Program-made: the position numbers and the translations under genes
From: Vulcanimicrobiota bacterium
Lineage (GTDB): Bacteria; Vulcanimicrobiota; Vulcanimicrobiia; Vulcanimicrobiales; Vulcanimicrobiaceae
Length of the DNA: 64,000 nucleotides
NCBI GenBank assembly: GCA_013036105.1
Contig: JAAXCX010000006.1
Span: forward strand, 62,001 to 126,000
Direction: 5' to 3'
The notes under the pieces: model-generated
Told to the model about the DNA's origin: nothing
The model's input: only the letters and a program-made list of their open reading frames with translations
Database searches by the model: none
Part shown: positions 1 through 64,000 of the stretch, one piece after another
How the letters are laid out: the number at the start of each line of letters is the position of its first letter
Position numbering within the stretch: the stretch's first letter is position 1

Positions 1-813
1 GTCGGGCAGATAGCCCATTGCGTCGTAAAACAATATGCTCGTTGGATTCTTGCGTTTGCTGAGTTTGCTCTTGTCGGGATTGCGCAAGAGCGGCAGATGC
101 AGCAGCTGCGGCGGCTCCCATCCAAAATACTGATAGAGCAGCAAATGCTTGGGCGCCGACGAGAGCCACTCTTCGCCGCGAAAGACGTGCGTGATCTCCA
201 TCAAGTGGTCGTCAACGACGCTGGCGAGATGGTAGGTCGGCATGCCGTCCGATTTCATCAGCACCTGCATGTCGACGCTGCCCCAGTCGATCTCGATCGC
301 TCCACGGCGCAAGTCGTCCACGACGCATACGCCCTGCGCCGGCACACTCAATCGCACGACGTACGGCGTTCCGGCCGCCTCTTTTTTCGCGGCCTCTTCG
401 GCGCTGAAGCTCGTGCACAAGCCATCGTATCGCGACGGCAGCTTCGAAGCGCGCTGTGCGGCGCGCATATCGTCCAGCCGCTCAGGCGTGCAGAAACACT
501 TGAACGCATTACCGTCGTCCAAGAGCCGTTGCACGTGCTCGCGGTAGATTTCCGACCGCTCGCTCTGCCGGTATGGTCCGTGCGGACCACCAACATCGGG
601 GCCTTCATCCCAGCTCAAGCCCAGCCAGTGCAGCGAATCGAGAATCGCCTGCTCCGATTCGCGCGTGCTGCGCGCGCGATCCGTATCTTCGATGCGCAGC
701 ACGAACTTGCCGCCGTTTTTCTTGGCGAAACAGTAATTGATCAGCGCGACATAAGCGGTGCCGACGTGCGGGTCGCCGGTCGGCGACGGCGCGATACGCG
801 TTCTAACGGTCAA
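1..813 (-). CDS. gltX: Glutamyl-tRNA synthetase, 3' end outside the window
   Basis: Class I aminoacyl-tRNA synthetase that charges tRNA(Glu) with glutamate in the cytosol. The first 271 codons are present and the C-terminal anticodon-binding part lies beyond the left edge. The N-terminus reads [17 protein letters not shown], which is the family's HIGH-region signature (here HVGT), followed by [11 protein letters not shown]. Near the left edge KSKLSKRK matches the KMSKS-type ATP loop. No ATG fits. The best start is TTG at 813, preceded by a GGGTGAG sequence on the minus strand, and upstream frames reach the inverted repeat at 836-996. It is the last visible gene of the minus-strand mutase block but is separated from it by that repeat, so co-transcription is uncertain. 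A GluQ-type or non-discriminating Glu/Gln variant cannot be excluded from this half. Confidence 0.93.
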
Positions 814-835
814 TCTTGCTCACCCGCCGTAATGC

Positions 836-996
836 GCGAACGACGTCTGCCGGGTTCCATTTCGCTTGGCCACGCGCTCGCTGCGGCATCCCGCCTCCGC
901 TTGCCCTGCTGACTGCAGACCGCTCCCGCCATCCATGGCTCCGCGGTTGCAGTCAGACGACCTGCGCCGAAACGGAACCCGGCAAACGCCCTTCGC
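836..996. repeat. Nested inverted repeat between mutase subunit and gltX
   Basis: The whole intergenic space is one compound palindrome. The outer arms are 836-866 and 966-996 (31 nt, about 25 matching; the core GCCGGGTTCCATTTCG faces CGAAACGGAACCCGGC). Inside, GACTGCAGACCGC (911-923) faces GCGGTTGCAGTC (943-954) around a CCATCCATGG centre. On the minus strand it would form a long double-stemmed hairpin after the mutase stop codon. No T-run follows, so it is not a standard intrinsic terminator. It could be an mRNA-stabilising structure, or a REP/MITE-like element. No second copy was noticed in the window. Confidence 0.75.
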
Positions 997-998
997 AC

Positions 999-1412
999 TC
1001 AGCCGACGAGTTCGCGGCGGTTGCCGCATTCGCGCTGAACGAAACTGATGATATTGGCGAGCGGTGCGCCGGGCGTGAATATTTCGCGCACGCCGATGCG
1101 TTTGAGCTCCTCGGCATCTTCGGGCGGGATGGTTCCGCCGCCGAAAAAGACGATGTCTTGCGCGTTCTGCGCTTTGAGCTGTTCGACGATGAGCGGGAAG
1201 AGCGTCATGTGCGCGCCGCTGAGGATCGAAAGGCCGATGCCGTCGGCATCTTCTTGGATCGCCGTTTGCACGATCTGTTCGGGCGCTTGGAAGAGTCCGG
1301 TGTAAATGACTTCCATGCCCGCGTCGCGGAGCGCGCGCGCGATCACTTTCGCGCCGCGATCGTGTCCGTCGAGCCCGGCTTTCGCGATGACGATGCGCAG
1401 CGGTCTAGCCAT
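999..1412 (-). CDS. mcmA2: Cobalamin-binding small subunit of acyl-CoA mutase (methylmalonyl-CoA mutase type)
   Basis: A 137-residue B12-binding domain equivalent to the C-terminal domain of fused methylmalonyl-CoA mutases. The cobalamin-ligand motif DGHDRG (DxHxxG) is at about residues 15-20, followed by the family's GLSILSGAH and FFGGGTIP segments that surround the dimethylbenzimidazole tail. It should assemble with the catalytic subunit encoded at 1533-3242 to interconvert methylmalonyl-CoA and succinyl-CoA or a related acyl-CoA pair. Its ATG at 1412 overlaps the TAG of the small gene upstream by 8 bases, implying translational coupling. Stand-alone B12 subunits of this size are known from archaea and several bacterial phyla. 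The substrate cannot be fixed from this subunit. Confidence 0.93.
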   Translation of the reverse strand: MARPLRIVIAKAGLDGHDRGAKVIARALRDAGMEVIYTGLFQAPEQIVQTAIQEDADGIGLSILSGAHMTLFPLIVEQLKAQNAQDIVFFGGGTIPPEDAEELKRIGVREIFTPGAPLANIISFVQRECGNRRELVG

Positions 1413-1533
1413 GCGGCTGCGTGTCCTCGCGTTCGAGCTCGAGGCTAAGCCGGAGCGCTTCCTCGAGTTTAGCCATCACTTCTTTTAACGTCGCGGCTTC
1501 GGCGTCGCGCTGCTCTTGCGTGAGTGCGGCCAT
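1405..1533 (-). CDS. 42-residue protein between the two mutase subunits
   Basis: This small gene is not recognised as a known family. It starts at ATG 1533-1531, which overlaps the TAA of the catalytic mutase gene (TAATG), and ends in a TAG that overlaps the ATG of the B12 subunit by 8 bases. The product begins [20 protein letters not shown] and continues as a charged, leucine-rich segment (KLEEALRLSLELERE) that looks like one amphipathic helix, with no signal peptide or cysteines. Tight overlap at both ends and reading-frame conservation within an operon argue for a translated gene. An assembly or linker function for the split mutase is a guess. Confidence 0.7.
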   Translation of the reverse strand: MAALTQEQRDAEAATLKEVMAKLEEALRLSLELEREDTQPHG

Positions 1534-3242
1534 TAAAACGCAACTTTCTCGGTGTAACGTCCGTAGACGGCGGCCATCGCTTCGACGATCTCGCCTTCGG
1601 TGAGGTAGGCCTTCACGCAGTCGATCAGGTGCGGCATCACATTGTCGTTCGGGTCGGCGCAAGCTTTCCTCAGACGTTCGAGTGCAGATTGCGCGGCGGC
1701 CTGATCGCGATTGCGGCGGACGTCTGCAACCGACCGCGCCTGTTCGCGCTCCATCTCCACGCCGATACGCAGCAGTTCGATATCTTGCCGTTCTTCGGGC
1801 TTCTCGAAGGCGTTCACGCCGACGAGAATACGATCTTTTGTTTCCAGCGATCGCTGATAGCGGTAGCTCGCGTCGGCAATCTCGCGCTGGAAGAACCCGG
1901 CCTCGATCGCTTCGATCACGCCGCCGTATTCCTCGATGCGTTTGAAGTAGTCTTCGGCCTGGCGCTCGAGCTCGTTGGTGAGCGCCTCGATGAAATACGA
2001 ACCGCCTAGCGGATCGACGACATTGGTCACGTTGGTTTCGTACGCGAGCACTTGCTGCGTACGCAGCGCGATCTCGGCCGCCTTCTCGGAAGGCAGCGCG
2101 AGCACTTCGTCCATCGAATTGGTATGCAGCGACTGCGTGCCGCCGAGAACGGCCGCCAATGCTTCGTACGCCACCCGGACGATATTGTTCTCGGGTTGCT
2201 GCGCGGTCGCGCTGCAGCCGGCCGTCTGCGTATGGAAGCGCATCTGCAGCGAACGCGCATCCTTCGCACCGTAACGGTCGCGCATGTGCCGTGCCCAAAT
2301 GCGCCGCGCGGCCCGGAACTTGCAGATCTCTTCGAAGAAGTCGATGTGCGAGTTGAAGAAAAACGACAGACGCGGCGCAAAGGAGTCAACGTCCATTCCC
2401 GCGGCGACGCAGGCTTCGACGTAGGCGAATCCGTCGGCCAGCGTAAACGCCAGCTCTTGCGCGGCGGTCGAACCTGCTTCGCGAATGTGGTAACCGCTGA
2501 TCGAGATCGTGTTCCAGCGCGGCATCTCGTCGCGGCAAAAACGGATCATGTCGACGATGAGCCGCATATGCGGACGCGGCGGAAAGATCCATTCTTTCTG
2601 CGCGATGTATTCTTTGAGAATATCGGCTTGCACCGTCCCGCCGAGTTGCGCCCGCGGGGTACCCTTCTTTTCCGCGGCGGCGACATAGAGCGCGAGCGCG
2701 ATACATGCCGGACCGTTGATCGTCATCGACGTCGTGATGTCGCCCATGTCTATGCCGTCGAAGAGCGTATCCATATCGGCAAGCGAATCGATGGCGACTC
2801 CACACTTGCCGACTTCGCCGCGCGCCTGCGGCGCGTCGGAATCGAATCCCATCAGCGTGGGCATGTCGAAGGCCACCGACAACCCATGCTGGCCGTGTGA
2901 GAGCAAGAAATGGTAACGCTCGTTGGTTTGCTTGGCATTGCCGAAGCCGGCGAATTGGCGCATCGTCCACAGGCGGTCGCGGTACATATTGGGATGGATG
3001 CCGCGCGTGTACGGATAGATGGAAGGCCAGCTCAGATCGCGCGCGAGATCCAGCTCCACGTCTTGCGGTCCGTAGATGGTCTTTAAAGGAAGGTCGGAGA
3101 TGGTGCGATCGACTGCACCCGATCCGGCGCCGGCGCGGCGCTTACCCTTGGCGGAAGCGTTCTCCCACGTTTTTTCTTGCGCGCTAAAGTCATTCTCCGG
3201 CTGCGCGCCTGAAGTGTCCGGGCGTTCGATCATTTTTGCCAT
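1533..3242 (-). CDS. mcmA1: Acyl-CoA mutase catalytic (large) subunit, methylmalonyl-CoA mutase type
   Basis: A TIM-barrel catalytic subunit of 569 residues without the C-terminal B12 domain, which is supplied by 999-1412. Family segments seen include [83 protein letters not shown] and [16 protein letters not shown]. The Tyr in NMYRDRLW sits where methylmalonyl-CoA mutases have their substrate-contact Tyr. Isobutyryl- and 2-hydroxyisobutyryl-CoA mutases are known to differ there, so methylmalonyl-CoA is the favoured substrate, as an inference. The ATG at 3242 (MAKMIERPD) overlaps the TAA of the upstream gene (TAATG); a start 5 codons earlier also exists. With meaB upstream it forms a B12-dependent propionate/succinate module. 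Confidence 0.93.
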
Positions 3243-4015
3243 TACGTGCCGTCGCAATCCCGGGCCGCTATCAACGCCTGCTGAATAAGGCTGCGGCCCT
3301 GGCTGGCCATGGCGGCGTCGAGCTGGGAAAGCCGGTCGTATTTCAGGGCGTGCGCACTGATGACGGTCGGCGGTTTACTCGCCAGACGCGGGTCGTAGTC
3401 GGCCGGCAGGCTGGGCGGCGGCGTATTGAACTGCGGCGGCGGCACGGGCGTCGCGGCATTGGGCATCGTGTCCAGTCCCGGGCCCGCGGCGGCGCCGCCG
3501 GCATTCCCGGCCGAGCCCGTTCCAAAAGCGCTGCTCACATTCTGCAAGACGTCGGTCCCGTAGTTATCAACGATGGTGCCGTAAACTTGAGCGTAACGGT
3601 CGGCGGTCGCGCGCTGGAGGTCGACGATATTCTGCACGCGCTGACGCAGCGCGTCCACTTTGGCAACCTTCCCGACCGGATAGACCGCATAGGACTCTTG
3701 CAAGAGCCCTTCTATTTGGTGGATCGACCCGATCAAGTTGGTGCTCTCCTGATCGATTTTCGCCGCGTAGAGCTGCACGCCGTCCTGCAGTTTGGTCTTC
3801 GAGTATTTCGCGAGCTGCAGTTCGTCTTGCCGGATCGCCGCGGTCGCCGTGCGGTACTGACTTTGCATGCGCGCGAGCGGCAGCACGACTTTGTGCAGAG
3901 TGCTGCAGACCGGACTCACGCGCTCTTGAATGATGGTCGGCGGCGGCTGGAAGACCGGATACGGCTTCGGTGACGGAGTTGCCGCCGCGACGAGCGCAAA
4001 CACGAACGCTAGCAT
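3242..4015 (-). CDS. Secreted protein, paralogue 2 of a tandem pair in the mutase operon
   Basis: Not a family I recognise. The 257-residue product starts with a short hydrophobic segment ([16 protein letters not shown]) that looks like a signal peptide. It then has [20 protein letters not shown], a helical middle with [19 protein letters not shown], a Gly/Ala/Pro-rich linker at about 165-215, and the end [11 protein letters not shown]. The same three blocks in the same order occur in the gene at 4016-4771, so the pair arose by tandem duplication. Conserved cysteines in the N-terminal and C-terminal blocks could form a disulfide outside the cytoplasm. Its stop overlaps the mutase start (TAATG), so it is translationally coupled to a cytosolic enzyme, an odd pairing for a secreted protein. 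Confidence 0.85.
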
Positions 4016-4771
4016 TTAGCCTCCGTCGCAATCGCGCGCCGCGATTAACGCTTGCGCTGCAAGAGCGGGCCCTTCGCGGTTCATGAGAGAGGTGAGCTCG
4101 CCCCGGCGCGACCATTTCAAACTTCTCATCGCGAAGCCGGGCGGCGGCACGCTCGACAATCTCGGGTCGCTATCGGCGGCAAGTCGAGGCGGCGGTGACG
4201 TCGCAACAGGCTGAGACGGTCCGGGGCCGCCCGTCCCAAACGGAACGATGTCCGAAGGGAGCGGCGTCGCACCGGGGTGCGGATCGGCACGCTCGCCCGC
4301 CAACTGGTTAAGACTGTTCTGGATTCCGTTCACGTCGGTATTATCCACGAAAGCGGCATAGGCAGCGAGATCGTTGTTGGCCAGGGTGCGTTGGAGATCG
4401 ACGACGTTTTGCACGCGTTGACGCAACGCATCGACTTTCGCGTTCGTCCCTTGAGGGTAGGCGGCATACGACTTGTTCAGATCGCTGTAAATCTCGTCGA
4501 AGTTTTGGAAGATGCTCGTGTAGAGCATATCGACTTTCGCGGCGTACAAGAATTGCCCGTCGCGCAGATACGTTCTTCCGTTGGCCGCGAAACGGGATTG
4601 CGCGGCAACAATTCCGGCCATGATCGGCTTGTCTTTTATGTACATCTTCGCGAGCGGAACGACGAGCTGATGCAGCGTGCTGCACACCGGGCTGACGCGC
4701 TCGCGGATGATCGTCGGCGGCGGCGTCGCCGTTGCGGCCGCAAGCACGACCGAGCCAAGCAGCGCGATCAC
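4016..4771 (-). CDS. Secreted protein, paralogue 1 of a tandem pair in the mutase operon
   Basis: A 251-residue product of unknown function starting with a hydrophobic leader (MIALLGSVVLAAATATPPP). It shares [26 protein letters not shown] and [11 protein letters not shown] with the next gene downstream, differing mainly in the Pro/Gly-rich region at about 165-205. The start is GTG at 4771, which overlaps the meaB stop codon as GTGA, and the stop TAA directly abuts the ATG of the paralogue. The middle is predicted mostly helical. The extracytoplasmic location is inferred from the leader; there is no lipobox and no clear C-terminal anchor. Confidence 0.85.
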   Translation of the reverse strand: MIALLGSVVLAAATATPPPTIIRERVSPVCSTLHQLVVPLAKMYIKDKPIMAGIVAAQSRFAANGRTYLRDGQFLYAAKVDMLYTSIFQNFDEIYSDLNKSYAAYPQGTNAKVDALRQRVQNVVDLQRTLANNDLAAYAAFVDNTDVNGIQNSLNQLAGERADPHPGATPLPSDIVPFGTGGPGPSQPVATSPPPRLAADSDPRLSSVPPPGFAMRSLKWSRRGELTSLMNREGPALAAQALIAARDCDGG

Positions 4772-5754
4772 GTCAGGCCCTTGACCGACGCGCGCACGTG
4801 CGGCGCGCGAGCCGGCTCGTCGGAAACTTCAGATGAGATGCCAAAAGCACCTAGGACACGTTCGGCGGCGGCATACGGATCGACTCCGGCCGCCAATTCG
4901 CTGCCCAGGTGGCGGTCCAGTTTGCGCTCGAGCTGCCCCAGGGCCAGTTGGCGGACCTGGTGCGCGAAGGCTTCCCGGCGCTTCTCATCGAGCTCGCCCG
5001 ATTCGCGCAGGTACGCAACGTGCCGCTCGACACCCGCCCAGAGCTCGTCGACGCCCTCGCCGCTTGTCGCCTGCGTCATAATCAGCTCGGGCACCCAGCC
5101 ACTGAAATCGAGCATTTCCATCATCGAACGAATCTCGTGTTTGAGTTGATTCGCCATTGGGTGGTCTTTTTTGTTGACCACGAAAATGTCGGCAATTTCT
5201 AGTATCCCGGCTTTGAGCACCTGAATACTGTCGCCGCTGCCCGGCTGCAAAGCGACGATCGTGGTTTGCGCGAGTTCCGCGATTTCGATCTCGGATTGTC
5301 CGACGCCGACGGTCTCGATGATGACGACGTCCAAGCCGAACGCGTCCATCAGCAGCACGGCGTCGGCCGTGGCTCCGGAGAGACCGCCCAGATGGCCGCG
5401 GCTGGCCATCGACCGGATAAAAACTTCTCCGTCCGTAAAGTGTTCGGTCAATCGAATGCGATCGCCCAACAACGCGCCGTGCGAAAACGGAGAACTCGGA
5501 TCCACCGACACGACGCCGACGCTCTTGCCCAGCGAGCGGATCTTGCGAACCAGCGCGTTACCGAGCGTTGATTTGCCGACGCCGGGCGGTCCCGTGAGAC
5601 CAATGGTGAGCGCGCGCCCCGTTTGCGAAAACAGATGGCGCACCAGCTCCGCTCCCCGTCCGGATTCCGCGCGGCTGATCGCGCGCGCCAGCGCGCGTGG
5701 GGAACGGGCGCGAAATTGCCGCAAGAGGTCTGAGTGATCGCCTGGACTGCCCAC
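4768..5754 (-). CDS. meaB: MeaB/ArgK-family P-loop GTPase, chaperone of the B12-dependent mutase
   Basis: A G3E-family GTPase that loads, protects and reactivates adenosylcobalamin-dependent acyl-CoA mutases. The P-loop GPPGVGKST is at about residues 50-58, followed by VDPSSPFSHGALLGDRIRL, IETVGVGQSE (switch/Walker B region) and the guanine-specificity motif VNKKDH. The length of about 328 residues is usual for the family. I chose GTG 5754, because upstream codons in this frame lie inside the divergent GH125 gene; this start overlaps that gene's start by 21 bases, so the two divergent genes have no free intergenic promoter region. It is the first gene of the mutase operon, ending in a GTGA overlap with the next gene. 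Confidence 0.93.
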   Translation of the reverse strand: MGSPGDHSDLLRQFRARSPRALARAISRAESGRGAELVRHLFSQTGRALTIGLTGPPGVGKSTLGNALVRKIRSLGKSVGVVSVDPSSPFSHGALLGDRIRLTEHFTDGEVFIRSMASRGHLGGLSGATADAVLLMDAFGLDVVIIETVGVGQSEIEIAELAQTTIVALQPGSGDSIQVLKAGILEIADIFVVNKKDHPMANQLKHEIRSMMEMLDFSGWVPELIMTQATSGEGVDELWAGVERHVAYLRESGELDEKRREAFAHQVRQLALGQLERKLDRHLGSELAAGVDPYAAAERVLGAFGISSEVSDEPARAPHVRASVKGLT

Positions 5755-7227
5755 GTTCGAAGGATTGCCGCCGCGCTGACGGTTGTCCTTGCCTTGTCCG
5801 GCGCACCCGCTTATGCGCAAAGCCTTCTTCTGCCGCTGACCGGTCATCGCGCAAGCGCAATCGAACCGGCCTCGCTTTTCCACACGCTCTTCACCGATTT
5901 TTTCAGCGAGAGCGACAACACGACATACGTACAGACGGGCGACATTCCCGCCATGTGGCTGCGCGACTCTTCCGCGCAATCGATTCCGTACGTGCGATTT
6001 ACACCGGGGTATCCGATTCTCGCGGTGCGTCTGCTCGGCGTCATCGAACGCAACGCGCGCAACGTGGCCGTCGATCCGTACGCGAACGCGTTCACGGCAA
6101 ACTATCACATCTGGGAGCGCAAATGGGAAGCGGATTCGCTGGCGTGGCCCGTGCTGCTGGCGTGGGTTGTCCGCCAGCAAACCGGAACGCGCGCGGTTTT
6201 CACCAACGCGTTCCACCATGAACTGCGCGCCAGCGTCGACACGTGGCGGTGCGAGCAGCTCCACGCGACCTGCAGCCGCTACCATACCGAACTGCAAAGC
6301 GAAGCGTTCAATCCGGAAACGGGAATGATTTGGACCGCGTACCGCCCGTCCGACGACGCCGTCCGCTATCATTTCAATATACCGCAGGAAGCGATCGCGG
6401 CGATTGCGCTGCGCGTCATCGCGCGGCTCGCGATCGACGGGTACGGCGACCGCAATCTGGCAAACGAAGCGAACGCGATGTCGGCGCAGGTCGAAGACGG
6501 CATCGAACTCTTTGGCCGGGCCTGGCGCCCCGAGCTGGGCGGCTGGACCTACGCTTATGAAACCGACGGCAACGGCGCACAACTCTTTGCCGACGACGCC
6601 AACATTCCCAACCTCACAGCAATGCCGTACATCGGATGGTCGTCGTCTTCGGATCCCTTCTATCTGAGTACGCGAGCGTTTACGCTTTCAACGCGCAACC
6701 CGTGGTACTACAAAGGACTCTACGCCTCAGGATTGGGCAGCGAACATACGCCGCCCGGATATGTCTGGCCGCTCGGTATCATCGGGCGTGCGTTAACGGC
6801 GACGTCGTCGCAAGAAATCGCGGAGAGCGTAACGACGCTGGCCGAAACCGACAGCAAAGACGGCCTCATCCACGAAAGTTTCTACGGGAACGGATATTGG
6901 GCGTTTACGCGCGCCGAATTCGGCTGGGCCAACGCGCTCTATGCCGAGTTGCTCTTTCGCACGCTCGCGGGATTTTCGGCGCCGCCGCTGACCAGCACCG
7001 GCACTGCGGTCGTTCCATTTGAAGAGCTGAGCGGCACGCCCGCGATCGTGAACGCGCCGATCGCGCGCATCTACAACACGACGCTGATCTATGCCGCGCT
7101 GGACCGGTTGTTGATCGAAGCGGACGGCCGCACCGTCGTGCCGGGCGCTCCCGCGATGGTCATGACCCGAAGCGCCGGCAACGCTCGCCGTATTCCTCAA
7201 CCGCGCGCGCGAAGTCGTCCTCACTGA
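5734..7227 (+). CDS. Secreted glycoside hydrolase family 125 (exo-alpha-1,6-mannosidase-like)
   Basis: A metal-independent glycosidase of the GH125 (formerly DUF1237) family, whose characterised members remove alpha-1,6-linked mannose from glycans. Seen are TGDIPAMWLRDSSAQSIPYV near residue 68, WERKWEADSLAWPVLL, YETDGNGAQLFADDANIP, the IHESF segment that carries the catalytic base glutamate in this family, and FGWANALYAELLF. An N-terminal signal peptide (about residues 1-28, ending APAYAQ) sends it out of the cytoplasm. The start is GTG 5734. The roughly 85-residue tail after the catalytic core has no recognised domain, and its last 68 bases overlap uppS on the other strand. The true substrate is unknown. 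Confidence 0.9.
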   Translation: MIAWTAHVRRIAAALTVVLALSGAPAYAQSLLLPLTGHRASAIEPASLFHTLFTDFFSESDNTTYVQTGDIPAMWLRDSSAQSIPYVRFTPGYPILAVRLLGVIERNARNVAVDPYANAFTANYHIWERKWEADSLAWPVLLAWVVRQQTGTRAVFTNAFHHELRASVDTWRCEQLHATCSRYHTELQSEAFNPETGMIWTAYRPSDDAVRYHFNIPQEAIAAIALRVIARLAIDGYGDRNLANEANAMSAQVEDGIELFGRAWRPELGGWTYAYETDGNGAQLFADDANIPNLTAMPYIGWSSSSDPFYLSTRAFTLSTRNPWYYKGLYASGLGSEHTPPGYVWPLGIIGRALTATSSQEIAESVTTLAETDSKDGLIHESFYGNGYWAFTRAEFGWANALYAELLFRTLAGFSAPPLTSTGTAVVPFEELSGTPAIVNAPIARIYNTTLIYAALDRLLIEADGRTVVPGAPAMVMTRSAGNARRIPQPRARSRPH

Positions 7228-7879
7228 AATCGGGCCACATGACCGGCAGCGTCAGCAACTCCGTGTACGCGAGTTGGAAGAGCAGAAAATTCGAGACGCG
7301 AAAATCTCCACCGGTGCGTATCAGCAGATCGGGATCGGGCTGTTGCGGAGCGTAGAGCCGCCGTCTCAATGCGGATTCGTCAACATCGCGTGCGCGCAGA
7401 GTGCCCGATTCAACGTCATCCGCAATCGCGCGCACCGCACGCACGATCTCGGAGCGTCCGCTGTAATTTAACGCCAGGTTGAGCGTCATCCGCCGGTTGT
7501 GCGCGGTTGCGCGCACGAGCCTCTCGATCGCTCCTCGCGCCGGACGTGGAAATTCGGCGATGTCGCCGACGACCTGAACGGCTACGCCTTGCCTGCGAAG
7601 CTGGGTGAGTTCGGTTCTGGCAAAAATCGCGCATAACTGCATGAGCACGCGCACTTCGGAAGGATCGCGCGTCCAATTTTCGGTTGAAAAACCGTAGACG
7701 GTCAGCACGCTCACGCCTGCCCCCAGGGCAGCGCGCACCGCCGCGCGCAGCGCGCCGATACCGCGGCGGTGCCCCTGCGCAGCAGGCAATCCGTGACTCT
7801 TGGCCCAGCGGCGGTTGCCGTCCATGATAACCGCGACGTGGACGGGGATCGGTGACTGGACGGGTACCTGCATTGCCAT
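7160..7879 (-). CDS. uppS: Isoprenyl (undecaprenyl) diphosphate synthase
   Basis: A cis-prenyltransferase that elongates farnesyl diphosphate with isopentenyl diphosphate to make the lipid carrier used by MraY and MurG in this same window. HVAVIMDGNRRWAKSHG holds the catalytic Asp and the Asn/Arg of the pyrophosphate site; VYGFSTENW and LNYSGRSEIVRA are further family blocks, and RTGGDFRVSNFLLFQLAY is the C-terminal signature. I prefer ATG 7879 (MAMQVPVQ) because the candidate GTG at 7897 lies inside the predicted promoter. That would leave a very short or absent leader. The stop codon lies 68 bases inside the convergent GH125 gene. Confidence 0.95.
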   Translation of the reverse strand: MAMQVPVQSPIPVHVAVIMDGNRRWAKSHGLPAAQGHRRGIGALRAAVRAALGAGVSVLTVYGFSTENWTRDPSEVRVLMQLCAIFARTELTQLRRQGVAVQVVGDIAEFPRPARGAIERLVRATAHNRRMTLNLALNYSGRSEIVRAVRAIADDVESGTLRARDVDESALRRRLYAPQQPDPDLLIRTGGDFRVSNFLLFQLAYTELLTLPVMWPDFSEDDFARAVEEYGERCRRFGS

Positions 7880-7885
7880 ACATTT

Positions 7886-7917
7886 ACTTTGTATCACAAA
7901 GTTATCCTGGCGGGCAA
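7886..7917 (-). promoter_or_regulatory. Putative uppS promoter with overlapping palindrome
   Basis: On the minus strand TTGCCC (7917-7912) is followed after 18 bases by TACAAA (7893-7888), about 8 bases upstream of the chosen uppS ATG. An exact inverted repeat, ACTTTG-TATCA-CAAAGT (7886-7902), covers the -10 region and could be an operator or a chance AT-rich palindrome. Confidence 0.45.
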
Positions 7918-7956
7918 GCGGGACCGGCCTTCCCGGACGCTAACCATATCGCCCTC

Positions 7957-10900
7957 ATGGACCTTGGTTACTGCAGATTCGCGACCGTCTCGGGCGATCG
8001 CATCGCGTTCGTCTGCGAAGACGATCTCTGGATCGCCCCGCTTGCAGGCGGAGCCGCCGTCCGCCTTACCGCGACGCCCGGCGTCTGCAGTACGCCGCGT
8101 TTCTCGCCCGACGGCACGCAGATCGCGTTTGTCGCTACCGACGAAGGCAATGCGGAAGTTTACGTCGTGCCGGCGGCAGGCGGAAAACCGCGGCGGCTGA
8201 CGTTCCTGGGCGGAACGCTGACTGCGGTGAGCGGCTGGACGCCCGACGGCTCGGAGATTCTTTTCGTTTCGAATCCGAACGCGTGGTACGAACGCGACAC
8301 GCGCGGCTTCGCGGTGTCGCCCTCCGGCGGAACGCCGCGGCCGCTCGGGCTCGGACACATGCGCGCGATCTCCCAAGGGCCCGGGACGCGCGTAGTGATC
8401 GGACGCAACGCCGACGATCCGGCGCGCTGGAAACGCTACCATGGCGGAACCTCCGGCGAGATTTGGATCGACGCGGCCGGCGAAGGCGAATTCGAACATC
8501 TCGCCTTACCCGACGGTAATCCGGTCTGGCCGATGTGGATCGGCGAGCGGATCTATTTCGCCGCCGATCATGAAGGCTTAGGCAACATCTACTCTTGCGC
8601 GTTGGACGGCAGCGACGTCCAGAGGCACACGCACCACGGCGAATACTACGCGCGTTTTCCTTCCACCGACGGCTCGCGCATCGTCTACACCGCGGGCGGC
8701 GCGCTCTTCTGCTACGATGTCCACAGCGGCCAAACGCGCGAAGTCGAAGTTACCATGCCGTCGGCAGCGTCGCAAACCGTGCGCAAGTTTTTGCCGGGCA
8801 CGCACACGCTCGATGAGTTTGCGCCCTCTCCCGACGGCACGAAAGTGGCAGTTATCGCGCGCGGACAGCCGTTCACGATGCCGTTTTGGGAAGAGGCGCC
8901 TATTGGACACGGCGCAGGCAGCACGGTGCGTTACCGCTGCATCGCGTGGATGAACGACGGAGTCCGTTTCGCGACGACCACCGACGTCAACGGCTTCGAA
9001 CAGATTGCGATACACGAAGTTGACGGATCGAAAGAACCTGTTTTGGTGACGGCCGGCGACATCGGACGAGTTACCGAGCTCGTCGCTTCGCCCGTCAAAG
9101 ACGTTGTCGCTTTTGCGAACCACCGTTACGAACTGCTCGCGGTTGACGTGCGGAGCGGCGCGCCGCGTGTGCTCGACAAAAGTGTTGGAAACCGCATCAC
9201 CGGTCTGGCGTTTTCGCCCGACGGACGGTACCTGGCCTATACGTGGTCGCCGCTCGACCAAGCCGTCTCGATCATTCGCGTCGTCAAACTGAAGTCAGGC
9301 GACATTCACGACGTCACGCCGCAGCTGCGCGCCGATCACAGTCCGGCGTGGGATCCCGAAGGCGCGTATCTCTACTTCATTTCCACGCGCGACTTCGATC
9401 CGGTTTACGACGCGCTGCAGTTCGACTTGAGCTTTCCGCAAGCGCAGCGGCCGTTTGTCGCGACGCTGCGCGCCGATGTGCCCAACCCGTTCACGCCAAA
9501 GCCCAAACCCGTTCACCGCGACCTCGATCACGATCGCGACGGAGCCGAGAAAAAGAAAGACTCCGGCCCGCCGCGCGTCGAGATCGATTTCGACGGGATC
9601 CAGGGACGGATTTTGGCGTTCCCGGTGGACGAAGGCGAGTACGATCAGATCGTGGCGGTCCGCAACCGCGTGCTGTTCACGAAATTCGAGGTGCGCGGCA
9701 TCAAGCCGCAGTCGCGTTCGTGGGACGAAGAGGATGTAGCCGGAACGCTGATGGCCTATGATTTCGAAACGCAGCGCGCCGCGACCGTCGCATCCGAGGT
9801 CAGCGAGATCGCGCTCGGGGCCGATCACCACACGCTCCTCTACCGTTCGCACGAGAAGCTCCGCGCGATCGACGCGCTCGCCGAACTGCCGGACGATCAC
9901 GACGATCCCAAACCGCCGTCCGAACCGGGACGCAAAAGCGGCTGGATCGACCTCGATCGCATCAGCGTCGAGATCGAGCCACGTGACGAATGGCGCCAGA
10001 TGTACCGCGAAGCGTGGCGGCTGCAAACCGAACACTACTGGCTCGAGGACATGGCCGACATCGACTGGGATCGCGTGCGCGACCGTTACGAAGCCGTGCT
10101 GCCGCGCGTGCGCACGCGCGCCGAACTCTCGGATCTCATTTGGGAGATGCACGGCGAGCTCGGCACGTCGCACGCGTACGAATATGGCGGCGATCTGCGC
10201 GAACCACCCCAATACCGCCGCGGATTTTTGGGCGCCGATTATGTGTACGACGACGCGGCCGGAGGCTGGCGCATCACGCACATCTTGCGCGGCGACTCTT
10301 GGAATCCGCAGAGCGACTCGCCGCTGGCTGAGCCCGGCTTAAACGTTCGCGAAGGCGACGTGCTCGCCGCGATCGGCGGAAAGAAACTCGACCGCGAGTT
10401 CGGACCGAATCACGCCCTGGTCAACGCCGCGGGCCGCGAGGTCAGCGTCGTCATTCGTTCGGGGTCGCAAGAACGGCATATCACCGCCAAAGCGCTCGCC
10501 AGCGAACAGAGCTTACGCTATCGCGCGTGGGTTGACGCGCAGCGGAAGTACGTGCACGAGGCCACCGGCGAAAAGATCGGCTATCTGCACATTCCCGATA
10601 TGGGACCGTGGGGATTTTCGGAGTTTCACCGCGGGTATCTCTCCGAGTTCGACCGCAGCGGACTGATCGTGGACGTCCGGTACAATCGCGGCGGTCACGT
10701 TTCGCCGCTGCTGCTCGAAAAGCTCGCGCGCAAACGCGTGGGTTACGACATCGCGCGTTACAGCCAAAAGCCGTTTCCCTATCCGCCCGAATCGGTTGCC
10801 GGTCCGCTCGTTGCGATCACCAACCAGTTTGCCGGATCGGACGGCGACATCTTCAGCCACTGCTTTAAACTTTACAAGCTCGGACCGCTGGTCGGAAAAC

Positions 10901-11190
10901 GCACGTGGGGCGGCGTGATCGGCATCAATCCGTATCACCGCCTAGTGGACGGCACGATCACCACGCAGCCGGAGTTTTCGTTCTGGTTCAAAGACGTTGG
11001 ATGGAAGGTTGAGAATTACGGAACCGATCCCGACTACGACGTGGACATCGCCCCGCACCATTACCGCGATGGCAAAGATCCGCAGCTCGACTTCGCGATC
11101 AGGCTCGTCACGACGGCGGCTGAAAACTTCCACGAAACGTACCCGGATCTGGCCACCAGGCCGTCACTTTCGCTGCCTGCTCTGCCGTAA
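7957..11190 (+). CDS. Tricorn protease homologue
   Basis: A large cytosolic peptidase (S41 family clan) that degrades oligopeptides released by other ATP-dependent proteases. The first roughly 650 residues are beta-propeller repeats (recurrent FSPDG-type and G-x-LF/YF segments such as RFSPDGTQIAFVATDEG). These are followed by a helical C1 region containing GELGTSHAYEYGGDLR (catalytic His region), a PDZ domain (about residues 790-850), and the C2 catalytic domain with ITNQFAGSDGDIFSHCF (nucleophile Ser) and GKRTWGGVIG. The length of 1077 residues matches the archaeal enzyme. I chose ATG 7957 (MDLGYCRFAT), where propeller homology begins; no Shine-Dalgarno is evident. It could cooperate with Lon, also encoded here. 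Confidence 0.93.
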   Translation: MDLGYCRFATVSGDRIAFVCEDDLWIAPLAGGAAVRLTATPGVCSTPRFSPDGTQIAFVATDEGNAEVYVVPAAGGKPRRLTFLGGTLTAVSGWTPDGSEILFVSNPNAWYERDTRGFAVSPSGGTPRPLGLGHMRAISQGPGTRVVIGRNADDPARWKRYHGGTSGEIWIDAAGEGEFEHLALPDGNPVWPMWIGERIYFAADHEGLGNIYSCALDGSDVQRHTHHGEYYARFPSTDGSRIVYTAGGALFCYDVHSGQTREVEVTMPSAASQTVRKFLPGTHTLDEFAPSPDGTKVAVIARGQPFTMPFWEEAPIGHGAGSTVRYRCIAWMNDGVRFATTTDVNGFEQIAIHEVDGSKEPVLVTAGDIGRVTELVASPVKDVVAFANHRYELLAVDVRSGAPRVLDKSVGNRITGLAFSPDGRYLAYTWSPLDQAVSIIRVVKLKSGDIHDVTPQLRADHSPAWDPEGAYLYFISTRDFDPVYDALQFDLSFPQAQRPFVATLRADVPNPFTPKPKPVHRDLDHDRDGAEKKKDSGPPRVEIDFDGIQGRILAFPVDEGEYDQIVAVRNRVLFTKFEVRGIKPQSRSWDEEDVAGTLMAYDFETQRAATVASEVSEIALGADHHTLLYRSHEKLRAIDALAELPDDHDDPKPPSEPGRKSGWIDLDRISVEIEPRDEWRQMYREAWRLQTEHYWLEDMADIDWDRVRDRYEAVLPRVRTRAELSDLIWEMHGELGTSHAYEYGGDLREPPQYRRGFLGADYVYDDAAGGWRITHILRGDSWNPQSDSPLAEPGLNVREGDVLAAIGGKKLDREFGPNHALVNAAGREVSVVIRSGSQERHITAKALASEQSLRYRAWVDAQRKYVHEATGEKIGYLHIPDMGPWGFSEFHRGYLSEFDRSGLIVDVRYNRGGHVSPLLLEKLARKRVGYDIARYSQKPFPYPPESVAGPLVAITNQFAGSDGDIFSHCFKLYKLGPLVGKRTWGGVIGINPYHRLVDGTITTQPEFSFWFKDVGWKVENYGTDPDYDVDIAPHHYRDGKDPQLDFAIRLVTTAAENFHETYPDLATRPSLSLPALP

Positions 11191-11205
11191 CACGCGCCAC
11201 GGTCG

Positions 11206-12057
11206 TTAGCAATGAAGCCTCTGACCCTTGAGCGCGGCCATGATCATAAACCTCTCGGGAATGAATTGCAGCCTGCAGATCAGCGGACGATCGTTCTGCA
11301 CATACTGAATGAAGCCGGCGACTTGCGCTCCGGGCTGGCCGTTGGTGAACATGTGCTCTTGTGACCAGTACCTATATTTGCCGGCTTCGACGTTTGCGAC
11401 AGAAGGCGCGAAACCGTCAACCGTGACCGCGACTTGCGACCCGGGTTTGACGTATGCCATTCCGACGTAAGAGATCGCGCCCGGTGTTTGAGCGACCATC
11501 GCGGCGACCGTGCCCGACGAGTCTTGCGTCAAGCCGCTTTCGGAAGGTTCGTGTCCGCCGAGAATATTTTGCACCAGAACGGCGCGCGTGCCCGAGCTGC
11601 GCGGCCGGTTGATAACGGTGATCGGGCCGCTGCGTCCGCCCGCTTGACTCCAGTTCGTGATCTTCCCGCTAAAGATGCCGCGCAGTTGCGCCGTCGTCAG
11701 GTTCTTGACACCTGTTTGGGGATTGACGACGATGGCGAACGTAACGACTGCGACCGCGTGATCGACCAAACTCGGCTGGCCCTGCGCGGGAATGTCGGAG
11801 TCTCCGATATCGACCGCGCGCTGCGCAACTTGGGTAATGCCGACGCGCGATCCGCCTCCGGCCACGCTGATCTTCACGTTCGCATGCGCGCTTTGATAGT
11901 CGACCGCCGCCTGCTTCACCAGCGGCAGCAGCGCAGTCGATCCGGAGATCGAGATCGAGCCTGGGTTGCCGGCCCCGCCCGACGTGGTGCCGGACTGCGA
12001 AGAGCCGCAGGCCGAAAGCAGCAGCGCGAGAGCGGAGATCACTATTTTATGCGTCAT
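11206..12057 (-). CDS. Phosphate-binding PstS-like lipoprotein
   Basis: A periplasmic-type substrate-binding protein of the phosphate ABC transporter family, 283 residues. The leader ends in a lipobox, LLLSACGSS, so it should be a membrane-anchored lipoprotein. Family segments include GSISISGSTALLPLVKQAA, GGGSRVGITQV, IGDSDIPAQ, FSGKITNWSQAGG, VINRPRSSGTRAVF-like and ISYVGMAYV; the Ser/Thr/Arg pattern matches phosphate-site residues. No pstC, pstA or pstB is adjacent. Instead it follows an alpha/beta hydrolase by 20 bases, possibly in the same transcript. The last roughly 25 residues (ending ALKGQRLHC) extend past the usual end. A role in another anion or a signalling role is possible. Confidence 0.85.
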   Translation of the reverse strand: MTHKIVISALALLLSACGSSQSGTTSGGAGNPGSISISGSTALLPLVKQAAVDYQSAHANVKISVAGGGSRVGITQVAQRAVDIGDSDIPAQGQPSLVDHAVAVVTFAIVVNPQTGVKNLTTAQLRGIFSGKITNWSQAGGRSGPITVINRPRSSGTRAVLVQNILGGHEPSESGLTQDSSGTVAAMVAQTPGAISYVGMAYVKPGSQVAVTVDGFAPSVANVEAGKYRYWSQEHMFTNGQPGAQVAGFIQYVQNDRPLICRLQFIPERFMIMAALKGQRLHC

Positions 12058-12077
12058 CGTGCGTTGGTACTTGATCC

Positions 12078-12983
12078 TCACCGCGGGACCTCCATCGTTT
12101 GGCGGATGAATTGCATGAGCACCGGGTAGACGATGTCTATCCGCGGAGTTGCGTTTTGCGGATCGATGATGTCGTGGTTCGACGGCAGATCGGTGAAACG
12201 GTAAGCCTGAGTAAACTCGCGGCGGTAGCGTTGCCACGCCAGGCCGACGCTGTCGGCGGCGTGATTGTTGACCGCCGGGTCGCGCTGGTTGGTCACAATT
12301 GTCACCCGGCCGCCTGCAAACGGCGTCCTGCGCGAAGCACCCCAAACGTCGTCGCCGATCAGCAGGCACTCTCCGAGCGCGTGCGTAGAAAATCGCGGAT
12401 ATCCCGTCGGCGGCAGAATATTTTCCTTATTGCGCGGATCCCACCAGATGAAGGCGTTGGGCAATTTTCGCATTGCGGCGGCAACCAGGCGGCTCGCCCG
12501 GTACGGAAATTTCAAGAGCGCGAAGACCGGACTGACCGCGATGGCGTGCGCAACGTCGGCCCGGTGCTGTGCGAAGTACGCGCACAGTAAGCCGCTGGTT
12601 GAAATACCGAGCACGCAGACGCGCTTGCCCAAACCGCATGCGATGTCGACCGCTTCGGTTGCCGACGACAGCAGCATCTCCGCCGTCAGGTTCTCCAGGC
12701 GCGTCGTCATGCGATCGCGATCGCCTTGCTCCGGAAGGCGCGGAACGAAAACATTCGCGCCAAGTTCGCGCACGAGCGGCGCGAACTGCACGTACTGGCC
12801 GGGATGATTCGTAATTCCGTGCAGCAGAACGACCGCGAGTTCCGTGCGTTCGCCGCAGTCGTACAGCCGGGTGTATGCTTCGGGCAATACGCGCGGATCG
12901 TTATCGAGCGCCTTGAAGGTCGCGATGCGTTCTTTGGCCTCCGCATACGACCGCGCCGGCAGAGAAGAGACCGTCAGCGGCAC
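12078..12983 (-). CDS. Alpha/beta hydrolase, paralogue of 13536-14393
   Basis: A serine hydrolase of the alpha/beta fold, 301 residues from GTG 12983, which overlaps the tag stop by 10 bases. LLHGITNHPGQY carries the oxyanion-hole HG, GISTSG is the nucleophile elbow (Ser flanked by Ile and Thr instead of the usual Gly-x-Ser-x-Gly with bulky residues), and SNHDIID supplies the late His. It shares NVFVPRLP, RMT/RMS, WWDP and STHALGE segments with the gene on the far side of tag, which marks them as duplicates. The substrate is unknown; resemblance is to esterase/carboxylesterase or lysophospholipase-like proteins. Upstream start choices lie inside tag. Confidence 0.85.
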   Translation of the reverse strand: MPLTVSSLPARSYAEAKERIATFKALDNDPRVLPEAYTRLYDCGERTELAVVLLHGITNHPGQYVQFAPLVRELGANVFVPRLPEQGDRDRMTTRLENLTAEMLLSSATEAVDIACGLGKRVCVLGISTSGLLCAYFAQHRADVAHAIAVSPVFALLKFPYRASRLVAAAMRKLPNAFIWWDPRNKENILPPTGYPRFSTHALGECLLIGDDVWGASRRTPFAGGRVTIVTNQRDPAVNNHAADSVGLAWQRYRREFTQAYRFTDLPSNHDIIDPQNATPRIDIVYPVLMQFIRQTMEVPR

Positions 12984-13543
12984 TTGGCATACCGAAAGCA
13001 GGTCGTGACGTGGTCGTTGACCATGCCGACGGCTTGCATGAACGAATAACAGATCGTCGATCCCACGAACGTGAAGCCGCGCTTTTTCAAATCGGCGCTC
13101 AGTTCGTCGGATTGTTTGCTCGTCGCCGGCACGCGCGAACGCACCGTGCGTTTCGCACAAAGCGGCCTGCCGCCCACAAACGACCAGACGTACGCATCGA
13201 AGCTGCCGAATTCACGCTGCACGCGCAGGAACGCCTTTGCATTTTTCACGGCTCCCCGCACTTTCAAGCGATTGCGCACGATGCCTGGATTCTTCAGAAT
13301 ATCCTGGATTTTCGCTTCGCTGAATTTCGCGACGCGCCGCGCGTCGAAGTTGGCGAAGATCTTGCGGTAGGCGCCCCGCTTTGAGAGAATCGTGTTCCAA
13401 CTCAGCCCGGCCTGCGCGCCCTCGAGCAGCAAAAACTCAAAGTGAATGCGGTCATCGTGAACAGGCACGCCCCACTCGCGGTCGTGGTACGCAATCGCGG
13501 CCGGCGTGGCAGCCCACGAGCAGCGCTTCTGCGAGTCAGCCAT
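12974..13543 (-). CDS. tag: DNA-3-methyladenine glycosylase I
   Basis: A base-excision repair enzyme that removes 3-methyladenine from alkylated DNA. At 189 residues it has the family length. CSWAATPAAIAYHDREWGVP carries the zinc-ligand Cys and His of the N-terminal snap, EGAQAGLSWNTIL is the helix-hairpin region with the conserved Glu, and NDHVTTCF gives the C-terminal His and Cys zinc ligands. All four expected metal ligands are present. Its ATG overlaps the stop of the upstream hydrolase by 8 bases and its end overlaps the start of the downstream hydrolase, so the three genes are coupled. There is no visible SOS or Ada box. Confidence 0.95.
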   Translation of the reverse strand: MADSQKRCSWAATPAAIAYHDREWGVPVHDDRIHFEFLLLEGAQAGLSWNTILSKRGAYRKIFANFDARRVAKFSEAKIQDILKNPGIVRNRLKVRGAVKNAKAFLRVQREFGSFDAYVWSFVGGRPLCAKRTVRSRVPATSKQSDELSADLKKRGFTFVGSTICYSFMQAVGMVNDHVTTCFRYAKCR

Positions 13544-14393
13544 CGATCAGATCTACCAGACGCGGCTGCAGGCGCAGCGCGATATCGGGATAGCGTTTTG
13601 GCTCGATCACATCGTGCGCGAAAGGCAAGTCGCGAAAACGCTCGACCCGCACGTTCGCGCCGTGCGCCTTCCAAAGATCCGCGAGTTTGACTGCGGCGCG
13701 GTTGCTGACGGCGGGTTCGCGAACGTTTATCGCCACGATCAGTTCTTTCGTCGCGGGCGGCCCGGCACGGGCCGCAGCCATCAGTTCGGAGGCGAGTTTC
13801 AAGCTTTCGCCCAGAGCGTGTGTGGAGTAGCGCGGATAGCCGTGCGCCGGCAGCTGCTTCTCGCGCAGCCACGGATCCCACCAGAAGAAACGGTTCGGTA
13901 AATGAAGCGCAAAGCGCGACGCCAACTCGCCCAATCGCGTGGGCATCCAGATGAAACCCAAGAAAGGAACGATCGCCACGGCTTTGTGCAGTGGTTCGAC
14001 TTGCCCGGCGCATGCGGTCAGCAAGCCGCCCAAAGAAAACCCCGCGACGCTGACCTCTTCACCCAAACCGCGCGCGATGTCCAGCGAGTCGCGCAGGCAC
14101 GCCTTGAGCTGTTCGGCCGTCATGCCGGCAAGCGCGTGCGACATCCGATCTTCGCGCCCATGCTGCGGAAGACGCGGAACGAAGACGTTGTGGCCGCGCT
14201 CTCCAAGCGCGCGCGCGATGCCGATCAGCTGCGGCGGGCTCGCGCTGAGCCCGTGAAATAACAGTATCGCGCGCCGAGTGCGGCGTCCGTGATCGAAAAC
14301 CAGCGAACGACCCAGCTCGCCGATTTCGGCGCCGTCGCGGGAACGAAAACGCGCGATTCCTTCTTGCGCGGCGGCGTACGATGCATCATTCAT
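13536..14393 (-). CDS. Alpha/beta hydrolase with GFSLGG nucleophile elbow
   Basis: A 285-residue alpha/beta-fold hydrolase. LLFHGLSASPPQ is the oxyanion loop, GFSLGG the nucleophile elbow, INVREPAVSNRAA the acid region and FAHDVIEP the catalytic His region. NVFVPRLPQHG, RMSHALAGMT and YSTHALGESL are shared with the paralogue at 12078-12983, which keeps the same order. It is the first gene of a three- or four-gene minus-strand operon (hydrolase, tag, hydrolase, PstS-like). No signal peptide, so it is cytosolic. The substrate is unknown. Confidence 0.87.
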   Translation of the reverse strand: MNDASYAAAQEGIARFRSRDGAEIGELGRSLVFDHGRRTRRAILLFHGLSASPPQLIGIARALGERGHNVFVPRLPQHGREDRMSHALAGMTAEQLKACLRDSLDIARGLGEEVSVAGFSLGGLLTACAGQVEPLHKAVAIVPFLGFIWMPTRLGELASRFALHLPNRFFWWDPWLREKQLPAHGYPRYSTHALGESLKLASELMAAARAGPPATKELIVAINVREPAVSNRAAVKLADLWKAHGANVRVERFRDLPFAHDVIEPKRYPDIALRLQPRLVDLIDG

Positions 14394-14440
14394 GAAGAAA
14401 GAGGGAACGCTCTTAAAGCGGACGGAACCGCATTCCTACA

Positions 14441-15652
14441 ATGCACGACATCGATCGCAAGGCTGCGGCTTTCATCGAACTCGAGGATCGCTACGGCGCT
14501 CATAATTACCAACCGCTCGACGTCGTCGTCGAGCGGGCGGAAGGCGTCTGGCTGTACGACGGCGCCGGAAAACGTTACCTCGATTGCGTGAGCGCGTATT
14601 CCGCGGTCAACCAAGGGCATTGTCACCCACGCATCCGCGCCGCGCTCGAAGAACAAGCCAGGAAAGTTACGCTGACTTCGCGCGCGATGCGCAACGATCG
14701 TTTGGGACCGTTTCTCAAACGCCTAACCGAATTCTGCGGATACGAATCCGCGCTGCCGATGAACACGGGCGTCGAAGCCGTGGAGACCGCGATCAAACTC
14801 GCGCGGCGTTACGCGTACGAACGTAAACGCGTCGCCTCGGACAGCGCCGAAATCATCGTTTTCGCCAATAACTTTCACGGACGCACCACTGCGGCGATCA
14901 GCGCGAGCACGACCGAACAGTACCGTCACGATTTTGGACCGTTCACGCCCGGGTTCGTCGCGGTTCCGTACGGCGATTACGACGCGCTGGCGGCTGCGGT
15001 AAACGAACGCACGTGCGCGATTCTCGTCGAGCCGATCCAAGGTGAGGGCGGCGTGATCGTTCCGCCGCCGGATTTCTTGAAACGCGCGTGGGGTTTGTGC
15101 CGGGAGCATCGCGTGCTGTTCATGGCCGACGAGATTCAGACCGGACTCGGCCGCACCGGCGATCTCTTTGCCTGCGATCACGACGGCATTAAACCCGACG
15201 TCATGATCGTCGGAAAAGCATTGGGCGGCGGGTACTATCCCGTCTCCGCCATGCTCGCAAGCCGCGATCTCATGCAACTGTTCGGTCCGGGCGATCACGG
15301 GAGCACGTTCGGCGGAAATCCGCTGGCGTGCGCCGTCGGCATGGCTTCCCTGGACGTGATCGAGAGCGAGAATCTTCCGGCGCGCGCGCGCTACGCGGGT
15401 GCGCGGCTGATGCGCGGATTGCGCGACCTCGCCTCACCGGCCATCGAAGAGGTTCGCGGACGCGGACTGTTGATCGGCCTGCAGCTGACGGTGCCAGCGC
15501 GACGCTTAGCCGAGCTCTTGATGGAGCGCGGCGTCGTGGCGAAAGATACGCACGAAGACGTGCTGCGCATCGCACCGCCGCTTGTGATCGAGGACGCCGA
15601 GATCGAACTTTTACTTTCGGCGATGGACGGTGCGCTTAAGGCAGTTCTTTAA
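14441..15652 (+). CDS. rocD: Ornithine--oxo-acid aminotransferase
   Basis: A PLP-dependent class III aminotransferase that transfers the delta-amino group of ornithine to 2-oxoglutarate, giving glutamate semialdehyde. ALPMNTGVEAVETAIKLARR is the subfamily-specific block. FMADEIQTGLGRTG holds the PLP-binding Asp, and IVGKALGGGYYPVSA carries the Schiff-base Lys. FGGNPLACAVG is the partner-subunit phosphate loop. At 403 residues the length is normal. The ATG at 14441 lies 47 bases from the divergent hydrolase start. The last 17 bases overlap the convergent selenoprotein candidate, leaving no room for a terminator between them. Acetylornithine aminotransferase is the main alternative but fits the VEAVET block less well. 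Confidence 0.93.
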   Translation: MHDIDRKAAAFIELEDRYGAHNYQPLDVVVERAEGVWLYDGAGKRYLDCVSAYSAVNQGHCHPRIRAALEEQARKVTLTSRAMRNDRLGPFLKRLTEFCGYESALPMNTGVEAVETAIKLARRYAYERKRVASDSAEIIVFANNFHGRTTAAISASTTEQYRHDFGPFTPGFVAVPYGDYDALAAAVNERTCAILVEPIQGEGGVIVPPPDFLKRAWGLCREHRVLFMADEIQTGLGRTGDLFACDHDGIKPDVMIVGKALGGGYYPVSAMLASRDLMQLFGPGDHGSTFGGNPLACAVGMASLDVIESENLPARARYAGARLMRGLRDLASPAIEEVRGRGLLIGLQLTVPARRLAELLMERGVVAKDTHEDVLRIAPPLVIEDAEIELLLSAMDGALKAVL

Positions 15653-16202
15653 ACGACTGCTTGAGCCTGAATTCGCTGGCCGGGTATTTCGCCCGCAGCA
15701 TCGCCCATTGATGCAGCAGCTCGTTGCCTTCCGGATCACGCCGGTATCGCGTTACGCCCAAGTAGTATTGCGCTTCCGGAGCGGCTAGCGCAGTCGGGAA
15801 GCGCTTCAGTACCTCGACGTAAGCCTCTTCCGCCTTATCGAATGCGCGCAAACGCAAGTGCGCCTGGCCGATGCTCACCAGCGCGCGCGCTGCGAATTCG
15901 GCCGGCGGCAAATACCCTTGCCATTCTTGGAGCACGTCGCCGTCGCCATTCAAGATGCGAATATCCGGCGTCCAAATGTGATGGTATCGCTTCAGCAGAG
16001 CTTCGTGTTCCGGTTTGGAGTTATCGATTTGAACCGGAACGGACCGGTTTACGATTTCTGATACGAAGGTTTCGGGATACGTCACGGTATCCAGCGCTTG
16101 GCAGCCCCCTCAACCAGGGTTGAACACGTCGAAGAAGACCAGCTTCGAATCGCGCTTTGCCTCTTTCAGTGCGTCATCGAAATTCGTGCGCCAAGAAATC
16201 AC
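15636..16202 (-). CDS. Candidate selenoprotein: thioredoxin-like domain (UGGC) with TPR-like tail
   Basis: Read through an in-frame TGA at 16112-16110, this frame encodes 188 residues. GTG 16202 has a strong GGAGG upstream and overlaps the M61 peptidase stop as GTGA. Before the TGA: VISWRTNFDDALKEAKRDSK then LVFFDVFNPG, the beta-1/alpha-1/beta-2 part of a thioredoxin fold. The TGA is codon 31 and is followed by GGCQALDTVTYPE, giving U-G-G-C in place of the C-x-x-C redox motif. WTPDIRI supplies the cis-proline loop. Residues about 105-185 form TPR-like helices (YLGVTRYRR, HQWAMLRAKYPASE). The fold is continuous across the TGA, which argues for selenocysteine insertion. A plain caller would report only a truncated piece from 16085. 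No sel genes are in the window, so a nonsense mutation or base error remains possible. Confidence 0.75.
16075..16112 (-). promoter_or_regulatory. Candidate bacterial SECIS hairpin after the in-frame TGA
   Basis: Downstream of the TGA (16112-16110) the minus strand has GGATAC (16092-16087), loop CGTGAC (16086-16081) and GTATCC (16080-16075), a perfect 6-bp stem. The loop begins 23 bases after the TGA, and its second base is G. Both values fit the published bacterial SECIS consensus (loop 16-37 nt after UGA, a G in the first two loop positions). Confidence 0.65.
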
Positions 16203-18070
16203 GAGCCTGCCTCCTTCGTCAACGGTTTGACAACATCGCTCAAGCGGTCGGCAACCGCCGGCACTCGCACCAAGTGCGGATACCGCGGACCGCCATAATA
16301 CGGGATCGAAATGGTGCGGTAAGCATCGTCTTTTACGACGAGCAGCGAGATCGGCGTGTGCGAACGCTGCGCCTCAATGACGGCATCGTAGAGCAGGTCG
16401 TCGCTATAGGTGCGCCCGTTGACCGCAACGAGTTTCTGATTGAAACCCAGGCCGGCATCCCACGCGGGCGAGCCGGCGTGCACGTCGCTCACCGTGCCGC
16501 CAAACGCCGAAAATCCCAGCGAGTACGCGAAGTTCGTTTTGCGTACGTCTTGGCTAGGCTGCGCGTTGTAGACGAGCTTCCACCCATCGGCGGTAAAACC
16601 GTCCGGCGGATGCGGCGCAATATCATCCACCCAGGTATGAAAGAAACCCGCCCAGTCGTACGGCTGAACGGCGTTGAACGCGGCGATCAGATCCGCGCGA
16701 TCGTAGGGAACGGTGATCGGACCGGTGTTCTCGCGCCCGAAAAACTCGCGCGCGACGCTGTCGAGCGACTTCGTGTCGTGCGACAGATCGCGCACGATGG
16801 AGTCGGCTTTGAGCCAGAGCAGCTCCCCTTCGGTGTAAAAGTCCTCGCCGCGGCGTTGCGAGCCGTAGCCGCGCGGCGCGCCGTAGATAAACGGCCCTGA
16901 CGTCGCGTCGTCCGAAAGCGTCCGCCACATGCGTCCTTGCTGATTGTCATAATTTGCGAAGATCGCGGCAACATGGTCGGGCCAGTTCTTCGCTTCCCGA
17001 ATTCCGTCGCGATAGGACATGACGTCTCCGTAGTATTGCGTCATGCCTTCGTAGACCCAGAGCAGCGAGTCGTCGTATGCTGTGTTGAGATTCTGACGGA
17101 ACAAACCGTCGGGCATCCGGTACTTGCCATCCCACGAGTGGTTGAACTCGTGCGAGAGCAGATCGCCTCCGCGCTGCAGCAGCATGGGATCGATCAAGTA
17201 GTTGCCACTTTCGCCGTCGTCGCTGGATTCGTGATGTTCGACGCCCTCGCCGGGCATCACGTCCGAGACGGTCAGCAGAAAATGGTAATCGTGCCAGTGG
17301 CGCGCGCCGTACATGGCCAGCATCTCGCGCACCAGAGTGCGAAAGTGTCCGACGGTCTTGGGGCTCGCATCGAGCTCCTCGGGCGTGTCGGCGCAAACGT
17401 TGAGCGACGCCGTGCCGGGAAACGAGCCCGGGTCCTGCCACAGATCCCAAGAGCGGAAGTTCTCGCACGCATCTAAAGGCGAATCCATCAGTCTGCCGAG
17501 CGGCGTGACGCCAAAATGCACGCGGCTGCCGCTTCGCTGCGGATCGTACAATGCGGTTGCGAACTTCCAGTTTTCGCCCGGAAGAATCAGCACCGGATCG
17601 AACGTTGTCGTGTCGTTGGTACCGGTCGCCGGATAGAGCACGTTCTGATTCCAGTCGATCACCAAGATATTCGGCGACGAAAGACGGTTGGAAGAGTATC
17701 GCCCGAACGTCGCTCCCAAATACGTGAAGTCGACGTCGACGGCGGTTACGCCGTTTGGAACCTCGAAACTGAACGCGAACAGATTGGTTGGATCGCGCTG
17801 CCATGCCACCGGCGCTCCGTTGGCGGAGATTTTCAGCGACGCCACGTTTTCGATAGGACCGACCGGGCCGTGTTCTCCCGGAATCCACTGCGGATAGTAG
17901 AGCGTCATGCGCCCGGCCGTGACGGGCACGATTTCGTGCGTATGCACGACGTTTTGCGCCGCCGCGTCGGAGGCGTCGACGGTCAGCGCTATCGGCTGCG
18001 CCCAGACGAGACCGGCGGAGGTCAGAAAGAGACACGCGGCGCCGGCAATCGCCGGCAATAAAAACTTCAT
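16199..18070 (-). CDS. Exported M61-family metallopeptidase with PDZ domain
   Basis: A zinc aminopeptidase-like protein of the glycyl-aminopeptidase family, 623 residues, with a signal peptide ending near LVWAQP. The catalytic site reads HEFNHSWDGKYR (HExxH) and LLWVYEGMTQYYG, where the Glu is the third zinc ligand. The N-terminal third is the beta-rich M61 domain (YYPQWIPGEHGPVGPIEN). A PDZ domain is at about residues 510-590 (GSPAWDAGLGFNQKLVAVNG). The stop overlaps the GTG of the selenoprotein candidate, so the two are probably co-translated; a redox partner for an exported peptidase is conceivable. Its promoter must lie in the 72-base divergent region before 18143. Confidence 0.93.
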   Translation of the reverse strand: MKFLLPAIAGAACLFLTSAGLVWAQPIALTVDASDAAAQNVVHTHEIVPVTAGRMTLYYPQWIPGEHGPVGPIENVASLKISANGAPVAWQRDPTNLFAFSFEVPNGVTAVDVDFTYLGATFGRYSSNRLSSPNILVIDWNQNVLYPATGTNDTTTFDPVLILPGENWKFATALYDPQRSGSRVHFGVTPLGRLMDSPLDACENFRSWDLWQDPGSFPGTASLNVCADTPEELDASPKTVGHFRTLVREMLAMYGARHWHDYHFLLTVSDVMPGEGVEHHESSDDGESGNYLIDPMLLQRGGDLLSHEFNHSWDGKYRMPDGLFRQNLNTAYDDSLLWVYEGMTQYYGDVMSYRDGIREAKNWPDHVAAIFANYDNQQGRMWRTLSDDATSGPFIYGAPRGYGSQRRGEDFYTEGELLWLKADSIVRDLSHDTKSLDSVAREFFGRENTGPITVPYDRADLIAAFNAVQPYDWAGFFHTWVDDIAPHPPDGFTADGWKLVYNAQPSQDVRKTNFAYSLGFSAFGGTVSDVHAGSPAWDAGLGFNQKLVAVNGRTYSDDLLYDAVIEAQRSHTPISLLVVKDDAYRTISIPYYGGPRYPHLVRVPAVADRLSDVVKPLTKEAGS

Positions 18071-18142
18071 TACTCTCCAGTTTGGGCTAAAGGAGCTACG
18101 CTACGCCCTGTGAAGGTTTTGCCCTGTTAGGGGGACGTCAAG

Positions 18143-18490
18143 ATGCTGCTTACCGCCTTTCTCTTGGCGCTATCTTTCCAGGCATTGCCTACACCGGCGC
18201 CGGCGGGCGCCTGCGATCGCGACGCAACGGTAACGCACCAAACATCGCCCGATTATCCTGAGTCCGCACGCGAGTTAGGCCTGAGACAAGTTACTGCCGG
18301 AATCCAAGTGTATATCACCCCACAAGGTACGATTGCTGCGCTGCGGGTCCTGAATTCGAGCGGTAATGGCGATCTCGACCAGGCCGCCCTTCGCGGCGCG
18401 GCAGAGTCAACTTATTCGCCGCGCATGAGGAATTGTAAGCCGACGTTCGGGCTGTATCTGTTTAAAGTAACGTTCGACCCGAATCAATGA
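18143..18490 (+). CDS. Exported stand-alone TonB C-terminal domain protein, copy 1
   Basis: A 115-residue protein with a short signal peptide (MLLTAFLLALSFQALPTPAPAG region) followed directly by a TonB C-terminal-like domain. The pattern includes DYPESARELGL, a beta-hairpin GIQVYITPQGTIAALRVLNSSG and the typical LDQAALRGAAESTYSP. It lacks the N-terminal membrane anchor, proline-rich spacer and ExbB-contact histidine of true TonB, so it is unlikely to energise transport itself. Two cysteines (about 24 and 98) may pair. It is followed by a paralogue with an ATGA overlap. The function is unknown. Confidence 0.8.
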   Translation: MLLTAFLLALSFQALPTPAPAGACDRDATVTHQTSPDYPESARELGLRQVTAGIQVYITPQGTIAALRVLNSSGNGDLDQAALRGAAESTYSPRMRNCKPTFGLYLFKVTFDPNQ

Positions 18491-18870
18491 TGCACGCTTT
18501 CGTCACGATCTTCTTAGGCCTCCTGATCGGGCAGCCGCAGGCCGCCGCGCCTACCCCGGCGCCCACCGCGAGTTCCGCCGAGCCGTGCAACCACGACGCA
18601 ACCGCGGTACAAATCGTTAGTCCTGGTTTTCCGAGAGCCGCCGTATCCCGTTACAAACGCGGCGTGATCAAAACCGTCCGCGTCAAAGTTACCATCGGCG
18701 TCACCGGGCGCGTGCTTGCGGCATCCATCTATCAGTCGGCTCGAGATGCCGACCTCGATTCAGCCGCATTGGGAGCCGCGCAACAGGATACGTTCTCACC
18801 TGCGGTCGTGGCGTGCACGCCTGTGACCGGAAACTATTTGCTCCAGTTTGATTTCATCCGGAATCAGTAG
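18487..18870 (+). CDS. Exported stand-alone TonB C-terminal domain protein, copy 2
   Basis: A 127-residue paralogue of the preceding gene, overlapping it by ATGA, with two consecutive ATG codons at the start. It has a hydrophobic leader ending near GQPQAAA, a short Ala/Pro/Thr spacer, then PCNHDATAVQIVSPGFPRAA, VTIGVTGRVLAASIYQSARD and LDSAALGAAQQDTFSP, the TonB C-terminal fold. Cysteines occupy the same two positions as in copy 1. The pair is a local duplication. The partner is not evident; no TonB-dependent receptor is encoded in the window. Confidence 0.8.
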   Translation: MMHAFVTIFLGLLIGQPQAAAPTPAPTASSAEPCNHDATAVQIVSPGFPRAAVSRYKRGVIKTVRVKVTIGVTGRVLAASIYQSARDADLDSAALGAAQQDTFSPAVVACTPVTGNYLLQFDFIRNQ

Positions 18871-18899
18871 GCCACACGTATTCCGGGTACACCAATACT

Positions 18900-19391
18900 A
18901 TGGAACAAGGATCGCTTCCGACGCTGCCCGCCTACCCGATTAAGGAACGCTTGGAGATCGACGGCATCAACGTACTGCTGCTCAACGTCCCGCCCGATCA
19001 AGCGTATCCTCAGAACCTTTTCGGAGTAACCGAAAAAGGCGACGTGCTCTGGCAGGTCGAGCCGCGGTCGCCGGCCACGCCCAATTCGCGTTACACGTCG
19101 ATTCGCGACGAGGTCGGCGTGATCGTCGCGCGCACCGAAGACAAGCTGCAGCGCAAAGTCGATCCGAAGACCGGAAAAGTGCTGGCCGAGGAGCAGGCGG
19201 CCGACTATGGGTCGTCCCTTGACGGTACCCCTTCCCGATGTGGTATGCTCCGTAAGCCGAAGTGGGGCCACGGGCCCTCACCGGATGCCCTAGGGCGATC
19301 CGGTCTTCATCGAGGAACCGCCGGCCGGTTTGGGATGATGGGGTCACCGACTTGCGGCGATGCCCTTTTTTATTTGTCAAAACAGGAGTAA
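18900..19391 (+). CDS. Hypothetical protein running into the infC leader
   Basis: The first roughly 105 residues look like a folded domain: LPTLPAYPIKERLEIDGINV, a NLFGVTEKGDVLWQVEP strand pair, YTSIRDEVGVIVARTEDKL and VDPKTGKVLAEEQ, reminiscent of single blades of PQQ/NHL-type repeat proteins. I do not recognise a named family. The remaining roughly 55 codons have unlike composition (Gly/Ser/Arg-rich) and coincide with the structured leader of infC; the stop TAA at 19389 lies 4 bases before the infC start codon. Either the gene truly reads through the leader or its tail is degenerate. No Shine-Dalgarno precedes ATG 18900. Confidence 0.55.
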   Translation: MEQGSLPTLPAYPIKERLEIDGINVLLLNVPPDQAYPQNLFGVTEKGDVLWQVEPRSPATPNSRYTSIRDEVGVIVARTEDKLQRKVDPKTGKVLAEEQAADYGSSLDGTPSRCGMLRKPKWGHGPSPDALGRSGLHRGTAGRFGMMGSPTCGDALFYLSKQE

Positions 19392-19395
19392 TGCC
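19225..19395 (+). promoter_or_regulatory. Structured leader of the infC-rpmI-rplT operon with attenuator hairpin
   Basis: A GC-rich leader precedes infC. Its last element is a hairpin, GGGTCACCG (19341-19349) facing CGGCGATGCCC (19355-19365) with small mismatches, followed by six T (19366-19371), i.e. an intrinsic terminator placed just before the ribosome-binding site AGGAG (19384-19388). Ribosomal-protein L20 operons in many bacteria are controlled by leader attenuation or L20 binding, so this is probably an autoregulatory leader. It overlaps the tail of the ORF at 18900-19391. Confidence 0.6.
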
Positions 19396-19968
19396 ATAGC
19401 TCGACCGCTCAGAATAAACGACCAAATCCGCATCCGCCAAGTGCGCGTGATAGACGAAGACGGAACGCAACTTGGGGTCCTTTTCACGGAGGACGCACTC
19501 GCGCGGGCTCGCACCGCCGGGCTGGACCTCATCGAGGTTTCACCGACGGCATCGCCGCCGGTCTGCAAGATCGCCGACTACGGACGTTTGAAGTACGAGC
19601 AGTCGAAAAAAGACAAAGACGCCCGCAAGAAACAAAAGAGCTTCGAATTAAAAGAAGTGAAGCTCCGGCCGAAGATCGAGACGCACGATTACGAGACGAA
19701 GGCCCGCATGGCCGAACGTCTGCTGCTCGACGGCAGCAAGATCAAAGTCACGATCATGTTTCGCGGACGAGAGATAACCTACACGTCCTTCGGAAAGCGC
19801 CTCTTGGATCGGATGGCTGAAGATATGACGCCGATCGCCACGATCGAACGCGATGCAAAACTCGAAGGAAAGAACATGTTCATGATCCTGGCGCCCCGCT
19901 CGGTGCCTACCGGTCCGCCGAAGTTCACCAGCATGGCTGCCAAGGACAAGGAGAAGAAAAGTGCCTAA
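19396..19968 (+). CDS. infC: Translation initiation factor IF-3, probable AUA start
   Basis: IF-3 binds the 30S subunit, prevents premature 50S joining and rejects non-canonical start codons. ARPLRINDQIRIRQVRVIDE is the classic N-terminus. The N domain is followed by the KKQKSFELKEVKLRPKIETHD linker and the C domain ending near EGKNMFMILAPR; 190 residues. No ATG, GTG or TTG fits. The codon at the homology start is ATA 19396, placed 7 bases after AGGAG. IF-3 genes are known to use rare start codons such as AUU for autoregulation, so AUA is plausible. A longer read from 19360 would begin inside the terminator hairpin. Confidence 0.93.
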   Translation: MARPLRINDQIRIRQVRVIDEDGTQLGVLFTEDALARARTAGLDLIEVSPTASPPVCKIADYGRLKYEQSKKDKDARKKQKSFELKEVKLRPKIETHDYETKARMAERLLLDGSKIKVTIMFRGREITYTSFGKRLLDRMAEDMTPIATIERDAKLEGKNMFMILAPRSVPTGPPKFTSMAAKDKEKKSA

Positions 19969-20167
19969 GATTCGTACCCACCGCGGTACAGCCAAACGCG
20001 TAAAGGTCAGCGCCAACGGGAAGGTGACGCACCGTCATCAGTTCAGCGGCTGCGGCCACATTATGAGCAAGCGTACGCGCAAGCGCAAACGCAAGTTCCG
20101 TAAAGATCAGCCGGTCTTCCCTGGAGATCTGAAGCGCCTGGCGCCGACGATCCCCTACCTGCTGTAA
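19961..20167 (+). CDS. rpmI: 50S ribosomal protein L35
   Basis: A small basic large-subunit protein of 68 residues. It starts MPKIRTHRGTAKRVKVSANG and ends LKRLAPTIPYLL; HRHQFSGCGHIMSKRTRKRK is the L35 signature. The start is GTG 19961, overlapping the infC stop by 8 bases, so it is translationally coupled to IF-3. It is the second gene of the conserved infC-rpmI-rplT operon. Confidence 0.97.
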   Translation: MPKIRTHRGTAKRVKVSANGKVTHRHQFSGCGHIMSKRTRKRKRKFRKDQPVFPGDLKRLAPTIPYLL

Positions 20168-20176
20168 GGAGCTCGC

Positions 20177-20533
20177 ATGGCACGTATTAAACGCGGCGTC
20201 CACGGACTCAAACACCGCCGTAAGGTCATGAAGCTCGTCAAGGGCTTCCGCGCCGCCCGCCGGCGCAACTACCGGGTCGCGAACGAAGCGCTGCTTCACT
20301 CGCTGGCCTATGCGTACCGCGACCGGCGCGTGCGCAAACGCGATTTCCGCTCCTTGTGGATCAGCCGCATTAATGCGGCCGCGCGTAAGGAAGGCCTGAG
20401 CTATTCGGTCTTCATGAATGGTCTGAAAAAATCGGGTATCACGCTCAACCGCAAGACGCTGGCGGAACTGGCGGTCTCCGACGCGGCGGCCTTCGGGTCG
20501 CTACTGAAAACGGCGAAGAACGCCGTGAAGTAA
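20177..20533 (+). CDS. rplT: 50S ribosomal protein L20
   Basis: An rRNA-binding assembly protein of the large subunit, 118 residues. ARIKRGVHGLKHRRKVMKL, the basic N-terminal extension, is followed by FRAARRRNYRVANEALLHSL and DRRVRKRDFRSLWISRINAA. A GGAG precedes ATG 20177. L20 is the usual autorepressor of this operon in bacteria, which fits the leader upstream of infC. A strong terminator follows immediately. Confidence 0.97.
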   Translation: MARIKRGVHGLKHRRKVMKLVKGFRAARRRNYRVANEALLHSLAYAYRDRRVRKRDFRSLWISRINAAARKEGLSYSVFMNGLKKSGITLNRKTLAELAVSDAAAFGSLLKTAKNAVK

Positions 20534-20534
20534 A

Positions 20535-20563
20535 AACGAGGGCGAAAGCCCTCGTTTCTCTTT
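20535..20563. terminator. Bidirectional intrinsic terminator after rplT
   Basis: AACGAGGGC-GAAA-GCCCTCGTT (20535-20556) is a perfect 9-bp stem with a GAAA tetraloop followed by TCTCTTT. Read on the minus strand the same stem is followed by TTTTA, so it also serves the convergent gene ending at 20562. Confidence 0.92.
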
Positions 20564-20840
20564 AATCGTCGCCGTTGGCTAACCGGCGCCCGGTGGCCTC
20601 GATAACTTTGCCCAGCATACTCACCGCCTCCGCGCGAGAGGCGTTGCTGAACATGTACTTGAGTTTGTCGTCGGAGTCCTCAACGATGAGCACGGCGCGC
20701 TTCCCGGCACGCACTGCGGCGATAAGCTTATTGAGGTAGGCCTCGTCGTCGGCCGCCAATACGGAAGCCGCGATGTGCTCTTGCTTGCCATCGCTCAAAA
20801 GATATTTGAGGACGTCGTTAATGTCCCGTGGAGTATCCAC
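20562..20840 (-). CDS. Hypothetical 92-residue cytosolic protein
   Basis: I do not recognise this family. It starts at GTG 20840 with a good GGGAGG six bases upstream. The product begins MDTPRDINDVLKYLLSDGKQ, is acidic and predicted alpha/beta, with KRAVLIVEDSDDKLKYMFSN in the middle. There is no signal peptide or membrane segment. It is monocistronic, with an 89-base gap to the NUDIX gene upstream and a shared terminator with rplT downstream. Confidence 0.75.
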   Translation of the reverse strand: MDTPRDINDVLKYLLSDGKQEHIAASVLAADDEAYLNKLIAAVRAGKRAVLIVEDSDDKLKYMFSNASRAEAVSMLGKVIEATGRRLANGDD

Positions 20841-20929
20841 CGCCAGCCTCCCATAACGCGAACCCGCCGCCTCTATTAAAACGCATTTGGCGGAAGGTTT
20901 GTAGCTAGGTTATCGACTCTTGACGAAAA

Positions 20930-21466
20930 TTATTTATTTCGGCGAGGATCCAACCAAAGAAGCGCTACCATCGTTTTCATGTCGATGATCTTGCCGCTTG
21001 CTTGCATTCGCCAAGCGTCTTCAAACGATACGTGCCGCACCTCGATGCGTTCATCCTCCTGGAGCTGTTGCGGTCCCGCGTGCAGCCCGCGCGCAACGTA
21101 TACGCGCACGCATTCGGTGCAGAACCCAGGCGTCGGATAGAGCGTGCACAAGAGCTCCCAGGAGTCGGCCAAGCAGCCGGTCTCTTCCCGGAGCTCGCGC
21201 TTCGCGCCGTCTTCGGGCGGCTCGCCCGGCTCGGCCGTGCCGGCGGGGATTTCCCACAAACTCAATCCGGCCGGATGACGGTATTGGCGGACCAGCACGA
21301 TCCGGTCGGCAGCCGGTAACGCCGCGATCGCAAACGATCCAGGGTGCACGACCAACTCGATATCGCGACGTTCGCCCTCTTGTTCTACGGTGTCGATACG
21401 GACGCGAAAGATCCGGCCGGCGTAGATTTCTTTCGAGTCGATGACCTTCGGAGCGTCGTCGGACAC
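20930..21466 (-). CDS. NUDIX hydrolase, ADP-ribose pyrophosphatase-like
   Basis: Hydrolyses nucleoside diphosphates linked to another group; the closest match is the ADP-sugar pyrophosphatase branch. The NUDIX box is complete: G at GTAEPGE, then GAKRELREETG (REUXEE core with all metal-binding Glu). Upstream IVLVRQYRHPAGLSLWEIPA is the ADP-ribose pyrophosphatase signature, and YPTPGFCTECVRVYVARGL follows. I chose GTG 21466 (VSDDAPKVIDS) because it is the nearest start before homology; it is not well supported by a ribosome-binding site, and the frame is open further upstream. The product would be about 178 residues. Confidence 0.88.
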   Translation of the reverse strand: MSDDAPKVIDSKEIYAGRIFRVRIDTVEQEGERRDIELVVHPGSFAIAALPAADRIVLVRQYRHPAGLSLWEIPAGTAEPGEPPEDGAKRELREETGCLADSWELLCTLYPTPGFCTECVRVYVARGLHAGPQQLQEDERIEVRHVSFEDAWRMQASGKIIDMKTMVALLWLDPRRNK

Positions 21467-21520
21467 CTCCAGTGCATACCCAAGGACGGGATACTTCGAG
21501 CGCTCCTCGTAGAAGCAAGC

Positions 21521-21730
21521 GTGCCCCGGCAAACGACGATCGGACAAGAGCTTCTGTGGCTGCTCGCTTTCCTTGGAATTTTCGCCGCGGCGGCAGCACT
21601 GGTGCTTTCCTACGCGAGCTCGCACCACTATAACGACCGCATCGCGATTTCGCTTGCCGGAATACTCGCGGCCGTCGTGACGATCGCGCTGCGCGCAAAA
21701 CTCTTGGGAAGCCATGCTCGGCGCCCATAA
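21521..21730 (+). CDS. Small two-helix membrane protein
   Basis: A 69-residue frame from GTG 21521 ending inside the next gene. After a short polar start it has two hydrophobic helices, LLWLLAFLGIFAAAAALVL and a second with ISLAGILAAVVTIALRA, separated by SYASSHHYNDR, then a basic end (KLLGSHARRP). It overlaps the methyltransferase start by 17 bases. Hydrophobic content in two blocks and coupling to the next gene suggest a real gene, but only AGAAG precedes the start and I know no family for it. An antisense artefact of the region upstream of the NUDIX gene is possible. Confidence 0.5.
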   Translation: MPRQTTIGQELLWLLAFLGIFAAAAALVLSYASSHHYNDRIAISLAGILAAVVTIALRAKLLGSHARRP

Positions 21731-22484
21731 TCCGCGGCTCGATCGGGTGCGCGAGCTGCTCACGAAAAAAGGCCGCAGCGAACACGGGCGGTTTGCGATC
21801 GAAGGCGAGACGCTGCTGCGCGAAGCTTTGCGCAGCGGGGCTTCGATTGAAGAGGTCTACGGCACGCCCGCCGCGCTTGAATCGTCGGAGAGCGCGCGCG
21901 AAGCAGAGTCGGCGGGAGCGCACGTCTACCGCATCGACGAGCGGACGATGCGGCGGCTCTCGGATCTCGAAACCGCGCCCGGTTTGCTGGCCATCCTTCC
22001 CGTGGAGCTGGTGCCTGTCTCCGAGCTTTTTTCGGAGTCCGGCCTCGTTCTCGCGCTGGCGGGATTGAGCGATCCGGGAAACGCCGGAACGCTCCTGCGC
22101 GCCGCGGAGGCCTTTGGTGTATCCGCCGTCCTTTTCGGGAAGGGCGCAGTCGAGCCGCACTCCCCCAAAGTGGTCCGCGGCGCGATGGGTTCACTCTTCC
22201 GCCTGAAGCTGGCCGTGGCCGATCCGCAAGAAACCGCCGCAGCCGCCGGGGACTGGGAGATCACCGGCCTCGCCGCGGGCGGCCATCCGATTGAGGAGCT
22301 GTCCTGGGCCCCGAAGAGCCTGCTGGTCGTGGGTCAAGAGCGCCACGGACTAGGGGCCTGGACGGGCCTCTGCTCGCGGCTCGCGGCAATTCCGATGAAG
22401 GGCGAAGCCGAGAGTTTGAACGCCGCCGTGGCGGGCGGAATCGCCCTGTACGAAGCCACCAAGCGGGTGCAGACGGCCCCCTGA
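21714..22484 (+). CDS. TrmH/SpoU-family RNA 2'-O-methyltransferase
   Basis: A SPOUT methyltransferase that transfers a methyl from S-adenosylmethionine to a ribose 2'-OH of rRNA or tRNA. The N-terminal substrate-binding domain (FAIEGETLLREALRSG) is followed by the catalytic trefoil-knot motifs LSDPGNAGTLLRAAEAFG, VVGQERHGLG and IPMKGEAESLNAAVAGGIALYE. At 256 residues it resembles RlmB/TsnR-like 23S rRNA enzymes often encoded just upstream of pheS, as here. The exact target nucleotide cannot be read from sequence. Confidence 0.92.
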   Translation: MLGAHNPRLDRVRELLTKKGRSEHGRFAIEGETLLREALRSGASIEEVYGTPAALESSESAREAESAGAHVYRIDERTMRRLSDLETAPGLLAILPVELVPVSELFSESGLVLALAGLSDPGNAGTLLRAAEAFGVSAVLFGKGAVEPHSPKVVRGAMGSLFRLKLAVADPQETAAAAGDWEITGLAAGGHPIEELSWAPKSLLVVGQERHGLGAWTGLCSRLAAIPMKGEAESLNAAVAGGIALYEATKRVQTAP

Positions 22485-22559
22485 CCCGGGCGGCTGTCAA
22501 GTCTGTCAAGAGAGTCTAGACGTGCCAAAAAGTCAAGACTACCCTGTGGAAAAGTCGCG

Positions 22560-22568
22560 TGCTATACT
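22560..22568 (+). promoter_or_regulatory. Extended -10 promoter for the YqzL-like/pheST transcript
   Basis: TGCTATACT is an extended -10 element (TGnTATACT) about 50 bases before the microprotein start. No convincing -35 is present, as is common with extended -10 promoters. Upstream, GTCAAG occurs three times (22497-22538), and a GGGCC-AGTA-GGCCC hairpin lies in the transcribed leader at about 22586-22602. Confidence 0.5.
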
Positions 22569-22618
22569 GCTTGCACCGCATGGGGGCCGGGCCAGTAGGC
22601 CCGCCCAGAAGGAGACCG

Positions 22619-22720
22619 ATGGCCACGTCCGAGTTCTTCTGGAAACTCTTCAAGTCAACGGGATCGATTAACGCGTATTTGATTTACCGGCAGCTCCACC
22701 CGACGTCGGTTCCAACCTAG
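22619..22720 (+). CDS. YqzL-like microprotein in the pheST leader
   Basis: A 33-residue gene too short for routine callers. ATG 22619 is preceded by AAGGAG with good spacing. The peptide is MATSEFFWKLFKSTGSINAY followed by LIYRQLHPTSVPT. It resembles the YqzL family of Firmicutes, whose members share the W-x-x-F-x-x-TG-x-I-x-x-YL-x-Y pattern. An intrinsic terminator follows 25 bases after the stop, and pheS begins 64 bases after it. Alternatively it acts as a leader peptide: three Phe codons fall within its first eleven codons, as expected for Phe-responsive attenuation of pheST. The two ideas are not exclusive. Confidence 0.65.
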   Translation: MATSEFFWKLFKSTGSINAYLIYRQLHPTSVPT

Positions 22721-22743
22721 AGAAGACGAAAAGGCGGACTCCA

Positions 22744-22779
22744 AAACGCCCGGAAAGTAACGCCGGGCGTTTTTATTTT
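22744..22779 (+). terminator. Intrinsic terminator/attenuator before pheS
   Basis: ACGCCCGG (22746-22753), a 9-base loop and CCGGGCGT (22763-22770) form a perfect 8-bp stem followed by TTTTATTTT. It ends 6 bases before pheS, so transcription into pheST from the upstream promoter must pass it. No competing antiterminator was worked out. Confidence 0.85.
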
Positions 22780-22784
22780 CAAAT

Positions 22785-23816
22785 ATGAATCTTGCGGACA
22801 ACCTCGAGGATTTGCGCGCGCGGTTTGAGGACGCGCTAAAAAACTCTGCCGGCGCGAGCTCGCTCGACGCGGTGCGCGTGGCATTCCTGGGGCGCAGCGG
22901 AGAAGTCACCGCGGTCCGCAGATCGATTGGAAAACTCCCGCCGGCAGAACGTCCCGCCGCCGGACAGCGCATCAACGAAGCGGTCGAACAGATGGAGCGC
23001 GCGCTGAACGAAGCGCAGGCCAACGCCCAGGCCCTCGAGGTCGGAGCGAGCTTGTCGCAGCGCATCGACGTCACGTTTCCTTCGATAAAGCCGCAGCAAG
23101 GCTCGATTCATCCGATGAAGCGGGTCATGCACGACGTCTGCGCGTATTTCGAACGGCACGGCTTCGCCGTCGTCGTGGGGCCGGAGATCGAGCCCGACTA
23201 CTACAATTTCGACGCGCTGAACATTCCGCCGGATCATCCCGCGCGCGAAGGATTCGACTCGTTCTTCCTCACGCCCAATCTCTTGCTGCGTCCGCACACC
23301 TCACCGATGCAAATCCGCACGATGCAGCAGCACCGTCCGCCGGTCGCGGTGGTCGTTCCGGGGACGTGCTACCGGCGCGACGCCGTCGATGCGCGCCATC
23401 TCTTCCAATTCAATCAGTGCGAAGGGTTGCTCATCGACGAAGGCGTGCACATGGGACATCTCAAGGGCATGCTCACCGGCATGTGCCGCGAGATCTTCGG
23501 ATCCGAACAGCAAGTGCGTTTTCGTCCCTCCTATTTTCCGTTCACGGAACCCAGTGCGGAAGTGGACACAACGTGTCCGCTCTGCCGCGGAGCCGGCGGC
23601 GAGTGCCGCATGTGCGGCGGTTCGGGATGGATCGAGTTGGGCGGAGCCGGCATGGTGCATCCGAACGTGCTGCGCAACGTTGAGTATGATCCCGACGTGT
23701 ACTCGGGCTGGGCGTTCGGTTTCGGCGTCGAGCGCATGGCGCTCGTGCGTTACGACGTTGACGACATCCGCCGCTTCTTCGAAAACGACCACGCGTTCTT
23801 GGAACAGCTGGCCTGA
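22785..23816 (+). CDS. pheS: Phenylalanyl-tRNA synthetase alpha subunit
   Basis: Catalytic class II subunit of the (alpha-beta)2 enzyme that charges tRNA(Phe). The N-terminal coiled coil (about 1-85) is followed by HPMKRVMHDVCAYFERHGF (motif 1), FLTPNLLLRPHTSPMQIR, CYRRDAVDARHLFQFNQCEG (motif 2), FTEPSAEVDTTCPLCRGAGG and FGFGVERMALVRYDVDDIR (motif 3). A cysteine-rich insertion CPLCRGAGGECRMCGGSGW before motif 3 resembles a zinc knuckle, seen in some other bacterial PheS. It has 343 residues. Its stop overlaps the pheT ATG (TGATG). Confidence 0.97.
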   Translation: MNLADNLEDLRARFEDALKNSAGASSLDAVRVAFLGRSGEVTAVRRSIGKLPPAERPAAGQRINEAVEQMERALNEAQANAQALEVGASLSQRIDVTFPSIKPQQGSIHPMKRVMHDVCAYFERHGFAVVVGPEIEPDYYNFDALNIPPDHPAREGFDSFFLTPNLLLRPHTSPMQIRTMQQHRPPVAVVVPGTCYRRDAVDARHLFQFNQCEGLLIDEGVHMGHLKGMLTGMCREIFGSEQQVRFRPSYFPFTEPSAEVDTTCPLCRGAGGECRMCGGSGWIELGGAGMVHPNVLRNVEYDPDVYSGWAFGFGVERMALVRYDVDDIRRFFENDHAFLEQLA

Positions 23817-26179
23817 TGCGCGTTCCTTTAGGTTGGCTCCGCGACTACGTCGAGCTGCCGGCCGATCCGGCCGCGGTCGCCGAGATGCTGGCGCTGCTCG
23901 GCTTTCCGGTCGCGGCTATAGAAATGCGTCCGGCCATCACCGGCGTTATCGCCGGCCGCATCGCGGAGCTCGGTAAGCATCCCAATGCCGACCGGTTACA
24001 AGTGGGACGCATTGACGTCGGCGACGGCGCGCCGCTCACTATTGCAACTGCCGCAACAAATGTGGCGGCCGGCCAAACCATCGCCGTTGCGACAATCGGA
24101 GCGCGTCTTCCCAAACTGACGATCGAGCGCCGCAAAATGCGCGGCCTCGAATCGGAGGGGATGATGATTTCCGCAGACGAGCTCGCGCTTCCGGAAGAGT
24201 GGTTCGAAGACGGCATTATGCAGTTCGACGAGTCGCTGCAGCCGGGCACCGACGTCGTCGAATACTTCCGCTTGAGCGAGGCGGTGCTCGACGTCGAGAT
24301 CACGAGCAACCGCGTCGATGCCATGTCGCTGATTGGGCTGGCCCGCGAGTTAGCCGCGTATCAGAACGTTCCGCTGCGCACGCCGGATCTTTCACATCCC
24401 GGCGGCGGCGCCGGCGGTCCGAAAGCCGAAGTCACTATTGAGTCGCCTGACTGCCGGCGGTTCGTAGCGCAGATCTTCACCCGAGTCGAAAGCGGGCCGT
24501 CACCGGCATGGATGCGCATCCGCCTCGCGCTCGCCGGCCAGCGGCCGATCAACCGGCTCGTCGATATCTCCAACTACGTCATGCTCGAGACGGCGCAGCC
24601 TCTGCACTTTTACGATGCCGGAAAAATTCCGAACAAGCATTTGATCGTACGCGACGCGCGTGAGGGCGAACGCTTCGTTGCGCTCGACAGCTCGGAGCAC
24701 GAATTGAATCCGCAGGCGCTGGTCATCGCAAGCGAGACGTCGGCCGAGTGTTTGGCCGGCTTGATGGGCGCCCGCAACAGCGAAGTCACGGATCAGACGA
24801 CCGAGATTATCCTTGAGTCCGCCAACTTCAGCGGCCCGCGCATTCGCCGGACCGCCGGGCAGCTCGGTTTTCGAACCGAAGCGAGTTCGCGGCACGAGAA
24901 ATCGCTGGCCCCCGCACTAACGGCTGTGGGCGCCGCCCGAGCCGCACAGCTGCTGGCGCAAGCCGGCGCAACGCCGCACGAACCGGTTGCTTTCGGCGAG
25001 CCGCTTTCGGCCGCCGCGCCGATCGAATTCAAAATCTCCGACGTCAAACGCCTCTTGGGATACGAGCTTCCTTTGCCGGAGATTTCCGAGCGGCTCGACG
25101 GGCTCGGTTTCAAAGTCGAACCGCTGACGGGCGGCGTGTTGCGCGTCGTACCGCCGGCATGGCGGACGGACATCACATGCAGCGCGGACGTGATCGAAGA
25201 GATCGCGCGGATGGCCGGCTACGACCGCATTTCGTCGGAGATTCCCGCGGTGCGCGCGCACGACATCGCAAGCGGCGACTACCGGCGCGAGCGTAAAGCC
25301 GCCGTGACGCTGGCTGCCTTGGGATACCGCGAGATCGTCACATACTCACTGCACGGCGCGCAGGTCTACGACAAAATCCGGCGCGCGGGTCTCGACCCGC
25401 CCGCGCGGCCCATCGAAGTCCAGAATCCGCTGAGCGAAGAGCAGCGCTACCTTCGCCACTCGCTGGGACCGGCGATGGTAACCCACCTCGCGAACGCGAA
25501 CCAGCCCGCGCGCGCATTCGAGATCGGACACATCTTTTACAACGAGGATCGTCAGCCGCTGGAAACGTCGATGGCCTTTTTCGCATTTTCGGCCGAGCCT
25601 CGCGACGAACCGGAATGGCACGATTCGAATTACCTGCGCGCAAAGGGCGATTGCGAAGCATTCTTGCGCGAGATGACCGGGGAGAGCCGTTTCGAAACCG
25701 CCGCGGACGAGCGCGAAGGCTTTCATCCCGGAAAGACCGGTGTCGTGCTGATGGGCGGGCGAGAGATCGCGGTCGTCGGGCAAGTCGATCCCCGCTTGCA
25801 GCGCACCTTTGAATCGCGGCTCCCCATCTACGCGTGCCGCATCATCTTATCGACATTGCCGCCGTATGACGTTCCGCAGTTTAAGCCGCCCTCGAAGCTT
25901 CCGTCCACCTATCGCGACCTCGCGCTCGTATGCGATGCCGATTTGCCGGCGCAGCGTCTTGAGAATGCCTTGCGATCGGCCGCCGGCGCATGGTGCACCG
26001 CCGTGATTGCATTCGACGAATATCGGGGTTCGCAAGTCCCCCCCGGCAAGAAAAGTCTGGCGATCCGCCTCACGCTGCAGAAGCCCGATGCAACGATCAC
26101 CGACGCCGAGGCGGACGCCGTTGTCGAAAAGGCCGTTTCGGCGCTGCACGCCGAGTTCGGTGTGACGCTGCGCGTATGA
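23816..26179 (+). CDS. pheT: Phenylalanyl-tRNA synthetase beta subunit
   Basis: Structural and editing subunit of PheRS, 787 residues. Domains in order: OB-fold tRNA-binding EMAP-like domain (about 40-150, HPNADRLQVGRIDVGDG), B1/B5 domains, B3/B4 editing module (RPINRLVDISNYVMLE, about 200-390), catalytic-like domain (about 475-680) and the C-terminal ferredoxin-like anticodon-binding domain (YRDLALVCDADLPA, about 690-787). Overlaps pheS and cvpA at both ends, so the three genes are one coupled unit. Confidence 0.97.
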   Translation: MRVPLGWLRDYVELPADPAAVAEMLALLGFPVAAIEMRPAITGVIAGRIAELGKHPNADRLQVGRIDVGDGAPLTIATAATNVAAGQTIAVATIGARLPKLTIERRKMRGLESEGMMISADELALPEEWFEDGIMQFDESLQPGTDVVEYFRLSEAVLDVEITSNRVDAMSLIGLARELAAYQNVPLRTPDLSHPGGGAGGPKAEVTIESPDCRRFVAQIFTRVESGPSPAWMRIRLALAGQRPINRLVDISNYVMLETAQPLHFYDAGKIPNKHLIVRDAREGERFVALDSSEHELNPQALVIASETSAECLAGLMGARNSEVTDQTTEIILESANFSGPRIRRTAGQLGFRTEASSRHEKSLAPALTAVGAARAAQLLAQAGATPHEPVAFGEPLSAAAPIEFKISDVKRLLGYELPLPEISERLDGLGFKVEPLTGGVLRVVPPAWRTDITCSADVIEEIARMAGYDRISSEIPAVRAHDIASGDYRRERKAAVTLAALGYREIVTYSLHGAQVYDKIRRAGLDPPARPIEVQNPLSEEQRYLRHSLGPAMVTHLANANQPARAFEIGHIFYNEDRQPLETSMAFFAFSAEPRDEPEWHDSNYLRAKGDCEAFLREMTGESRFETAADEREGFHPGKTGVVLMGGREIAVVGQVDPRLQRTFESRLPIYACRIILSTLPPYDVPQFKPPSKLPSTYRDLALVCDADLPAQRLENALRSAAGAWCTAVIAFDEYRGSQVPPGKKSLAIRLTLQKPDATITDAEADAVVEKAVSALHAEFGVTLRV

Positions 26180-26706
26180 CGTGGCCGGATATCCTGATCG
26201 GCGCCATTGTGTTGATCGCAGCGCTCAAAGGTTACAAACGGGGTTTCATTCTCGAGCTGAGCGGTTTCGTCGCGCTGGCCGCCTCGGTGATCGTACCGTG
26301 GTTTTATCGCGGTTCGCTCGACGGATTCTTTCAAGCGACGCTTCATTTGGGCAGCGGATCGGCGCACGTCGTCGCGATGTTCTTGGTCGGCCTGGCGACG
26401 TACGTTGCAATTTTGTTGATCGCGCGCGCGCTCAACACGGTGACCAAGCTGCCGTTTCTGGGATTGGGCAACGCTTTAGGCGGCGCGGCGATCGGCGTCG
26501 TGAAAGCGGTCGTGCTGATCTGGCTGCTGCTCTACGTCGCGCTCTTTTTTCCGCTTTCGCCGGATATTCGCGCAGATCTGCACCGGTCCGCGCTGGTCGG
26601 CTACGAGACCAGCCCGAACGACCGGATTGACGGTGCCATCATCGGGACGTTCCCGTGGTTTGCGCGTCCATTTGCGCACTACTTTTTTGCCCATCACCGG
26701 GTGTAG
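26176..26706 (+). CDS. cvpA: CvpA-family membrane protein
   Basis: A 176-residue inner-membrane protein with four predicted hydrophobic helices: DILIGAIVLIAALKGYKRGF (the family N-terminus), a LSGFVALAASVIVPWFY helix, VVAMFLVGLATYVAILLIA, and VVKAVVLIWLLLYVALFFP. GNALGGAAIGVVKA is the conserved glycine-rich loop. CvpA proteins are needed for colicin V production in E. coli and influence envelope stress, with no settled mechanism. The ATG overlaps the pheT stop (ATGA). The last 68 bases overlap the convergent aminotransferase. Confidence 0.88.
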   Translation: MTWPDILIGAIVLIAALKGYKRGFILELSGFVALAASVIVPWFYRGSLDGFFQATLHLGSGSAHVVAMFLVGLATYVAILLIARALNTVTKLPFLGLGNALGGAAIGVVKAVVLIWLLLYVALFFPLSPDIRADLHRSALVGYETSPNDRIDGAIIGTFPWFARPFAHYFFAHHRV

Positions 26707-27868
26707 CGCCGCCTAGGTTGAGAAAGACGCTCAACGCCGCTTTTCCGGCGGCGCCGACTCGCACCGGTACGCCGTAACCAAGCAGCGCGATCTCGATGGC
26801 CCCAATCGCCGCGAGCACGTCGGTTTGTGAAATGTCGCCCATCGTTCCCATGCGCAGGATCTTGCCTTTCAGATCGAGCTGTCCGCCGGCGAGCGTAACG
26901 CCGCGCTCTTCCTGCAGACCGCGCAGCAAGCCGGCCGCATCCACGCCGTCCGGAATTTTGGCCGTGACGACCGTCACCGAATGGGCGCCGGGTTGGGAAA
27001 AAACTTCGAGTCCGAGAGCGGCGAACGCCGCGCGAATAGCTTCGGCGTACGTCGCCAGCCGCCGGTGAATCGCGGGCGCGCCTTCGTGTTCATACTGCTC
27101 GAGCGCAACGTCGAGGGCGAACATCGTGCTCACGGGCGACGTCCACGGCATCTGCCCTTGCCGCGCAAACTCGCGCGCCTTCACCAGATCGAAGTAGAAG
27201 CGCGGAGTCTTCGAGGCTTCAATCGCGTTCCACGCGCGCGGACTGATAGCTAACATCGCGACGCCCGGCGGCGCGGCCAGCACTTTTTGCGACGCGCCGG
27301 CCACGATATCGTATCCCCACTCGTCCATACGAAAATCCGTGGCGCCCAAACCGCTGACCGAGTCGACGATCGTGAGCGCGCCGTGCGCCTGCGCGATGGC
27401 GGCCAGCTCTCCCATGTCGCTCTGCACGCCGGTCGACGTTTCGTTGTGCGTCAACAGGATGCCGCGGTAGCGATGTTCGGTATCGTCGTTGAGCCGCTGC
27501 GCGAACTCGCGCGGATCGACGGCAAATCCCGGACGCGCTTCGAGCGCATCGACGGTCATGCCGTATTTGCGGGCAATCGCGATCATGCGCTCGCCGAACG
27601 CACCCATCGGCGCGGCGAGCAACGTGTCGCCGGGTGAAAACGCGTTGGCGATCGCCGCTTCCAATCCGCCGGTGCCCGAGGCGCCGAGCAACACGATCTC
27701 GGCTTCTTGCGTCCCAAAGATCGGACGCAAGCGCGCATAGATGCGCTCCACTAGTTCGCTGAATTTAGGACCGCGATGATCGATGAGCGGCCGGTTCATC
27801 GCCGCGAGTACGCGTTCCGAAACGGTAACCGGGCCGGGGATGAAGAGCAGCTGTCTCACTCGCGTCAA
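26639..27868 (-). CDS. Class V PLP aminotransferase (serine/alanine--glyoxylate type)
   Basis: A PLP-dependent transaminase of the alanine-glyoxylate/serine-pyruvate branch. LFIPGPVTVSERVLAAMNRP is the N-terminal signature, THNETSTGVQSDMGEL and VDSVSGLGATDFRMDEWG hold the cofactor Asp, and GASQKVLAAPPG has the Schiff-base Lys. The start is TTG 27868, overlapping the lon stop as TTGA; an in-frame GTG three codons later is an alternative. The final roughly 40 residues (SVFLNLGGATPGDGQKSS onward) exceed the family core and are antisense to the end of cvpA, so they may be a late extension. Confidence 0.9.
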   Translation of the reverse strand: MTRVRQLLFIPGPVTVSERVLAAMNRPLIDHRGPKFSELVERIYARLRPIFGTQEAEIVLLGASGTGGLEAAIANAFSPGDTLLAAPMGAFGERMIAIARKYGMTVDALEARPGFAVDPREFAQRLNDDTEHRYRGILLTHNETSTGVQSDMGELAAIAQAHGALTIVDSVSGLGATDFRMDEWGYDIVAGASQKVLAAPPGVAMLAISPRAWNAIEASKTPRFYFDLVKAREFARQGQMPWTSPVSTMFALDVALEQYEHEGAPAIHRRLATYAEAIRAAFAALGLEVFSQPGAHSVTVVTAKIPDGVDAAGLLRGLQEERGVTLAGGQLDLKGKILRMGTMGDISQTDVLAAIGAIEIALLGYGVPVRVGAAGKAALSVFLNLGGATPGDGQKSSAQMDAQTTGTSR

Positions 27869-30288
27869 CGCCGCGTGCGCGAGCGTTTGCGCTCGCCGTT
27901 GCGAACGCGTTTGATGGCGCTGCGGCGCATCGGTACGACGTTGCTCGCGCGCGCCGGCGACGCGCCCAACTCGACCGGCGTAATGATGCGCTTGCCGAGC
28001 GCGTGCTGGAGAACTTCCGACAGCTCTTCGACGGGCACGAACACCATCGTATCGCGCACTTCTTTAGGAATGTCGTCGAGATCGATCTCATTGCGCTTGG
28101 GCATGATGATCTTCCGGATGCCGGCGCGTTTGGCGCCGAGCACTTTTTCCTTCAGGCCGCCAATCGGCAACACCTGACCGGTAAGCGTTATTTCGCCCGT
28201 CATGGCAACATCCGGATCCACTTTGATTCCGGTGAGCAGCGACGCAATCGCCGTGGCCAAGGCAACGCCCGCGGACGGACCGTCCTTCGGCACCGCGCCC
28301 GTCGGTACGTGAATGTGCAGATCGTGTTTGGCAAAGTAGTCGTCGGGCAAGCCTAACTCCGCAGAGCGCGAGCGCAAGAACGACACGGCAGCCTGCGCGC
28401 TCTCTTTCATCACGTCGCCGAGCTGGCCGGTGAGCACGAGCTTTCCCGTTCCGGGCATCGTGGTCGTCTCGATGAAAAGAATATCACCGCCGACGGGCGT
28501 GTAGAACATGCCCGTGGCGACGCCGACCGATGCGACGCGCTTCTTGACCTCATTATAAAAGAGCGGTTTTTGAAGATACGTCACCAAGCTGTCCGCTTTG
28601 ATACGCCCTTTGAAGCGCGGCGACTCGGCGATTTTGCGCGCGATCTTGCGAAACGTCGTGCCGATCTCGCGCTCGAGATTGCGAACGCCCGCTTCGCGCG
28701 TGTAGTCGACGATGATCGACCGCAGCGCCGCATCGTTAATCTGCGCTTGCGAATCTTTCAATCCGTTGGCTTTGCGCTGCTTGGGAACGAGGTAGCGTTT
28801 GGCGATCTGAAGTTTTTCGAGCTCGGTATACCCGGAGAGTTGGATGATCTCCATGCGGTCGCGCAGCGGCGGGCTGATCGTATCCAAGCTGTTGGCCGTG
28901 CAAACGAAAAGCACTTGCGAGAGATCGAAGGGCAGGTCGAGGTAGTGATCGCGGAACGTGTTGTTTTGTTCCGGGTCCAGCACTTCGAGGAGGGCGGACT
29001 GCGGATCGCCGCGGAAATCGGCGCCGACCTTGTCGATCTCGTCGATCATCATAACGGGGTTGCGGGTGCCCGCATCGCGGATCGCGCGCACGATCGTTCC
29101 CGGCATCGCGCCGATATAGGTGCGGCGGTGCCCGCGTATCTCGGCTTCGTCGCGCACGCCGCCGACTGAAAGACGCGCAAACTTTCGTCCCATCGCGCGC
29201 GCGATCGACTGCCCGAGCGACGTCTTGCCTGTACCCGGCGGCCCGACGAAACAGAGTATCGGGCCGGTCAACCGTTTCTTGAGTTTGCCGACGGCCAAAT
29301 ATTCGATGATGCGGTCTTTGATTTTGTCGAGATCGTAATGATCTTCGTCGAGAATCTGGCGCGCGCGCTTGATGTCGAAGTGATCGGTGGTCTCCTGTCC
29401 CCACGGCAGTTGCACGAGCCAATCCAGGTACGTGCGGATCACGCTGTACTCCGGCGAAGCCTGCGGAACTTTGGAGATACGGTCGAGTTCCCGGTCGGCG
29501 GCTTTGCGCGCGTCCTCGGGCATCTTCGCGTCTTCGATCTTTTGGCGCAGCTCGTTGGCTTCGGCCAGCTGCGGATCGACCTCGCCGAGTTCTTCTTGAA
29601 TCGCCCGCAACTGCTGGCGCAGGTAGAACTCGCGCTGGTTTTTTTCCATCTCGCGCTGGATGTCGGATTGAATTTTATGTCCGAGCTCGACGACCTCGAG
29701 CTCCTTGGTCAGCAGCATCGTGAGCTTGCGCATCCGCTTCTCGGTGTTGCGTTCTTCGAGCACGGCCTGGCGGTCGGCCGTGTCGAGGCGCATTGTCGAC
29801 GCAACGAAATACGTGAGCAAGTTCGGATCGGAGATGTTTTGGACTTCCATCTCCATCTCGCGCGGAGCTTGCGGCAAATAGCCAAGCAGTTTCTGGAAAA
29901 GCGTCGCGAGGTTGCGCTGCATCGCCACGAGTTCGTCGGAAGAGCTCGTGATATCGGGCAATTCCGCGTACTCCGCGACCATGTACGGATCGGTGGACGT
30001 GAACTTCTCGATCTTGAAAACGCTCTGACCCGCTACGATGCAGCGCAGCGTGCCGTCGGGCACCTTGAGCATTTTTTGCACGGTCCCGATCGTTCCGATG
30101 CGATGGACGTCGTCGGGTCCCGGATTTTCGACGTCGCGGTTCGTCAGCAGCGTCAGCCCGATCGATTTGCCTTCGCGTAACGCTTCTTCGACCAGTTGAA
30201 TGCCTGGCCGCTTGATAACGGCAAGCGGAATGACCGTGTTGGGAAAGAGCACCGCATCTTGCAGCGGCAGAAGTCCGATTTCGGGCAT
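27865..30288 (-). CDS. lon: ATP-dependent protease Lon
   Basis: A homo-oligomeric AAA+ serine protease that degrades misfolded and regulatory proteins. The N-terminal LON domain (about 5-200, IGLLPLQDAVLFPNTVIPL), the AAA+ module with Walker A GPPGTGKTS and Walker B MMIDEIDKVG, and the protease domain with the PKDGPSAG catalytic Ser and a downstream KEKVLGAKRAGI Lys are intact; 807 residues. The C-terminus ends in a very basic stretch (KRVRNGERKRSRTRR). The ATG overlaps the hsp20 stop (TAATG). It probably works with the small heat-shock protein encoded upstream and the tricorn protease. Confidence 0.97.
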   Translation of the reverse strand: MPEIGLLPLQDAVLFPNTVIPLAVIKRPGIQLVEEALREGKSIGLTLLTNRDVENPGPDDVHRIGTIGTVQKMLKVPDGTLRCIVAGQSVFKIEKFTSTDPYMVAEYAELPDITSSSDELVAMQRNLATLFQKLLGYLPQAPREMEMEVQNISDPNLLTYFVASTMRLDTADRQAVLEERNTEKRMRKLTMLLTKELEVVELGHKIQSDIQREMEKNQREFYLRQQLRAIQEELGEVDPQLAEANELRQKIEDAKMPEDARKAADRELDRISKVPQASPEYSVIRTYLDWLVQLPWGQETTDHFDIKRARQILDEDHYDLDKIKDRIIEYLAVGKLKKRLTGPILCFVGPPGTGKTSLGQSIARAMGRKFARLSVGGVRDEAEIRGHRRTYIGAMPGTIVRAIRDAGTRNPVMMIDEIDKVGADFRGDPQSALLEVLDPEQNNTFRDHYLDLPFDLSQVLFVCTANSLDTISPPLRDRMEIIQLSGYTELEKLQIAKRYLVPKQRKANGLKDSQAQINDAALRSIIVDYTREAGVRNLEREIGTTFRKIARKIAESPRFKGRIKADSLVTYLQKPLFYNEVKKRVASVGVATGMFYTPVGGDILFIETTTMPGTGKLVLTGQLGDVMKESAQAAVSFLRSRSAELGLPDDYFAKHDLHIHVPTGAVPKDGPSAGVALATAIASLLTGIKVDPDVAMTGEITLTGQVLPIGGLKEKVLGAKRAGIRKIIMPKRNEIDLDDIPKEVRDTMVFVPVEELSEVLQHALGKRIITPVELGASPARASNVVPMRRSAIKRVRNGERKRSRTRR

Positions 30289-30662
30289 TACGCGAGCACC
30301 CGCTTCACGGTCATCCGGATTTCCGTGCGCGACGCCGGAATGTATTCGTCCGCGGAAATCGGGAGCGCGATGGTCAGCATACCGTCCTCATAAGATCCCG
30401 TAATCTCTTGCTGGGCAATCGCAACGGGCAAGCGAATGCTCTTGACGAAATCGCCGTCCGCGATCTCTTTTTGCACGAACGAACCGCCGCGCAGGCGCGC
30501 GGTCTTGGCCCGGCGCCCCGAAATATAGAGCCGCCGATCGTCCAAGTAGATGCGCAAACTTTCGCTGTCGGCGCCGGCGAGCTCAGCCCGCACGACGAGC
30601 GTGCGGGAGCCTTCGTCGATCACGACATCGACGTTGGGCTGCCATCCGCACATCCAATCCAT
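30288..30662 (-). CDS. Small heat-shock protein (Hsp20/alpha-crystallin)
   Basis: A holdase chaperone of 124 residues from ATG 30662 (MDWMCGWQPNVDVV), preceded by AAAGGT. The alpha-crystallin domain spans about 12-105: LVVRAELAGADSESLRIYL, RLYISGRRAKT, FVQKEIADGDFVKSIRLPVA and GSYEDGMLTIALPI, where DGMLTIALP is the conserved edge strand. The N-terminal arm is short. No C-terminal I-x-I motif is obvious. It is the first gene of an hsp20-lon-aminotransferase operon. No CIRCE element is present upstream, unlike groES. Confidence 0.9.
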   Translation of the reverse strand: MDWMCGWQPNVDVVIDEGSRTLVVRAELAGADSESLRIYLDDRRLYISGRRAKTARLRGGSFVQKEIADGDFVKSIRLPVAIAQQEITGSYEDGMLTIALPISADEYIPASRTEIRMTVKRVLA

Positions 30663-30761
30663 TACTACCTTTAACTCTCCCAGGGGCCCCGAGGATTCGG
30701 GTCCAAAGCATCCTCGCATTCGCAGTTGTCCTCCTGCCGCTGCCAGTAGCGAGGTGAACCT

Positions 30762-32081
30762 CTGATCAAGCTAGCCAGGCGGCTGGGGCCGTTCGACGCC
30801 GCGCTCATCGTCATGGGCGGGATCATCGGCTCGGGCATCTTCCGCAATCCGTCGGTCGTCGCGAAAATCGTTTGGATTCCAAGCGCGATTCTCGGCGTCT
30901 GGATCGCCGGCGGCGCCGTGTCGATTCTCGGCGCGTTCGTCATCGCGGAGCTGGCGGCACGGCGGCCGCACGACGGCGGTTTTTACGCCTACCTGCGGGA
31001 CGCGTTTCATCCGCTGGTCGCTTTCATGTACGGCTGGACGCTGCTGTTGATTTCACAAAGCGGCGGAATGGCTGCCGCGGCGCTCACGTTTGCGGGGTAT
31101 TATCCGGTGCTGACGGGACAGAATGTCAGCCAACCGCTGCTGGCGTTTGCGGTACTCGCCGTCTTCACGATCGTCAACTGTCTAGGCGTCCGCCAAGGCG
31201 GAAATTTGCAGAACGTCTTCATGGTGCTGAAGATCGCGGCCATCGCGCTGCTCATCTGGTTCGGCCTGTTCGCGCATCCGCTGCCTTCCGCGGCGGTGCA
31301 GACACCGGGCACGGCGACCACGATGGGTTTGTTCGCGCTCATGGCCGTCGCGATGGTGCAAGTCATGTTCGCGTACAGCGGATGGCAAACCGCGAGTTTC
31401 ATGAGCGGCGAACTGAAAGATCCGGCGCGCACGCTGCCGCGCGGCTTACTGTGGGGCGTGGGCGGCGTGATCGTGCTGTACTTGCTGGTCAACGTTGTCT
31501 GTCTACGCGTTTTGGGATCGACGGGTTTGATGCATACCGATGCGCCCGCCTCCGAAGTGGCCCGCGCTTTCATCGGTACGCGCGGCGCGCAACTGATGGC
31601 CGCCGTCATCTCGCTTTCAACGCTCGGTTTCTTGAGCAACCAGATCCTCACGTCGCCGCGCGTCTACCACGCAATGGCCGCCGACGGGCTCTTCTTCAAA
31701 GCGATTGCGTGGGTGCATCCGACATCGCGCGTTCCGGTCATCGCCATCGCCTTACAGGGACTCGTCGCGATCGTCATCACGTTCTGGAAGGGGTACGCGG
31801 CGATCATCAATTTTGTGATTGGCGTCGACTTTTTGTTTTTCGCACTCGCAGCTGCCGCGGTTTTTATCTTCCGCGCACGCGACCGCGGGAAGAGCGTCCC
31901 GTTCTCTGTCCCGTTTCACCCTTACACGACGGCCTTATTCCTGGTCATTGCGTTGGGCATAGCGGTGACCAGTTACGCGGCATCCTGGCAAGGCGCCGCC
32001 GTAACATTCGCGGTGTTCGCCCTGGCCGTGCCGGTCTATTACGTGTTTGTTCGGTTTCGCGCTACTGGTAAAACAGCGTAA
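30762..32081 (+). CDS. Amino acid permease (APC superfamily), probable CTG start
   Basis: A 12-helix secondary transporter of the amino acid-polyamine-organocation superfamily, importing an amino acid or antiporting a pair. GGIIGSGIFRNP is the unwound substrate-binding part of helix 1; LAARRPHDGGFYAYLRDAFHP, MFAYSGWQTASFMSGELKDP and LGFLSNQILTSPRVYHAMA are further family blocks. The first ATG (30813) would cut helix 1 in half. Reading from CTG 30762 gives LIKLARRLGPFDAALIVMGG, the normal N-terminus, and an AGGTGA ribosome-binding site sits 4 bases upstream, with an in-frame TAG just before. The substrate is not determinable. Confidence 0.88.
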   Translation: MIKLARRLGPFDAALIVMGGIIGSGIFRNPSVVAKIVWIPSAILGVWIAGGAVSILGAFVIAELAARRPHDGGFYAYLRDAFHPLVAFMYGWTLLLISQSGGMAAAALTFAGYYPVLTGQNVSQPLLAFAVLAVFTIVNCLGVRQGGNLQNVFMVLKIAAIALLIWFGLFAHPLPSAAVQTPGTATTMGLFALMAVAMVQVMFAYSGWQTASFMSGELKDPARTLPRGLLWGVGGVIVLYLLVNVVCLRVLGSTGLMHTDAPASEVARAFIGTRGAQLMAAVISLSTLGFLSNQILTSPRVYHAMAADGLFFKAIAWVHPTSRVPVIAIALQGLVAIVITFWKGYAAIINFVIGVDFLFFALAAAAVFIFRARDRGKSVPFSVPFHPYTTALFLVIALGIAVTSYAASWQGAAVTFAVFALAVPVYYVFVRFRATGKTA

Positions 32082-32451
32082 TCTGCGTGCCGCCGATGGA
32101 AATTCCGACGATCTGATCGATCGTCAGATTTTTGCTCTGCAGCACTTTGCGCAGGGATACGACGATGCCGTTGCCATCCGTCAGCGTTGCGTGTCCGAGC
32201 GTGTCGCGGAGGTCGGCAATCGCCGGCGCGTTCTTCCGGAGCACCGCCGGATCGGCTGCGCCGCCCACGTTCACGAAGTGGAACTGCGCAACGCTCAAGT
32301 TGCTCATCATCGAACGAAACTTATCGGACTGAGCCGGTATATTTTTGACGGCTGCGGCGAAGTCGGCCGAACCGGCCGCGAAAGCCGGCGATGCAAATGG
32401 GACCGCCGGCAAAAGCGCCGCGGTCAACGCGAGAGTAAACCTGATTGACAT
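32062..32451 (-). CDS. Exported hypothetical protein
   Basis: A 129-residue protein with a clear signal peptide (MSIRFTLALTAALLPAVPF, cleavage near AFAAG). The mature part (AAAVKNIPAQSDKFRSMMSN onward, ending GGTQITLFYQ) has no cysteines and no family I recognise. GGAGG lies eight bases before ATG 32451. Its 3' end overlaps the convergent permease by 20 bases, and it has its own TATAAT promoter. Confidence 0.75.
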   Translation of the reverse strand: MSIRFTLALTAALLPAVPFASPAFAAGSADFAAAVKNIPAQSDKFRSMMSNLSVAQFHFVNVGGAADPAVLRKNAPAIADLRDTLGHATLTDGNGIVVSLRKVLQSKNLTIDQIVGISIGGTQITLFYQ

Positions 32452-32471
32452 AGTACAGGCCTCCGCGTTCT

Positions 32472-32477
32472 ATTATA
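32472..32477 (-). promoter_or_regulatory. -10 box for the exported protein at 32062-32451
   Basis: A perfect TATAAT on the minus strand, 20 bases upstream of the ATG. The -35 region is poor (CTTATT at 17-bp spacing) and overlaps the T-run of the upstream gene's terminator, so initiation may depend on an activator. Confidence 0.5.
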
Positions 32478-32490
32478 CAGCGCCCGGGGC

Positions 32491-32521
32491 AAAAAATAAG
32501 GAGGGCGCTCGCGCGCCCCCC
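32491..32521 (-). terminator. Intrinsic terminator of the lipoprotein gene
   Basis: On the minus strand GGGCGC-GCGA-GCGCCC, extended by outer G-C pairs, is followed by TCCTTATTTTTT. It lies about 30 bases after the stop at 32549. Confidence 0.85.
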
Positions 32522-32548
32522 TTTCACGGGTTGGCTAGGCCTCGAAGC

Positions 32549-33031
32549 TTAGATGCCGCCGCACGAGACGTACACCTTGAGCATCGCCGCGCTCTTGTGC
32601 ACGTTGATGGCGTATTTCTCTTTACCGGTCAGCTCGGCTACGGTCACACCGGGAACGGTGGTCGTTGAGACGCCTTTCACGACGTTGCTCAGCGGTTTCC
32701 ACGGCGTCGGATTCAGCTTCGAGCAGGTGCCCGCGTGAATGTGCGCCGGTTCCGATGCGCCTTTGGGCTCGTTGCTGACGGTCAAGGTCACCAGAACGCC
32801 GGTTCCCTTGGTAACGATGGTCGCGGTTCCGGTTTGGCCGGAGCCGTTCTGCGCGCCCATTTTTACGGTGCGGCCGACCGCCGTCTTCATACCGCCCGAA
32901 ACTTTCGCGTTCGTGCCGGGCGCAGCCGTGGCCGTTGTAGTGGTGGTCGTCGTGCCCGATCCGCAGGCGCTTAACGCGGCCGCAGCGACGATCGCTACGC
33001 CGCAGGTCAAGATGGTCCGGGGAAATTTCAT
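32549..33031 (-). CDS. Lipoprotein with HxH-x-GTC motif
   Basis: A 160-residue lipoprotein: signal peptide with lipobox ALSACGSG, followed by a seven-threonine run and an Ala/Thr spacer. The folded part is beta-rich, and SEPAHIHAGTCSKLNPTPW, KEKYAINVHKSAAMLK and the final VSCGGI recall the Cu/Zn superoxide dismutase-like fold, with two histidines and a pair of cysteines. The catalytic metal set is incomplete as far as I can see, so enzymatic activity is doubtful. I chose ATG 33031; GGAGGA lies 10 bases before it. Divergent from the DUF1761 gene. Confidence 0.8.
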   Translation of the reverse strand: MKFPRTILTCGVAIVAAAALSACGSGTTTTTTTATAAPGTNAKVSGGMKTAVGRTVKMGAQNGSGQTGTATIVTKGTGVLVTLTVSNEPKGASEPAHIHAGTCSKLNPTPWKPLSNVVKGVSTTTVPGVTVAELTGKEKYAINVHKSAAMLKVYVSCGGI

Positions 33032-33160
33032 GCTTGTATTGTCCTCCAAAAAGACAGGTCAGATGGTTTATAGCTTGCTTGTACCTTTCCCGCATTTCGG
33101 GCAGGGCACCGAAGCAAGCAAGCGAACGGGATCGGCAATCGCTTGCCTTTTGGAGGCTTC

Positions 33161-33604
33161 ATGAGTTCACGCGTCAACCACCTCGCCGCCCTGGTCGCGG
33201 CGATAGCGTTTTTCCTACTCTCCTGGCTTTGGTACAGCCTCATCTTCGGCTCCATGTATATGGCGCAGATCGCCCTGATGACCGGCAAGACTTCGGCGAT
33301 GACGTCGGGGAGCGCCATGCTGTGGCCGTTGGTCGAGACGTTCTTGCTGGGCTGGTTCCTGGCGTACGTCATCGGGACGGCGCTCTCGATGCGGCCCGAC
33401 CCCAATCCCGCCGCGCGCGGCCTCGGCTTCGGCCTCTTCATCGGCATCGGTGTCTTCGCATCGATGACATTGATGGGCGTCGTGTGGGGGAGCCTGCCCC
33501 CCGGACTTTGGGCTATCAACGCCGGGTTCATTATCGTCGCGATGGCGATCATGGGATGGATCATCGGCGCCATGAGCGCGCGCACCGCAGCCGTTACAGT
33601 GTAA
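33161..33604 (+). CDS. DUF1761-family membrane protein
   Basis: A 147-residue protein with four predicted membrane helices and the DUF1761 pattern: HLAALVAAIAFFLLSWLWYS, then LIFGSMYMAQ, LVETFLLGWFLAYVIGTAL and GFIIVAMAIMGWIIGAM. The function of the family is unknown. I chose ATG 33161, which has TTTGGAGG four bases upstream, rather than the TTG at 33143. A repeat-rich region follows the stop codon. Confidence 0.85.
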   Translation: MSSRVNHLAALVAAIAFFLLSWLWYSLIFGSMYMAQIALMTGKTSAMTSGSAMLWPLVETFLLGWFLAYVIGTALSMRPDPNPAARGLGFGLFIGIGVFASMTLMGVVWGSLPPGLWAINAGFIIVAMAIMGWIIGAMSARTAAVTV

Positions 33605-33838
33605 TTGGCGAAGACGGGGTCGTCCCGAAACGCGGTGTTTGTTTAGCGTTTCGGTCCAACTCCATCTTCGCCCAAACAGTCGCGTTCGCTAAAACACGAA
33701 ACGAAAAGGCCCGCGATTATCGCAGGCCTTTTCTTAATATGTCGAGTGAAGATAGGCTCGGACCGAAACGCCTATCGTAGCGCAGATGGGGTTTACGGCG
33801 AGCGCTAAACATACGTCGCGGTCGCCGTAAACCCATCA
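33605..33838. repeat. Cluster of three related repeats and hairpins between DUF1761 and groEL
   Basis: A motif close to GCGAAGATGG-GGT-CGGACCGAAACGC occurs three times: plus strand 33608-33633, minus strand 33672-33646 and plus strand 33747-33772. Copies 1 and 2 form a long imperfect hairpin (33605-33674) with CCGAAACGC facing GCGTTTCGG. Between copies 2 and 3 is a bidirectional terminator. A second palindrome, GGTTTACGGCGA (33790-33801) against TCGCCGTAAACC (33822-33833), abuts the groEL stop and probably ends that transcript. There is no ORF. Confidence 0.7.
33704..33737. terminator. Bidirectional intrinsic terminator
   Basis: AAAAGGCC (33704-33711) pairs with GGCCTTTT (33725-33732), with an inner GCGAT/ATCGC extension and flanking A and T runs, so it can stop transcription from either side. 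Confidence 0.85.
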
Positions 33839-33840
33839 AG

Positions 33841-35828
<1,988 letters not shown>

Positions 35829-35871
35829 AAAACCCTCCAAAAAATTTGGTAGACAGAATGTGGAAATGGGG

Positions 35872-35898
35872 CTAGCACTCTCTAGCGGAGACTGCCAG
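35872..35898 (-). promoter_or_regulatory. Degenerate CIRCE (HrcA operator) upstream of groES
   Basis: Read on the plus strand, CTAGCACTC-9 bases-GACTGCCAG compares with the consensus TTAGCACTC-N9-GAGTGCTAA: 8 of 9 in the left half and 6 of 9 in the right half, with exact N9 spacing. It lies just downstream of the -10 box, where HrcA would block transcription. Confidence 0.6.
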
Positions 35899-35905
35899 CC
35901 TGCAA

Positions 35906-35934
35906 AGTTTAGCAGACTCCGGCAGTGACTGCAA
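35906..35934 (-). promoter_or_regulatory. groESL promoter
   Basis: On the minus strand TTGCAG (35934-35929), a 17-base spacer and TAAACT (35911-35906) form a housekeeping-type promoter directly before the CIRCE-like operator. It lies 8 bases beyond the stop codon of the upstream diguanylate cyclase gene. Confidence 0.75.
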
Positions 35935-35941
35935 GGGTTGG

Positions 35942-38179
35942 CTAGAGGGCGCCGCGGTTTATCGGAACGACGCGGGGGCTCGAGCCGCTAGACGACTCTT
36001 GCTGCCCGATGAGGGCCATCAGGTCGCCACGGGGCATCGGGCGATGGAAGAGGTAGCCCTGGGCCTGATCGCAGCGCAGGCCGCGGACGAACTCCCACTG
36101 GGACTCGGTTTCGATGCCTTCGGCGATGACGCGCAGGCCGAGGGTCTGCGCCAGCGTCGCGATAGCCTTGACGATGCCTTGGTCGTACGGGTCGCGCGTG
36201 ACGTCGTCGATGAAGCCCTTGTCGATCTTGATGGCGTGGACCGGAAGGCGCTTGATGTAGCTGAGCGAGCTGTAACCTTTGCCGAAATCGTCGACGACGA
36301 GCTGGACGCCCATCGCGTGAAGGCGCAGCAGGGTCGCAACGGCGAGATCGTTGAGCACGATATTTTCGGTGACTTCAAGTTCGAGCGCGCGCGCCGGCAA
36401 ACCGGTTTCGGCCAGCACCGCGGCGATCGTCGCGGCGCAATCCTGTTCGTAAAAGTCGCGCGGCGAAAGATTGACCGAGACGCGGAACTCCGGCGCGGCC
36501 ATCGCCCGAATACGCGCGGCCGTGCTGCAGGCTTGCTTGAGCACCCACCGGCTGATCTCGACGATCGTTCCGCTCTCTTCGGCGATCGGGATAAACACTT
36601 CGGGCAACAATTCGCCAAGCGTGGGATGCTGCCAGCGCACGAGCGCTTCGGCGGTGACGATACGTTTGGTCGAGACGTCGACGATCGGCTGAAAGAGCAG
36701 CTGTAATTCGCCGCGTGACAGCGCGTGGCGCAGATCTTGTTCCAGACTCATACGTTCGAGCACGCTCGCGTGCATCGTACCGTCGTAGGACTTAACGTTG
36801 TTGCGTCCGGCTTCTTTGGCGCTGTACATCGCCGAGTCTGCGAACGCGATCAGTTCTTCGGCCGTGCGCGCATTCTGCGGGAACAAACTCGTGCCGATGC
36901 TCGCAGTAACGAACAACTCACGGCTGTCGATGACGAACGGCTCTTGGAACGTGGCCAGCACGCCCATGGCCACCGAGACGACGCTGCGCTGATCGCCGAT
37001 GCCGTCGATGATCACCACGAACTCGTCGCCGCCCGAGCGGAAGATCGTGGCGCGATTGATCAGGCGCTCTTGCAGACGCATGGCGATACCGCGCAAGAGC
37101 TCGTCGCCCACGCGATGACCGAGCGTATCATTGATCGTCTTAAAGCGATCGATATCGATGAAGAGCGCGGCGACCGGTCCATTCTTCGCGGCGGCGTCAT
37201 CGAGAATGACCGAAAGCGATTCTTCCAGCGCCAGCCGGTTGGGCAGCTGCGTCATCACGTCTTGGCGCGCGAGCCGTGAGAAGCGCTCGGCGCTCTCGCG
37301 CACTTCGGTGACGTCGAGCATGACGCCGATCGCGCCGGTCAGCGCGCCTTCGGCGTCGCGCAGCGGTTCCACGTCGTTCTGCAGCCAGCGTCCGTTTTGG
37401 CGCGTCTCGTAGCGCACGGCTTCACCGGCGAGCGCGCGACGCAGCTCCGAAAGCGCTGCGCGGCGCTGGTCGGGATCGTCGATGCTGGCGCCATACGGTC
37501 CGCCGACGAGATCATCGGCGCACAGCCGCTGCTCCGCGGCGCCGCGAATTGACGTCAGCCGCAGATCGCGGTCAACCGTCCAGACCACGGCCGGCATTTG
37601 CGCGAGCAGCAAACGCAGACTCGCGCTCGTCTTGAGCAACAGTTCGCTATTCTTGCGTTCGGTGACGTCACGCAAATGAACGAGGAGCTCATCGCGCGCC
37701 GGCTGCATACGAATCTCAATCCAACGGTCGGTCGACTGGAAGTGCTGTAGCCGCTCGAGCGGAATCCCTTGTCCGCGCACGCTCAACATCTCCGGCACGA
37801 GTTCCGAGGCCAGCGGATCGAGAACTTCTTGGACGCGCATGCCGATCAGTTGGCTGGCGTCCTTGCGCAGCAGCTCCTCGGCACGCTCATTGACGTGCGA
37901 GAACCGCCAGTCTTTGTCGATAATAAAAAAACCGTCGGGGATGCTCTCCACGACGTTGTAGCCCCGCTCGGTCAAGCCGCGGATCGAGTCGATTCCGTCG
38001 CTGACCAAGAGCTTGGCGGCAACGCAGATGAGGATGACGCCAGCCGCCGCGTAGATCACGAGAAGGAGCGGTCCGGCGTGTTCGCTTGCTGCCGCAAAAA
38101 ACACCAGGAAACAGAGGGCGACCAATACACCGAGGATGAGGATGCGAGTATTGAGGCCCGCCTGGCCGGCGGACTTCAC
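35942..38179 (-). CDS. Membrane PAS-GGDEF-EAL cyclic-di-GMP enzyme
   Basis: A bifunctional signalling protein of 745 residues: two N-terminal transmembrane helices (about 12-30 and 37-58), two PAS domains (about 70-180 and 185-300), a GGDEF domain (about 305-470) and an EAL domain (about 485-730). The diguanylate cyclase site RSGGDEFVV is intact, as are the phosphodiesterase motifs [20 protein letters not shown] and AEGIETE, so both synthesis and hydrolysis of c-di-GMP are possible. It starts at GTG 38179, overlapping the upstream LuxR-type gene as GTGA. The PAS ligand is unknown. Confidence 0.95.
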
Positions 38180-39735
38180 AGTAACTTACGTTGCCGTAAC
38201 TCGGCGCGCAATGCATGACGCGATTGCACTCCCAACGCGGCAAAGATAATCTCGATCTGTTTCTCCAAAGTGAATTGGCTACGGCTGAACCGGTGCGATA
38301 GTTCGTCAAAATCCGCACCCTGAGAGAGCGCAATGGCGATTTGGCGCTGCATGGGAGTCAGCCCTGAGAGCACACGTTGCTCTCCCACCTTATCTATTTC
38401 GGATAACCGGTGAAGAAACGGACTATTTTTGAAAGCCGCGGCTTCTTTGCGAGCTTTTTCAAGCCAACCCTTATCCTCGGTCAGCTCGTACAGCGCCGCC
38501 GCAGCGGATGCCGCGAAATACGGGTACGGGATCTGCGCGAAAATGTCGTATGCGAACTCCAGGCTTTCTCGGGCCAATTTTGGATTGCCCAGAACGGCTT
38601 GGACGCGACCGGTCGAGTATTTTTCGTAGGCAAGCGCGCGCCGGTCGTGAATGGCTGCAAGCGTCGGATCGAGACTGCCCTTGCCCAACGAGTTGTAAGT
38701 CGACATATAGCGCTGCGCCTGCGCGAGGTCGGTGGCGGCAAAGAGCTCTCCGAGCATGACAAGCGTTTGGCGCTCTTCGCCGTGCGTTTGGTCCCACTCG
38801 ATGTCCCGCGCGAGGATATGCGCTTGAGCCAGCTCCTCGGCAGCCCAGGCCTCGTTATTATTCATGCGCGCAACGAAGGCTCTGTCCGTGTGCGCCATCG
38901 CTTTCCAAGCGAGCGTCGGGGCTATTTCTTTGGAATCTTTGAGCAACCACTGCGCGCGCCCCGGGTCGCCCTGATGAAACGCGTGCCAGGCAAGTGCGCG
39001 CACGCATAGGAACTGCAGATAGCGTATATCAGCCGTCCATTCGATGCGTTCATATGCTGCCTCACCCATGCGGACGCTGTCGCTGTCGCCCATCTCGACG
39101 GCCAAGCGCAACAGCCCATGGAGATAGATCGCGACCGACGTGAAGTCGCACGAGTCCTTGGATTGCTCGAAGTGACGGAACGCCGCCAGCAAATCTTTCA
39201 TCTGCGAAGCATAGTTTTCGAGCCCGGCATGCATCCACGATCGTAGTGCAAGGGCGCGGAATTGCGCGAAGGGCTCCGGATCGCTTAATGCCAGCGCCAT
39301 GTCGTCGCTATTGGGGTCGTAGCGTCCGGCCGCCCACAGCAGTCGTGACCGTTCGTAGCCCAGCCGCGCAACGCGACTAAGATCGTCTTGAACAAGCTCC
39401 TGCGCGCGTTCAAGCATGTCGCGCGCGGCGTCAAAATCCCGACCGTTTACACAGGCGAAAGCCGAAAGAATGAAATATCCGAAGCGTCCTTCCGCTGAAG
39501 TGAAAGCCTCCGAATGATTCGCCAGGGACTCTAAGGCAAGAACCGGGCTGCGCCGCGCTAGCACGTCAGCTCGGACGAGCAGTCCCCGCTCGTTGAACGG
39601 TTCGGGCCAATCTTCGCAGTATTCGAGCAACTGCAAGGCTTCGTCGCGGCGCGCGCGGCGCGCCAAATCGGCGGCGAGCTGCAGACTCGTCGAGACGTCG
39701 GCTCCGGTTTTTAGGCGTTCGCCTTGCACGTGCAT
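38176..39735 (-). CDS. TPR-rich LuxR-type transcriptional regulator
   Basis: A 519-residue protein with an N-terminal array of TPR-like helices (about 20-430; repeated A-x-x-x-x-x-x-A patterns such as AADLARRARRDEALQLLE) and a C-terminal LuxR/FixJ-type helix-turn-helix (about 455-519: LTPMQRQIAIALSQGADFDE then LSHRFSRSQFTLEKQIEIIF). The HTH is atypical: the usual NKEIA segment reads FDELSHRF, and the recognition helix starts SRSQFTLEKQ. There is no receiver or AAA ATPase domain, so the input may be a protein or peptide bound by the TPRs. It is the second gene of a three-gene operon and probably controls it or a motility/biofilm programme with the c-di-GMP enzyme. Confidence 0.85.
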   Translation of the reverse strand: MHVQGERLKTGADVSTSLQLAADLARRARRDEALQLLEYCEDWPEPFNERGLLVRADVLARRSPVLALESLANHSEAFTSAEGRFGYFILSAFACVNGRDFDAARDMLERAQELVQDDLSRVARLGYERSRLLWAAGRYDPNSDDMALALSDPEPFAQFRALALRSWMHAGLENYASQMKDLLAAFRHFEQSKDSCDFTSVAIYLHGLLRLAVEMGDSDSVRMGEAAYERIEWTADIRYLQFLCVRALAWHAFHQGDPGRAQWLLKDSKEIAPTLAWKAMAHTDRAFVARMNNNEAWAAEELAQAHILARDIEWDQTHGEERQTLVMLGELFAATDLAQAQRYMSTYNSLGKGSLDPTLAAIHDRRALAYEKYSTGRVQAVLGNPKLARESLEFAYDIFAQIPYPYFAASAAAALYELTEDKGWLEKARKEAAAFKNSPFLHRLSEIDKVGEQRVLSGLTPMQRQIAIALSQGADFDELSHRFSRSQFTLEKQIEIIFAALGVQSRHALRAELRQRKLL

Positions 39736-39745
39736 TCCGGCGCCG

Positions 39746-40762
39746 CTAATCCGTAATCGCCCCTGCGTTAGTGGTTTGTCCCGGACTGACTGTTATCGTC
39801 GGTCCCTTCAAGCGATCGCGCCCGGTGCTCGAGCCATGCGATGATAAATCCGCGCCGGCCGAATTGGTATATTGGTTGTAGACCTCCAGGCGGTACGAGC
39901 CGGCGGCCAACGTGTGCAATAAGAAGTCGCCCGACCCGTTGGTCGCAACGGTATTCCCGACTTGGCCTCCCTGGCCGACGGCCACAACAACGGCGTTGGA
40001 AACGGGCTGGCCGTTATCGTTCAGGACCGTGCCGGTGATCATGCCCTCGTTGGAATGGGCGGCGACGAACATCGTCGGCCGCACGGTCAGGCCGAGGCTG
40101 CCCTGCGCTCCGAAATTTCCCCGGTCGCCGTCGCCGCGTTCGGAATTCGTCGACGGAGGCGTCAGCGATTCCATAAGGTTGAAGTCCGCGTTGAGGAGTT
40201 CGGTCGGATCGCTTCCAATGGTGAACGAGCCGCTTTGCGTGATCGCAACGCGCCCCGCTCCCAAATAAGCGGTGCTGGTTGATTTGCCGGCGTGCGCGGA
40301 CGAGCTGTCGCTATCGGTGACGAAATTCAAAGGCGCGCTCACGCCGCTCGCATAGAGCGCGGAGCTCGCGCCGGTATCGATGACAAATCGGACTTGCTGG
40401 TAGGTTTGCGGATTATTGACGCTCGCCTGAGCGACGCTGTCACCCGACCCATCCTGGTATTGGAGCAGATCGACGATAAATGGAGCCGCATACTTTGCAA
40501 CTACTTGACTGCGGCCGGAGCCGTCGACGAGATCAATTTCACTGATCGCGAGATTGACGTGGGCCAAAGCGTGACCGAACAAAGCCGGCGGAGCGTCGCC
40601 GACCTGAACCACTACCTGGCTGGCGATGCCGCCGATAGTTTCAAGAGGCCGAACGAGATTTTGCGGTCCGGTTGGCGGAAGACCGGATTGGCCGTGCATC
40701 GAACATGCCGCTGGCACAAACGCAAATAGCAAAGCGTAGAAAGCCTTAAAGTATCGCCTCAA
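39746..40762 (-). CDS. DUF4382 lipoprotein with carboxypeptidase regulatory-like domain
   Basis: A 338-residue lipoprotein. TTG 40762 gives MRRYFKAFYALLFAFVPAAC, a signal peptide with the lipobox ending PAAC-S, and GGAGG lies nine bases upstream; earlier starts exist but lack a ribosome-binding site. The first domain (about 45-235, VQVGDAPPALFGHALAHVNL with EIDLV) matches DUF4382. The second (about 250-335) is a CarboxypepD-regulatory-like beta sandwich: ITGTVLNDNGQPVSNAVVVA and AGSYRLEVYNQY. The function is unknown. It is the first gene of the operon with the LuxR-type regulator 10 bases away. Confidence 0.82.
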   Translation of the reverse strand: MRRYFKAFYALLFAFVPAACSMHGQSGLPPTGPQNLVRPLETIGGIASQVVVQVGDAPPALFGHALAHVNLAISEIDLVDGSGRSQVVAKYAAPFIVDLLQYQDGSGDSVAQASVNNPQTYQQVRFVIDTGASSALYASGVSAPLNFVTDSDSSSAHAGKSTSTAYLGAGRVAITQSGSFTIGSDPTELLNADFNLMESLTPPSTNSERGDGDRGNFGAQGSLGLTVRPTMFVAAHSNEGMITGTVLNDNGQPVSNAVVVAVGQGGQVGNTVATNGSGDFLLHTLAAGSYRLEVYNQYTNSAGADLSSHGSSTGRDRLKGPTITVSPGQTTNAGAITD

Positions 40763-40881
40763 GCGCCCTATCCTCCGTGATTCCGAAACCAGCCCGTGCT
40801 GCGAATATAGCACGTCCAGTGCCGAAGACCATGCAAAAAAATTGATTAGAAAGACCTATTTTCAAGAAGCGGCGGTAAAAT

Positions 40882-41292
40882 TTGAGTAAAGCTCGGCTTA
40901 CGGAGTGGGGCCGAATCGCGATAACGGGCGCCGCGGCGGGGGCCGCAGGCGGCATCCTGTTCGGATTGGTCTACTTTCCGGCCGCCGTTCGTAGGCCGCC
41001 GGCCGGGCCACAAGCAGCCGAATATGCCGCGCTCTACGCCGCCGCGTGCCTGGCCTGGGGGATAGGTTACGCCTACCTCGCCGCCGGCCAGCCGCAGGTC
41101 AACCGCTTTCCGGTTCTCTCGGGCTTGTCGTTCGGCGTTGTCGTCTACGTCGTGACGCAGCTCGTGCTCTACGGCATCGCCGCCGAGCAAATTCACACCG
41201 CGCAGCAAGTCGCGTTCGGTCTGGGCGCGACGTCCCTGTTTTTTGGATTGCCCGTCGCGTTCATCGCCCGGCTCTCCGAGCGTACGCGATGA
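40882..41292 (+). CDS. Small integral membrane protein upstream of alr
   Basis: A 136-residue protein with four predicted helices: ITGAAAGAAGGILFGLVYF, YAALYAAACLAWGIGYAYL, LSFGVVVYVVTQLVLYGIA and VAFGLGATSLFFGLPVAFIA. No family is recognised. The start is TTG 40882 with only a weak ribosome-binding site. Its stop overlaps the alr start (ATGA), suggesting co-translation, perhaps an envelope-related role by context only. Confidence 0.7.
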   Translation: MSKARLTEWGRIAITGAAAGAAGGILFGLVYFPAAVRRPPAGPQAAEYAALYAAACLAWGIGYAYLAAGQPQVNRFPVLSGLSFGVVVYVVTQLVLYGIAAEQIHTAQQVAFGLGATSLFFGLPVAFIARLSERTR

Positions 41293-42401
41293 TCGGCGGG
41301 TTGCGCATTTCGCTCGGCGCGCTGCGCCGGAACGCCAAGACTTTGCGCGGCCTCGCGGCACCGGCATGCGCCGCGTTCGTGGTCAAATCCAATGCGTACG
41401 GTCACGGGCTCGTCGCGACCGCGCGCGCCATCGAAGCGTACGCCGATACGCTCTGCGTCTACTCGATCGAAGAGGGCATTGCGCTGCGCGAAGCCGGCAT
41501 CGCGGTAGCGATTCTTGTGCTGGGACCCGCTCCCGTCGAACTGCTCGAAGACGCGCTCGCGTGCGATCTGCAGATCACGCTCTGGGACTCCGGCACATAT
41601 CTCGAAACCGTTGCGAACACCGCTCGGCGTTTGGGCAAAGTATTTCGCGTCCATGTGAAAGTCGATACCGGCGTACGGCGCTTGGGACTGGATCCATCGC
41701 AAGCGCCTAACGCGATCCTGCGCATCGCGCAGACGCCCGGCGTCGAACTCGCCGGAATCTTTTCGCACTTGGCTTCGGCTGAAGAATTGGACTCTGCGTT
41801 TACCCTCGCGCAGGTGGAAACGTTGAACGCCGCGATCGACGCCGCCAAGCTCGATGCGAAGCCGCTGCGTCACATCGCCGCATCGGCGGCCGCGATGCTC
41901 TGGCCGCAAACGCGTTTGGATATGGTGCGTTACGGGATCGCGCTCTATGGTTTGTGGCCGTCGAAGCAAACTCGCGCCGCGATGCCGCAGGAGCTGCAGT
42001 TAGAACCGGCTCTTTCATTTGAGAGCCGGATTGCAGCCGTAAGAAGAGTCGAGGCCGGCACCGCGGTTGGATACGGCGGCACATTCCGAGCGCCGCGCCC
42101 GATGCGCGTCGGCGTCGTGCCGCTAGGTTACGCCGACGGCATTCCGCGCGCGCTCTCCAATACGGGCGCGTTTGCGGTCGCCGGAAAACGCTGCCCGATC
42201 GCCGGACGCGTCTGCATGAACATGACGATCCTCGATCTCGGTGCGACCAACGCCCGGCCAGGCGACCGCGTCGTCCTGATCGGCCACGACGGCGGCAGCG
42301 CAGTTTCGGCCGACGATTGGGCCGACTGGGCGGGCACGATCAACTACGAGATCGTCGCACGGCTCCCCGCGAGTTTAACGCGAACCTACGAAGACGAGTG
42401 A
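41289..42401 (+). CDS. alr: Alanine racemase
   Basis: A PLP enzyme that makes D-alanine for peptidoglycan, supplying Ddl encoded nearby. The N-terminal barrel holds VVKSNAYGHGLVATARAIEA with the Schiff-base Lys. VHVKVDTGVRRLGLDP, FSHLASAEE and MVRYGIALYGLWP are family blocks, and VGYGGTFRAPRPM carries the catalytic Tyr of the second subunit. At 370 residues the length is normal. ATG 41289 overlaps the stop of the membrane protein gene, and its end overlaps citrate synthase by 16 bases on the other strand. Confidence 0.96.
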   Translation: MIGGLRISLGALRRNAKTLRGLAAPACAAFVVKSNAYGHGLVATARAIEAYADTLCVYSIEEGIALREAGIAVAILVLGPAPVELLEDALACDLQITLWDSGTYLETVANTARRLGKVFRVHVKVDTGVRRLGLDPSQAPNAILRIAQTPGVELAGIFSHLASAEELDSAFTLAQVETLNAAIDAAKLDAKPLRHIAASAAAMLWPQTRLDMVRYGIALYGLWPSKQTRAAMPQELQLEPALSFESRIAAVRRVEAGTAVGYGGTFRAPRPMRVGVVPLGYADGIPRALSNTGAFAVAGKRCPIAGRVCMNMTILDLGATNARPGDRVVLIGHDGGSAVSADDWADWAGTINYEIVARLPASLTRTYEDE

Positions 42402-43570
42402 GCGGTCGCGCCGTTGCCCGTACGCTGCTCGATCGGTTCGAACGCATGCACCGCCGGCCCCGAGTAGGTCGCTTGCGGCCGGATGAGGCGATTGTCGGCG
42501 AGCTGTTCCAGCACGTGCGCCGACCAACCGGCAATCCGCCCGCAGGCAAAGATCGGCGTGAACTCGTCTCCGGGAAATCCTAAGCTGTAAAAAAGCGGCG
42601 CCGTGTAAAAATCGACGTTGGCGTAAATGCTCTTGTCTGGTTTCTTTTCGCGCAGAACGAGATTGGAAGCATCTTCGAGCGCGCGCGCGATCTTGTACCA
42701 CTTCGGATCGTGCAATTCGCTCAGTTTTTTCGCGACGGCCTCTAAATGACGCGCGCGCGGATCGCGGACTTTGTATTCGCGATGCCCCATGCCCATGATG
42801 CGTTCGCCGCGCGCGAGCACTTCGCGCACGTACGCTTCCGCGCGCTCGGGTTTTCCCACCTCGAGCAGCACGCGGCCGACCGCACTCGCCGCGCCCCCGT
42901 GTGCTTCGCCTTCGAGCGTCGCGATCGCCGAGGTCACCGCGGCATACAGATCGGCTTTCGTTGAAGCGGTGACGCGTGCTGAAAACGTCGATGCGTTGAA
43001 CGAATGATCGGCCAGCAGCACGAGATAGGTGTCCATCGCGTCTTCCGCCACTTCGGAAGGTTCGGTGCCGCGGCACATATAGAGGAAGTTCGCCGCCTGT
43101 GAGAGATCGTGCCGGGGCTCGATCGGTTCGAGTCCGCGGCGAATGCGATCCCACATCGCGACGGCGGTCGGCACTTTGGCGATCAACTCGATCGCCGTAT
43201 GCACGTCTGAAACGTGCGCGCCGTGCGCGTCGACCGGCACGAAAATCGCGAGTCCCGAAACGATCGTGCGCAGCACGTCCATCGGCCAAGCGTCTTTGGG
43301 AACGCGCTCCATCGCATTGATGAGCGGCTCGGGCAGCATACGGTGCGCGCCGAGTTCTTTGCGCAGCTCGTCGAGCTGCTTCGTTGAAGGGAGACGTCCG
43401 TACAACAGGAGATGCACGACTTCTTCGAAGCACGCGTTAGGCGCTAAATCGTCGATGTCGTAGCCGCGGTACGTGAGCCGCCCTTCCTTACCCTCGACGT
43501 TGGAAAGCAGCGTGCTGCCGACGACGACGCCTTCAAGGCCCCGGTCGACGACGATCCCTGTTGCAGACAT
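42386..43570 (-). CDS. Citrate synthase (or 2-methylcitrate synthase)
   Basis: Condenses acetyl-CoA (or propionyl-CoA) with oxaloacetate. Catalytic residues are in place: LLADHSFNASTF (first His), GMGHREYKVRDPRA (second His) and YANVDFYTAPLFYSLG (Asp). EGRLTYRGYDIDDLAPNACF at the N-terminus is typical of the Gram-positive/archaeal and PrpC-like branch; 394 residues. GGAGAG precedes ATG 43570, and the gene follows the exported protein gene by 9 bases. Because this genome also encodes a methylmalonyl-CoA mutase-type enzyme for propionate, a citrate role is slightly favoured over methylcitrate. Confidence 0.92.
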   Translation of the reverse strand: MSATGIVVDRGLEGVVVGSTLLSNVEGKEGRLTYRGYDIDDLAPNACFEEVVHLLLYGRLPSTKQLDELRKELGAHRMLPEPLINAMERVPKDAWPMDVLRTIVSGLAIFVPVDAHGAHVSDVHTAIELIAKVPTAVAMWDRIRRGLEPIEPRHDLSQAANFLYMCRGTEPSEVAEDAMDTYLVLLADHSFNASTFSARVTASTKADLYAAVTSAIATLEGEAHGGAASAVGRVLLEVGKPERAEAYVREVLARGERIMGMGHREYKVRDPRARHLEAVAKKLSELHDPKWYKIARALEDASNLVLREKKPDKSIYANVDFYTAPLFYSLGFPGDEFTPIFACGRIAGWSAHVLEQLADNRLIRPQATYSGPAVHAFEPIEQRTGNGATAHSSS

Positions 43571-43579
43571 AATCTCTCC

Positions 43580-44524
43580 TTAGTTCGGCACCTCCGCTAA
43601 GTGCTGGCCGTATTCCCGCGGATTAAAATACCATTCCGGAAGCGAATTCGGAAACGTGATGTCGGTGAAGTCGAAGTCGACCGTTGCGCCGTCGCCGCCG
43701 TAAACGGTTTGCGTTCCGTTCGATTCGACGCGCGGTTCCACAATGCCGTGGAGGTGCGTGACGACCAGCTGCCCGCTCAGATAGCCGAGCGTGTAGGTGA
43801 AGGTGACGGGAAAAATTCCCTCGTCGCCGGTGAACAGCCGGTCGTGGGCGATGATGCGCCGCAATTCGTAACTCTTCTTGTCCACCCAAATCTGACGCAG
43901 CACGTTGCGCTCGGGATCGCGGCGCGGGCGCAGGACCAGATGCAGAAGATTCCGCTCGACCGTCATCTGGGGAACGTCATAGTCCGACTCGCCGATGGCG
44001 ACCACGGATCCGATGGTTTTGAGCGGTTCGGACGAGGGCTCGGGCGTCGGAACGTATGACTGCGGGTTGAGGTGCTGCGTGCGCGGCGCTGCCGCAAAAA
44101 CGTCGGCGGTCGGCGGCCCGGGATCGGTGGCTTCATTGAGTGCCGGACGGTCGAAACTGGGCGGGCCTTCGGCATCGTCGCGATAGATGCGGCGCGTCAG
44201 CGCGGCGCGGTCGAGATTACGGACCCAGTAATGCGTCGTGTACGATCCGAGCGGATCGGGATAGGGCGCCGCGCCCGGTTCCGCGGCGTAGTTGGTGTAC
44301 TGCGTCCGGATCATCGTGTAGGTCTCGTAGGCCGGCGGGGGGCGGTGCGATCGAAAGACGCGGCGGATGATACCGAGCACTCGGACCGGCGTCAGAGTTT
44401 GGTAGGGCGGAAGCGCGGCCTGCGCGGCCGGCGCACTCGCCTGCGCGCCGGTGCGGATAGGACCGGCGACGGAAAAGGCCAGGATGGCGGAGGCCAAAAG
44501 CGCCGCCAAGAGATTTTTCAGCAT
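43580..44524 (-). CDS. Exported hypothetical protein
   Basis: A 314-residue protein with a signal peptide (MLKNLLAALLASAILAFSVA). The mature part begins with TPVRVLGIIRRVFRSHRPPP and then TYTMIRTQYTNY. Later VDKKSYELRRIIAHDRLF and FTYTLGYLSGQLVVTHLHGI look like beta strands of an outer-membrane lipoprotein-sorting (LolA-like) or DUF-type half-barrel, but I cannot assign a family. No lipobox. It lies 36 bases after the amidohydrolase and 9 before citrate synthase in the same direction. Confidence 0.75.
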   Translation of the reverse strand: MLKNLLAALLASAILAFSVAGPIRTGAQASAPAAQAALPPYQTLTPVRVLGIIRRVFRSHRPPPAYETYTMIRTQYTNYAAEPGAAPYPDPLGSYTTHYWVRNLDRAALTRRIYRDDAEGPPSFDRPALNEATDPGPPTADVFAAAPRTQHLNPQSYVPTPEPSSEPLKTIGSVVAIGESDYDVPQMTVERNLLHLVLRPRRDPERNVLRQIWVDKKSYELRRIIAHDRLFTGDEGIFPVTFTYTLGYLSGQLVVTHLHGIVEPRVESNGTQTVYGGDGATVDFDFTDITFPNSLPEWYFNPREYGQHLAEVPN

Positions 44525-44560
44525 ACTCGGCTTGTATAACGTCTGGAAGGTTCCCGAATG

Positions 44561-45940
44561 TTACGCCAGGCGCGAGGTATCGATCCGTCGCCCTCCCAGC
44601 ATCACGAAGGAAGGCTTTTCAAGCGTGCGGATATTCGCCACGGGGTCGGCCGAAACGGCGATCACGTCGGCCAGCTTTCCCGGGGCGAGCGTTCCACGGT
44701 CGGGCGTGTCGAGCAGGCCGGCCGCGCGGCTGGTAGCCGAGCGCAACACGTCGATCGGCCGCATTCCCATCGACGCCAAAAGCGCAAAGTCTTTATTGTT
44801 TTCCGCATGTGGAAAAACGCCGGCGTCGGTACCGTAGGAAATCTTCACGCGGCTTGCGATGGTTCGCTGCATTCCCGCATTTCGCAGCTGCGCGGCCAGT
44901 TCGGCTTTAGCGATGCCGCCGGGCGAAACTTTATTTGGATTGCCCGGCTGCAGAATCGAATCGAGCGCCCAGATCGTCGGCGTCAGATAGGTGCCGCGAT
45001 CTTCCATTTTCTTGAGCGTGGCTTCGCTGACGCCGGTGCCGTGTTCGATAGAATGCACGCCGCCGTCAACGGCGATCTCAATGCCCTTGTCGCCGTGCGC
45101 GTGCGCGGCGACGCGGCGTTCGAACTTCGTCGATTCGTCAACGACCGCTTGCACTTCGTCGAGATTAAACTGCGGAATATCCCACACGTCGCCGTACGAA
45201 AGCACGCCGCCCGTTGCAAGAATTTTGATCACATCAACGTGGCGCTTCACGTGCTCGCGTACGCGTTCGCGGAAACCGTACGGTCCGTACGAGACGCCGC
45301 TTTCAATCTCGGAATCGACATGCACGAACTCGGGCAGATCGTTGGTATCGCCGTGTCCGCCCGTGATGGAAAGCGAAGGGCCGGCTGCAAGCATACGCGG
45401 ACCGACAATTGCGCCGTTGGCGATCGCGTTGCGCAGTGCGAGATCGATGCCGGCGCCGCCGCCGACATCGCGAATCGACGTGAATCCGTTGCGCAGCATC
45501 GCCTGCGCGTTGTGAATGCTATACAGCGCGGCTTCCGCCACGTTGTCAGCTGCAGTTTTGGGCGGAAGCAAAGCCAGCATGTACGTATCGGGAACCACGC
45601 GCGCGGCGACGTGCGTGTGGCAGTCGATCAAGCCGGGCATCAGCGTCGCGCTACCAAGGTCGACGACCTGCGCGTCGCTGCCGGCATCGCCCGCGTGCAG
45701 CGAGACGATACGCTCTCCCTTGATCACGAGCATGCCCGGCGTCTTCATTTCTTCGCCGTCAAAAAGGCGCGCCGCTTTGAGCACCGTCACTTGTTCGGCC
45801 GCTCGCGCGCGCCAGGGCAGAAAGAGCGCCGCTCCGGCGGCCGCGGCGCCGAGCAAGAACGAACGGCGTGCGTAGAGCAGTTCGACTTGAGCGAACAGGC
45901 GATCCGAATGCGGAACGTGTGGACAGCGGCAATCGAACAT
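44561..45940 (-). CDS. Tat-exported amidohydrolase (imidazolonepropionase-like)
   Basis: A metal-dependent hydrolase of the amidohydrolase superfamily, 459 residues, resembling aryldialkylphosphatase/prolidase-like members. Near residue 26, ARRSFLLGAAAAGAALFLPW looks like a twin-arginine signal. The metal site reads DCHTHVAA (HxH), IKILATGG (carboxylated Lys), AAHAHG and IEHGTG (two His) and YGTDAG (Asp). It follows ddl by 7 bases where many bacteria have ftsQ. The substrate is unknown; an acyl-dipeptide or lactone is typical of relatives. Confidence 0.88.
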   Translation of the reverse strand: MFDCRCPHVPHSDRLFAQVELLYARRSFLLGAAAAGAALFLPWRARAAEQVTVLKAARLFDGEEMKTPGMLVIKGERIVSLHAGDAGSDAQVVDLGSATLMPGLIDCHTHVAARVVPDTYMLALLPPKTAADNVAEAALYSIHNAQAMLRNGFTSIRDVGGGAGIDLALRNAIANGAIVGPRMLAAGPSLSITGGHGDTNDLPEFVHVDSEIESGVSYGPYGFRERVREHVKRHVDVIKILATGGVLSYGDVWDIPQFNLDEVQAVVDESTKFERRVAAHAHGDKGIEIAVDGGVHSIEHGTGVSEATLKKMEDRGTYLTPTIWALDSILQPGNPNKVSPGGIAKAELAAQLRNAGMQRTIASRVKISYGTDAGVFPHAENNKDFALLASMGMRPIDVLRSATSRAAGLLDTPDRGTLAPGKLADVIAVSADPVANIRTLEKPSFVMLGGRRIDTSRLA

Positions 45941-45947
45941 TATCTTC

Positions 45948-46892
45948 TCACTTCGTCAGCACGCGTTCGCCGTTGCGCGAAAACGCGTAGCCCAAGAGCC
46001 TATCGACGAGCGCGTTATAACCAATGCCGACTGCGTTGCACACGTCGGGCAGAACGCTCGTCGGCGTCAGGCCGGGCAACGCGTTGATTTCCAAGATATA
46101 GGGACGACCTTCCTTGCTGACGATGAAATCCGTGCGCGAATAATCCCGCAGACCGATGAGGCGGTGCGCCGAGAGCGCGAGCATCCCGATCCGCGCCGCG
46201 AGATCCGGCTCGATAGGCGCGGGAACGACATGCGTGCTGCCGCCGGGAGCATACTTGGACTCGAAATCATAAAACTCGCCGGCGTTTGAAATGATCTCGG
46301 CCACCGGCAGCGCTTCCTCTCCTAACACCGCGCACGTAAACTCACGCCCGGGGATAAACTCCTCGGCGATGACTTCGGCATACTGCTCCGCCAAGGAGAT
46401 CATCGCTTGCGACCATTGCTCGTGCGTGCGCACGATCGCAACTCCCGCACTGCTGCCCTGATACCGTGGCTTCACGACGAGCGGCAAATTCAGCGAACCT
46501 GGTAAGAGCGGCAGCGTGCCGCCGGAAAGATCGAAGAGATCCCACGTTGCGGTCGGCAAGCCTTCGGCCGAAAACAGTTTTTTGGTCAAGTGCTTGTCCA
46601 TCGCGAGCGCCGCACTTTCCAAACCGCTGCCCGTGTACGGAAGGCCGAGAAAATCAAGGATGCCCTGCAACTGCCCGTCTTCGCCGCCCGGGCCATGCAG
46701 CGCGTTGAAAACCGCGTCCGGGGCGATGTCGCGAATCGCGTCGACGAATTTCCGGTCGTAGTCGAGCGATTGCGCGGCGTAGCCGAGCGATTCGAGCGCG
46801 CGCATAACGCCGGTTCCGGTGCGAATCGAGATCTCACGCTCGGCGCTCGAGCCGCCCATGACGACCGCGACGCGCGCTTTTTTCTTTTTCAT
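45948..46892 (-). CDS. ddl: D-alanine--D-alanine ligase
   Basis: An ATP-grasp ligase joining two D-alanines for the peptidoglycan stem peptide. VVMGGSSAEREISIRTGTGV is the N-terminal substrate motif, HGPGGEDGQLQGILDFLGLP the second, LVVKPRYQGSSAGVAIV the ATP-grasp Lys region, and YILEINALPGLTPTS the metal-binding end. It has 314 residues. ATG 46892 (MKKKKARVAV) overlaps the murB stop; longer readings lie inside murB. Confidence 0.96.
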   Translation of the reverse strand: MKKKKARVAVVMGGSSAEREISIRTGTGVMRALESLGYAAQSLDYDRKFVDAIRDIAPDAVFNALHGPGGEDGQLQGILDFLGLPYTGSGLESAALAMDKHLTKKLFSAEGLPTATWDLFDLSGGTLPLLPGSLNLPLVVKPRYQGSSAGVAIVRTHEQWSQAMISLAEQYAEVIAEEFIPGREFTCAVLGEEALPVAEIISNAGEFYDFESKYAPGGSTHVVPAPIEPDLAARIGMLALSAHRLIGLRDYSRTDFIVSKEGRPYILEINALPGLTPTSVLPDVCNAVGIGYNALVDRLLGYAFSRNGERVLTK

Positions 46893-47836
46893 GCGGTGAA
46901 GACGCCGACCAGGTGCACTTCGAGTTGCAAATCCACGCCGAACTGTTCGCTCACCGCGCGGCGGACACGCGCCAGCAGCGTCGCGACGTCTTTGGCGGTC
47001 GCGCTGCCGGTGTTGGTGATGAAGTTGGCATGCAGCGCCGAAACTTCCGCACCGCCTTCGCGCCACCCCTTAGCGCCGGCGGCTTCGATCAAACGGGCCG
47101 CTTTGTCGCCTTGCGGATTGCGGAAACACGAGCCGGCGTTGGGCAACGCGACCGGCTGGGTGCGTTTGCGCCGGACCAGACGCTCTTGCATCTCCTCGCG
47201 CACGGCCTGCGCTTCGCCGCGCTCGAACGCCAGCGTCACGCGCGAAACGATCGCGTCGCGCGCCAGCGACGTGTGACGGTAGTAATAGTGAACCGAAACC
47301 GGGTGCGCCTGCGGTTTGGCCGGCGACTGCACCCAGACTTCACGCACGAAGTCGCCAATCTCGCGATCGGTGCCCGCATTCATGCGCAGCGAACCGCCCA
47401 CGCTGCCGGGAATTCCGGCCAGCGAACCGATTCCGACAGCGCCCGCCGACGCGGCTTTCGCGGTGAGCAGCGACATGGCGGCCGACGCGCCGGCGTGCAC
47501 GGTCACTTGGCCGCCGTTATCCTCGACGTCGATCGCAGCGAATCCGCCGGCCAGCCGCAAAACCATTCCGCGAATACCGCCGTCGCCAATCAGCAGATTG
47601 CTTCCGCTTCCCAGAACGAACCACGGCAATTTGCGGCGCGCGCACAGCCGCATGATCTCCGCGAGCTGCTCTTCATGTTCCGCAACCACCCACGCATCGG
47701 CCGGTCCGCCAATCTTCCAAGACGTGTACGGCGCGAGCGGTTCGTCGAAACGCACGCCGTCGCCGCAGATCGCGCGAAGTTTTTCGCGATCCGCATCGGT
47801 CAGCAGGCTGCTCAGCTCGGAATCGGCCGCGATCAT
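46889..47836 (-). CDS. murB: UDP-N-acetylenolpyruvoylglucosamine reductase
   Basis: A flavoenzyme that reduces enolpyruvyl-UDP-GlcNAc to UDP-MurNAc with NADPH. APYTSWKIGGPADAW and FVLGSGSNLLIGDGGIRGMV form the FAD-binding domain, GSLAGIPGSVGGSLRMNAG binds flavin, and NAGSCFRNP has the proton-donor Ser in a type II-like arrangement; 315 residues. It overlaps murC and ddl by 4 bases each. Confidence 0.96.
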   Translation of the reverse strand: MIAADSELSSLLTDADREKLRAICGDGVRFDEPLAPYTSWKIGGPADAWVVAEHEEQLAEIMRLCARRKLPWFVLGSGSNLLIGDGGIRGMVLRLAGGFAAIDVEDNGGQVTVHAGASAAMSLLTAKAASAGAVGIGSLAGIPGSVGGSLRMNAGTDREIGDFVREVWVQSPAKPQAHPVSVHYYYRHTSLARDAIVSRVTLAFERGEAQAVREEMQERLVRRKRTQPVALPNAGSCFRNPQGDKAARLIEAAGAKGWREGGAEVSALHANFITNTGSATAKDVATLLARVRRAVSEQFGVDLQLEVHLVGVFTA

Positions 47837-49191
47837 GCGGAGACGTCCCGCGCGAGCTCCGCGGCAACCTTGGTGATGTTTCCGGCTCCGAGCATGAGCA
47901 CGAGCGCGTTCGCGGGCGCTTCGCGCTGCAGCACTTCGCGCAGGTCGTGCACGTACTTGACGTACGAAATCGAAACGCCCGCAGCCGCCAGCGGTTCGCC
48001 GATCAAGCGTTCCGTTACGCCATCGATCGGCGCTTCGCCCGCGCCGTAAATCGGAGCAAGATAGACGAAATCGGCATCGGCAAGCGCTTCGGCAAATGCG
48101 CCCGCCAAATACGACGTGCGCGTGTAGCGGTGCGGTTGAAACGCGGCGACGATAGGACCGTGGTGATAGCGGCGCGCGGCGGCGATCGTTTCGCGCACGG
48201 CCGTCGGATGGTGCGCGTAGTCGTCAACGACGACCATGCGTGCGGTCTTTGCCAAAACGTCGAAGCGGCGGCGCACGCCGCGGAAACCGCTCAGCGATTC
48301 GGCCATCGAAGCGAACGGAATATTCAGCGCCCAGCCCACTGCTGCCGCGGCCAGCGCGTTCTCGACGTTCATCGCGCCCGGTACGTGCAGTTCAACCGTT
48401 CCCAAGCGCGCGCCGTCGGCGAAGAGCTCGAACGTGGACTGCACGTGTTCAAAACGAATGTTCGATGCGTGCACGCTCGCATCGGCGGCGATTCCGAAGG
48501 TGATCGTGCGCGCGCGCCGCGCGCTTTGCGCCAGCGATCGCGTGAGCGGATTATCCACCCCAACGATCGCCGCACCGTCCGCCGGCGCCTTTGCCAGAAA
48601 CTCTTCGAAGGCCGCGACGAGCTTCGGAATCTCGGCGTCGGAAGTGAGATGATCGTTCTCGATATTGGTGACGACCGCGACGACCGGATCGAGCAGCGTG
48701 AACGATCCGTCGGACTCGTCGGCTTCGGTGAGAAACCAGGGCGCGGTGCCGTCGTGCGCGTTGGTGCCGAGCTCGCCGTCGATCCCGCCGAGCACCAAAC
48801 TTGCATCGACCTTGGCGCCGCGCAAGACAGCGGCCGTCATCGCGGTCGTCGTCGTCTTGCCATGGGTGCCGCAAATTGCGATGCCGCGCCGCCCTTCCAT
48901 GATCCGCGCGAGCATCTCGCCGCGGCCGATGACGGGAATGCCGCGCTCGAGCGCGGAGCGGTATTCCGGATTCTCGCGATCGATCGCGGAACTCACGACG
49001 ACGGCCGTCGCGCCGTTGACGTTGCGCGCGTCGTGTCCAACGGTAACCGTCGCGCCCGCAGCTCGCAGTTCTTTGATCAGCGGCGAGTCGATCGCGTCCG
49101 AACCGGTCACGCGTTCGCCGCGCTGGAGCAAGATGCGCGCGATGGCGCTCATCCCGATGCCGCCGATTCCCACGAAGTGCAAGGTGCGCAA
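47833..49191 (-). CDS. murC: UDP-N-acetylmuramate--L-alanine ligase
   Basis: Adds the first amino acid, L-Ala, to UDP-MurNAc. The Rossmann UDP-binding domain starts RTLHFVGIGGIGMSAIARIL, the central ATPase domain has CGTHGKTTTTAMTAAVL, and VVDDYAHHPTAVRETIAAAR is the MurC-specific block; 452 residues. The start is probably TTG 49191, 2 bases after the murG stop, since upstream codons lie in murG; another TTG three codons downstream is possible. Its stop overlaps murB (ATGA). Confidence 0.95.
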   Translation of the reverse strand: MRTLHFVGIGGIGMSAIARILLQRGERVTGSDAIDSPLIKELRAAGATVTVGHDARNVNGATAVVVSSAIDRENPEYRSALERGIPVIGRGEMLARIMEGRRGIAICGTHGKTTTTAMTAAVLRGAKVDASLVLGGIDGELGTNAHDGTAPWFLTEADESDGSFTLLDPVVAVVTNIENDHLTSDAEIPKLVAAFEEFLAKAPADGAAIVGVDNPLTRSLAQSARRARTITFGIAADASVHASNIRFEHVQSTFELFADGARLGTVELHVPGAMNVENALAAAAVGWALNIPFASMAESLSGFRGVRRRFDVLAKTARMVVVDDYAHHPTAVRETIAAARRYHHGPIVAAFQPHRYTRTSYLAGAFAEALADADFVYLAPIYGAGEAPIDGVTERLIGEPLAAAGVSISYVKYVHDLREVLQREAPANALVLMLGAGNITKVAAELARDVSA

Positions 49192-49193
49192 GG

Positions 49194-50303
49194 TCAGCTC
49201 TCGTTCTTGCTGACGAGCGCCTCCACCCGCGCAAGAATTGCGGTGACCGGGTCGCGATTGGCGCGCACGCGCGCGGCCGAGCGCATTTCGTCCAGGCGTT
49301 CGGGCTGCATCAGCTCGCGCAGCGTCCACCAAAGCGAATCGGCGTTCAGCTCGCCGTCCGCGATGACCACGGCCGCGCCGCTATTGGCGAGCATCCGGGC
49401 ATTCCGCGCCTGGTGGTCGTCGGCGGCGAACGGATAGGGCACGAGCACGGCGGGAATACCGAGCGCGGTCAATTCGCCAAGCGTGGACGCACCCGCGCGC
49501 GCGATGGCGAGATCGCAAACGGCGTATGCATCGGCCATGTCGGGCAAATACGCGACGAGCACCGCGAGATTCTCGCCGAAGGGCGTTCGTTCGGCAGCCT
49601 GCATATAGTCGTAGTCGCGCTCGCCGCAGACGTGCAGCACTTGCCAAGCCGGGGGCAGCGCGCGCCGGGTGACCAGCGCCGCGACGGCTTCGTTGATCGT
49701 CCGCGCACCTTGGCTACCGCCGATCGCCAAAATCGTGCGCCGCGACGGATCGAGTCCCAAGCGCCGCGCCGCTTCTATCCGGTTATCGGGATGCAGCAGC
49801 GAAGCCCGCACCGGAACGCCGGTATAGACGTACTTGCGTGCGAACGCCGGATCGGGTTGCGGAAATGCGCCCCACACTTCGTCGACGATTGGCGCCAGTA
49901 AGCGATTCGCAAGTCCGGGATGCGCGTTGGGCTCGAGCAAAGCCAGTGCCGGACTCGGGCGAACGCCGCGCAGAATTCGCGCAGCGGCCATCGCCGGAAA
50001 ACAGACGTAACCGCCGGTCGCGATCGCGATATCGGGATCGAAACTCCGCAACACGCCCACGCCTTGCGCGATGCCCACCGTGTTTGCCGCAATGGTGCGC
50101 AGCGTACCCAGCGAAGCGCTGCGCTGCAACGGACTGCTTTCGATCGTCTCGAGTTCGTAGCCGGCCGCGGGCACGAGCGTGTTTTCGATTCCGTCGGGAC
50201 TTCCAATAAAAAGAATCTCCGCGCGGTCGCGCAACGCGTCGGCGAGCGCGATAGCGGGATAGACGTGACCGCCGGTGCCGCCGCCGGCGAACGCAACCTT
50301 CAC
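49194..50303 (-). CDS. murG: Lipid II synthase (UDP-GlcNAc transferase) MurG
   Basis: A peripheral glycosyltransferase that adds GlcNAc to lipid I at the inner membrane. FAGGGTGGHVYPAIALADAL is the first G-loop, IGGSQGARTINEAVAAL the second, and RAGASTLGELTALGIPAVL with PYPFAADDHQARNARML the donor-binding C domain. At 369 residues it is full length. GTG 50303 overlaps the ftsW stop (GTGA). Confidence 0.97.
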   Translation of the reverse strand: MKVAFAGGGTGGHVYPAIALADALRDRAEILFIGSPDGIENTLVPAAGYELETIESSPLQRSASLGTLRTIAANTVGIAQGVGVLRSFDPDIAIATGGYVCFPAMAAARILRGVRPSPALALLEPNAHPGLANRLLAPIVDEVWGAFPQPDPAFARKYVYTGVPVRASLLHPDNRIEAARRLGLDPSRRTILAIGGSQGARTINEAVAALVTRRALPPAWQVLHVCGERDYDYMQAAERTPFGENLAVLVAYLPDMADAYAVCDLAIARAGASTLGELTALGIPAVLVPYPFAADDHQARNARMLANSGAAVVIADGELNADSLWWTLRELMQPERLDEMRSAARVRANRDPVTAILARVEALVSKNES

Positions 50304-51460
50304 TCTGCCGCGTTGACGCGCCGGTGCCGCCCAACGTTGATGATCAGCGCAACGGCAATCAGCGACACGATCAGCGAGCTTCCGCCGAACGATATAAAAG
50401 GAAGAGGTACGCCGGTCACGGGCCAGGACGACGTGACGACGGCGATGTTTACGAACGCTTGGATGACGATGAGCGCGGCGCAGCCGGTCGCCAAGAAGAA
50501 CCCGAACCGGTCGGGCGCGGCGATGGCGATGCGAATCGCGCGATAGGCCAGCGTTCCGAACAGGATCAGCACCGTCGCCGTTCCGATCAGACCCAGTTCC
50601 TCGCCGAGCACCGAGAAGATGAAATCGGTGTACTGTTCGGGCAAGTAGAAGAATTTCGCACGTGATTCGCCCAAGCCGACGCCAAAGAGTCCGCCGCTCC
50701 CGAGCGCGAGCAACGACTGCACGATGTGAAAGCCGGTGTTCTGCGCGTCTTTAAACGGATGGAGAAACGCAAAGATGCGCGCGCGCTTGTACGGGCTGCT
50801 CATGATCGCAATCGCGGCGGGAGGAAGGGTGACCGCAACGACCATCAGCAGATGTTCTATCCGCGCTCCGGCCGCGAAGAACATCGCAAAGGCCGTGAAG
50901 ACCAAGAGGCTCGATGTTCCAATGTCGGGTTCGATGAGCACGAGCATCGCGGTGAAGAAGACCGGGATGCAGAGCGGTGCGAGCCCGCGCGTCAGCGAGG
51001 TGATGCGTTCGCCGCGGCCTGCTAGCGCGGCCGCCAAGTATATGACCAATCCCAGTTTTGCAAACTCGGACGGCTGCAGTGAGACTGGGCCCGCGCCGAT
51101 CCAGCGGCGCGCGCCGGAGACCGTCTGACCCAAGTGCGGAACGAAAACGGATAGCAGGCCCGCGATGCACAGCAGCAACGCGTACGGTGCGAACGCACGC
51201 AGCTTGCGGTAATCGACCTTGTAGGCGAAGTAGGCGCAAACCAATCCGATGACCAGATAGATCGCCTGGCGCTTCACGTAGTAGGCCGTGTCGTGATGAT
51301 CGGCGTATGCCTGCGCACTCGAAGCGCTGAAGATCATAACCAGCCCGATGGCGACCAAACTCGTGACCGCGATGAATAGCCACGTGTCGGGCGGCGTCGT
51401 CACGAACGAGCGCGGGAGCTCTTGGTTATGGGCTTGCCGCTTGGCGACCGATGCCTTCAT
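50300..51460 (-). CDS. ftsW: Septal peptidoglycan glycosyltransferase FtsW
   Basis: A SEDS-family polymerase of 386 residues with ten predicted membrane helices. SGARRWIGAGPVSLQPSEFA and TDFIFSVLGEELGLIGTATV are SEDS signatures, and PLPFISFGGSSLIVSLIAVA is the C-terminal block. A cytoplasmic N-terminal extension precedes helix 1. Position between murD and murG supports FtsW over RodA. Works with the class B PBP encoded at 57374. Confidence 0.96.
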   Translation of the reverse strand: MKASVAKRQAHNQELPRSFVTTPPDTWLFIAVTSLVAIGLVMIFSASSAQAYADHHDTAYYVKRQAIYLVIGLVCAYFAYKVDYRKLRAFAPYALLLCIAGLLSVFVPHLGQTVSGARRWIGAGPVSLQPSEFAKLGLVIYLAAALAGRGERITSLTRGLAPLCIPVFFTAMLVLIEPDIGTSSLLVFTAFAMFFAAGARIEHLLMVVAVTLPPAAIAIMSSPYKRARIFAFLHPFKDAQNTGFHIVQSLLALGSGGLFGVGLGESRAKFFYLPEQYTDFIFSVLGEELGLIGTATVLILFGTLAYRAIRIAIAAPDRFGFFLATGCAALIVIQAFVNIAVVTSSWPVTGVPLPFISFGGSSLIVSLIAVALIINVGRHRRVNAAE

Positions 51461-52836
51461 CGTGCGGGAGTTCCTAGCACCGCATCGGTAAATTTCTGGC
51501 CGCGGTCCTCGGCCGATTCGAACATGTCAAACGAGGCGCACGCCGGCGAGAGCAACACAACGTCGCCAGGTTGCGCCAGCGACTGCGCTAGCCGGACCGC
51601 TTCTTCCATCGAGCTTGCACGCTGAATCGGCGTGCGGTAGACGTGCGCCGCGATATCGTCGGCCGCTTCGCCGATCACCACGAGCGCGCGCGCGCGTTCG
51701 TCAACAATGCGGCCGAGTTCGGTGAAGTCGGTGTTTTTCGGTTTGCCGCCCGCGATCAGGACGATCGGTTTGTCGTACGCGCGCAGCGCGGCGATGACGG
51801 CGCCCGGATTAGTAGCTTTCGAATCGTCGACGTACAAGATGCCGTCAACTTCGCCGACCGGCTGCATGCGGTGCGACATCGGACCGAAGGTGCGGATGCC
51901 CTCGCGCAGTGCGCGTGGCTCGACTCCGGCTGCGAGTACCGCGAGCACGGCGGCCATGACGTTCTGTACGTTGTGCAGGCCGGCCAATGGAACATCGTCG
52001 CGGTTCGCAATCGTCATCGGCCGCGGATCGCCGGTCACCGGCGAATAGGTCAGCGCGCCGTCGCGCAGGTACATCGTCGCGTGTTTACTATCGTTGCCCA
52101 GCGTAAACCACATCTGCTTGGCGCGCACGCGCGCCTCGCCCGAGTGCCAGTGCAAGGGCGCAAGCACCGGATCGTCGAGATTGGCGATGAAAAAATCGTG
52201 TTCGTTTTGATTCGCAAAGATACGGTATTTCGCTTCGATATATTCATCCATCGAATGGTAGCGGTCGAGGTGGTCGGCCGAAATATTTAGGATCACGGAA
52301 ACACGCGGATGGAACGAACGAATCGTTTCGAGTTGGAAGGACGAGACTTCGGCCACCACCCAACTCTCCGCGGGCGCCGCGACAACTTCGAGAATGAGCG
52401 GATTGCCGATGTTACCGCCCACGCGCGCATCTTTACCCGCCGTGCGTAGCAAGTGCCCGATGAGTGAGGCAGTGGTGGACTTCCCTTTGGTGCCTGTCAC
52501 CGCGATGATCGGCGCCTTGCATAAACGATAGGCGACTTCGATCTCGCTGTACACCGAAATATTTCCGCTCTGGATTTTGCGAACCAGCGGACCGTTGAGC
52601 GGAACGCCCGGAGAGAGTACCGCGCAGCTGATGTTCGCGAGCTCTCCGATGTCTTCAGGCGCGACGTATTGCGCACCGATCGCTTCAAGGCCGGCAATCG
52701 TCTCCGCGAGTTCGGCCCGCGGTTTTTCGTCGATCGCGTACACCTCGGCGCCTCGCCCGCGCAAGACTTCGGCGACGGCTTTGCCGCTGCGCCCAAGCCC
52801 GATGACCAAGATATTCTCACCGCTCGCGAAGTTCAT
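51457..52836 (-). CDS. murD: UDP-N-acetylmuramoylalanine--D-glutamate ligase
   Basis: Adds D-Glu to UDP-MurNAc-L-Ala. ILVIGLGRSGKAVAEVLRGR is the N-terminal domain, VTGTKGKSTTASLIGHLL the ATP site, LNISADHLDRYHSMDEYIEA the metal/substrate region, and YVDDSKATNPGAVIAALRAY the C-terminal MurD block. It has 459 residues from ATG 52836, which overlaps the mraY stop (ATGA); the longer open frame lies inside mraY. Confidence 0.96.
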   Translation of the reverse strand: MNFASGENILVIGLGRSGKAVAEVLRGRGAEVYAIDEKPRAELAETIAGLEAIGAQYVAPEDIGELANISCAVLSPGVPLNGPLVRKIQSGNISVYSEIEVAYRLCKAPIIAVTGTKGKSTTASLIGHLLRTAGKDARVGGNIGNPLILEVVAAPAESWVVAEVSSFQLETIRSFHPRVSVILNISADHLDRYHSMDEYIEAKYRIFANQNEHDFFIANLDDPVLAPLHWHSGEARVRAKQMWFTLGNDSKHATMYLRDGALTYSPVTGDPRPMTIANRDDVPLAGLHNVQNVMAAVLAVLAAGVEPRALREGIRTFGPMSHRMQPVGEVDGILYVDDSKATNPGAVIAALRAYDKPIVLIAGGKPKNTDFTELGRIVDERARALVVIGEAADDIAAHVYRTPIQRASSMEEAVRLAQSLAQPGDVVLLSPACASFDMFESAEDRGQKFTDAVLGTPAR

Positions 52837-53852
52837 CTTACGATCGCCAATCCGACTGCGCTGCAAATTGCAGATGCGAGCAAAAAGCGCGTCGTGACTT
52901 TGGTTTCCGGCCAACCGGACAGCTCGAAATGATGGTGCAGCGGCGACATCTTGAAAATCCGTTTGCCATGTGTGAGTTTGAAATACACGACTTGCAACAT
53001 GACTGACAGCGCTTCCGCAACAAAAACAAAGCCGATGACAATCAAAATCAGCATCTCACCGCTGAGAACGGCAATTCCCGAAAGCAACGCTCCGAGTGCG
53101 AGCGATCCCGTATCGCCCATGATCAGCTTCGCCGGATACCGGTTGTAAACAAGAAAACCGAGGCATGCTCCGACGCCTAACAACGCGGTTGCGCTCAGGC
53201 CGGCGCGGATGTAGTAGGCACTTCCGATGGCCGGCGTGAGCGTATCAATAAACGCCAGAGCCGCCAGCGGAAACACCATTGCTCCCGACGCCAGGCCGTC
53301 CAGACCATCGGTCAAGTTAACCGCATGCATCGTGCCCGCGATCGCCACGATTCCAAGAATCAGCCATAACCAATGCGGTGCTTGAAGGGCGTATCCCGGA
53401 AGCACTAAGAGCACGTCTCTGGGGTAAGCGAAATTTCCGCCATCGATTCCGCGCAAGAACATGACGGCAACTAATGCAGTCATCAAGAACTTTGTGCGCG
53501 CGCGCAAACCTCGATTACGGCCTAGACGAATAGCGAGAAGGTCGTCAACAAAACCGATCGACGCACAAACTGCGACGAGGCCGAAAAGATAGTTCAGGAG
53601 TGAGCTTCTAAAGCTGGGCACTAAGAGCGGAAGCAATGCGACGACAAAACATACCCCGCCCATCGTCGGCGTTCCGGTCTTTGCCTGGTGCGTTGCCGGT
53701 GCATCCTCATAGGCGCGTTGGCGAACCTTCAGTGTGCGCAGCAATGGCAGCAGCAGCGCGCAGCTCGCAACAGCCAACAAAAATCCGGTAATAACCTCGA
53801 CGGCAAACACAAACGGCCAGGATACGAACACATGCATTTGCATGGCCGTCAT
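52833..53852 (-). CDS. mraY: Phospho-N-acetylmuramoyl-pentapeptide transferase
   Basis: An integral membrane enzyme that transfers phospho-MurNAc-pentapeptide to undecaprenyl phosphate, forming lipid I. ATHQAKTGTPTMGGVCFVVA is the N-terminal signature, FVDDLLAIRLGRNRGL holds the Asp pair, NLTDGLDGLASGAMVFPLA the second Asp motif, and MSPLHHHFELSGWPE the His-rich loop; about ten helices, 339 residues. ATG 53852 (MTAMQMHVF) overlaps the upstream CofE-like gene by ATGA. Confidence 0.96.
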   Translation of the reverse strand: MTAMQMHVFVSWPFVFAVEVITGFLLAVASCALLLPLLRTLKVRQRAYEDAPATHQAKTGTPTMGGVCFVVALLPLLVPSFRSSLLNYLFGLVAVCASIGFVDDLLAIRLGRNRGLRARTKFLMTALVAVMFLRGIDGGNFAYPRDVLLVLPGYALQAPHWLWLILGIVAIAGTMHAVNLTDGLDGLASGAMVFPLAALAFIDTLTPAIGSAYYIRAGLSATALLGVGACLGFLVYNRYPAKLIMGDTGSLALGALLSGIAVLSGEMLILIVIGFVFVAEALSVMLQVVYFKLTHGKRIFKMSPLHHHFELSGWPETKVTTRFLLASAICSAVGLAIVR

Positions 53853-54553
53853 GCCTCCGCTCCCAGAAGCGGGTTCGCCCCGTCGGCGCGCCACTTGAGA
53901 ACAACAATCGGCGTCTGCTCGTCTCCGTTGCCGTGCGGATTTGACAGTAATGCCTCCGCGATGCTGTCGCGATTGACGCCGGATGAAGCGCCCAAAACTT
54001 TAGCCGTGTTGAGATCATTTGCATCGACGACCGCGCAGCCGATACCCGTGCGCTCGAAAACGGATTGTGCAAACGCGTCGGGATTCTGTGGCGCAAAGAC
54101 GATCATGTTATCGAACGGCGGCATCGTGCCGGTGTACCCGTCGATCGCGGCGATCGCCTCGCCCAAAATTTCATAGAACATGCCGCGGCGGCCGGCCAGC
54201 CGGCCCAACACTTGCATGACGGCGGCGTACGCGACTTTTGACGCGCCGACGTTATCGATCACGATCTGCACCGACTCCGGCTGACTTACGGTCGCCATTG
54301 CGCCGGCGTTGCGCGAGAGCAGCAGCGCGAGACGCGACGGACGCACATACTCCGCCGGCACGGCTTGGCGCTGCGCGATCGCAACCGCCGTTTCGGAAAT
54401 CGCCAGCACATCGCCGGGTTGCGCGATACCCTCAACCGACGCTTGAATAAGCGCTGCGAGATCTTCTCCGGGCGCAACCAAACGGGTGCGCACCGGAATT
54501 GCGACCATGCCCGCCGGAATCTGCGGACGGTCGACCCGCAAGCTGCCCCTCAT
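53849..54553 (-). CDS. CofE-like (F420 gamma-glutamyl ligase family) protein inside the mur cluster
   Basis: A 234-residue protein matching the F420-0:gamma-glutamyl ligase fold. VAIPVRTRLVAPGEDLAALI and QPGDVLAISETAVAIAQRQA are the family's N-terminal and nucleotide-site blocks. Next come IDNVGASKVAYAAVMQVLG and DGYTGTMPPFDNMIVFAPQN, and then GIGCAVVDANDLNTAKVLGA with the DANDL metal-binding pattern. ATGA overlaps join it to murF and mraY, so it is a stable member of the dcw transcript. Family members form gamma-linked glutamate amides with GTP or ATP. By location it may modify a peptidoglycan precursor, but F420 synthesis or an unknown amide ligase role is equally possible. No other F420 gene is in view. 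Confidence 0.82.
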   Translation of the reverse strand: MRGSLRVDRPQIPAGMVAIPVRTRLVAPGEDLAALIQASVEGIAQPGDVLAISETAVAIAQRQAVPAEYVRPSRLALLLSRNAGAMATVSQPESVQIVIDNVGASKVAYAAVMQVLGRLAGRRGMFYEILGEAIAAIDGYTGTMPPFDNMIVFAPQNPDAFAQSVFERTGIGCAVVDANDLNTAKVLGASSGVNRDSIAEALLSNPHGNGDEQTPIVVLKWRADGANPLLGAEA

Positions 54554-55920
54554 ATCGCACCGGACCGAAGGGACTGCACGATCTCCTCCATGCGGTACTT
54601 GCGCGAGCCTTTGAGCAAGACGACATCCTGCGCTGTAGCGTTGTTGCGAAGCCAATCCGCGGCTTCTTCGTTTTCGCCGAACGTCACGATCTGTTCGCGC
54701 GCTAAACCGGCGCGCACCGCGCCCGCGGCCAGCGAGGCCGCAAAATCTCCACCAACCAGCAGCACGTCGACGTTCGTCGACGCGGCGTGAGCTCCGACGC
54801 GTTCGTGAATCGCGGGGGCATCGGCTCCGAGTTCCGCCATGCTTGAAAGCACGGCGATGCGGCGGCGCGCGTTTTCGCTTGAAAACGTCGTCAGCGACGC
54901 GATCGTGCCGCTCGCGTTCGCGTTGTAGGCATCGTAAATGAGCCGCGGTCCGGCGGGAAGTTCGATACTTTCATACCGCCCGGGCGGCAACACCAGTCCG
55001 GCGACGTTGCCGGCGATTTCCTCGGCGTTTACTCCAAGCAGCAGGGCGCCTGCGATTGCAGCCGCCAGATTCGCGCGGTTGTGCGCGCCCGGAAACGGCG
55101 TGCGTATAGAAAGCGTTTGCGAAGCGCCGCCGTAGTTGAGCACCAGCGTGCTTTCGTCGCGCACCCACACGCCCGGCAGGGACGGTTCGCCCTCGCCGAA
55201 CCACAGCGGAGGCGCCGTGAGCGAACTCGCGCGGTTGCGCGAAATCTCGTCGCGCGCGTTGAGCACGGCCTGCGCGCCCTCGGAAAACAGCCCCCATTTC
55301 GTCGCCGCAAGTTTCTCGCGTGATCCGAATATCTCCAAATGCGCGTCACCCACGTTCGTCAAAATGCCGATGTGCGGCGATGCAATCGCGACCAGCTCGG
55401 CAATCTCGCCTGCATGCCGCGCGCCCATCTCGACGACGAGCATCTGCTGTTGCGGCGTCGCGGCAAGCAGCAACTTGCTCACGCCGATCTCGTTGTTTTC
55501 ATTTCCCGGCGAGGCCGCGACCGCGGCAGGTCCTAGGGTCGCAACGAGCAGCTGACAGAGAAAATCCTTGGTCGTCGTTTTTCCGCTGCTGCCGGTCACG
55601 GCGACGACGCGGCCGGAAAACTGCGCACGGGCGGCCGCCGCCAAATCCATGTATGCGCGGCGTGTGTCGCGGACGATCAGCGCGACAACCCCGTCGCTTT
55701 GCGTCTGCGGAGAATCGACGACTACAGCAGCTGCGCCTTTCTCCAGGGCCTCGCCGACGAAATCGTGGCCGTTGAACCGGTCTCCGCGCAACGCCAGAAA
55801 TGTATCTCCAGGGTTGAGCGAACGCGTGTCGGTCACGACCGTGAGCGTTTGGGGAGCGCGCTCGCGACCGCGCACTTCCGCGCCGGTCGCTTCGGCCGCG
55901 CGATCGAATGAAAGATTCAC
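54550..55920 (-). CDS. murF: UDP-MurNAc-tripeptide--D-Ala-D-Ala ligase
   Basis: Adds D-Ala-D-Ala to the UDP-MurNAc-tripeptide. An N-terminal UDP domain (DTRSLNPGDTFLALRGDRFN), the ATPase motif AVTGSSGKTTTKDFLCQLL, NENNEIGVSKLLLA, and MGARHAGEIAELVAIASPHI are MurF-specific. YDAYNANASGTIASLTTFS is in the C domain. It has 456 residues. GTG 55920 overlaps the murE stop (GTGA). Confidence 0.96.
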   Translation of the reverse strand: MNLSFDRAAEATGAEVRGRERAPQTLTVVTDTRSLNPGDTFLALRGDRFNGHDFVGEALEKGAAAVVVDSPQTQSDGVVALIVRDTRRAYMDLAAAARAQFSGRVVAVTGSSGKTTTKDFLCQLLVATLGPAAVAASPGNENNEIGVSKLLLAATPQQQMLVVEMGARHAGEIAELVAIASPHIGILTNVGDAHLEIFGSREKLAATKWGLFSEGAQAVLNARDEISRNRASSLTAPPLWFGEGEPSLPGVWVRDESTLVLNYGGASQTLSIRTPFPGAHNRANLAAAIAGALLLGVNAEEIAGNVAGLVLPPGRYESIELPAGPRLIYDAYNANASGTIASLTTFSSENARRRIAVLSSMAELGADAPAIHERVGAHAASTNVDVLLVGGDFAASLAAGAVRAGLAREQIVTFGENEEAADWLRNNATAQDVVLLKGSRKYRMEEIVQSLRSGAI

Positions 55921-57377
55921 GACGGAACGCGCTCGCGTTGGGCTAGCGCGCGGCGCGCTTCGGCGGCGTCATCGAACGGTAAGACGTCCCTGCCGACGAT
56001 CTGGTAGGTCTCGTGACCTTTGCCCGCAATCAAGATCGTGTCGCCGGGCTGAGCGTTTAGAATTGCCGCTGCGATCGCGCGCCGCCGGTCCGGCTCGATT
56101 TGGTGCGGCGCCCCAGCGACGCCGGGCAGAATGTCTTCGATGATCGCGCGCGGATCTTCGGTGCGCGGATTGTCGGACGTTACATAAGCGTAGTCCGCAT
56201 TTTTCGCGACGACCGCGCCCATCTCGCGCCGTTTTCCGCGATCGCGGTCGCCTCCGCAACCGAAAACAACGATGCGCCGGCCGTCCGCTATTTCCCGAAG
56301 CCCGCGCAGCGCCGATTCCAACGCGTCGGGCGTGTGCGCGTAATCGACGATCACCTCGATATCGCCGCCGTCGATGCGCTCCATGCGCCCGCGTACGCGT
56401 TCGACCGACGCCAACCCGCGGGCGGAGACATCGTCGGCGATTCCAAGCATCCGTGCCGAAGCGATCGCGCACAACGCGTTGCTGACGTTAAAGCGCCCGG
56501 TAAGGTGCAGCTCGTAATGCCGCCCATCCAATTCGAAGCTCGAGCCGCTCGCCTTTACGCTGACCTTTTCCGCGCGCACGTCGGCCGGATTCTCTATGCC
56601 GAACGTGAGGACGGGCTTCGCGCCGTGCAATTCGCCGGCCCAAAGCGCTCCGTGCGGGTCGTCCGCATTCAGCACCGCACGCTCCGCGAGATCGAAGAGC
56701 CGGCGCTTAGCGGCAGCATAGGCTTCGGGCGTTTCGTGAAAATCCAGATGATCGCGCGTGACGTTGGTCAGGCCCGCGACGGAAAAATGTACGTCGGAGA
56801 CGCGCTCGAGCGCGAGCGCATGCGAACTGACTTCCATCGCCACTATTTTGACGGCTTTGTCGCGCATCTGCGCGAGCAGCGCTTGCAGCTCCGATGCCAG
56901 TGGCGTCGTGTGGTCGAGAGGCCGATCGATGCCGTCGAATTTCGTTCCGAGCGTGCCGACGACGCCGGCGGAGATCCCGGCGGCATTGGCGATTGCGGCG
57001 ATCATATGCGTGACGGTGGTCTTCCCATTGGTTCCGGTGATTCCGGCGATCGCGAGATTGCGCGACGGCGAACGATAAAACGTATCGGCAATCTTCGAAA
57101 GCGCCGCTGCCGAATCCGGAACGATCACGTTGGCAACGTTGGGCGGAAGATCGAGTTCGCGCTCCGCGATCACCGCGGTGGCGCCGCGCGCGATAGCTTC
57201 GCTTACATACCGGTGCCCGTCGGTGTGTTCGCCCACGATCGCAAAGAACAGCGCGCCCGGTCTCACCGATCGCGAATCGAAAGAGAGCGATGAAACCATC
57301 ACGGACCCGCCGCCGGTGATGCGGCTGTCCGGCAACCCTTCGAGCAGCATTTCCAGCAGCACGCCCGACTCGATCAT
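55917..57377 (-). CDS. murE: UDP-MurNAc-L-Ala-D-Glu--meso-diaminopimelate ligase
   Basis: Adds the third residue of the stem peptide. GITGTNGKTTVTHMIAAIAN is the ATP site, AMEVSSHALALERVSDVHFS and TNVTRDHLDFHETPEAY the central domain, and TSDNPRTEDPRAIIEDIL carries the DNPR motif associated with meso-diaminopimelate rather than L-lysine. It has 486 residues from ATG 57377, which overlaps the ftsI stop (ATGA); the long open frame upstream is inside ftsI. Confidence 0.96.
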   Translation of the reverse strand: MIESGVLLEMLLEGLPDSRITGGGSVMVSSLSFDSRSVRPGALFFAIVGEHTDGHRYVSEAIARGATAVIAERELDLPPNVANVIVPDSAAALSKIADTFYRSPSRNLAIAGITGTNGKTTVTHMIAAIANAAGISAGVVGTLGTKFDGIDRPLDHTTPLASELQALLAQMRDKAVKIVAMEVSSHALALERVSDVHFSVAGLTNVTRDHLDFHETPEAYAAAKRRLFDLAERAVLNADDPHGALWAGELHGAKPVLTFGIENPADVRAEKVSVKASGSSFELDGRHYELHLTGRFNVSNALCAIASARMLGIADDVSARGLASVERVRGRMERIDGGDIEVIVDYAHTPDALESALRGLREIADGRRIVVFGCGGDRDRGKRREMGAVVAKNADYAYVTSDNPRTEDPRAIIEDILPGVAGAPHQIEPDRRRAIAAAILNAQPGDTILIAGKGHETYQIVGRDVLPFDDAAEARRALAQRERVPS

Positions 57378-59164
57378 GGGGTGAGGTTCGCCGTGCGTTC
57401 GGGCCGGACCAAGCGCTTTGCGGGAACGGGCGACGATTTGGGACGCGGCGTCGCGGGGAGCGTTCCGGCGTGGAGCATCGCCTGGCGCGCGATCTCCGAA
57501 AAAGCCGGCGCAGCCACGACGGAGCCGTAGATCGCGCCCTGGGGACGCTCGACTTTCACATAGATCAAATACTTGGGATGCTCGTAGGGCACCATACCTA
57601 TAAAGGAAGCGATGTATGCGCCCGGTTCGTATCGGCCGTTTTCGACAACCTGCGCCGTGCCGGTCTTGCCGGCCGTCGTGTAGCCGGCGAGCTGCGCGCT
57701 CGGATTGCCCGTTCCGCGCACGACGACCGCCCGCAGAAAGCGCCGCAGCGTGTCGGCGGTGCGCCGCGAAAAGACGCGCCTCTCGATCTCCGGTCCGTAC
57801 TGATAGACCAGGCGCCCCTGCGTATCGAAGATCGCGCGCACGAGCCGCGGCCGTATGAGCAATCCGCCGTTGGCGATCGCGCAGTAGTAGCGCGCCAGCG
57901 CAAGCGGCGTGACCGAAACGCCCTGTCCGAACGCCATTGTCGCGAGCGAGCTGTCGCTCCAATCCGCGGGGGCAGGCACGATGCCGGGATTTTCACCCGC
58001 GAAACCAACGTGCGTGGAATCGCCGAAGCCCGCGCGCCGCTCCATGTCATAAAACGTTTTTCCGCCGATCGAAAGGCCGACTTCGGCCGCACCGACGTTG
58101 TGTGAATAGGCGATAATGTCTTCGAGCGTTTCGCTGCTGCCGCGAACCGGCATGTCGTCTTCGGCGTTGTGAATTATGCGGCCGCCTACTTCGATCGCAT
58201 TGCGCGCCGGAAAGGACGACGACGTCGTGACCTTGCCGCTCTCGAGCGCGGCCGCGGCGGTCAACAGTTTGAAGGTCGAACCGGGTTCGTAGGCGTCTTG
58301 TACCGCGCGCTCGCGCCGATCGTCGGGGGTAAACTTCCAATACGTGTTCGGATCGAAGTGCGGCGAATCGGCGAGGGCGAGCACTTCGCCGGTAAACGGA
58401 TCCATGACGAGTGCCGTGCCGCTCTGCGCGTGAAATTCCGCCACCTGTTTCTTGAGCGCGGACTCGGCCACAAACTGCAGGTAGGGGTCGATCGTCAGCT
58501 CGAGCGTCATCCCGGGCTTGGCAGCCCGCACGGCGCGCTGCCGTCCGAACGGAATGGGGTGTCCGAACTCGTCGGCTTCCAGCGTGACGCGTCCCGACGT
58601 TCCTTTTAATAGGTCGTCGTAGGCGTACTCAATGCCGGCCAGTCCGTTCTCGTCGATGCCCACAAATCCGACGACGGTTGAAGCCGTTTGTCCGGCGAGA
58701 TCGACGCGGCGCCCGGTATCTTCTTCCATGACGGAAATGCCGGGCAGTTGAAGTGCGGAGATCGCATCGGCCTGATCGTGCGGTATCTTGCGCGCCACCC
58801 AGACGAACTGGTTCGTGCGGTCGCGCAGCAGAGCCGTCGTCGATGCGGGAAGCTCTCCGAGCACTTTTTGAAGGCGCACGATCGTCGCGCCGGCGTCACC
58901 GAGATCGTGCGGCACCGCGTAGACGCTCTCGGACGGGAGCGAATACGCCAGCACGTTGCCGTCGCGATCGAGAATGCTCCCGCGCCGCGCGAAAACGTCA
59001 ACCGTGTCGCTGCGCTGCGCCAGCGCTTGCTTGGCGTAAATCGGACCTTTAAACACCTGCACTTCGACGAGCCGCCAGCCCAGCATGAGCGCGATCGCAG
59101 CGGCCACATAAAAGAGCGCCTTGGCGCGGCGGGGAGCGACGCGCGAGAAGTTTCGCCGGTGCAC
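57374..59164 (-). CDS. ftsI: Class B penicillin-binding protein FtsI (PBP3)
   Basis: The septal transpeptidase paired with FtsW. One N-terminal membrane helix (about 13-33), a pedestal domain (about 45-210), then a transpeptidase domain with YEPGSTFKLLTAAA (S-x-x-K), YSHNVGAAEV (S-x-N) and AGKTGTAQVVENG (K-T-G). At 596 residues it is full length with no PASTA repeats. The start is GTG 59164 with a weak AGAG upstream; the gap to ftsL is 16 bases. Confidence 0.96.
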   Translation of the reverse strand: MHRRNFSRVAPRRAKALFYVAAAIALMLGWRLVEVQVFKGPIYAKQALAQRSDTVDVFARRGSILDRDGNVLAYSLPSESVYAVPHDLGDAGATIVRLQKVLGELPASTTALLRDRTNQFVWVARKIPHDQADAISALQLPGISVMEEDTGRRVDLAGQTASTVVGFVGIDENGLAGIEYAYDDLLKGTSGRVTLEADEFGHPIPFGRQRAVRAAKPGMTLELTIDPYLQFVAESALKKQVAEFHAQSGTALVMDPFTGEVLALADSPHFDPNTYWKFTPDDRRERAVQDAYEPGSTFKLLTAAAALESGKVTTSSSFPARNAIEVGGRIIHNAEDDMPVRGSSETLEDIIAYSHNVGAAEVGLSIGGKTFYDMERRAGFGDSTHVGFAGENPGIVPAPADWSDSSLATMAFGQGVSVTPLALARYYCAIANGGLLIRPRLVRAIFDTQGRLVYQYGPEIERRVFSRRTADTLRRFLRAVVVRGTGNPSAQLAGYTTAGKTGTAQVVENGRYEPGAYIASFIGMVPYEHPKYLIYVKVERPQGAIYGSVVAAPAFSEIARQAMLHAGTLPATPRPKSSPVPAKRLVRPERTANLTP

Positions 59165-59180
59165 GAGTCTCTTTCAGACC

Positions 59181-59600
59181 CTATTTAGCGCCGAACCAGC
59201 TCGCTAAACTGGAAAGAAAGAGCCTCGATCGCCCTTGCGGCGCCGCCGGCGGAAGCGTCACCAAGGCGAACTGCTGCGGCTCGCGCATATGCAGCGCCGC
59301 AGCCATCTTGGCCAAACGATCGTCGGAACGCAGCGTAGCCAGGCGGTCGTCCAAACGCGCGGTCTCCGCTTGGAGCGATGCGCGTTGCCGGTCGGCGCGC
59401 GCAACCGAATAGTTCAGACTGGTCAGATTTGCAATCAGCATGACGTACAGCATCACGCCGACCAGCACGACTCCGAGCGCTCCGCAAAACCGAACGAGAC
59501 TGGTGTAGCGCGCGCGCGAGTTGTGGGTCTTGCGCAAATGCGTTGCGTGCTTGGCGGTGCGAACGTTGCGCAAACGCGGATTGGCTTGGTAGGCGACCAT
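59181..59600 (-). CDS. ftsL: FtsL-like cell division protein
   Basis: A small bitopic division protein of 139 residues: basic cytoplasmic N-terminus, one membrane helix (about 40-62, LGVVLVGVMLYVMLIANLTS), then a periplasmic coiled coil (VARADRQRASLQAETARLDD followed by RLATLRSDDR). It matches FtsL/DivIC in layout and position between rsmH and ftsI; sequence conservation in this family is low. ATG 59600 overlaps the rsmH stop (TGATG). Confidence 0.85.
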   Translation of the reverse strand: MVAYQANPRLRNVRTAKHATHLRKTHNSRARYTSLVRFCGALGVVLVGVMLYVMLIANLTSLNYSVARADRQRASLQAETARLDDRLATLRSDDRLAKMAAALHMREPQQFALVTLPPAAPQGRSRLFLSSLASWFGAK

Positions 59601-60472
59601 CAGCTCGCTCTCCGCTCGGCAGCGCGCATTTTGGCGCTGCTCGCGCGAGGGTTCTGCTCGACCTCGTCACGATCGGGCACCAGCGGTTTGCGCGTCAGCA
59701 CTTCCAAGCGATCGTCTTGCAGGAATTTCCGTTTGACGATCCGGTCTTCCAATGAATGAAAACTGATCGCGACGACCCGCCCGGCGCCGCGCAGCCGATC
59801 TACGGCACTATCCAAACCTTCGCGCAGTGCTTCGAGTTCGTCGTTGACCGCAATACGCAGCGCTTGAAAAACGCGCGTCGCCGGATGAATGCGTTCGCGA
59901 CGGCCGGGGCGGTGCATCAGCCCGCTGATCATGCGCGCGAATTCCAAGGTCGTTCCCGGAAACGAGCCGGCCTTGCGGCGGTGTACGATCGTACGCGCGA
60001 TCCTTCGCGCGGCACGTTCTTGCCCATAGTCGAAGAAGATCTCGGCCAATTCGCTTTCGCTCGCGCTCATGAGCACGTCGTAAGCGCTGCGTCCGGCCAG
60101 CGGATTCATTCGCATGTCGAGCGGTCCGGATTCCCGGAAAGAAAAACCGCGCGACGGTTCGTCAAATTGCATCGAAGAAACCCCCAAGTCGAACAGCACG
60201 CCGTCCACCAGCTCGACGCCAAGGCGATCGAGCACGTCCGGCAGCTCGCGGAAATTCGCATGAATAAATGTAAAGGCGGAGTCGGTTATCTCGGCAGCCC
60301 GCTCTTGCGCCAAAGGATCCGCGTCGAGCGCAATGAGCCGCCCGCCCTTCAAACGCGAGAGGATGCCACGCGAATGGCCACCCGCGCCGAAGGTCGCATC
60401 CACATAGATCCCAGACGGACGAATCGCCAGCCACTCTAAAGCTTGCGCGTGAAAAACGGGAATGTGTTGCAT
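59600..60472 (-). CDS. rsmH: 16S rRNA (cytosine-1402 N4)-methyltransferase
   Basis: An S-adenosylmethionine-dependent methyltransferase that modifies the P-site decoding region. HIPVFHAQALEWLAIRPSGI, VDATFGAGGHSRGILSRL (cofactor-binding) and GVSSMQFDEPSRGFSFRESG are diagnostic, and FHSLEDRIVKRKF is the C-terminal signature; 290 residues. TGGAG precedes ATG 60472. The gap to mraZ is 15 bases. Confidence 0.97.
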   Translation of the reverse strand: MQHIPVFHAQALEWLAIRPSGIYVDATFGAGGHSRGILSRLKGGRLIALDADPLAQERAAEITDSAFTFIHANFRELPDVLDRLGVELVDGVLFDLGVSSMQFDEPSRGFSFRESGPLDMRMNPLAGRSAYDVLMSASESELAEIFFDYGQERAARRIARTIVHRRKAGSFPGTTLEFARMISGLMHRPGRRERIHPATRVFQALRIAVNDELEALREGLDSAVDRLRGAGRVVAISFHSLEDRIVKRKFLQDDRLEVLTRKPLVPDRDEVEQNPRASSAKMRAAERRAS

Positions 60473-60487
60473 CGCTCCAGCCCGCCA

Positions 60488-60931
60488 TCAGTACAGCCCC
60501 AATTCCGCCATCAAGTCACCGGCTTCGGGATCGGGCGCGGCGTGCGAGGCGTAGCGTTCTTTCGCCCAAATCTCGACCCGCGTCAGCGAGCCGACCGAAA
60601 CGACCTCGCGCTCGATGCCGGCGTACGCCCGCAGCGCCGACGGGACGAGCAGACGTCCTTGAACGTCGCATGCAACCTCCTCGGTGTGCGCAAAGATGTA
60701 GCGCACGAGGCGGCGGAAACGCTCGTCCTTCCGCGGGGCGCCTTCGAGCCGGCTGCAGAATTCGGCCCAAGCCGCCTGCGGATAGAGGGCGAGGCACGGG
60801 TCCGGCTGCGCGATGGTTAAGACGAAGCCGTTCCCTAGGCGTTCGCGGAAGCGCGCGGGCACGATGAGACGGCCCTTGTCGTCAAGGGCATGCTCGACCG
60901 TACCAGTAAAGCGCGGCAAATCCGCGTGCAA
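60488..60931 (-). CDS. mraZ: MraZ transcriptional regulator
   Basis: First gene of the dcw cluster; an AbrB-fold DNA-binding protein that binds repeats upstream of its own promoter and controls the cluster. FTGTVEHALDDKGRLIVPAR and later VACDVQGRLLVPSALRAYA are the two half-domains with DxxGR motifs; 147 residues. The start is TTG 60931, six bases after GGAGG; an out-of-frame ATG between them is not used because it soon reaches a stop. Confidence 0.96.
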   Translation of the reverse strand: MHADLPRFTGTVEHALDDKGRLIVPARFRERLGNGFVLTIAQPDPCLALYPQAAWAEFCSRLEGAPRKDERFRRLVRYIFAHTEEVACDVQGRLLVPSALRAYAGIEREVVSVGSLTRVEIWAKERYASHAAPDPEAGDLMAELGLY

Positions 60932-60947
60932 CCATTCCTCCCTCGGT

Positions 60948-61000
60948 CACCACAACGCACCACTTTGCACCACTATACGCTCCGTTGGTACGTGTGGCAA
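60948..61000 (-). promoter_or_regulatory. mraZ promoter with three MraZ boxes
   Basis: On the minus strand TTGCCA (61000-60995), a 17-base spacer and TATAGT (60977-60972) form the promoter. Three GTGGTG repeats at exact 10-base spacing (60973-60968, 60963-60958, 60953-60948) match the known MraZ-binding arrangement; the first overlaps the -10 box, which fits autorepression. Confidence 0.88.
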
Positions 61001-61038
61001 GAGTAAGGACAGATTAAGAACTCCACGAAGTTTTTCAT

Positions 61039-61052
61039 CGAACATGTGTTCG
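61039..61052. promoter_or_regulatory. LexA-type (Gram-positive style) SOS box
   Basis: CGAACATGTGTTCG matches the consensus CGAACRNRYGTTYG at all defined positions, and one more base pair on each side extends the arms (TCGAACA/TGTTCGA). It lies 94 bases before the transglycosylase ATG and 39 bases upstream of the mraZ -35 box. No lexA or recA is in the window, so the binding protein is inferred. Confidence 0.55.
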
Positions 61053-61145
61053 ACGACGAAATATGGCAACAGCGGCGCGTTGGCGAGCGTTGTTAAGGAA
61101 GGCCGAAGGCCGGATCGATACCTTGCAGAAGAGACTCTAACCCTT

Positions 61146-61619
61146 ATGAAAAGATTGCTCGGGACTGCGCTATTCCTGAGCTTGCTCTGCGGTTGTAGCG
61201 GAGCGGGTTATCTTCCGTATGCGCCGCACGCGCTCGATCCCGCGCAACTTCAGAAGCTCGTCAGCTCTGCAGCCGTACGCAACGGCGTACCGACCGGTTT
61301 AGTCAATGCCGTCGTCATGGCGGAATCGGCCGGCGATCCGTCGGCGATCAGCAGCGCCGGCGCGCAAGGTCTCATGCAGTTGATGCCGGGCACCGCTGCC
61401 GGCTGCGGAATCGGCAATGCGTTCGATCCGCAAGAGAACGTCGATTGCGGAACGCGTTACCTTCACGGTTTGCTCAAGCGCTACGGCAATAACGTCGAAC
61501 TGGCAGTTGCGGCATACAACGCCGGGCCCGGCGCCGTCGACCAATACCACGGCGTTCCGCCGTATGCCGAAACGCAAGCGTACGTCGATCGCGTTCTGAC
61601 GGCTTACCGCAGCTACTAG
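61146..61619 (+). CDS. Lipoprotein lytic transglycosylase (Slt-type)
   Basis: A 157-residue peptidoglycan-cleaving enzyme. The signal peptide MKRLLGTALFLSLLCGCSG has a lipobox, so it should be anchored in the membrane. VMAESAGDPSAISSAGAQGL carries the catalytic Glu (ES motif) with MQLMPGTA, and VELAVAAYNAGPGAVDQY is the family's second signature. The domain is minimal, with no LysM. ATG 61146 is close to the preceding LexA-like site and mraZ promoter; it is followed by the LptF/G gene 16 bases downstream. Confidence 0.92.
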   Translation: MKRLLGTALFLSLLCGCSGAGYLPYAPHALDPAQLQKLVSSAAVRNGVPTGLVNAVVMAESAGDPSAISSAGAQGLMQLMPGTAAGCGIGNAFDPQENVDCGTRYLHGLLKRYGNNVELAVAAYNAGPGAVDQYHGVPPYAETQAYVDRVLTAYRSY

Positions 61620-61635
61620 CGAACTGTTAACGCGG

Positions 61636-62790
61636 ATGGCCTCCATTTCCGGAGCACGCCCCGCGCCCCTGAACCCGCTCCGCTCCCTACGCCTGCCGCT
61701 GCTCGACGCTTACATTTTGCGCGAGTTCATGGGCCCGTTCGTCTTTGCGTTCCTGGCGTTCTTTTTGTTTTGGGGCTTCAATATTTTCTTCTTGGCCGCC
61801 AGTCAAGTGATCGGCCACGGCGCGCCGGTTTTTCTCGTGCTGCGGTTCGTGGTCTTCCGGATCCCGCAATCGATCCCGATGGCCTTTCCTTTTGCCGCGC
61901 TCTTCGCCACACTGCTCGGCATCGGCCGTCTGATGGCCGACAACGAAATCAACGCGATCCGCACATCGGGAACATCGCTGTGGCGCCTGTGTCTCACGCC
62001 GCTCGTTTTTGGATTCGTGGTCTTTCTCTTCTCGTGGGCGATGAACGAATTCGTCGCGCCCAAATCCGTCGAAGTTTCAACGCGCACGTTCTACCAGATC
62101 ATCTATCACACGGGCGCGCTGCCGGTCGAGGCGCAGTTTTTTCGTAAAGATCCGGACACCAACAATGAGTTTTTTATCGACCACGTCATGCCGGACGGAC
62201 GTACGATGGTCGGCGTGCAGATATTTAAACCCGGACGCAACGGGTATTGGAACGAAACGATTCAGGCCAAAACGGCGCACGTAGTCGGTCCTACGCTCGT
62301 TCTCAACGGTGTGGTCATAACGTTTTACAACGGCCAGGGCTACATGACGTCGCAGGTGGACAAGTCCGAGGCCAGCATCGGCCTGCCGCTGGGAGAAAAC
62401 GCGTCGCAGTTCTTGAGCAGCACGAGCAGCGATGCGTGGACGATGGACTCCAAACAGCTTTCGCATCAAGTGAGCGCTTTGCAAGCGCAGGGCGTCGGCG
62501 GTGAAGCGCTCGGAAATCTGCAAGTCAATTTGGCCGACAAACTTGCCTTTCCATTTTCGGCGCTCGTCGCCGTGATGCTGGCGCTGCCGCTGGCGATCAT
62601 GTTCGGAAAGAAAGGGCGCATGATGGGAATCGCGATGTCGATCATCGCGTTCTTCGTGTACTTCATCCTCTCCGAAGCAGCCGCGGCGTTCGGCAGCACG
62701 GGCCGCGTGAACCCCTATCTCGTCTCGTGGGTGCCCAATCTCGTCTTCGGCATCGGCGGTCTGGCGTTACTTTGGTACGAAGAGCACTAG
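61636..62790 (+). CDS. LptF/LptG-family lipopolysaccharide export permease
   Basis: An inner-membrane subunit of the Lpt transporter that extracts LPS for transport to the outer membrane. LDAYILREFMGPFVFAFLAF, QSIPMAFPFAALFATLLGIG and ADNEINAIRTSG are the typical N-terminal blocks. A periplasmic beta-jellyroll domain (about 145-270) is followed by helices ending with VSWVPNLVFGIGGLALLWY; 384 residues. Only one of the usual LptF/LptG pair is visible here, and which one cannot be decided from sequence alone. Confidence 0.9.
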   Translation: MASISGARPAPLNPLRSLRLPLLDAYILREFMGPFVFAFLAFFLFWGFNIFFLAASQVIGHGAPVFLVLRFVVFRIPQSIPMAFPFAALFATLLGIGRLMADNEINAIRTSGTSLWRLCLTPLVFGFVVFLFSWAMNEFVAPKSVEVSTRTFYQIIYHTGALPVEAQFFRKDPDTNNEFFIDHVMPDGRTMVGVQIFKPGRNGYWNETIQAKTAHVVGPTLVLNGVVITFYNGQGYMTSQVDKSEASIGLPLGENASQFLSSTSSDAWTMDSKQLSHQVSALQAQGVGGEALGNLQVNLADKLAFPFSALVAVMLALPLAIMFGKKGRMMGIAMSIIAFFVYFILSEAAAAFGSTGRVNPYLVSWVPNLVFGIGGLALLWYEEH

Positions 62791-62798
62791 GACGCGCC

Positions 62799-64000
62799 GT
62801 GTTTGGTTCGCAAGCGCGCGCCGTCCGCGCAACGATCTGCTTGGCCGCGTTTCTCGCGGGTTTTTTTCCGCTCGCCGCGCCCGCGCGCGACGTTAATTTT
62901 CAGAACGCAAACCTGAAGAGCCACGACTTCCGCAACGCCGACTTGCGCAACGCGGATCTGCAAGGCGCCGATTTGACCGGAGCGAACCTCACGCGCGCCA
63001 ACCTGACCGGAGCGAATCTGCAAGGCGCGCACTTAGGAGGCGCAATTTTGCAAGATGCGATCTTGCTTCGCGCCAACCTGCAGTCGCTCGACGCGCAAGG
63101 TGCGGTTTTTCAAGGCGCGAAACTAGAACAGGCAAACTTGCAGAGCGCGCTGCTCTACGGTGTCAATTTTTACCGCGCCAATTTGCGCCACGCCGATCTC
63201 GCCGGAGCCAATCTTGAAACCGCGAACCTGCGGCTCGCCGACGTGCGCGATGCAAACTTGCAGGGCGCCAATCTCTTGCGCACCGACACACGCGGTGCGC
63301 GTTGGCTGGGCGCCAGCTTGCAAAACGCGCAGCGCTCCGATCAGATCGCGCTGGCGACGCCGCTTCCCGAAGTATCGGCCCCTGCGGCACTCGCTGCACC
63401 AACGCCGATCGCACGCGTCATTGCGGCGCCAATCGTACGCGTTACCGCTACGCCAACCGCTCACACGATTTTCACGCTAAAACACGCGCCCGTGAAAGCG
63501 GTGGCGGTCCGTGCGCTAACGCGGGCTGCCATCCGCAGGATCACAGTTGCCGCAATCACACCGGCCGTCGTGCAAAGCGTTCCCGAGCCGCATCTCATTC
63601 CGGCGCCGCGTCCTTTGCTCACGCCGCATCCGTTGCTGACGCCGGTGCCGATGCCGGCCCCGGCGCCCGCGCCGATGCCTTCGCCGGTTGCCGGTAACGT
63701 GATGTCGTCCGAGGCGATCTTCGGATTGCTCAACGCGAACTCGTGCGCGTCGCGCGCATCGGGCTCGACCGATCTCGTCGCGCAAGTTACGCCGACGCCG
63801 GCCCCTTCGCCAACATCGAGCGCGGCGGTTCCGAACGCGCCGCTTGCCCCCGGTCAGCTCTACGCCACGCCGATTCCGAGCGCAAACACCGTTACGCCGC
63901 CGCCGATTCCAACACCGGCGCCATCCGCAAAAGCCAGCACGGGCCCGGTCTTTTTGATTCGCGGTTCCGCGCCGCCGTCGATCGTTCCCAACGGATCGCC
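62799..64000 (+). CDS. Secreted pentapeptide-repeat protein with Pro/Ala-rich tail, 3' end outside the window
   Basis: The frame is open from GTG 62799 to the window edge (400 codons seen). A signal peptide (about 1-30, LAAFLAGFFPLAAPARD) precedes some 30 tandem A(D/N)LxX pentapeptides (for example FRNADLRNADLQGADLTGAN), which should form a right-handed quadrilateral beta-helix. From about residue 190 the composition changes to Pro/Ala/Thr/Val with PAPAPAPMPSP and PTPAPSPTSS stretches typical of extended or wall-spanning segments. It starts 8 bases after the LptF/G stop. No enzymatic motif is seen. Confidence 0.83.
   Translation, partial: MFGSQARAVRATICLAAFLAGFFPLAAPARDVNFQNANLKSHDFRNADLRNADLQGADLTGANLTRANLTGANLQGAHLGGAILQDAILLRANLQSLDAQGAVFQGAKLEQANLQSALLYGVNFYRANLRHADLAGANLETANLRLADVRDANLQGANLLRTDTRGARWLGASLQNAQRSDQIALATPLPEVSAPAALAAPTPIARVIAAPIVRVTATPTAHTIFTLKHAPVKAVAVRALTRAAIRRITVAAITPAVVQSVPEPHLIPAPRPLLTPHPLLTPVPMPAPAPAPMPSPVAGNVMSSEAIFGLLNANSCASRASGSTDLVAQVTPTPAPSPTSSAAVPNAPLAPGQLYATPIPSANTVTPPPIPTPAPSAKASTGPVFLIRGSAPPSIVPNGS

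Follow-up and report, generated by a model that had tools for sequence, protein, structure and literature searches.

An AUA start codon behind a divergent, probably L20-sensing leader at infC in a family of Eremiobacterota

The DNA analyzed here, which we call the window, is a 64,000-nucleotide stretch of a Vulcanimicrobiaceae contig that carries an infC-rpmI-rplT operon on its forward strand. The first gene, infC (19396–19968, +), encodes translation initiation factor IF-3 and matches TIGR00168 at 211.4 bits (cut-off 60) as well as PF00707 and PF05198. It is followed by rpmI for ribosomal protein L35, with a GTG start (19961–20167, +; TIGR00001, 56.9 bits), and by rplT for ribosomal protein L20, with an ATG start (20177–20533, +; TIGR01032, 147 bits); all three TIGR models score above their cut-offs. 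A simple scan places the operon-end terminator, a 10-pair stem with a T-rich tail, at 20534–20557 (+). Two TonB-like genes lie upstream of the operon. An open frame at 18900–19388 has no NCBIfam match, and its 3′ end is doubtful because the frame overlaps the promoter and leader of infC. For comparisons, f1 denotes the window's own family, an Eremiobacterota lineage, f2 the other family of its order, f3 a sister family met elsewhere in the same class, and f4–f16 the remaining phylum.

The first-pass annotation had proposed that infC starts at ATA, 7 nt past an AGGAG, and comparison with relatives bears this out. In the window, the ATA (19396–19398, +) is in frame with the IF-3 N-terminus and 7 nt from the Shine-Dalgarno AGGAG (19384–19388, +); the 16S rRNA of three f1 genomes ends in GGATCACCTCCTTTCT, which contains CACCTCC. 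The start codon is ATA in 82 of 83 f1 genomes, with one locus (L009) having it one codon earlier, and ATC in the remaining one (L026). By comparison, ATA makes up only 48 of the 988 internal isoleucine codons (4.9%) of the same infC genes, and at the nine internal isoleucine positions occupied in 60 or more genomes it never occurs more than four times. ATA at this place is therefore more than chance. A Shine-Dalgarno match of 4 nt or more is present in 79 of the 83 genomes and absent from four; in 70 of the 79 its register places it 6 or 7 nt before the start.

A longer protein, with the isoleucine internal, is the least probable of the alternatives that we weighed. An in-frame ATG at 19360 does open onto infC in the window, and it could in principle serve as the start, as could another upstream codon. 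Yet this ATG is present in only two of the six genomes of the genus that were read (the window's and L032), lies inside the 3′ arm of a terminator hairpin, and is not preceded by a Shine-Dalgarno sequence. In 39 of the 83 f1 genomes the frame is closed upstream by a stop codon, and no ATG, GTG or TTG separates this stop from the start codon; in 15 of these 39 the stop is within eight codons of the start. In these 39 genomes the stops exclude longer canonical starts, in agreement with the earlier observation that no ATG, GTG or TTG fits the N-terminus. An internal isoleucine codon would also be expected to be ATA about 5% of the time, against the 82 of 83 seen. Only slightly less remote is the suggestion that the two-codon frame AUG-CCA-UAG at 19391–19399 serves the AUA start as a decoy or for coupling: three other f1 genomes (L014, L113 and L178) share an AUG at this place with the window, but it is absent from the other 79 of 83, and in the window just 2 nt separate it from AGGAG.

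Beyond f1, the start is likewise non-canonical. Of 132 phylum genomes with an IF3_N match, 129 starts were read, one locus per genome; one gene cut at a contig end (G055) and two fragments (G063, G087) were left out. Starts outside f1 were assigned by eye, and four loci missed by the regular expression (L003, L006, L161 and L219) were read by hand. The codon is ATC in 3/3 f2 genomes and ATT in 14/14 f3 genomes. Among the 29 genomes outside f1–f3, 24 have ATT, two ATA (L007, L154), two ACG (L005, L159) and one ATC (G139, in both copies), so that 46 phylum genomes beyond f1 carry a near-cognate ATC, ATT, ATA or ACG. ATG, GTG or TTG at the start place was found in 0 of the 129, ATG at the same place in relatives being what would have spoken against the original proposal; this count takes ATT as the start in one f7 locus (L013), where an in-frame ATG lies two codons earlier, close to the Shine-Dalgarno sequence. 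As read from these sequences, infC appears to have a near-cognate start that is conserved as non-AUG both in f1 and across the phylum. The apparent ACG starts come from single genomes of f5 (G056, locus L005) and f11 (G065, locus L159), and infC starts with ATT in two other f11 genomes. The f14 genome G139 has two IF3 genes (loci L161 and L185); both have an extended N-terminus and appear to start at ATC.

The region in front of this start codon has the parts of an attenuated leader. A putative promoter, with a −35 box TTGACG (19219–19224) and an extended −10 element TGgTATGCT (19241–19249, +), belongs to a conserved block that runs in the genus alignment from TTGAC...TGgTATGCT through to the start codon. 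The stretch first singled out, 19225–19400, omits this −35 box. Of 79 f1 leaders, 67 have a promoter-like pattern immediately before the RNA, compared with 2 of 395 shuffles. A terminator-like site is found in 80 of 82 f1 leaders, one leader of Ns having been left out, compared with 53 of 410 dinucleotide shuffles; the criteria for both patterns were set after the leaders had been seen. In the window this putative attenuator consists of a hairpin (19340–19365) followed by TTTTTT (19366–19371, +), and the earlier claim of an intrinsic terminator before the ribosome-binding site is upheld by the family-wide count, the window's own fold being unremarkable. A simple scan of the window alone listed neither element: it allowed promoter spacers of 16–18 nt and would miss the 19 nt spacer here, and the terminator stem is imperfect. 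Folds of the window's leader region are no more stable than those of shuffled sequences (z of −0.77 and −0.76), and in the minimum-energy fold the terminator is retained but the P1 helix of the core described below is lost. The attenuator, as a prediction, is thus visible only by comparison across f1, not in the window alone.

Between promoter and terminator lies what appears to be the core of an L20 leader (19258–19304, +): AAG-N-(A/G)G, a helix P1 (19264–19269 paired with 19273–19278), C-ACC, and a helix P2 (19280–19304). This layout matches the AAG-N-AG/P1/CUC-ACC/P2/GGU core of the Rfam L20 leader consensus, RF00558. The Rfam model itself does not match the window at its gathering score, nor at E values up to 10 within 19150–19450. 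Matches to CRISPR-DR20 and snoRNA families near the infC leader scored far below their gathering scores and were attributed to chance. In other families of the phylum RF00558 does match infC leaders, below the gathering score. A whole-genome search with an E limit of 1e-3 gives matches in 18 of 148 genomes, one of them over the cut-off (G068), and 13 of the 18 have the match at infC; the only f1 infC leader is that of G034, at 33.1 bits. Matches away from infC in four genomes (G001, G126, G058, G131), and extra matches elsewhere in G060 and G061, were taken as chance, and G133 has a match with no infC found. At E up to 1, there were no matches in the three f1 loci, one f2 locus and eight f3 loci given to the search.

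We compared the leaders with two further models. The first, R1, was built from 17 L20 cores chosen by motif pattern and judgement, eight from other families of the phylum and nine from outside it (records whose titles mostly name Bacillota or Clostridiales, one being Desulfovibrio and one Eisenbacteria), and contains no f1, f2 or f3 sequence. With filters off, R1 matches the window at 19258–19306 with 20.3 bits (E = 1.4e-6 in 501 nt). Run over 100 sources at the default filter settings, R1 recovers all three f2 leaders (39–47 bits) and 10 of 83 f1 leaders in the correct position, the window not being listed. On whole genomes with stricter filters, 30 of 148 match, including all four f2 genomes and no f1 infC leader; the one f1 match (G124:C377) lies elsewhere. 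This match and one in G132:C110, neither of them at infC, were taken as chance, as were two away from the leader, at L021 2626–2672 and L209 909–939. The second model, R2, was trained on 54 f1 cores plus one f2 core, and its match to the window (19258–19305, 66.1 bits) is to a training sequence. Of 25 sources with a canonical L20 core, R2 also matches 14 at that core, with E values from 1.4e-7 to 0.33 and with L090, L089 and L106 as the best. At 48 bits or more it finds the element in 84 of 148 phylum genomes (80 f1 and 4 f2), some of these strong matches having been compared with the position of infC; six extra matches are weak, at 25–29 bits.

The stems show the substitution pattern expected of paired RNA. 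In an alignment of 55 cores (of 74 distinct modules, the ones whose P1 was not too long for alignment), 97.6% of the P1/P2 pair cells are standard pairs, and 65 cells have double changes, compared with 20.8 in shuffles; none of 500 shuffles reached as high, and P1 carries most of the signal. Covariation of the leader, one of the checks suggested at the outset, thus speaks for P1 and P2, while the fold of the window's sequence, the other half of that check, does not stand out. Four loci yielded no module: L015 (insertion), L166 (contig end), L180 (Ns) and L215 (insertion and contig split). L015 and L215 have extra sequence between the L20 leader and infC; the core is still on infC's contig in G031, and in G104 the R2 match is on another contig.

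Taken by structural class, that is, by its core, its covarying stems and a terminator before the ribosome-binding site, the element would count as an L20 leader; by the Rfam gathering score it falls outside the family. We conclude that it is a divergent L20 leader, very probably one that senses L20, and the likely ligand is the L20 made from rplT of the same operon. It is improbable that the leader is instead an attenuator for some other ligand or a plain constitutive terminator. Such readings would sit well with the unexceptional fold of the window and with the absence of an identified antiterminator, but the L20-leader layout, the model matches in both directions, the covarying stems and the L20-encoding operon speak against them.

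The search for an antiterminator in f1 yielded no convincing candidate. A 5′ sequence, GCCGAAGC, is the complement of the GCUUCGGC that many terminators contain, yet its duplex with the terminator of its own genome (mean −15.63) gains little over duplexes with those of other genomes (−15.18). A UNCG loop closed by C-G, present in 58 of 79 terminators, explains the GCUUCGGC-type sequence without an antiterminator, and this pairing was not adopted.

Next to the core, f1 leaders carry a further predicted hairpin, P3 (19315–19331, + in the window), with a CGG(C/U) loop. P3 is separate from the terminator in 67 of 79 f1 leaders, a count of the hairpin itself that has no shuffle control; a looser count of 77 of 79 includes ten leaders in which the hairpin is the terminator itself, and we use the 67. 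CGGY lies in or beside the loop in 63 of these 67, compared with 26% for shuffled loops. All 79 f1 leaders begin with 5′ GCCGAAG, and the GCCG could pair with the CGG(C/U) loop of P3 as a pseudoknot, an idea that comes from complementarity without covariation. In relatives, the 23S rRNA has ACCGAAG and, after it, UCGGUAG, and mimicry of a 23S rRNA helix by the leader is possible.

The other two families vary this theme. In f2 (L003, L004, L006) the L20 core is nearly canonical, with AGAAGC/GCUUCU in L004, and there is no T-run after it. Attenuation is therefore not universal, since f2 has the same L20 core without a T-run, and control in f2 may be translational or may use another expression platform. 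The f3 leaders (L123–L130, L201–L203, L209, L211 and L212; for example L124:998–1055, −), upstream of infC, have no linear core. All 14 instead contain CCUUCG-C-ACC-[P2]-GGU-spacer-AAGA-CGAAGG, in which the order of the strands is the 3′ strand of P1, then C-ACC-P2-GGU, then AAGA with the 5′ strand of P1. Their P2 has seven pairs, one bulged base and three pairs, the P2 layout of the linear core. A model trained on these 14 leaders, R3, gives one match per genome in 14/14 f3 genomes and none in the other 134 of 148, and R1 gives a weak match overlapping the f3 element in 5 of 14 (E from 0.008 to 0.18). By our criterion, a terminator-like site follows the element in 10 of 14.

Covariation in the f3 stems is mixed. 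Over 13 distinct sequences, P2 has nine double-change cells versus 3.6 in shuffles, and a covariation score of 0.127 versus 0.061, neither reached in 500 shuffles. Two other P2 measures do not differ from shuffles: three pairs have a double change versus 2.0 (111 of 500 shuffles as high), and there are five further pair types versus 5.5 (427 of 500). The P1 helix is invariant and so says nothing for or against pairing. From these sequences, it is likely, not proven, that the f3 leader is a circularly permuted L20 core. Within the literature searched, we found no paper on a circularly permuted L20 leader and none on infC in Eremiobacterota.

Both halves of the arrangement have counterparts in better-studied bacteria. 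Non-AUG starts of infC are described as ATT in Escherichia coli and ATC in Streptomyces, with IF3 autoregulating its own translation (PMC5472188), and as ATT in Listeria (PMC13068326). In Staphylococcus aureus, ribosome density enriched by retapamulin is reported at an AUA start of infC, and the authors suggest IF3 autoregulation (PMC13009471). Bacillus subtilis infC is described as combining an ATT start with L20 attenuation (PMC6097659), in which L20 binding promotes a terminator before infC (PMC10931766, PMC6097659); E. coli infC itself is described as not L20-controlled (PMC10931766). The likeness to S. aureus is in the gene, the AUA codon and the extended Shine-Dalgarno sequence reported there (PMC13009471). 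That case is from another phylum and its start was located by retapamulin ribosome profiling, whereas here it is located by comparison over 82 of 83 f1 genomes. The E. coli and Streptomyces genes share a near-cognate start and, as described, IF3 self-repression (PMC5472188), but differ in the third base of the codon and, for E. coli, in the lack of L20 control (PMC10931766). With B. subtilis the operon, the leader before infC, the core layout and the terminator before a non-AUG start are shared (PMC6097659), while here the P1 sequence is free to vary, P2 is rewritten, P3 is added and RF00558 does not match the window.

The AUA codon might simply be a start that lowers expression, without IF3 feedback, a reading that we think improbable, if less so than any other alternative considered here. 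Low output alone could be selected: in S. aureus, non-canonical starts of three genes besides infC are reported to give roughly 10% of the AUG level in poor medium, with up to 30% for one of them in rich medium (PMC13009471). Against this, the gene is infC itself, and the E. coli AUU-to-AUG change abolishes autocontrol, as stated by the title of a paper cited in PMC5472188. The non-AUG identity also persists although the codon varies between ATA, ATC, ATT and ACG across the phylum.

We favor, with a probability of roughly 0.85, a reading in which infC-rpmI-rplT has the promoter at 19219–19249, a divergent L20 leader, a terminator favored by L20 and then an AUA start limited by IF3. The promoter would drive all three genes, with the divergent L20 leader forming the 5′ end of the RNA. 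Free L20, the product of the third gene, would bind the AAG-N-AG/P1/CACC/P2 core and favor the terminator at 19340–19371, so that an excess of L20 would end transcription before infC. Transcripts that read through would be translated from AUA, a codon rejected by IF3, so that IF3 would limit its own synthesis. The gene identities, the position and conservation of the AUA, the conserved covarying leader and the conserved terminator were obtained by computation. The binding of L20, termination upon binding and repression by IF3 at AUA would follow by analogy with E. coli, B. subtilis and S. aureus, and it is on these terms, comparative for the elements and borrowed from other bacteria for the regulation, that the two layers of control first proposed for this locus are supported.

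The finding is ordinary in kind, a near-cognate infC start behind an L20 attenuator. The AUA start is not in itself new; it adds one more example to a known class, with broader comparative backing than one species offers. What is new is the divergent L20 leader in this phylum, in a form that Rfam mostly misses, together with the likely permuted version in f3. As to how it arose, we consider it somewhat better than an even bet that the L20 sensor is ancestral in Eremiobacterota and was rebuilt twice. In f1 the stems would have been rewritten, for the most part past what Rfam can recognize, and P3 added, its CGG(C/U) loop able to pair with the invariant 5′ GCCG and perhaps copying a 23S rRNA helix; in f3 the core would have been circularly permuted, with a changed order of strands building the same binding core. 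The non-AUG infC start would have been kept throughout, giving an L20 loop on transcription and an IF3 loop on translation.

For annotation, gene finding limited to ATG, GTG and TTG would misplace infC starts in this phylum. For the IF3 loop, the start codon drifts among AUA, AUC, AUU and ACG while AUG stays avoided, as would be expected if selection acts on discrimination by IF3. If the permutation in f3 is true, it would likely be a naturally occurring case of circular permutation in a regulatory RNA that binds a protein. L20 motifs have been reported to occur in Firmicutes and Thermotogales only (PMC3766115), and PMC6097659 likewise places them there; the leaders described here would extend the L20 leader beyond these groups, to a phylum of uncultured bacteria.
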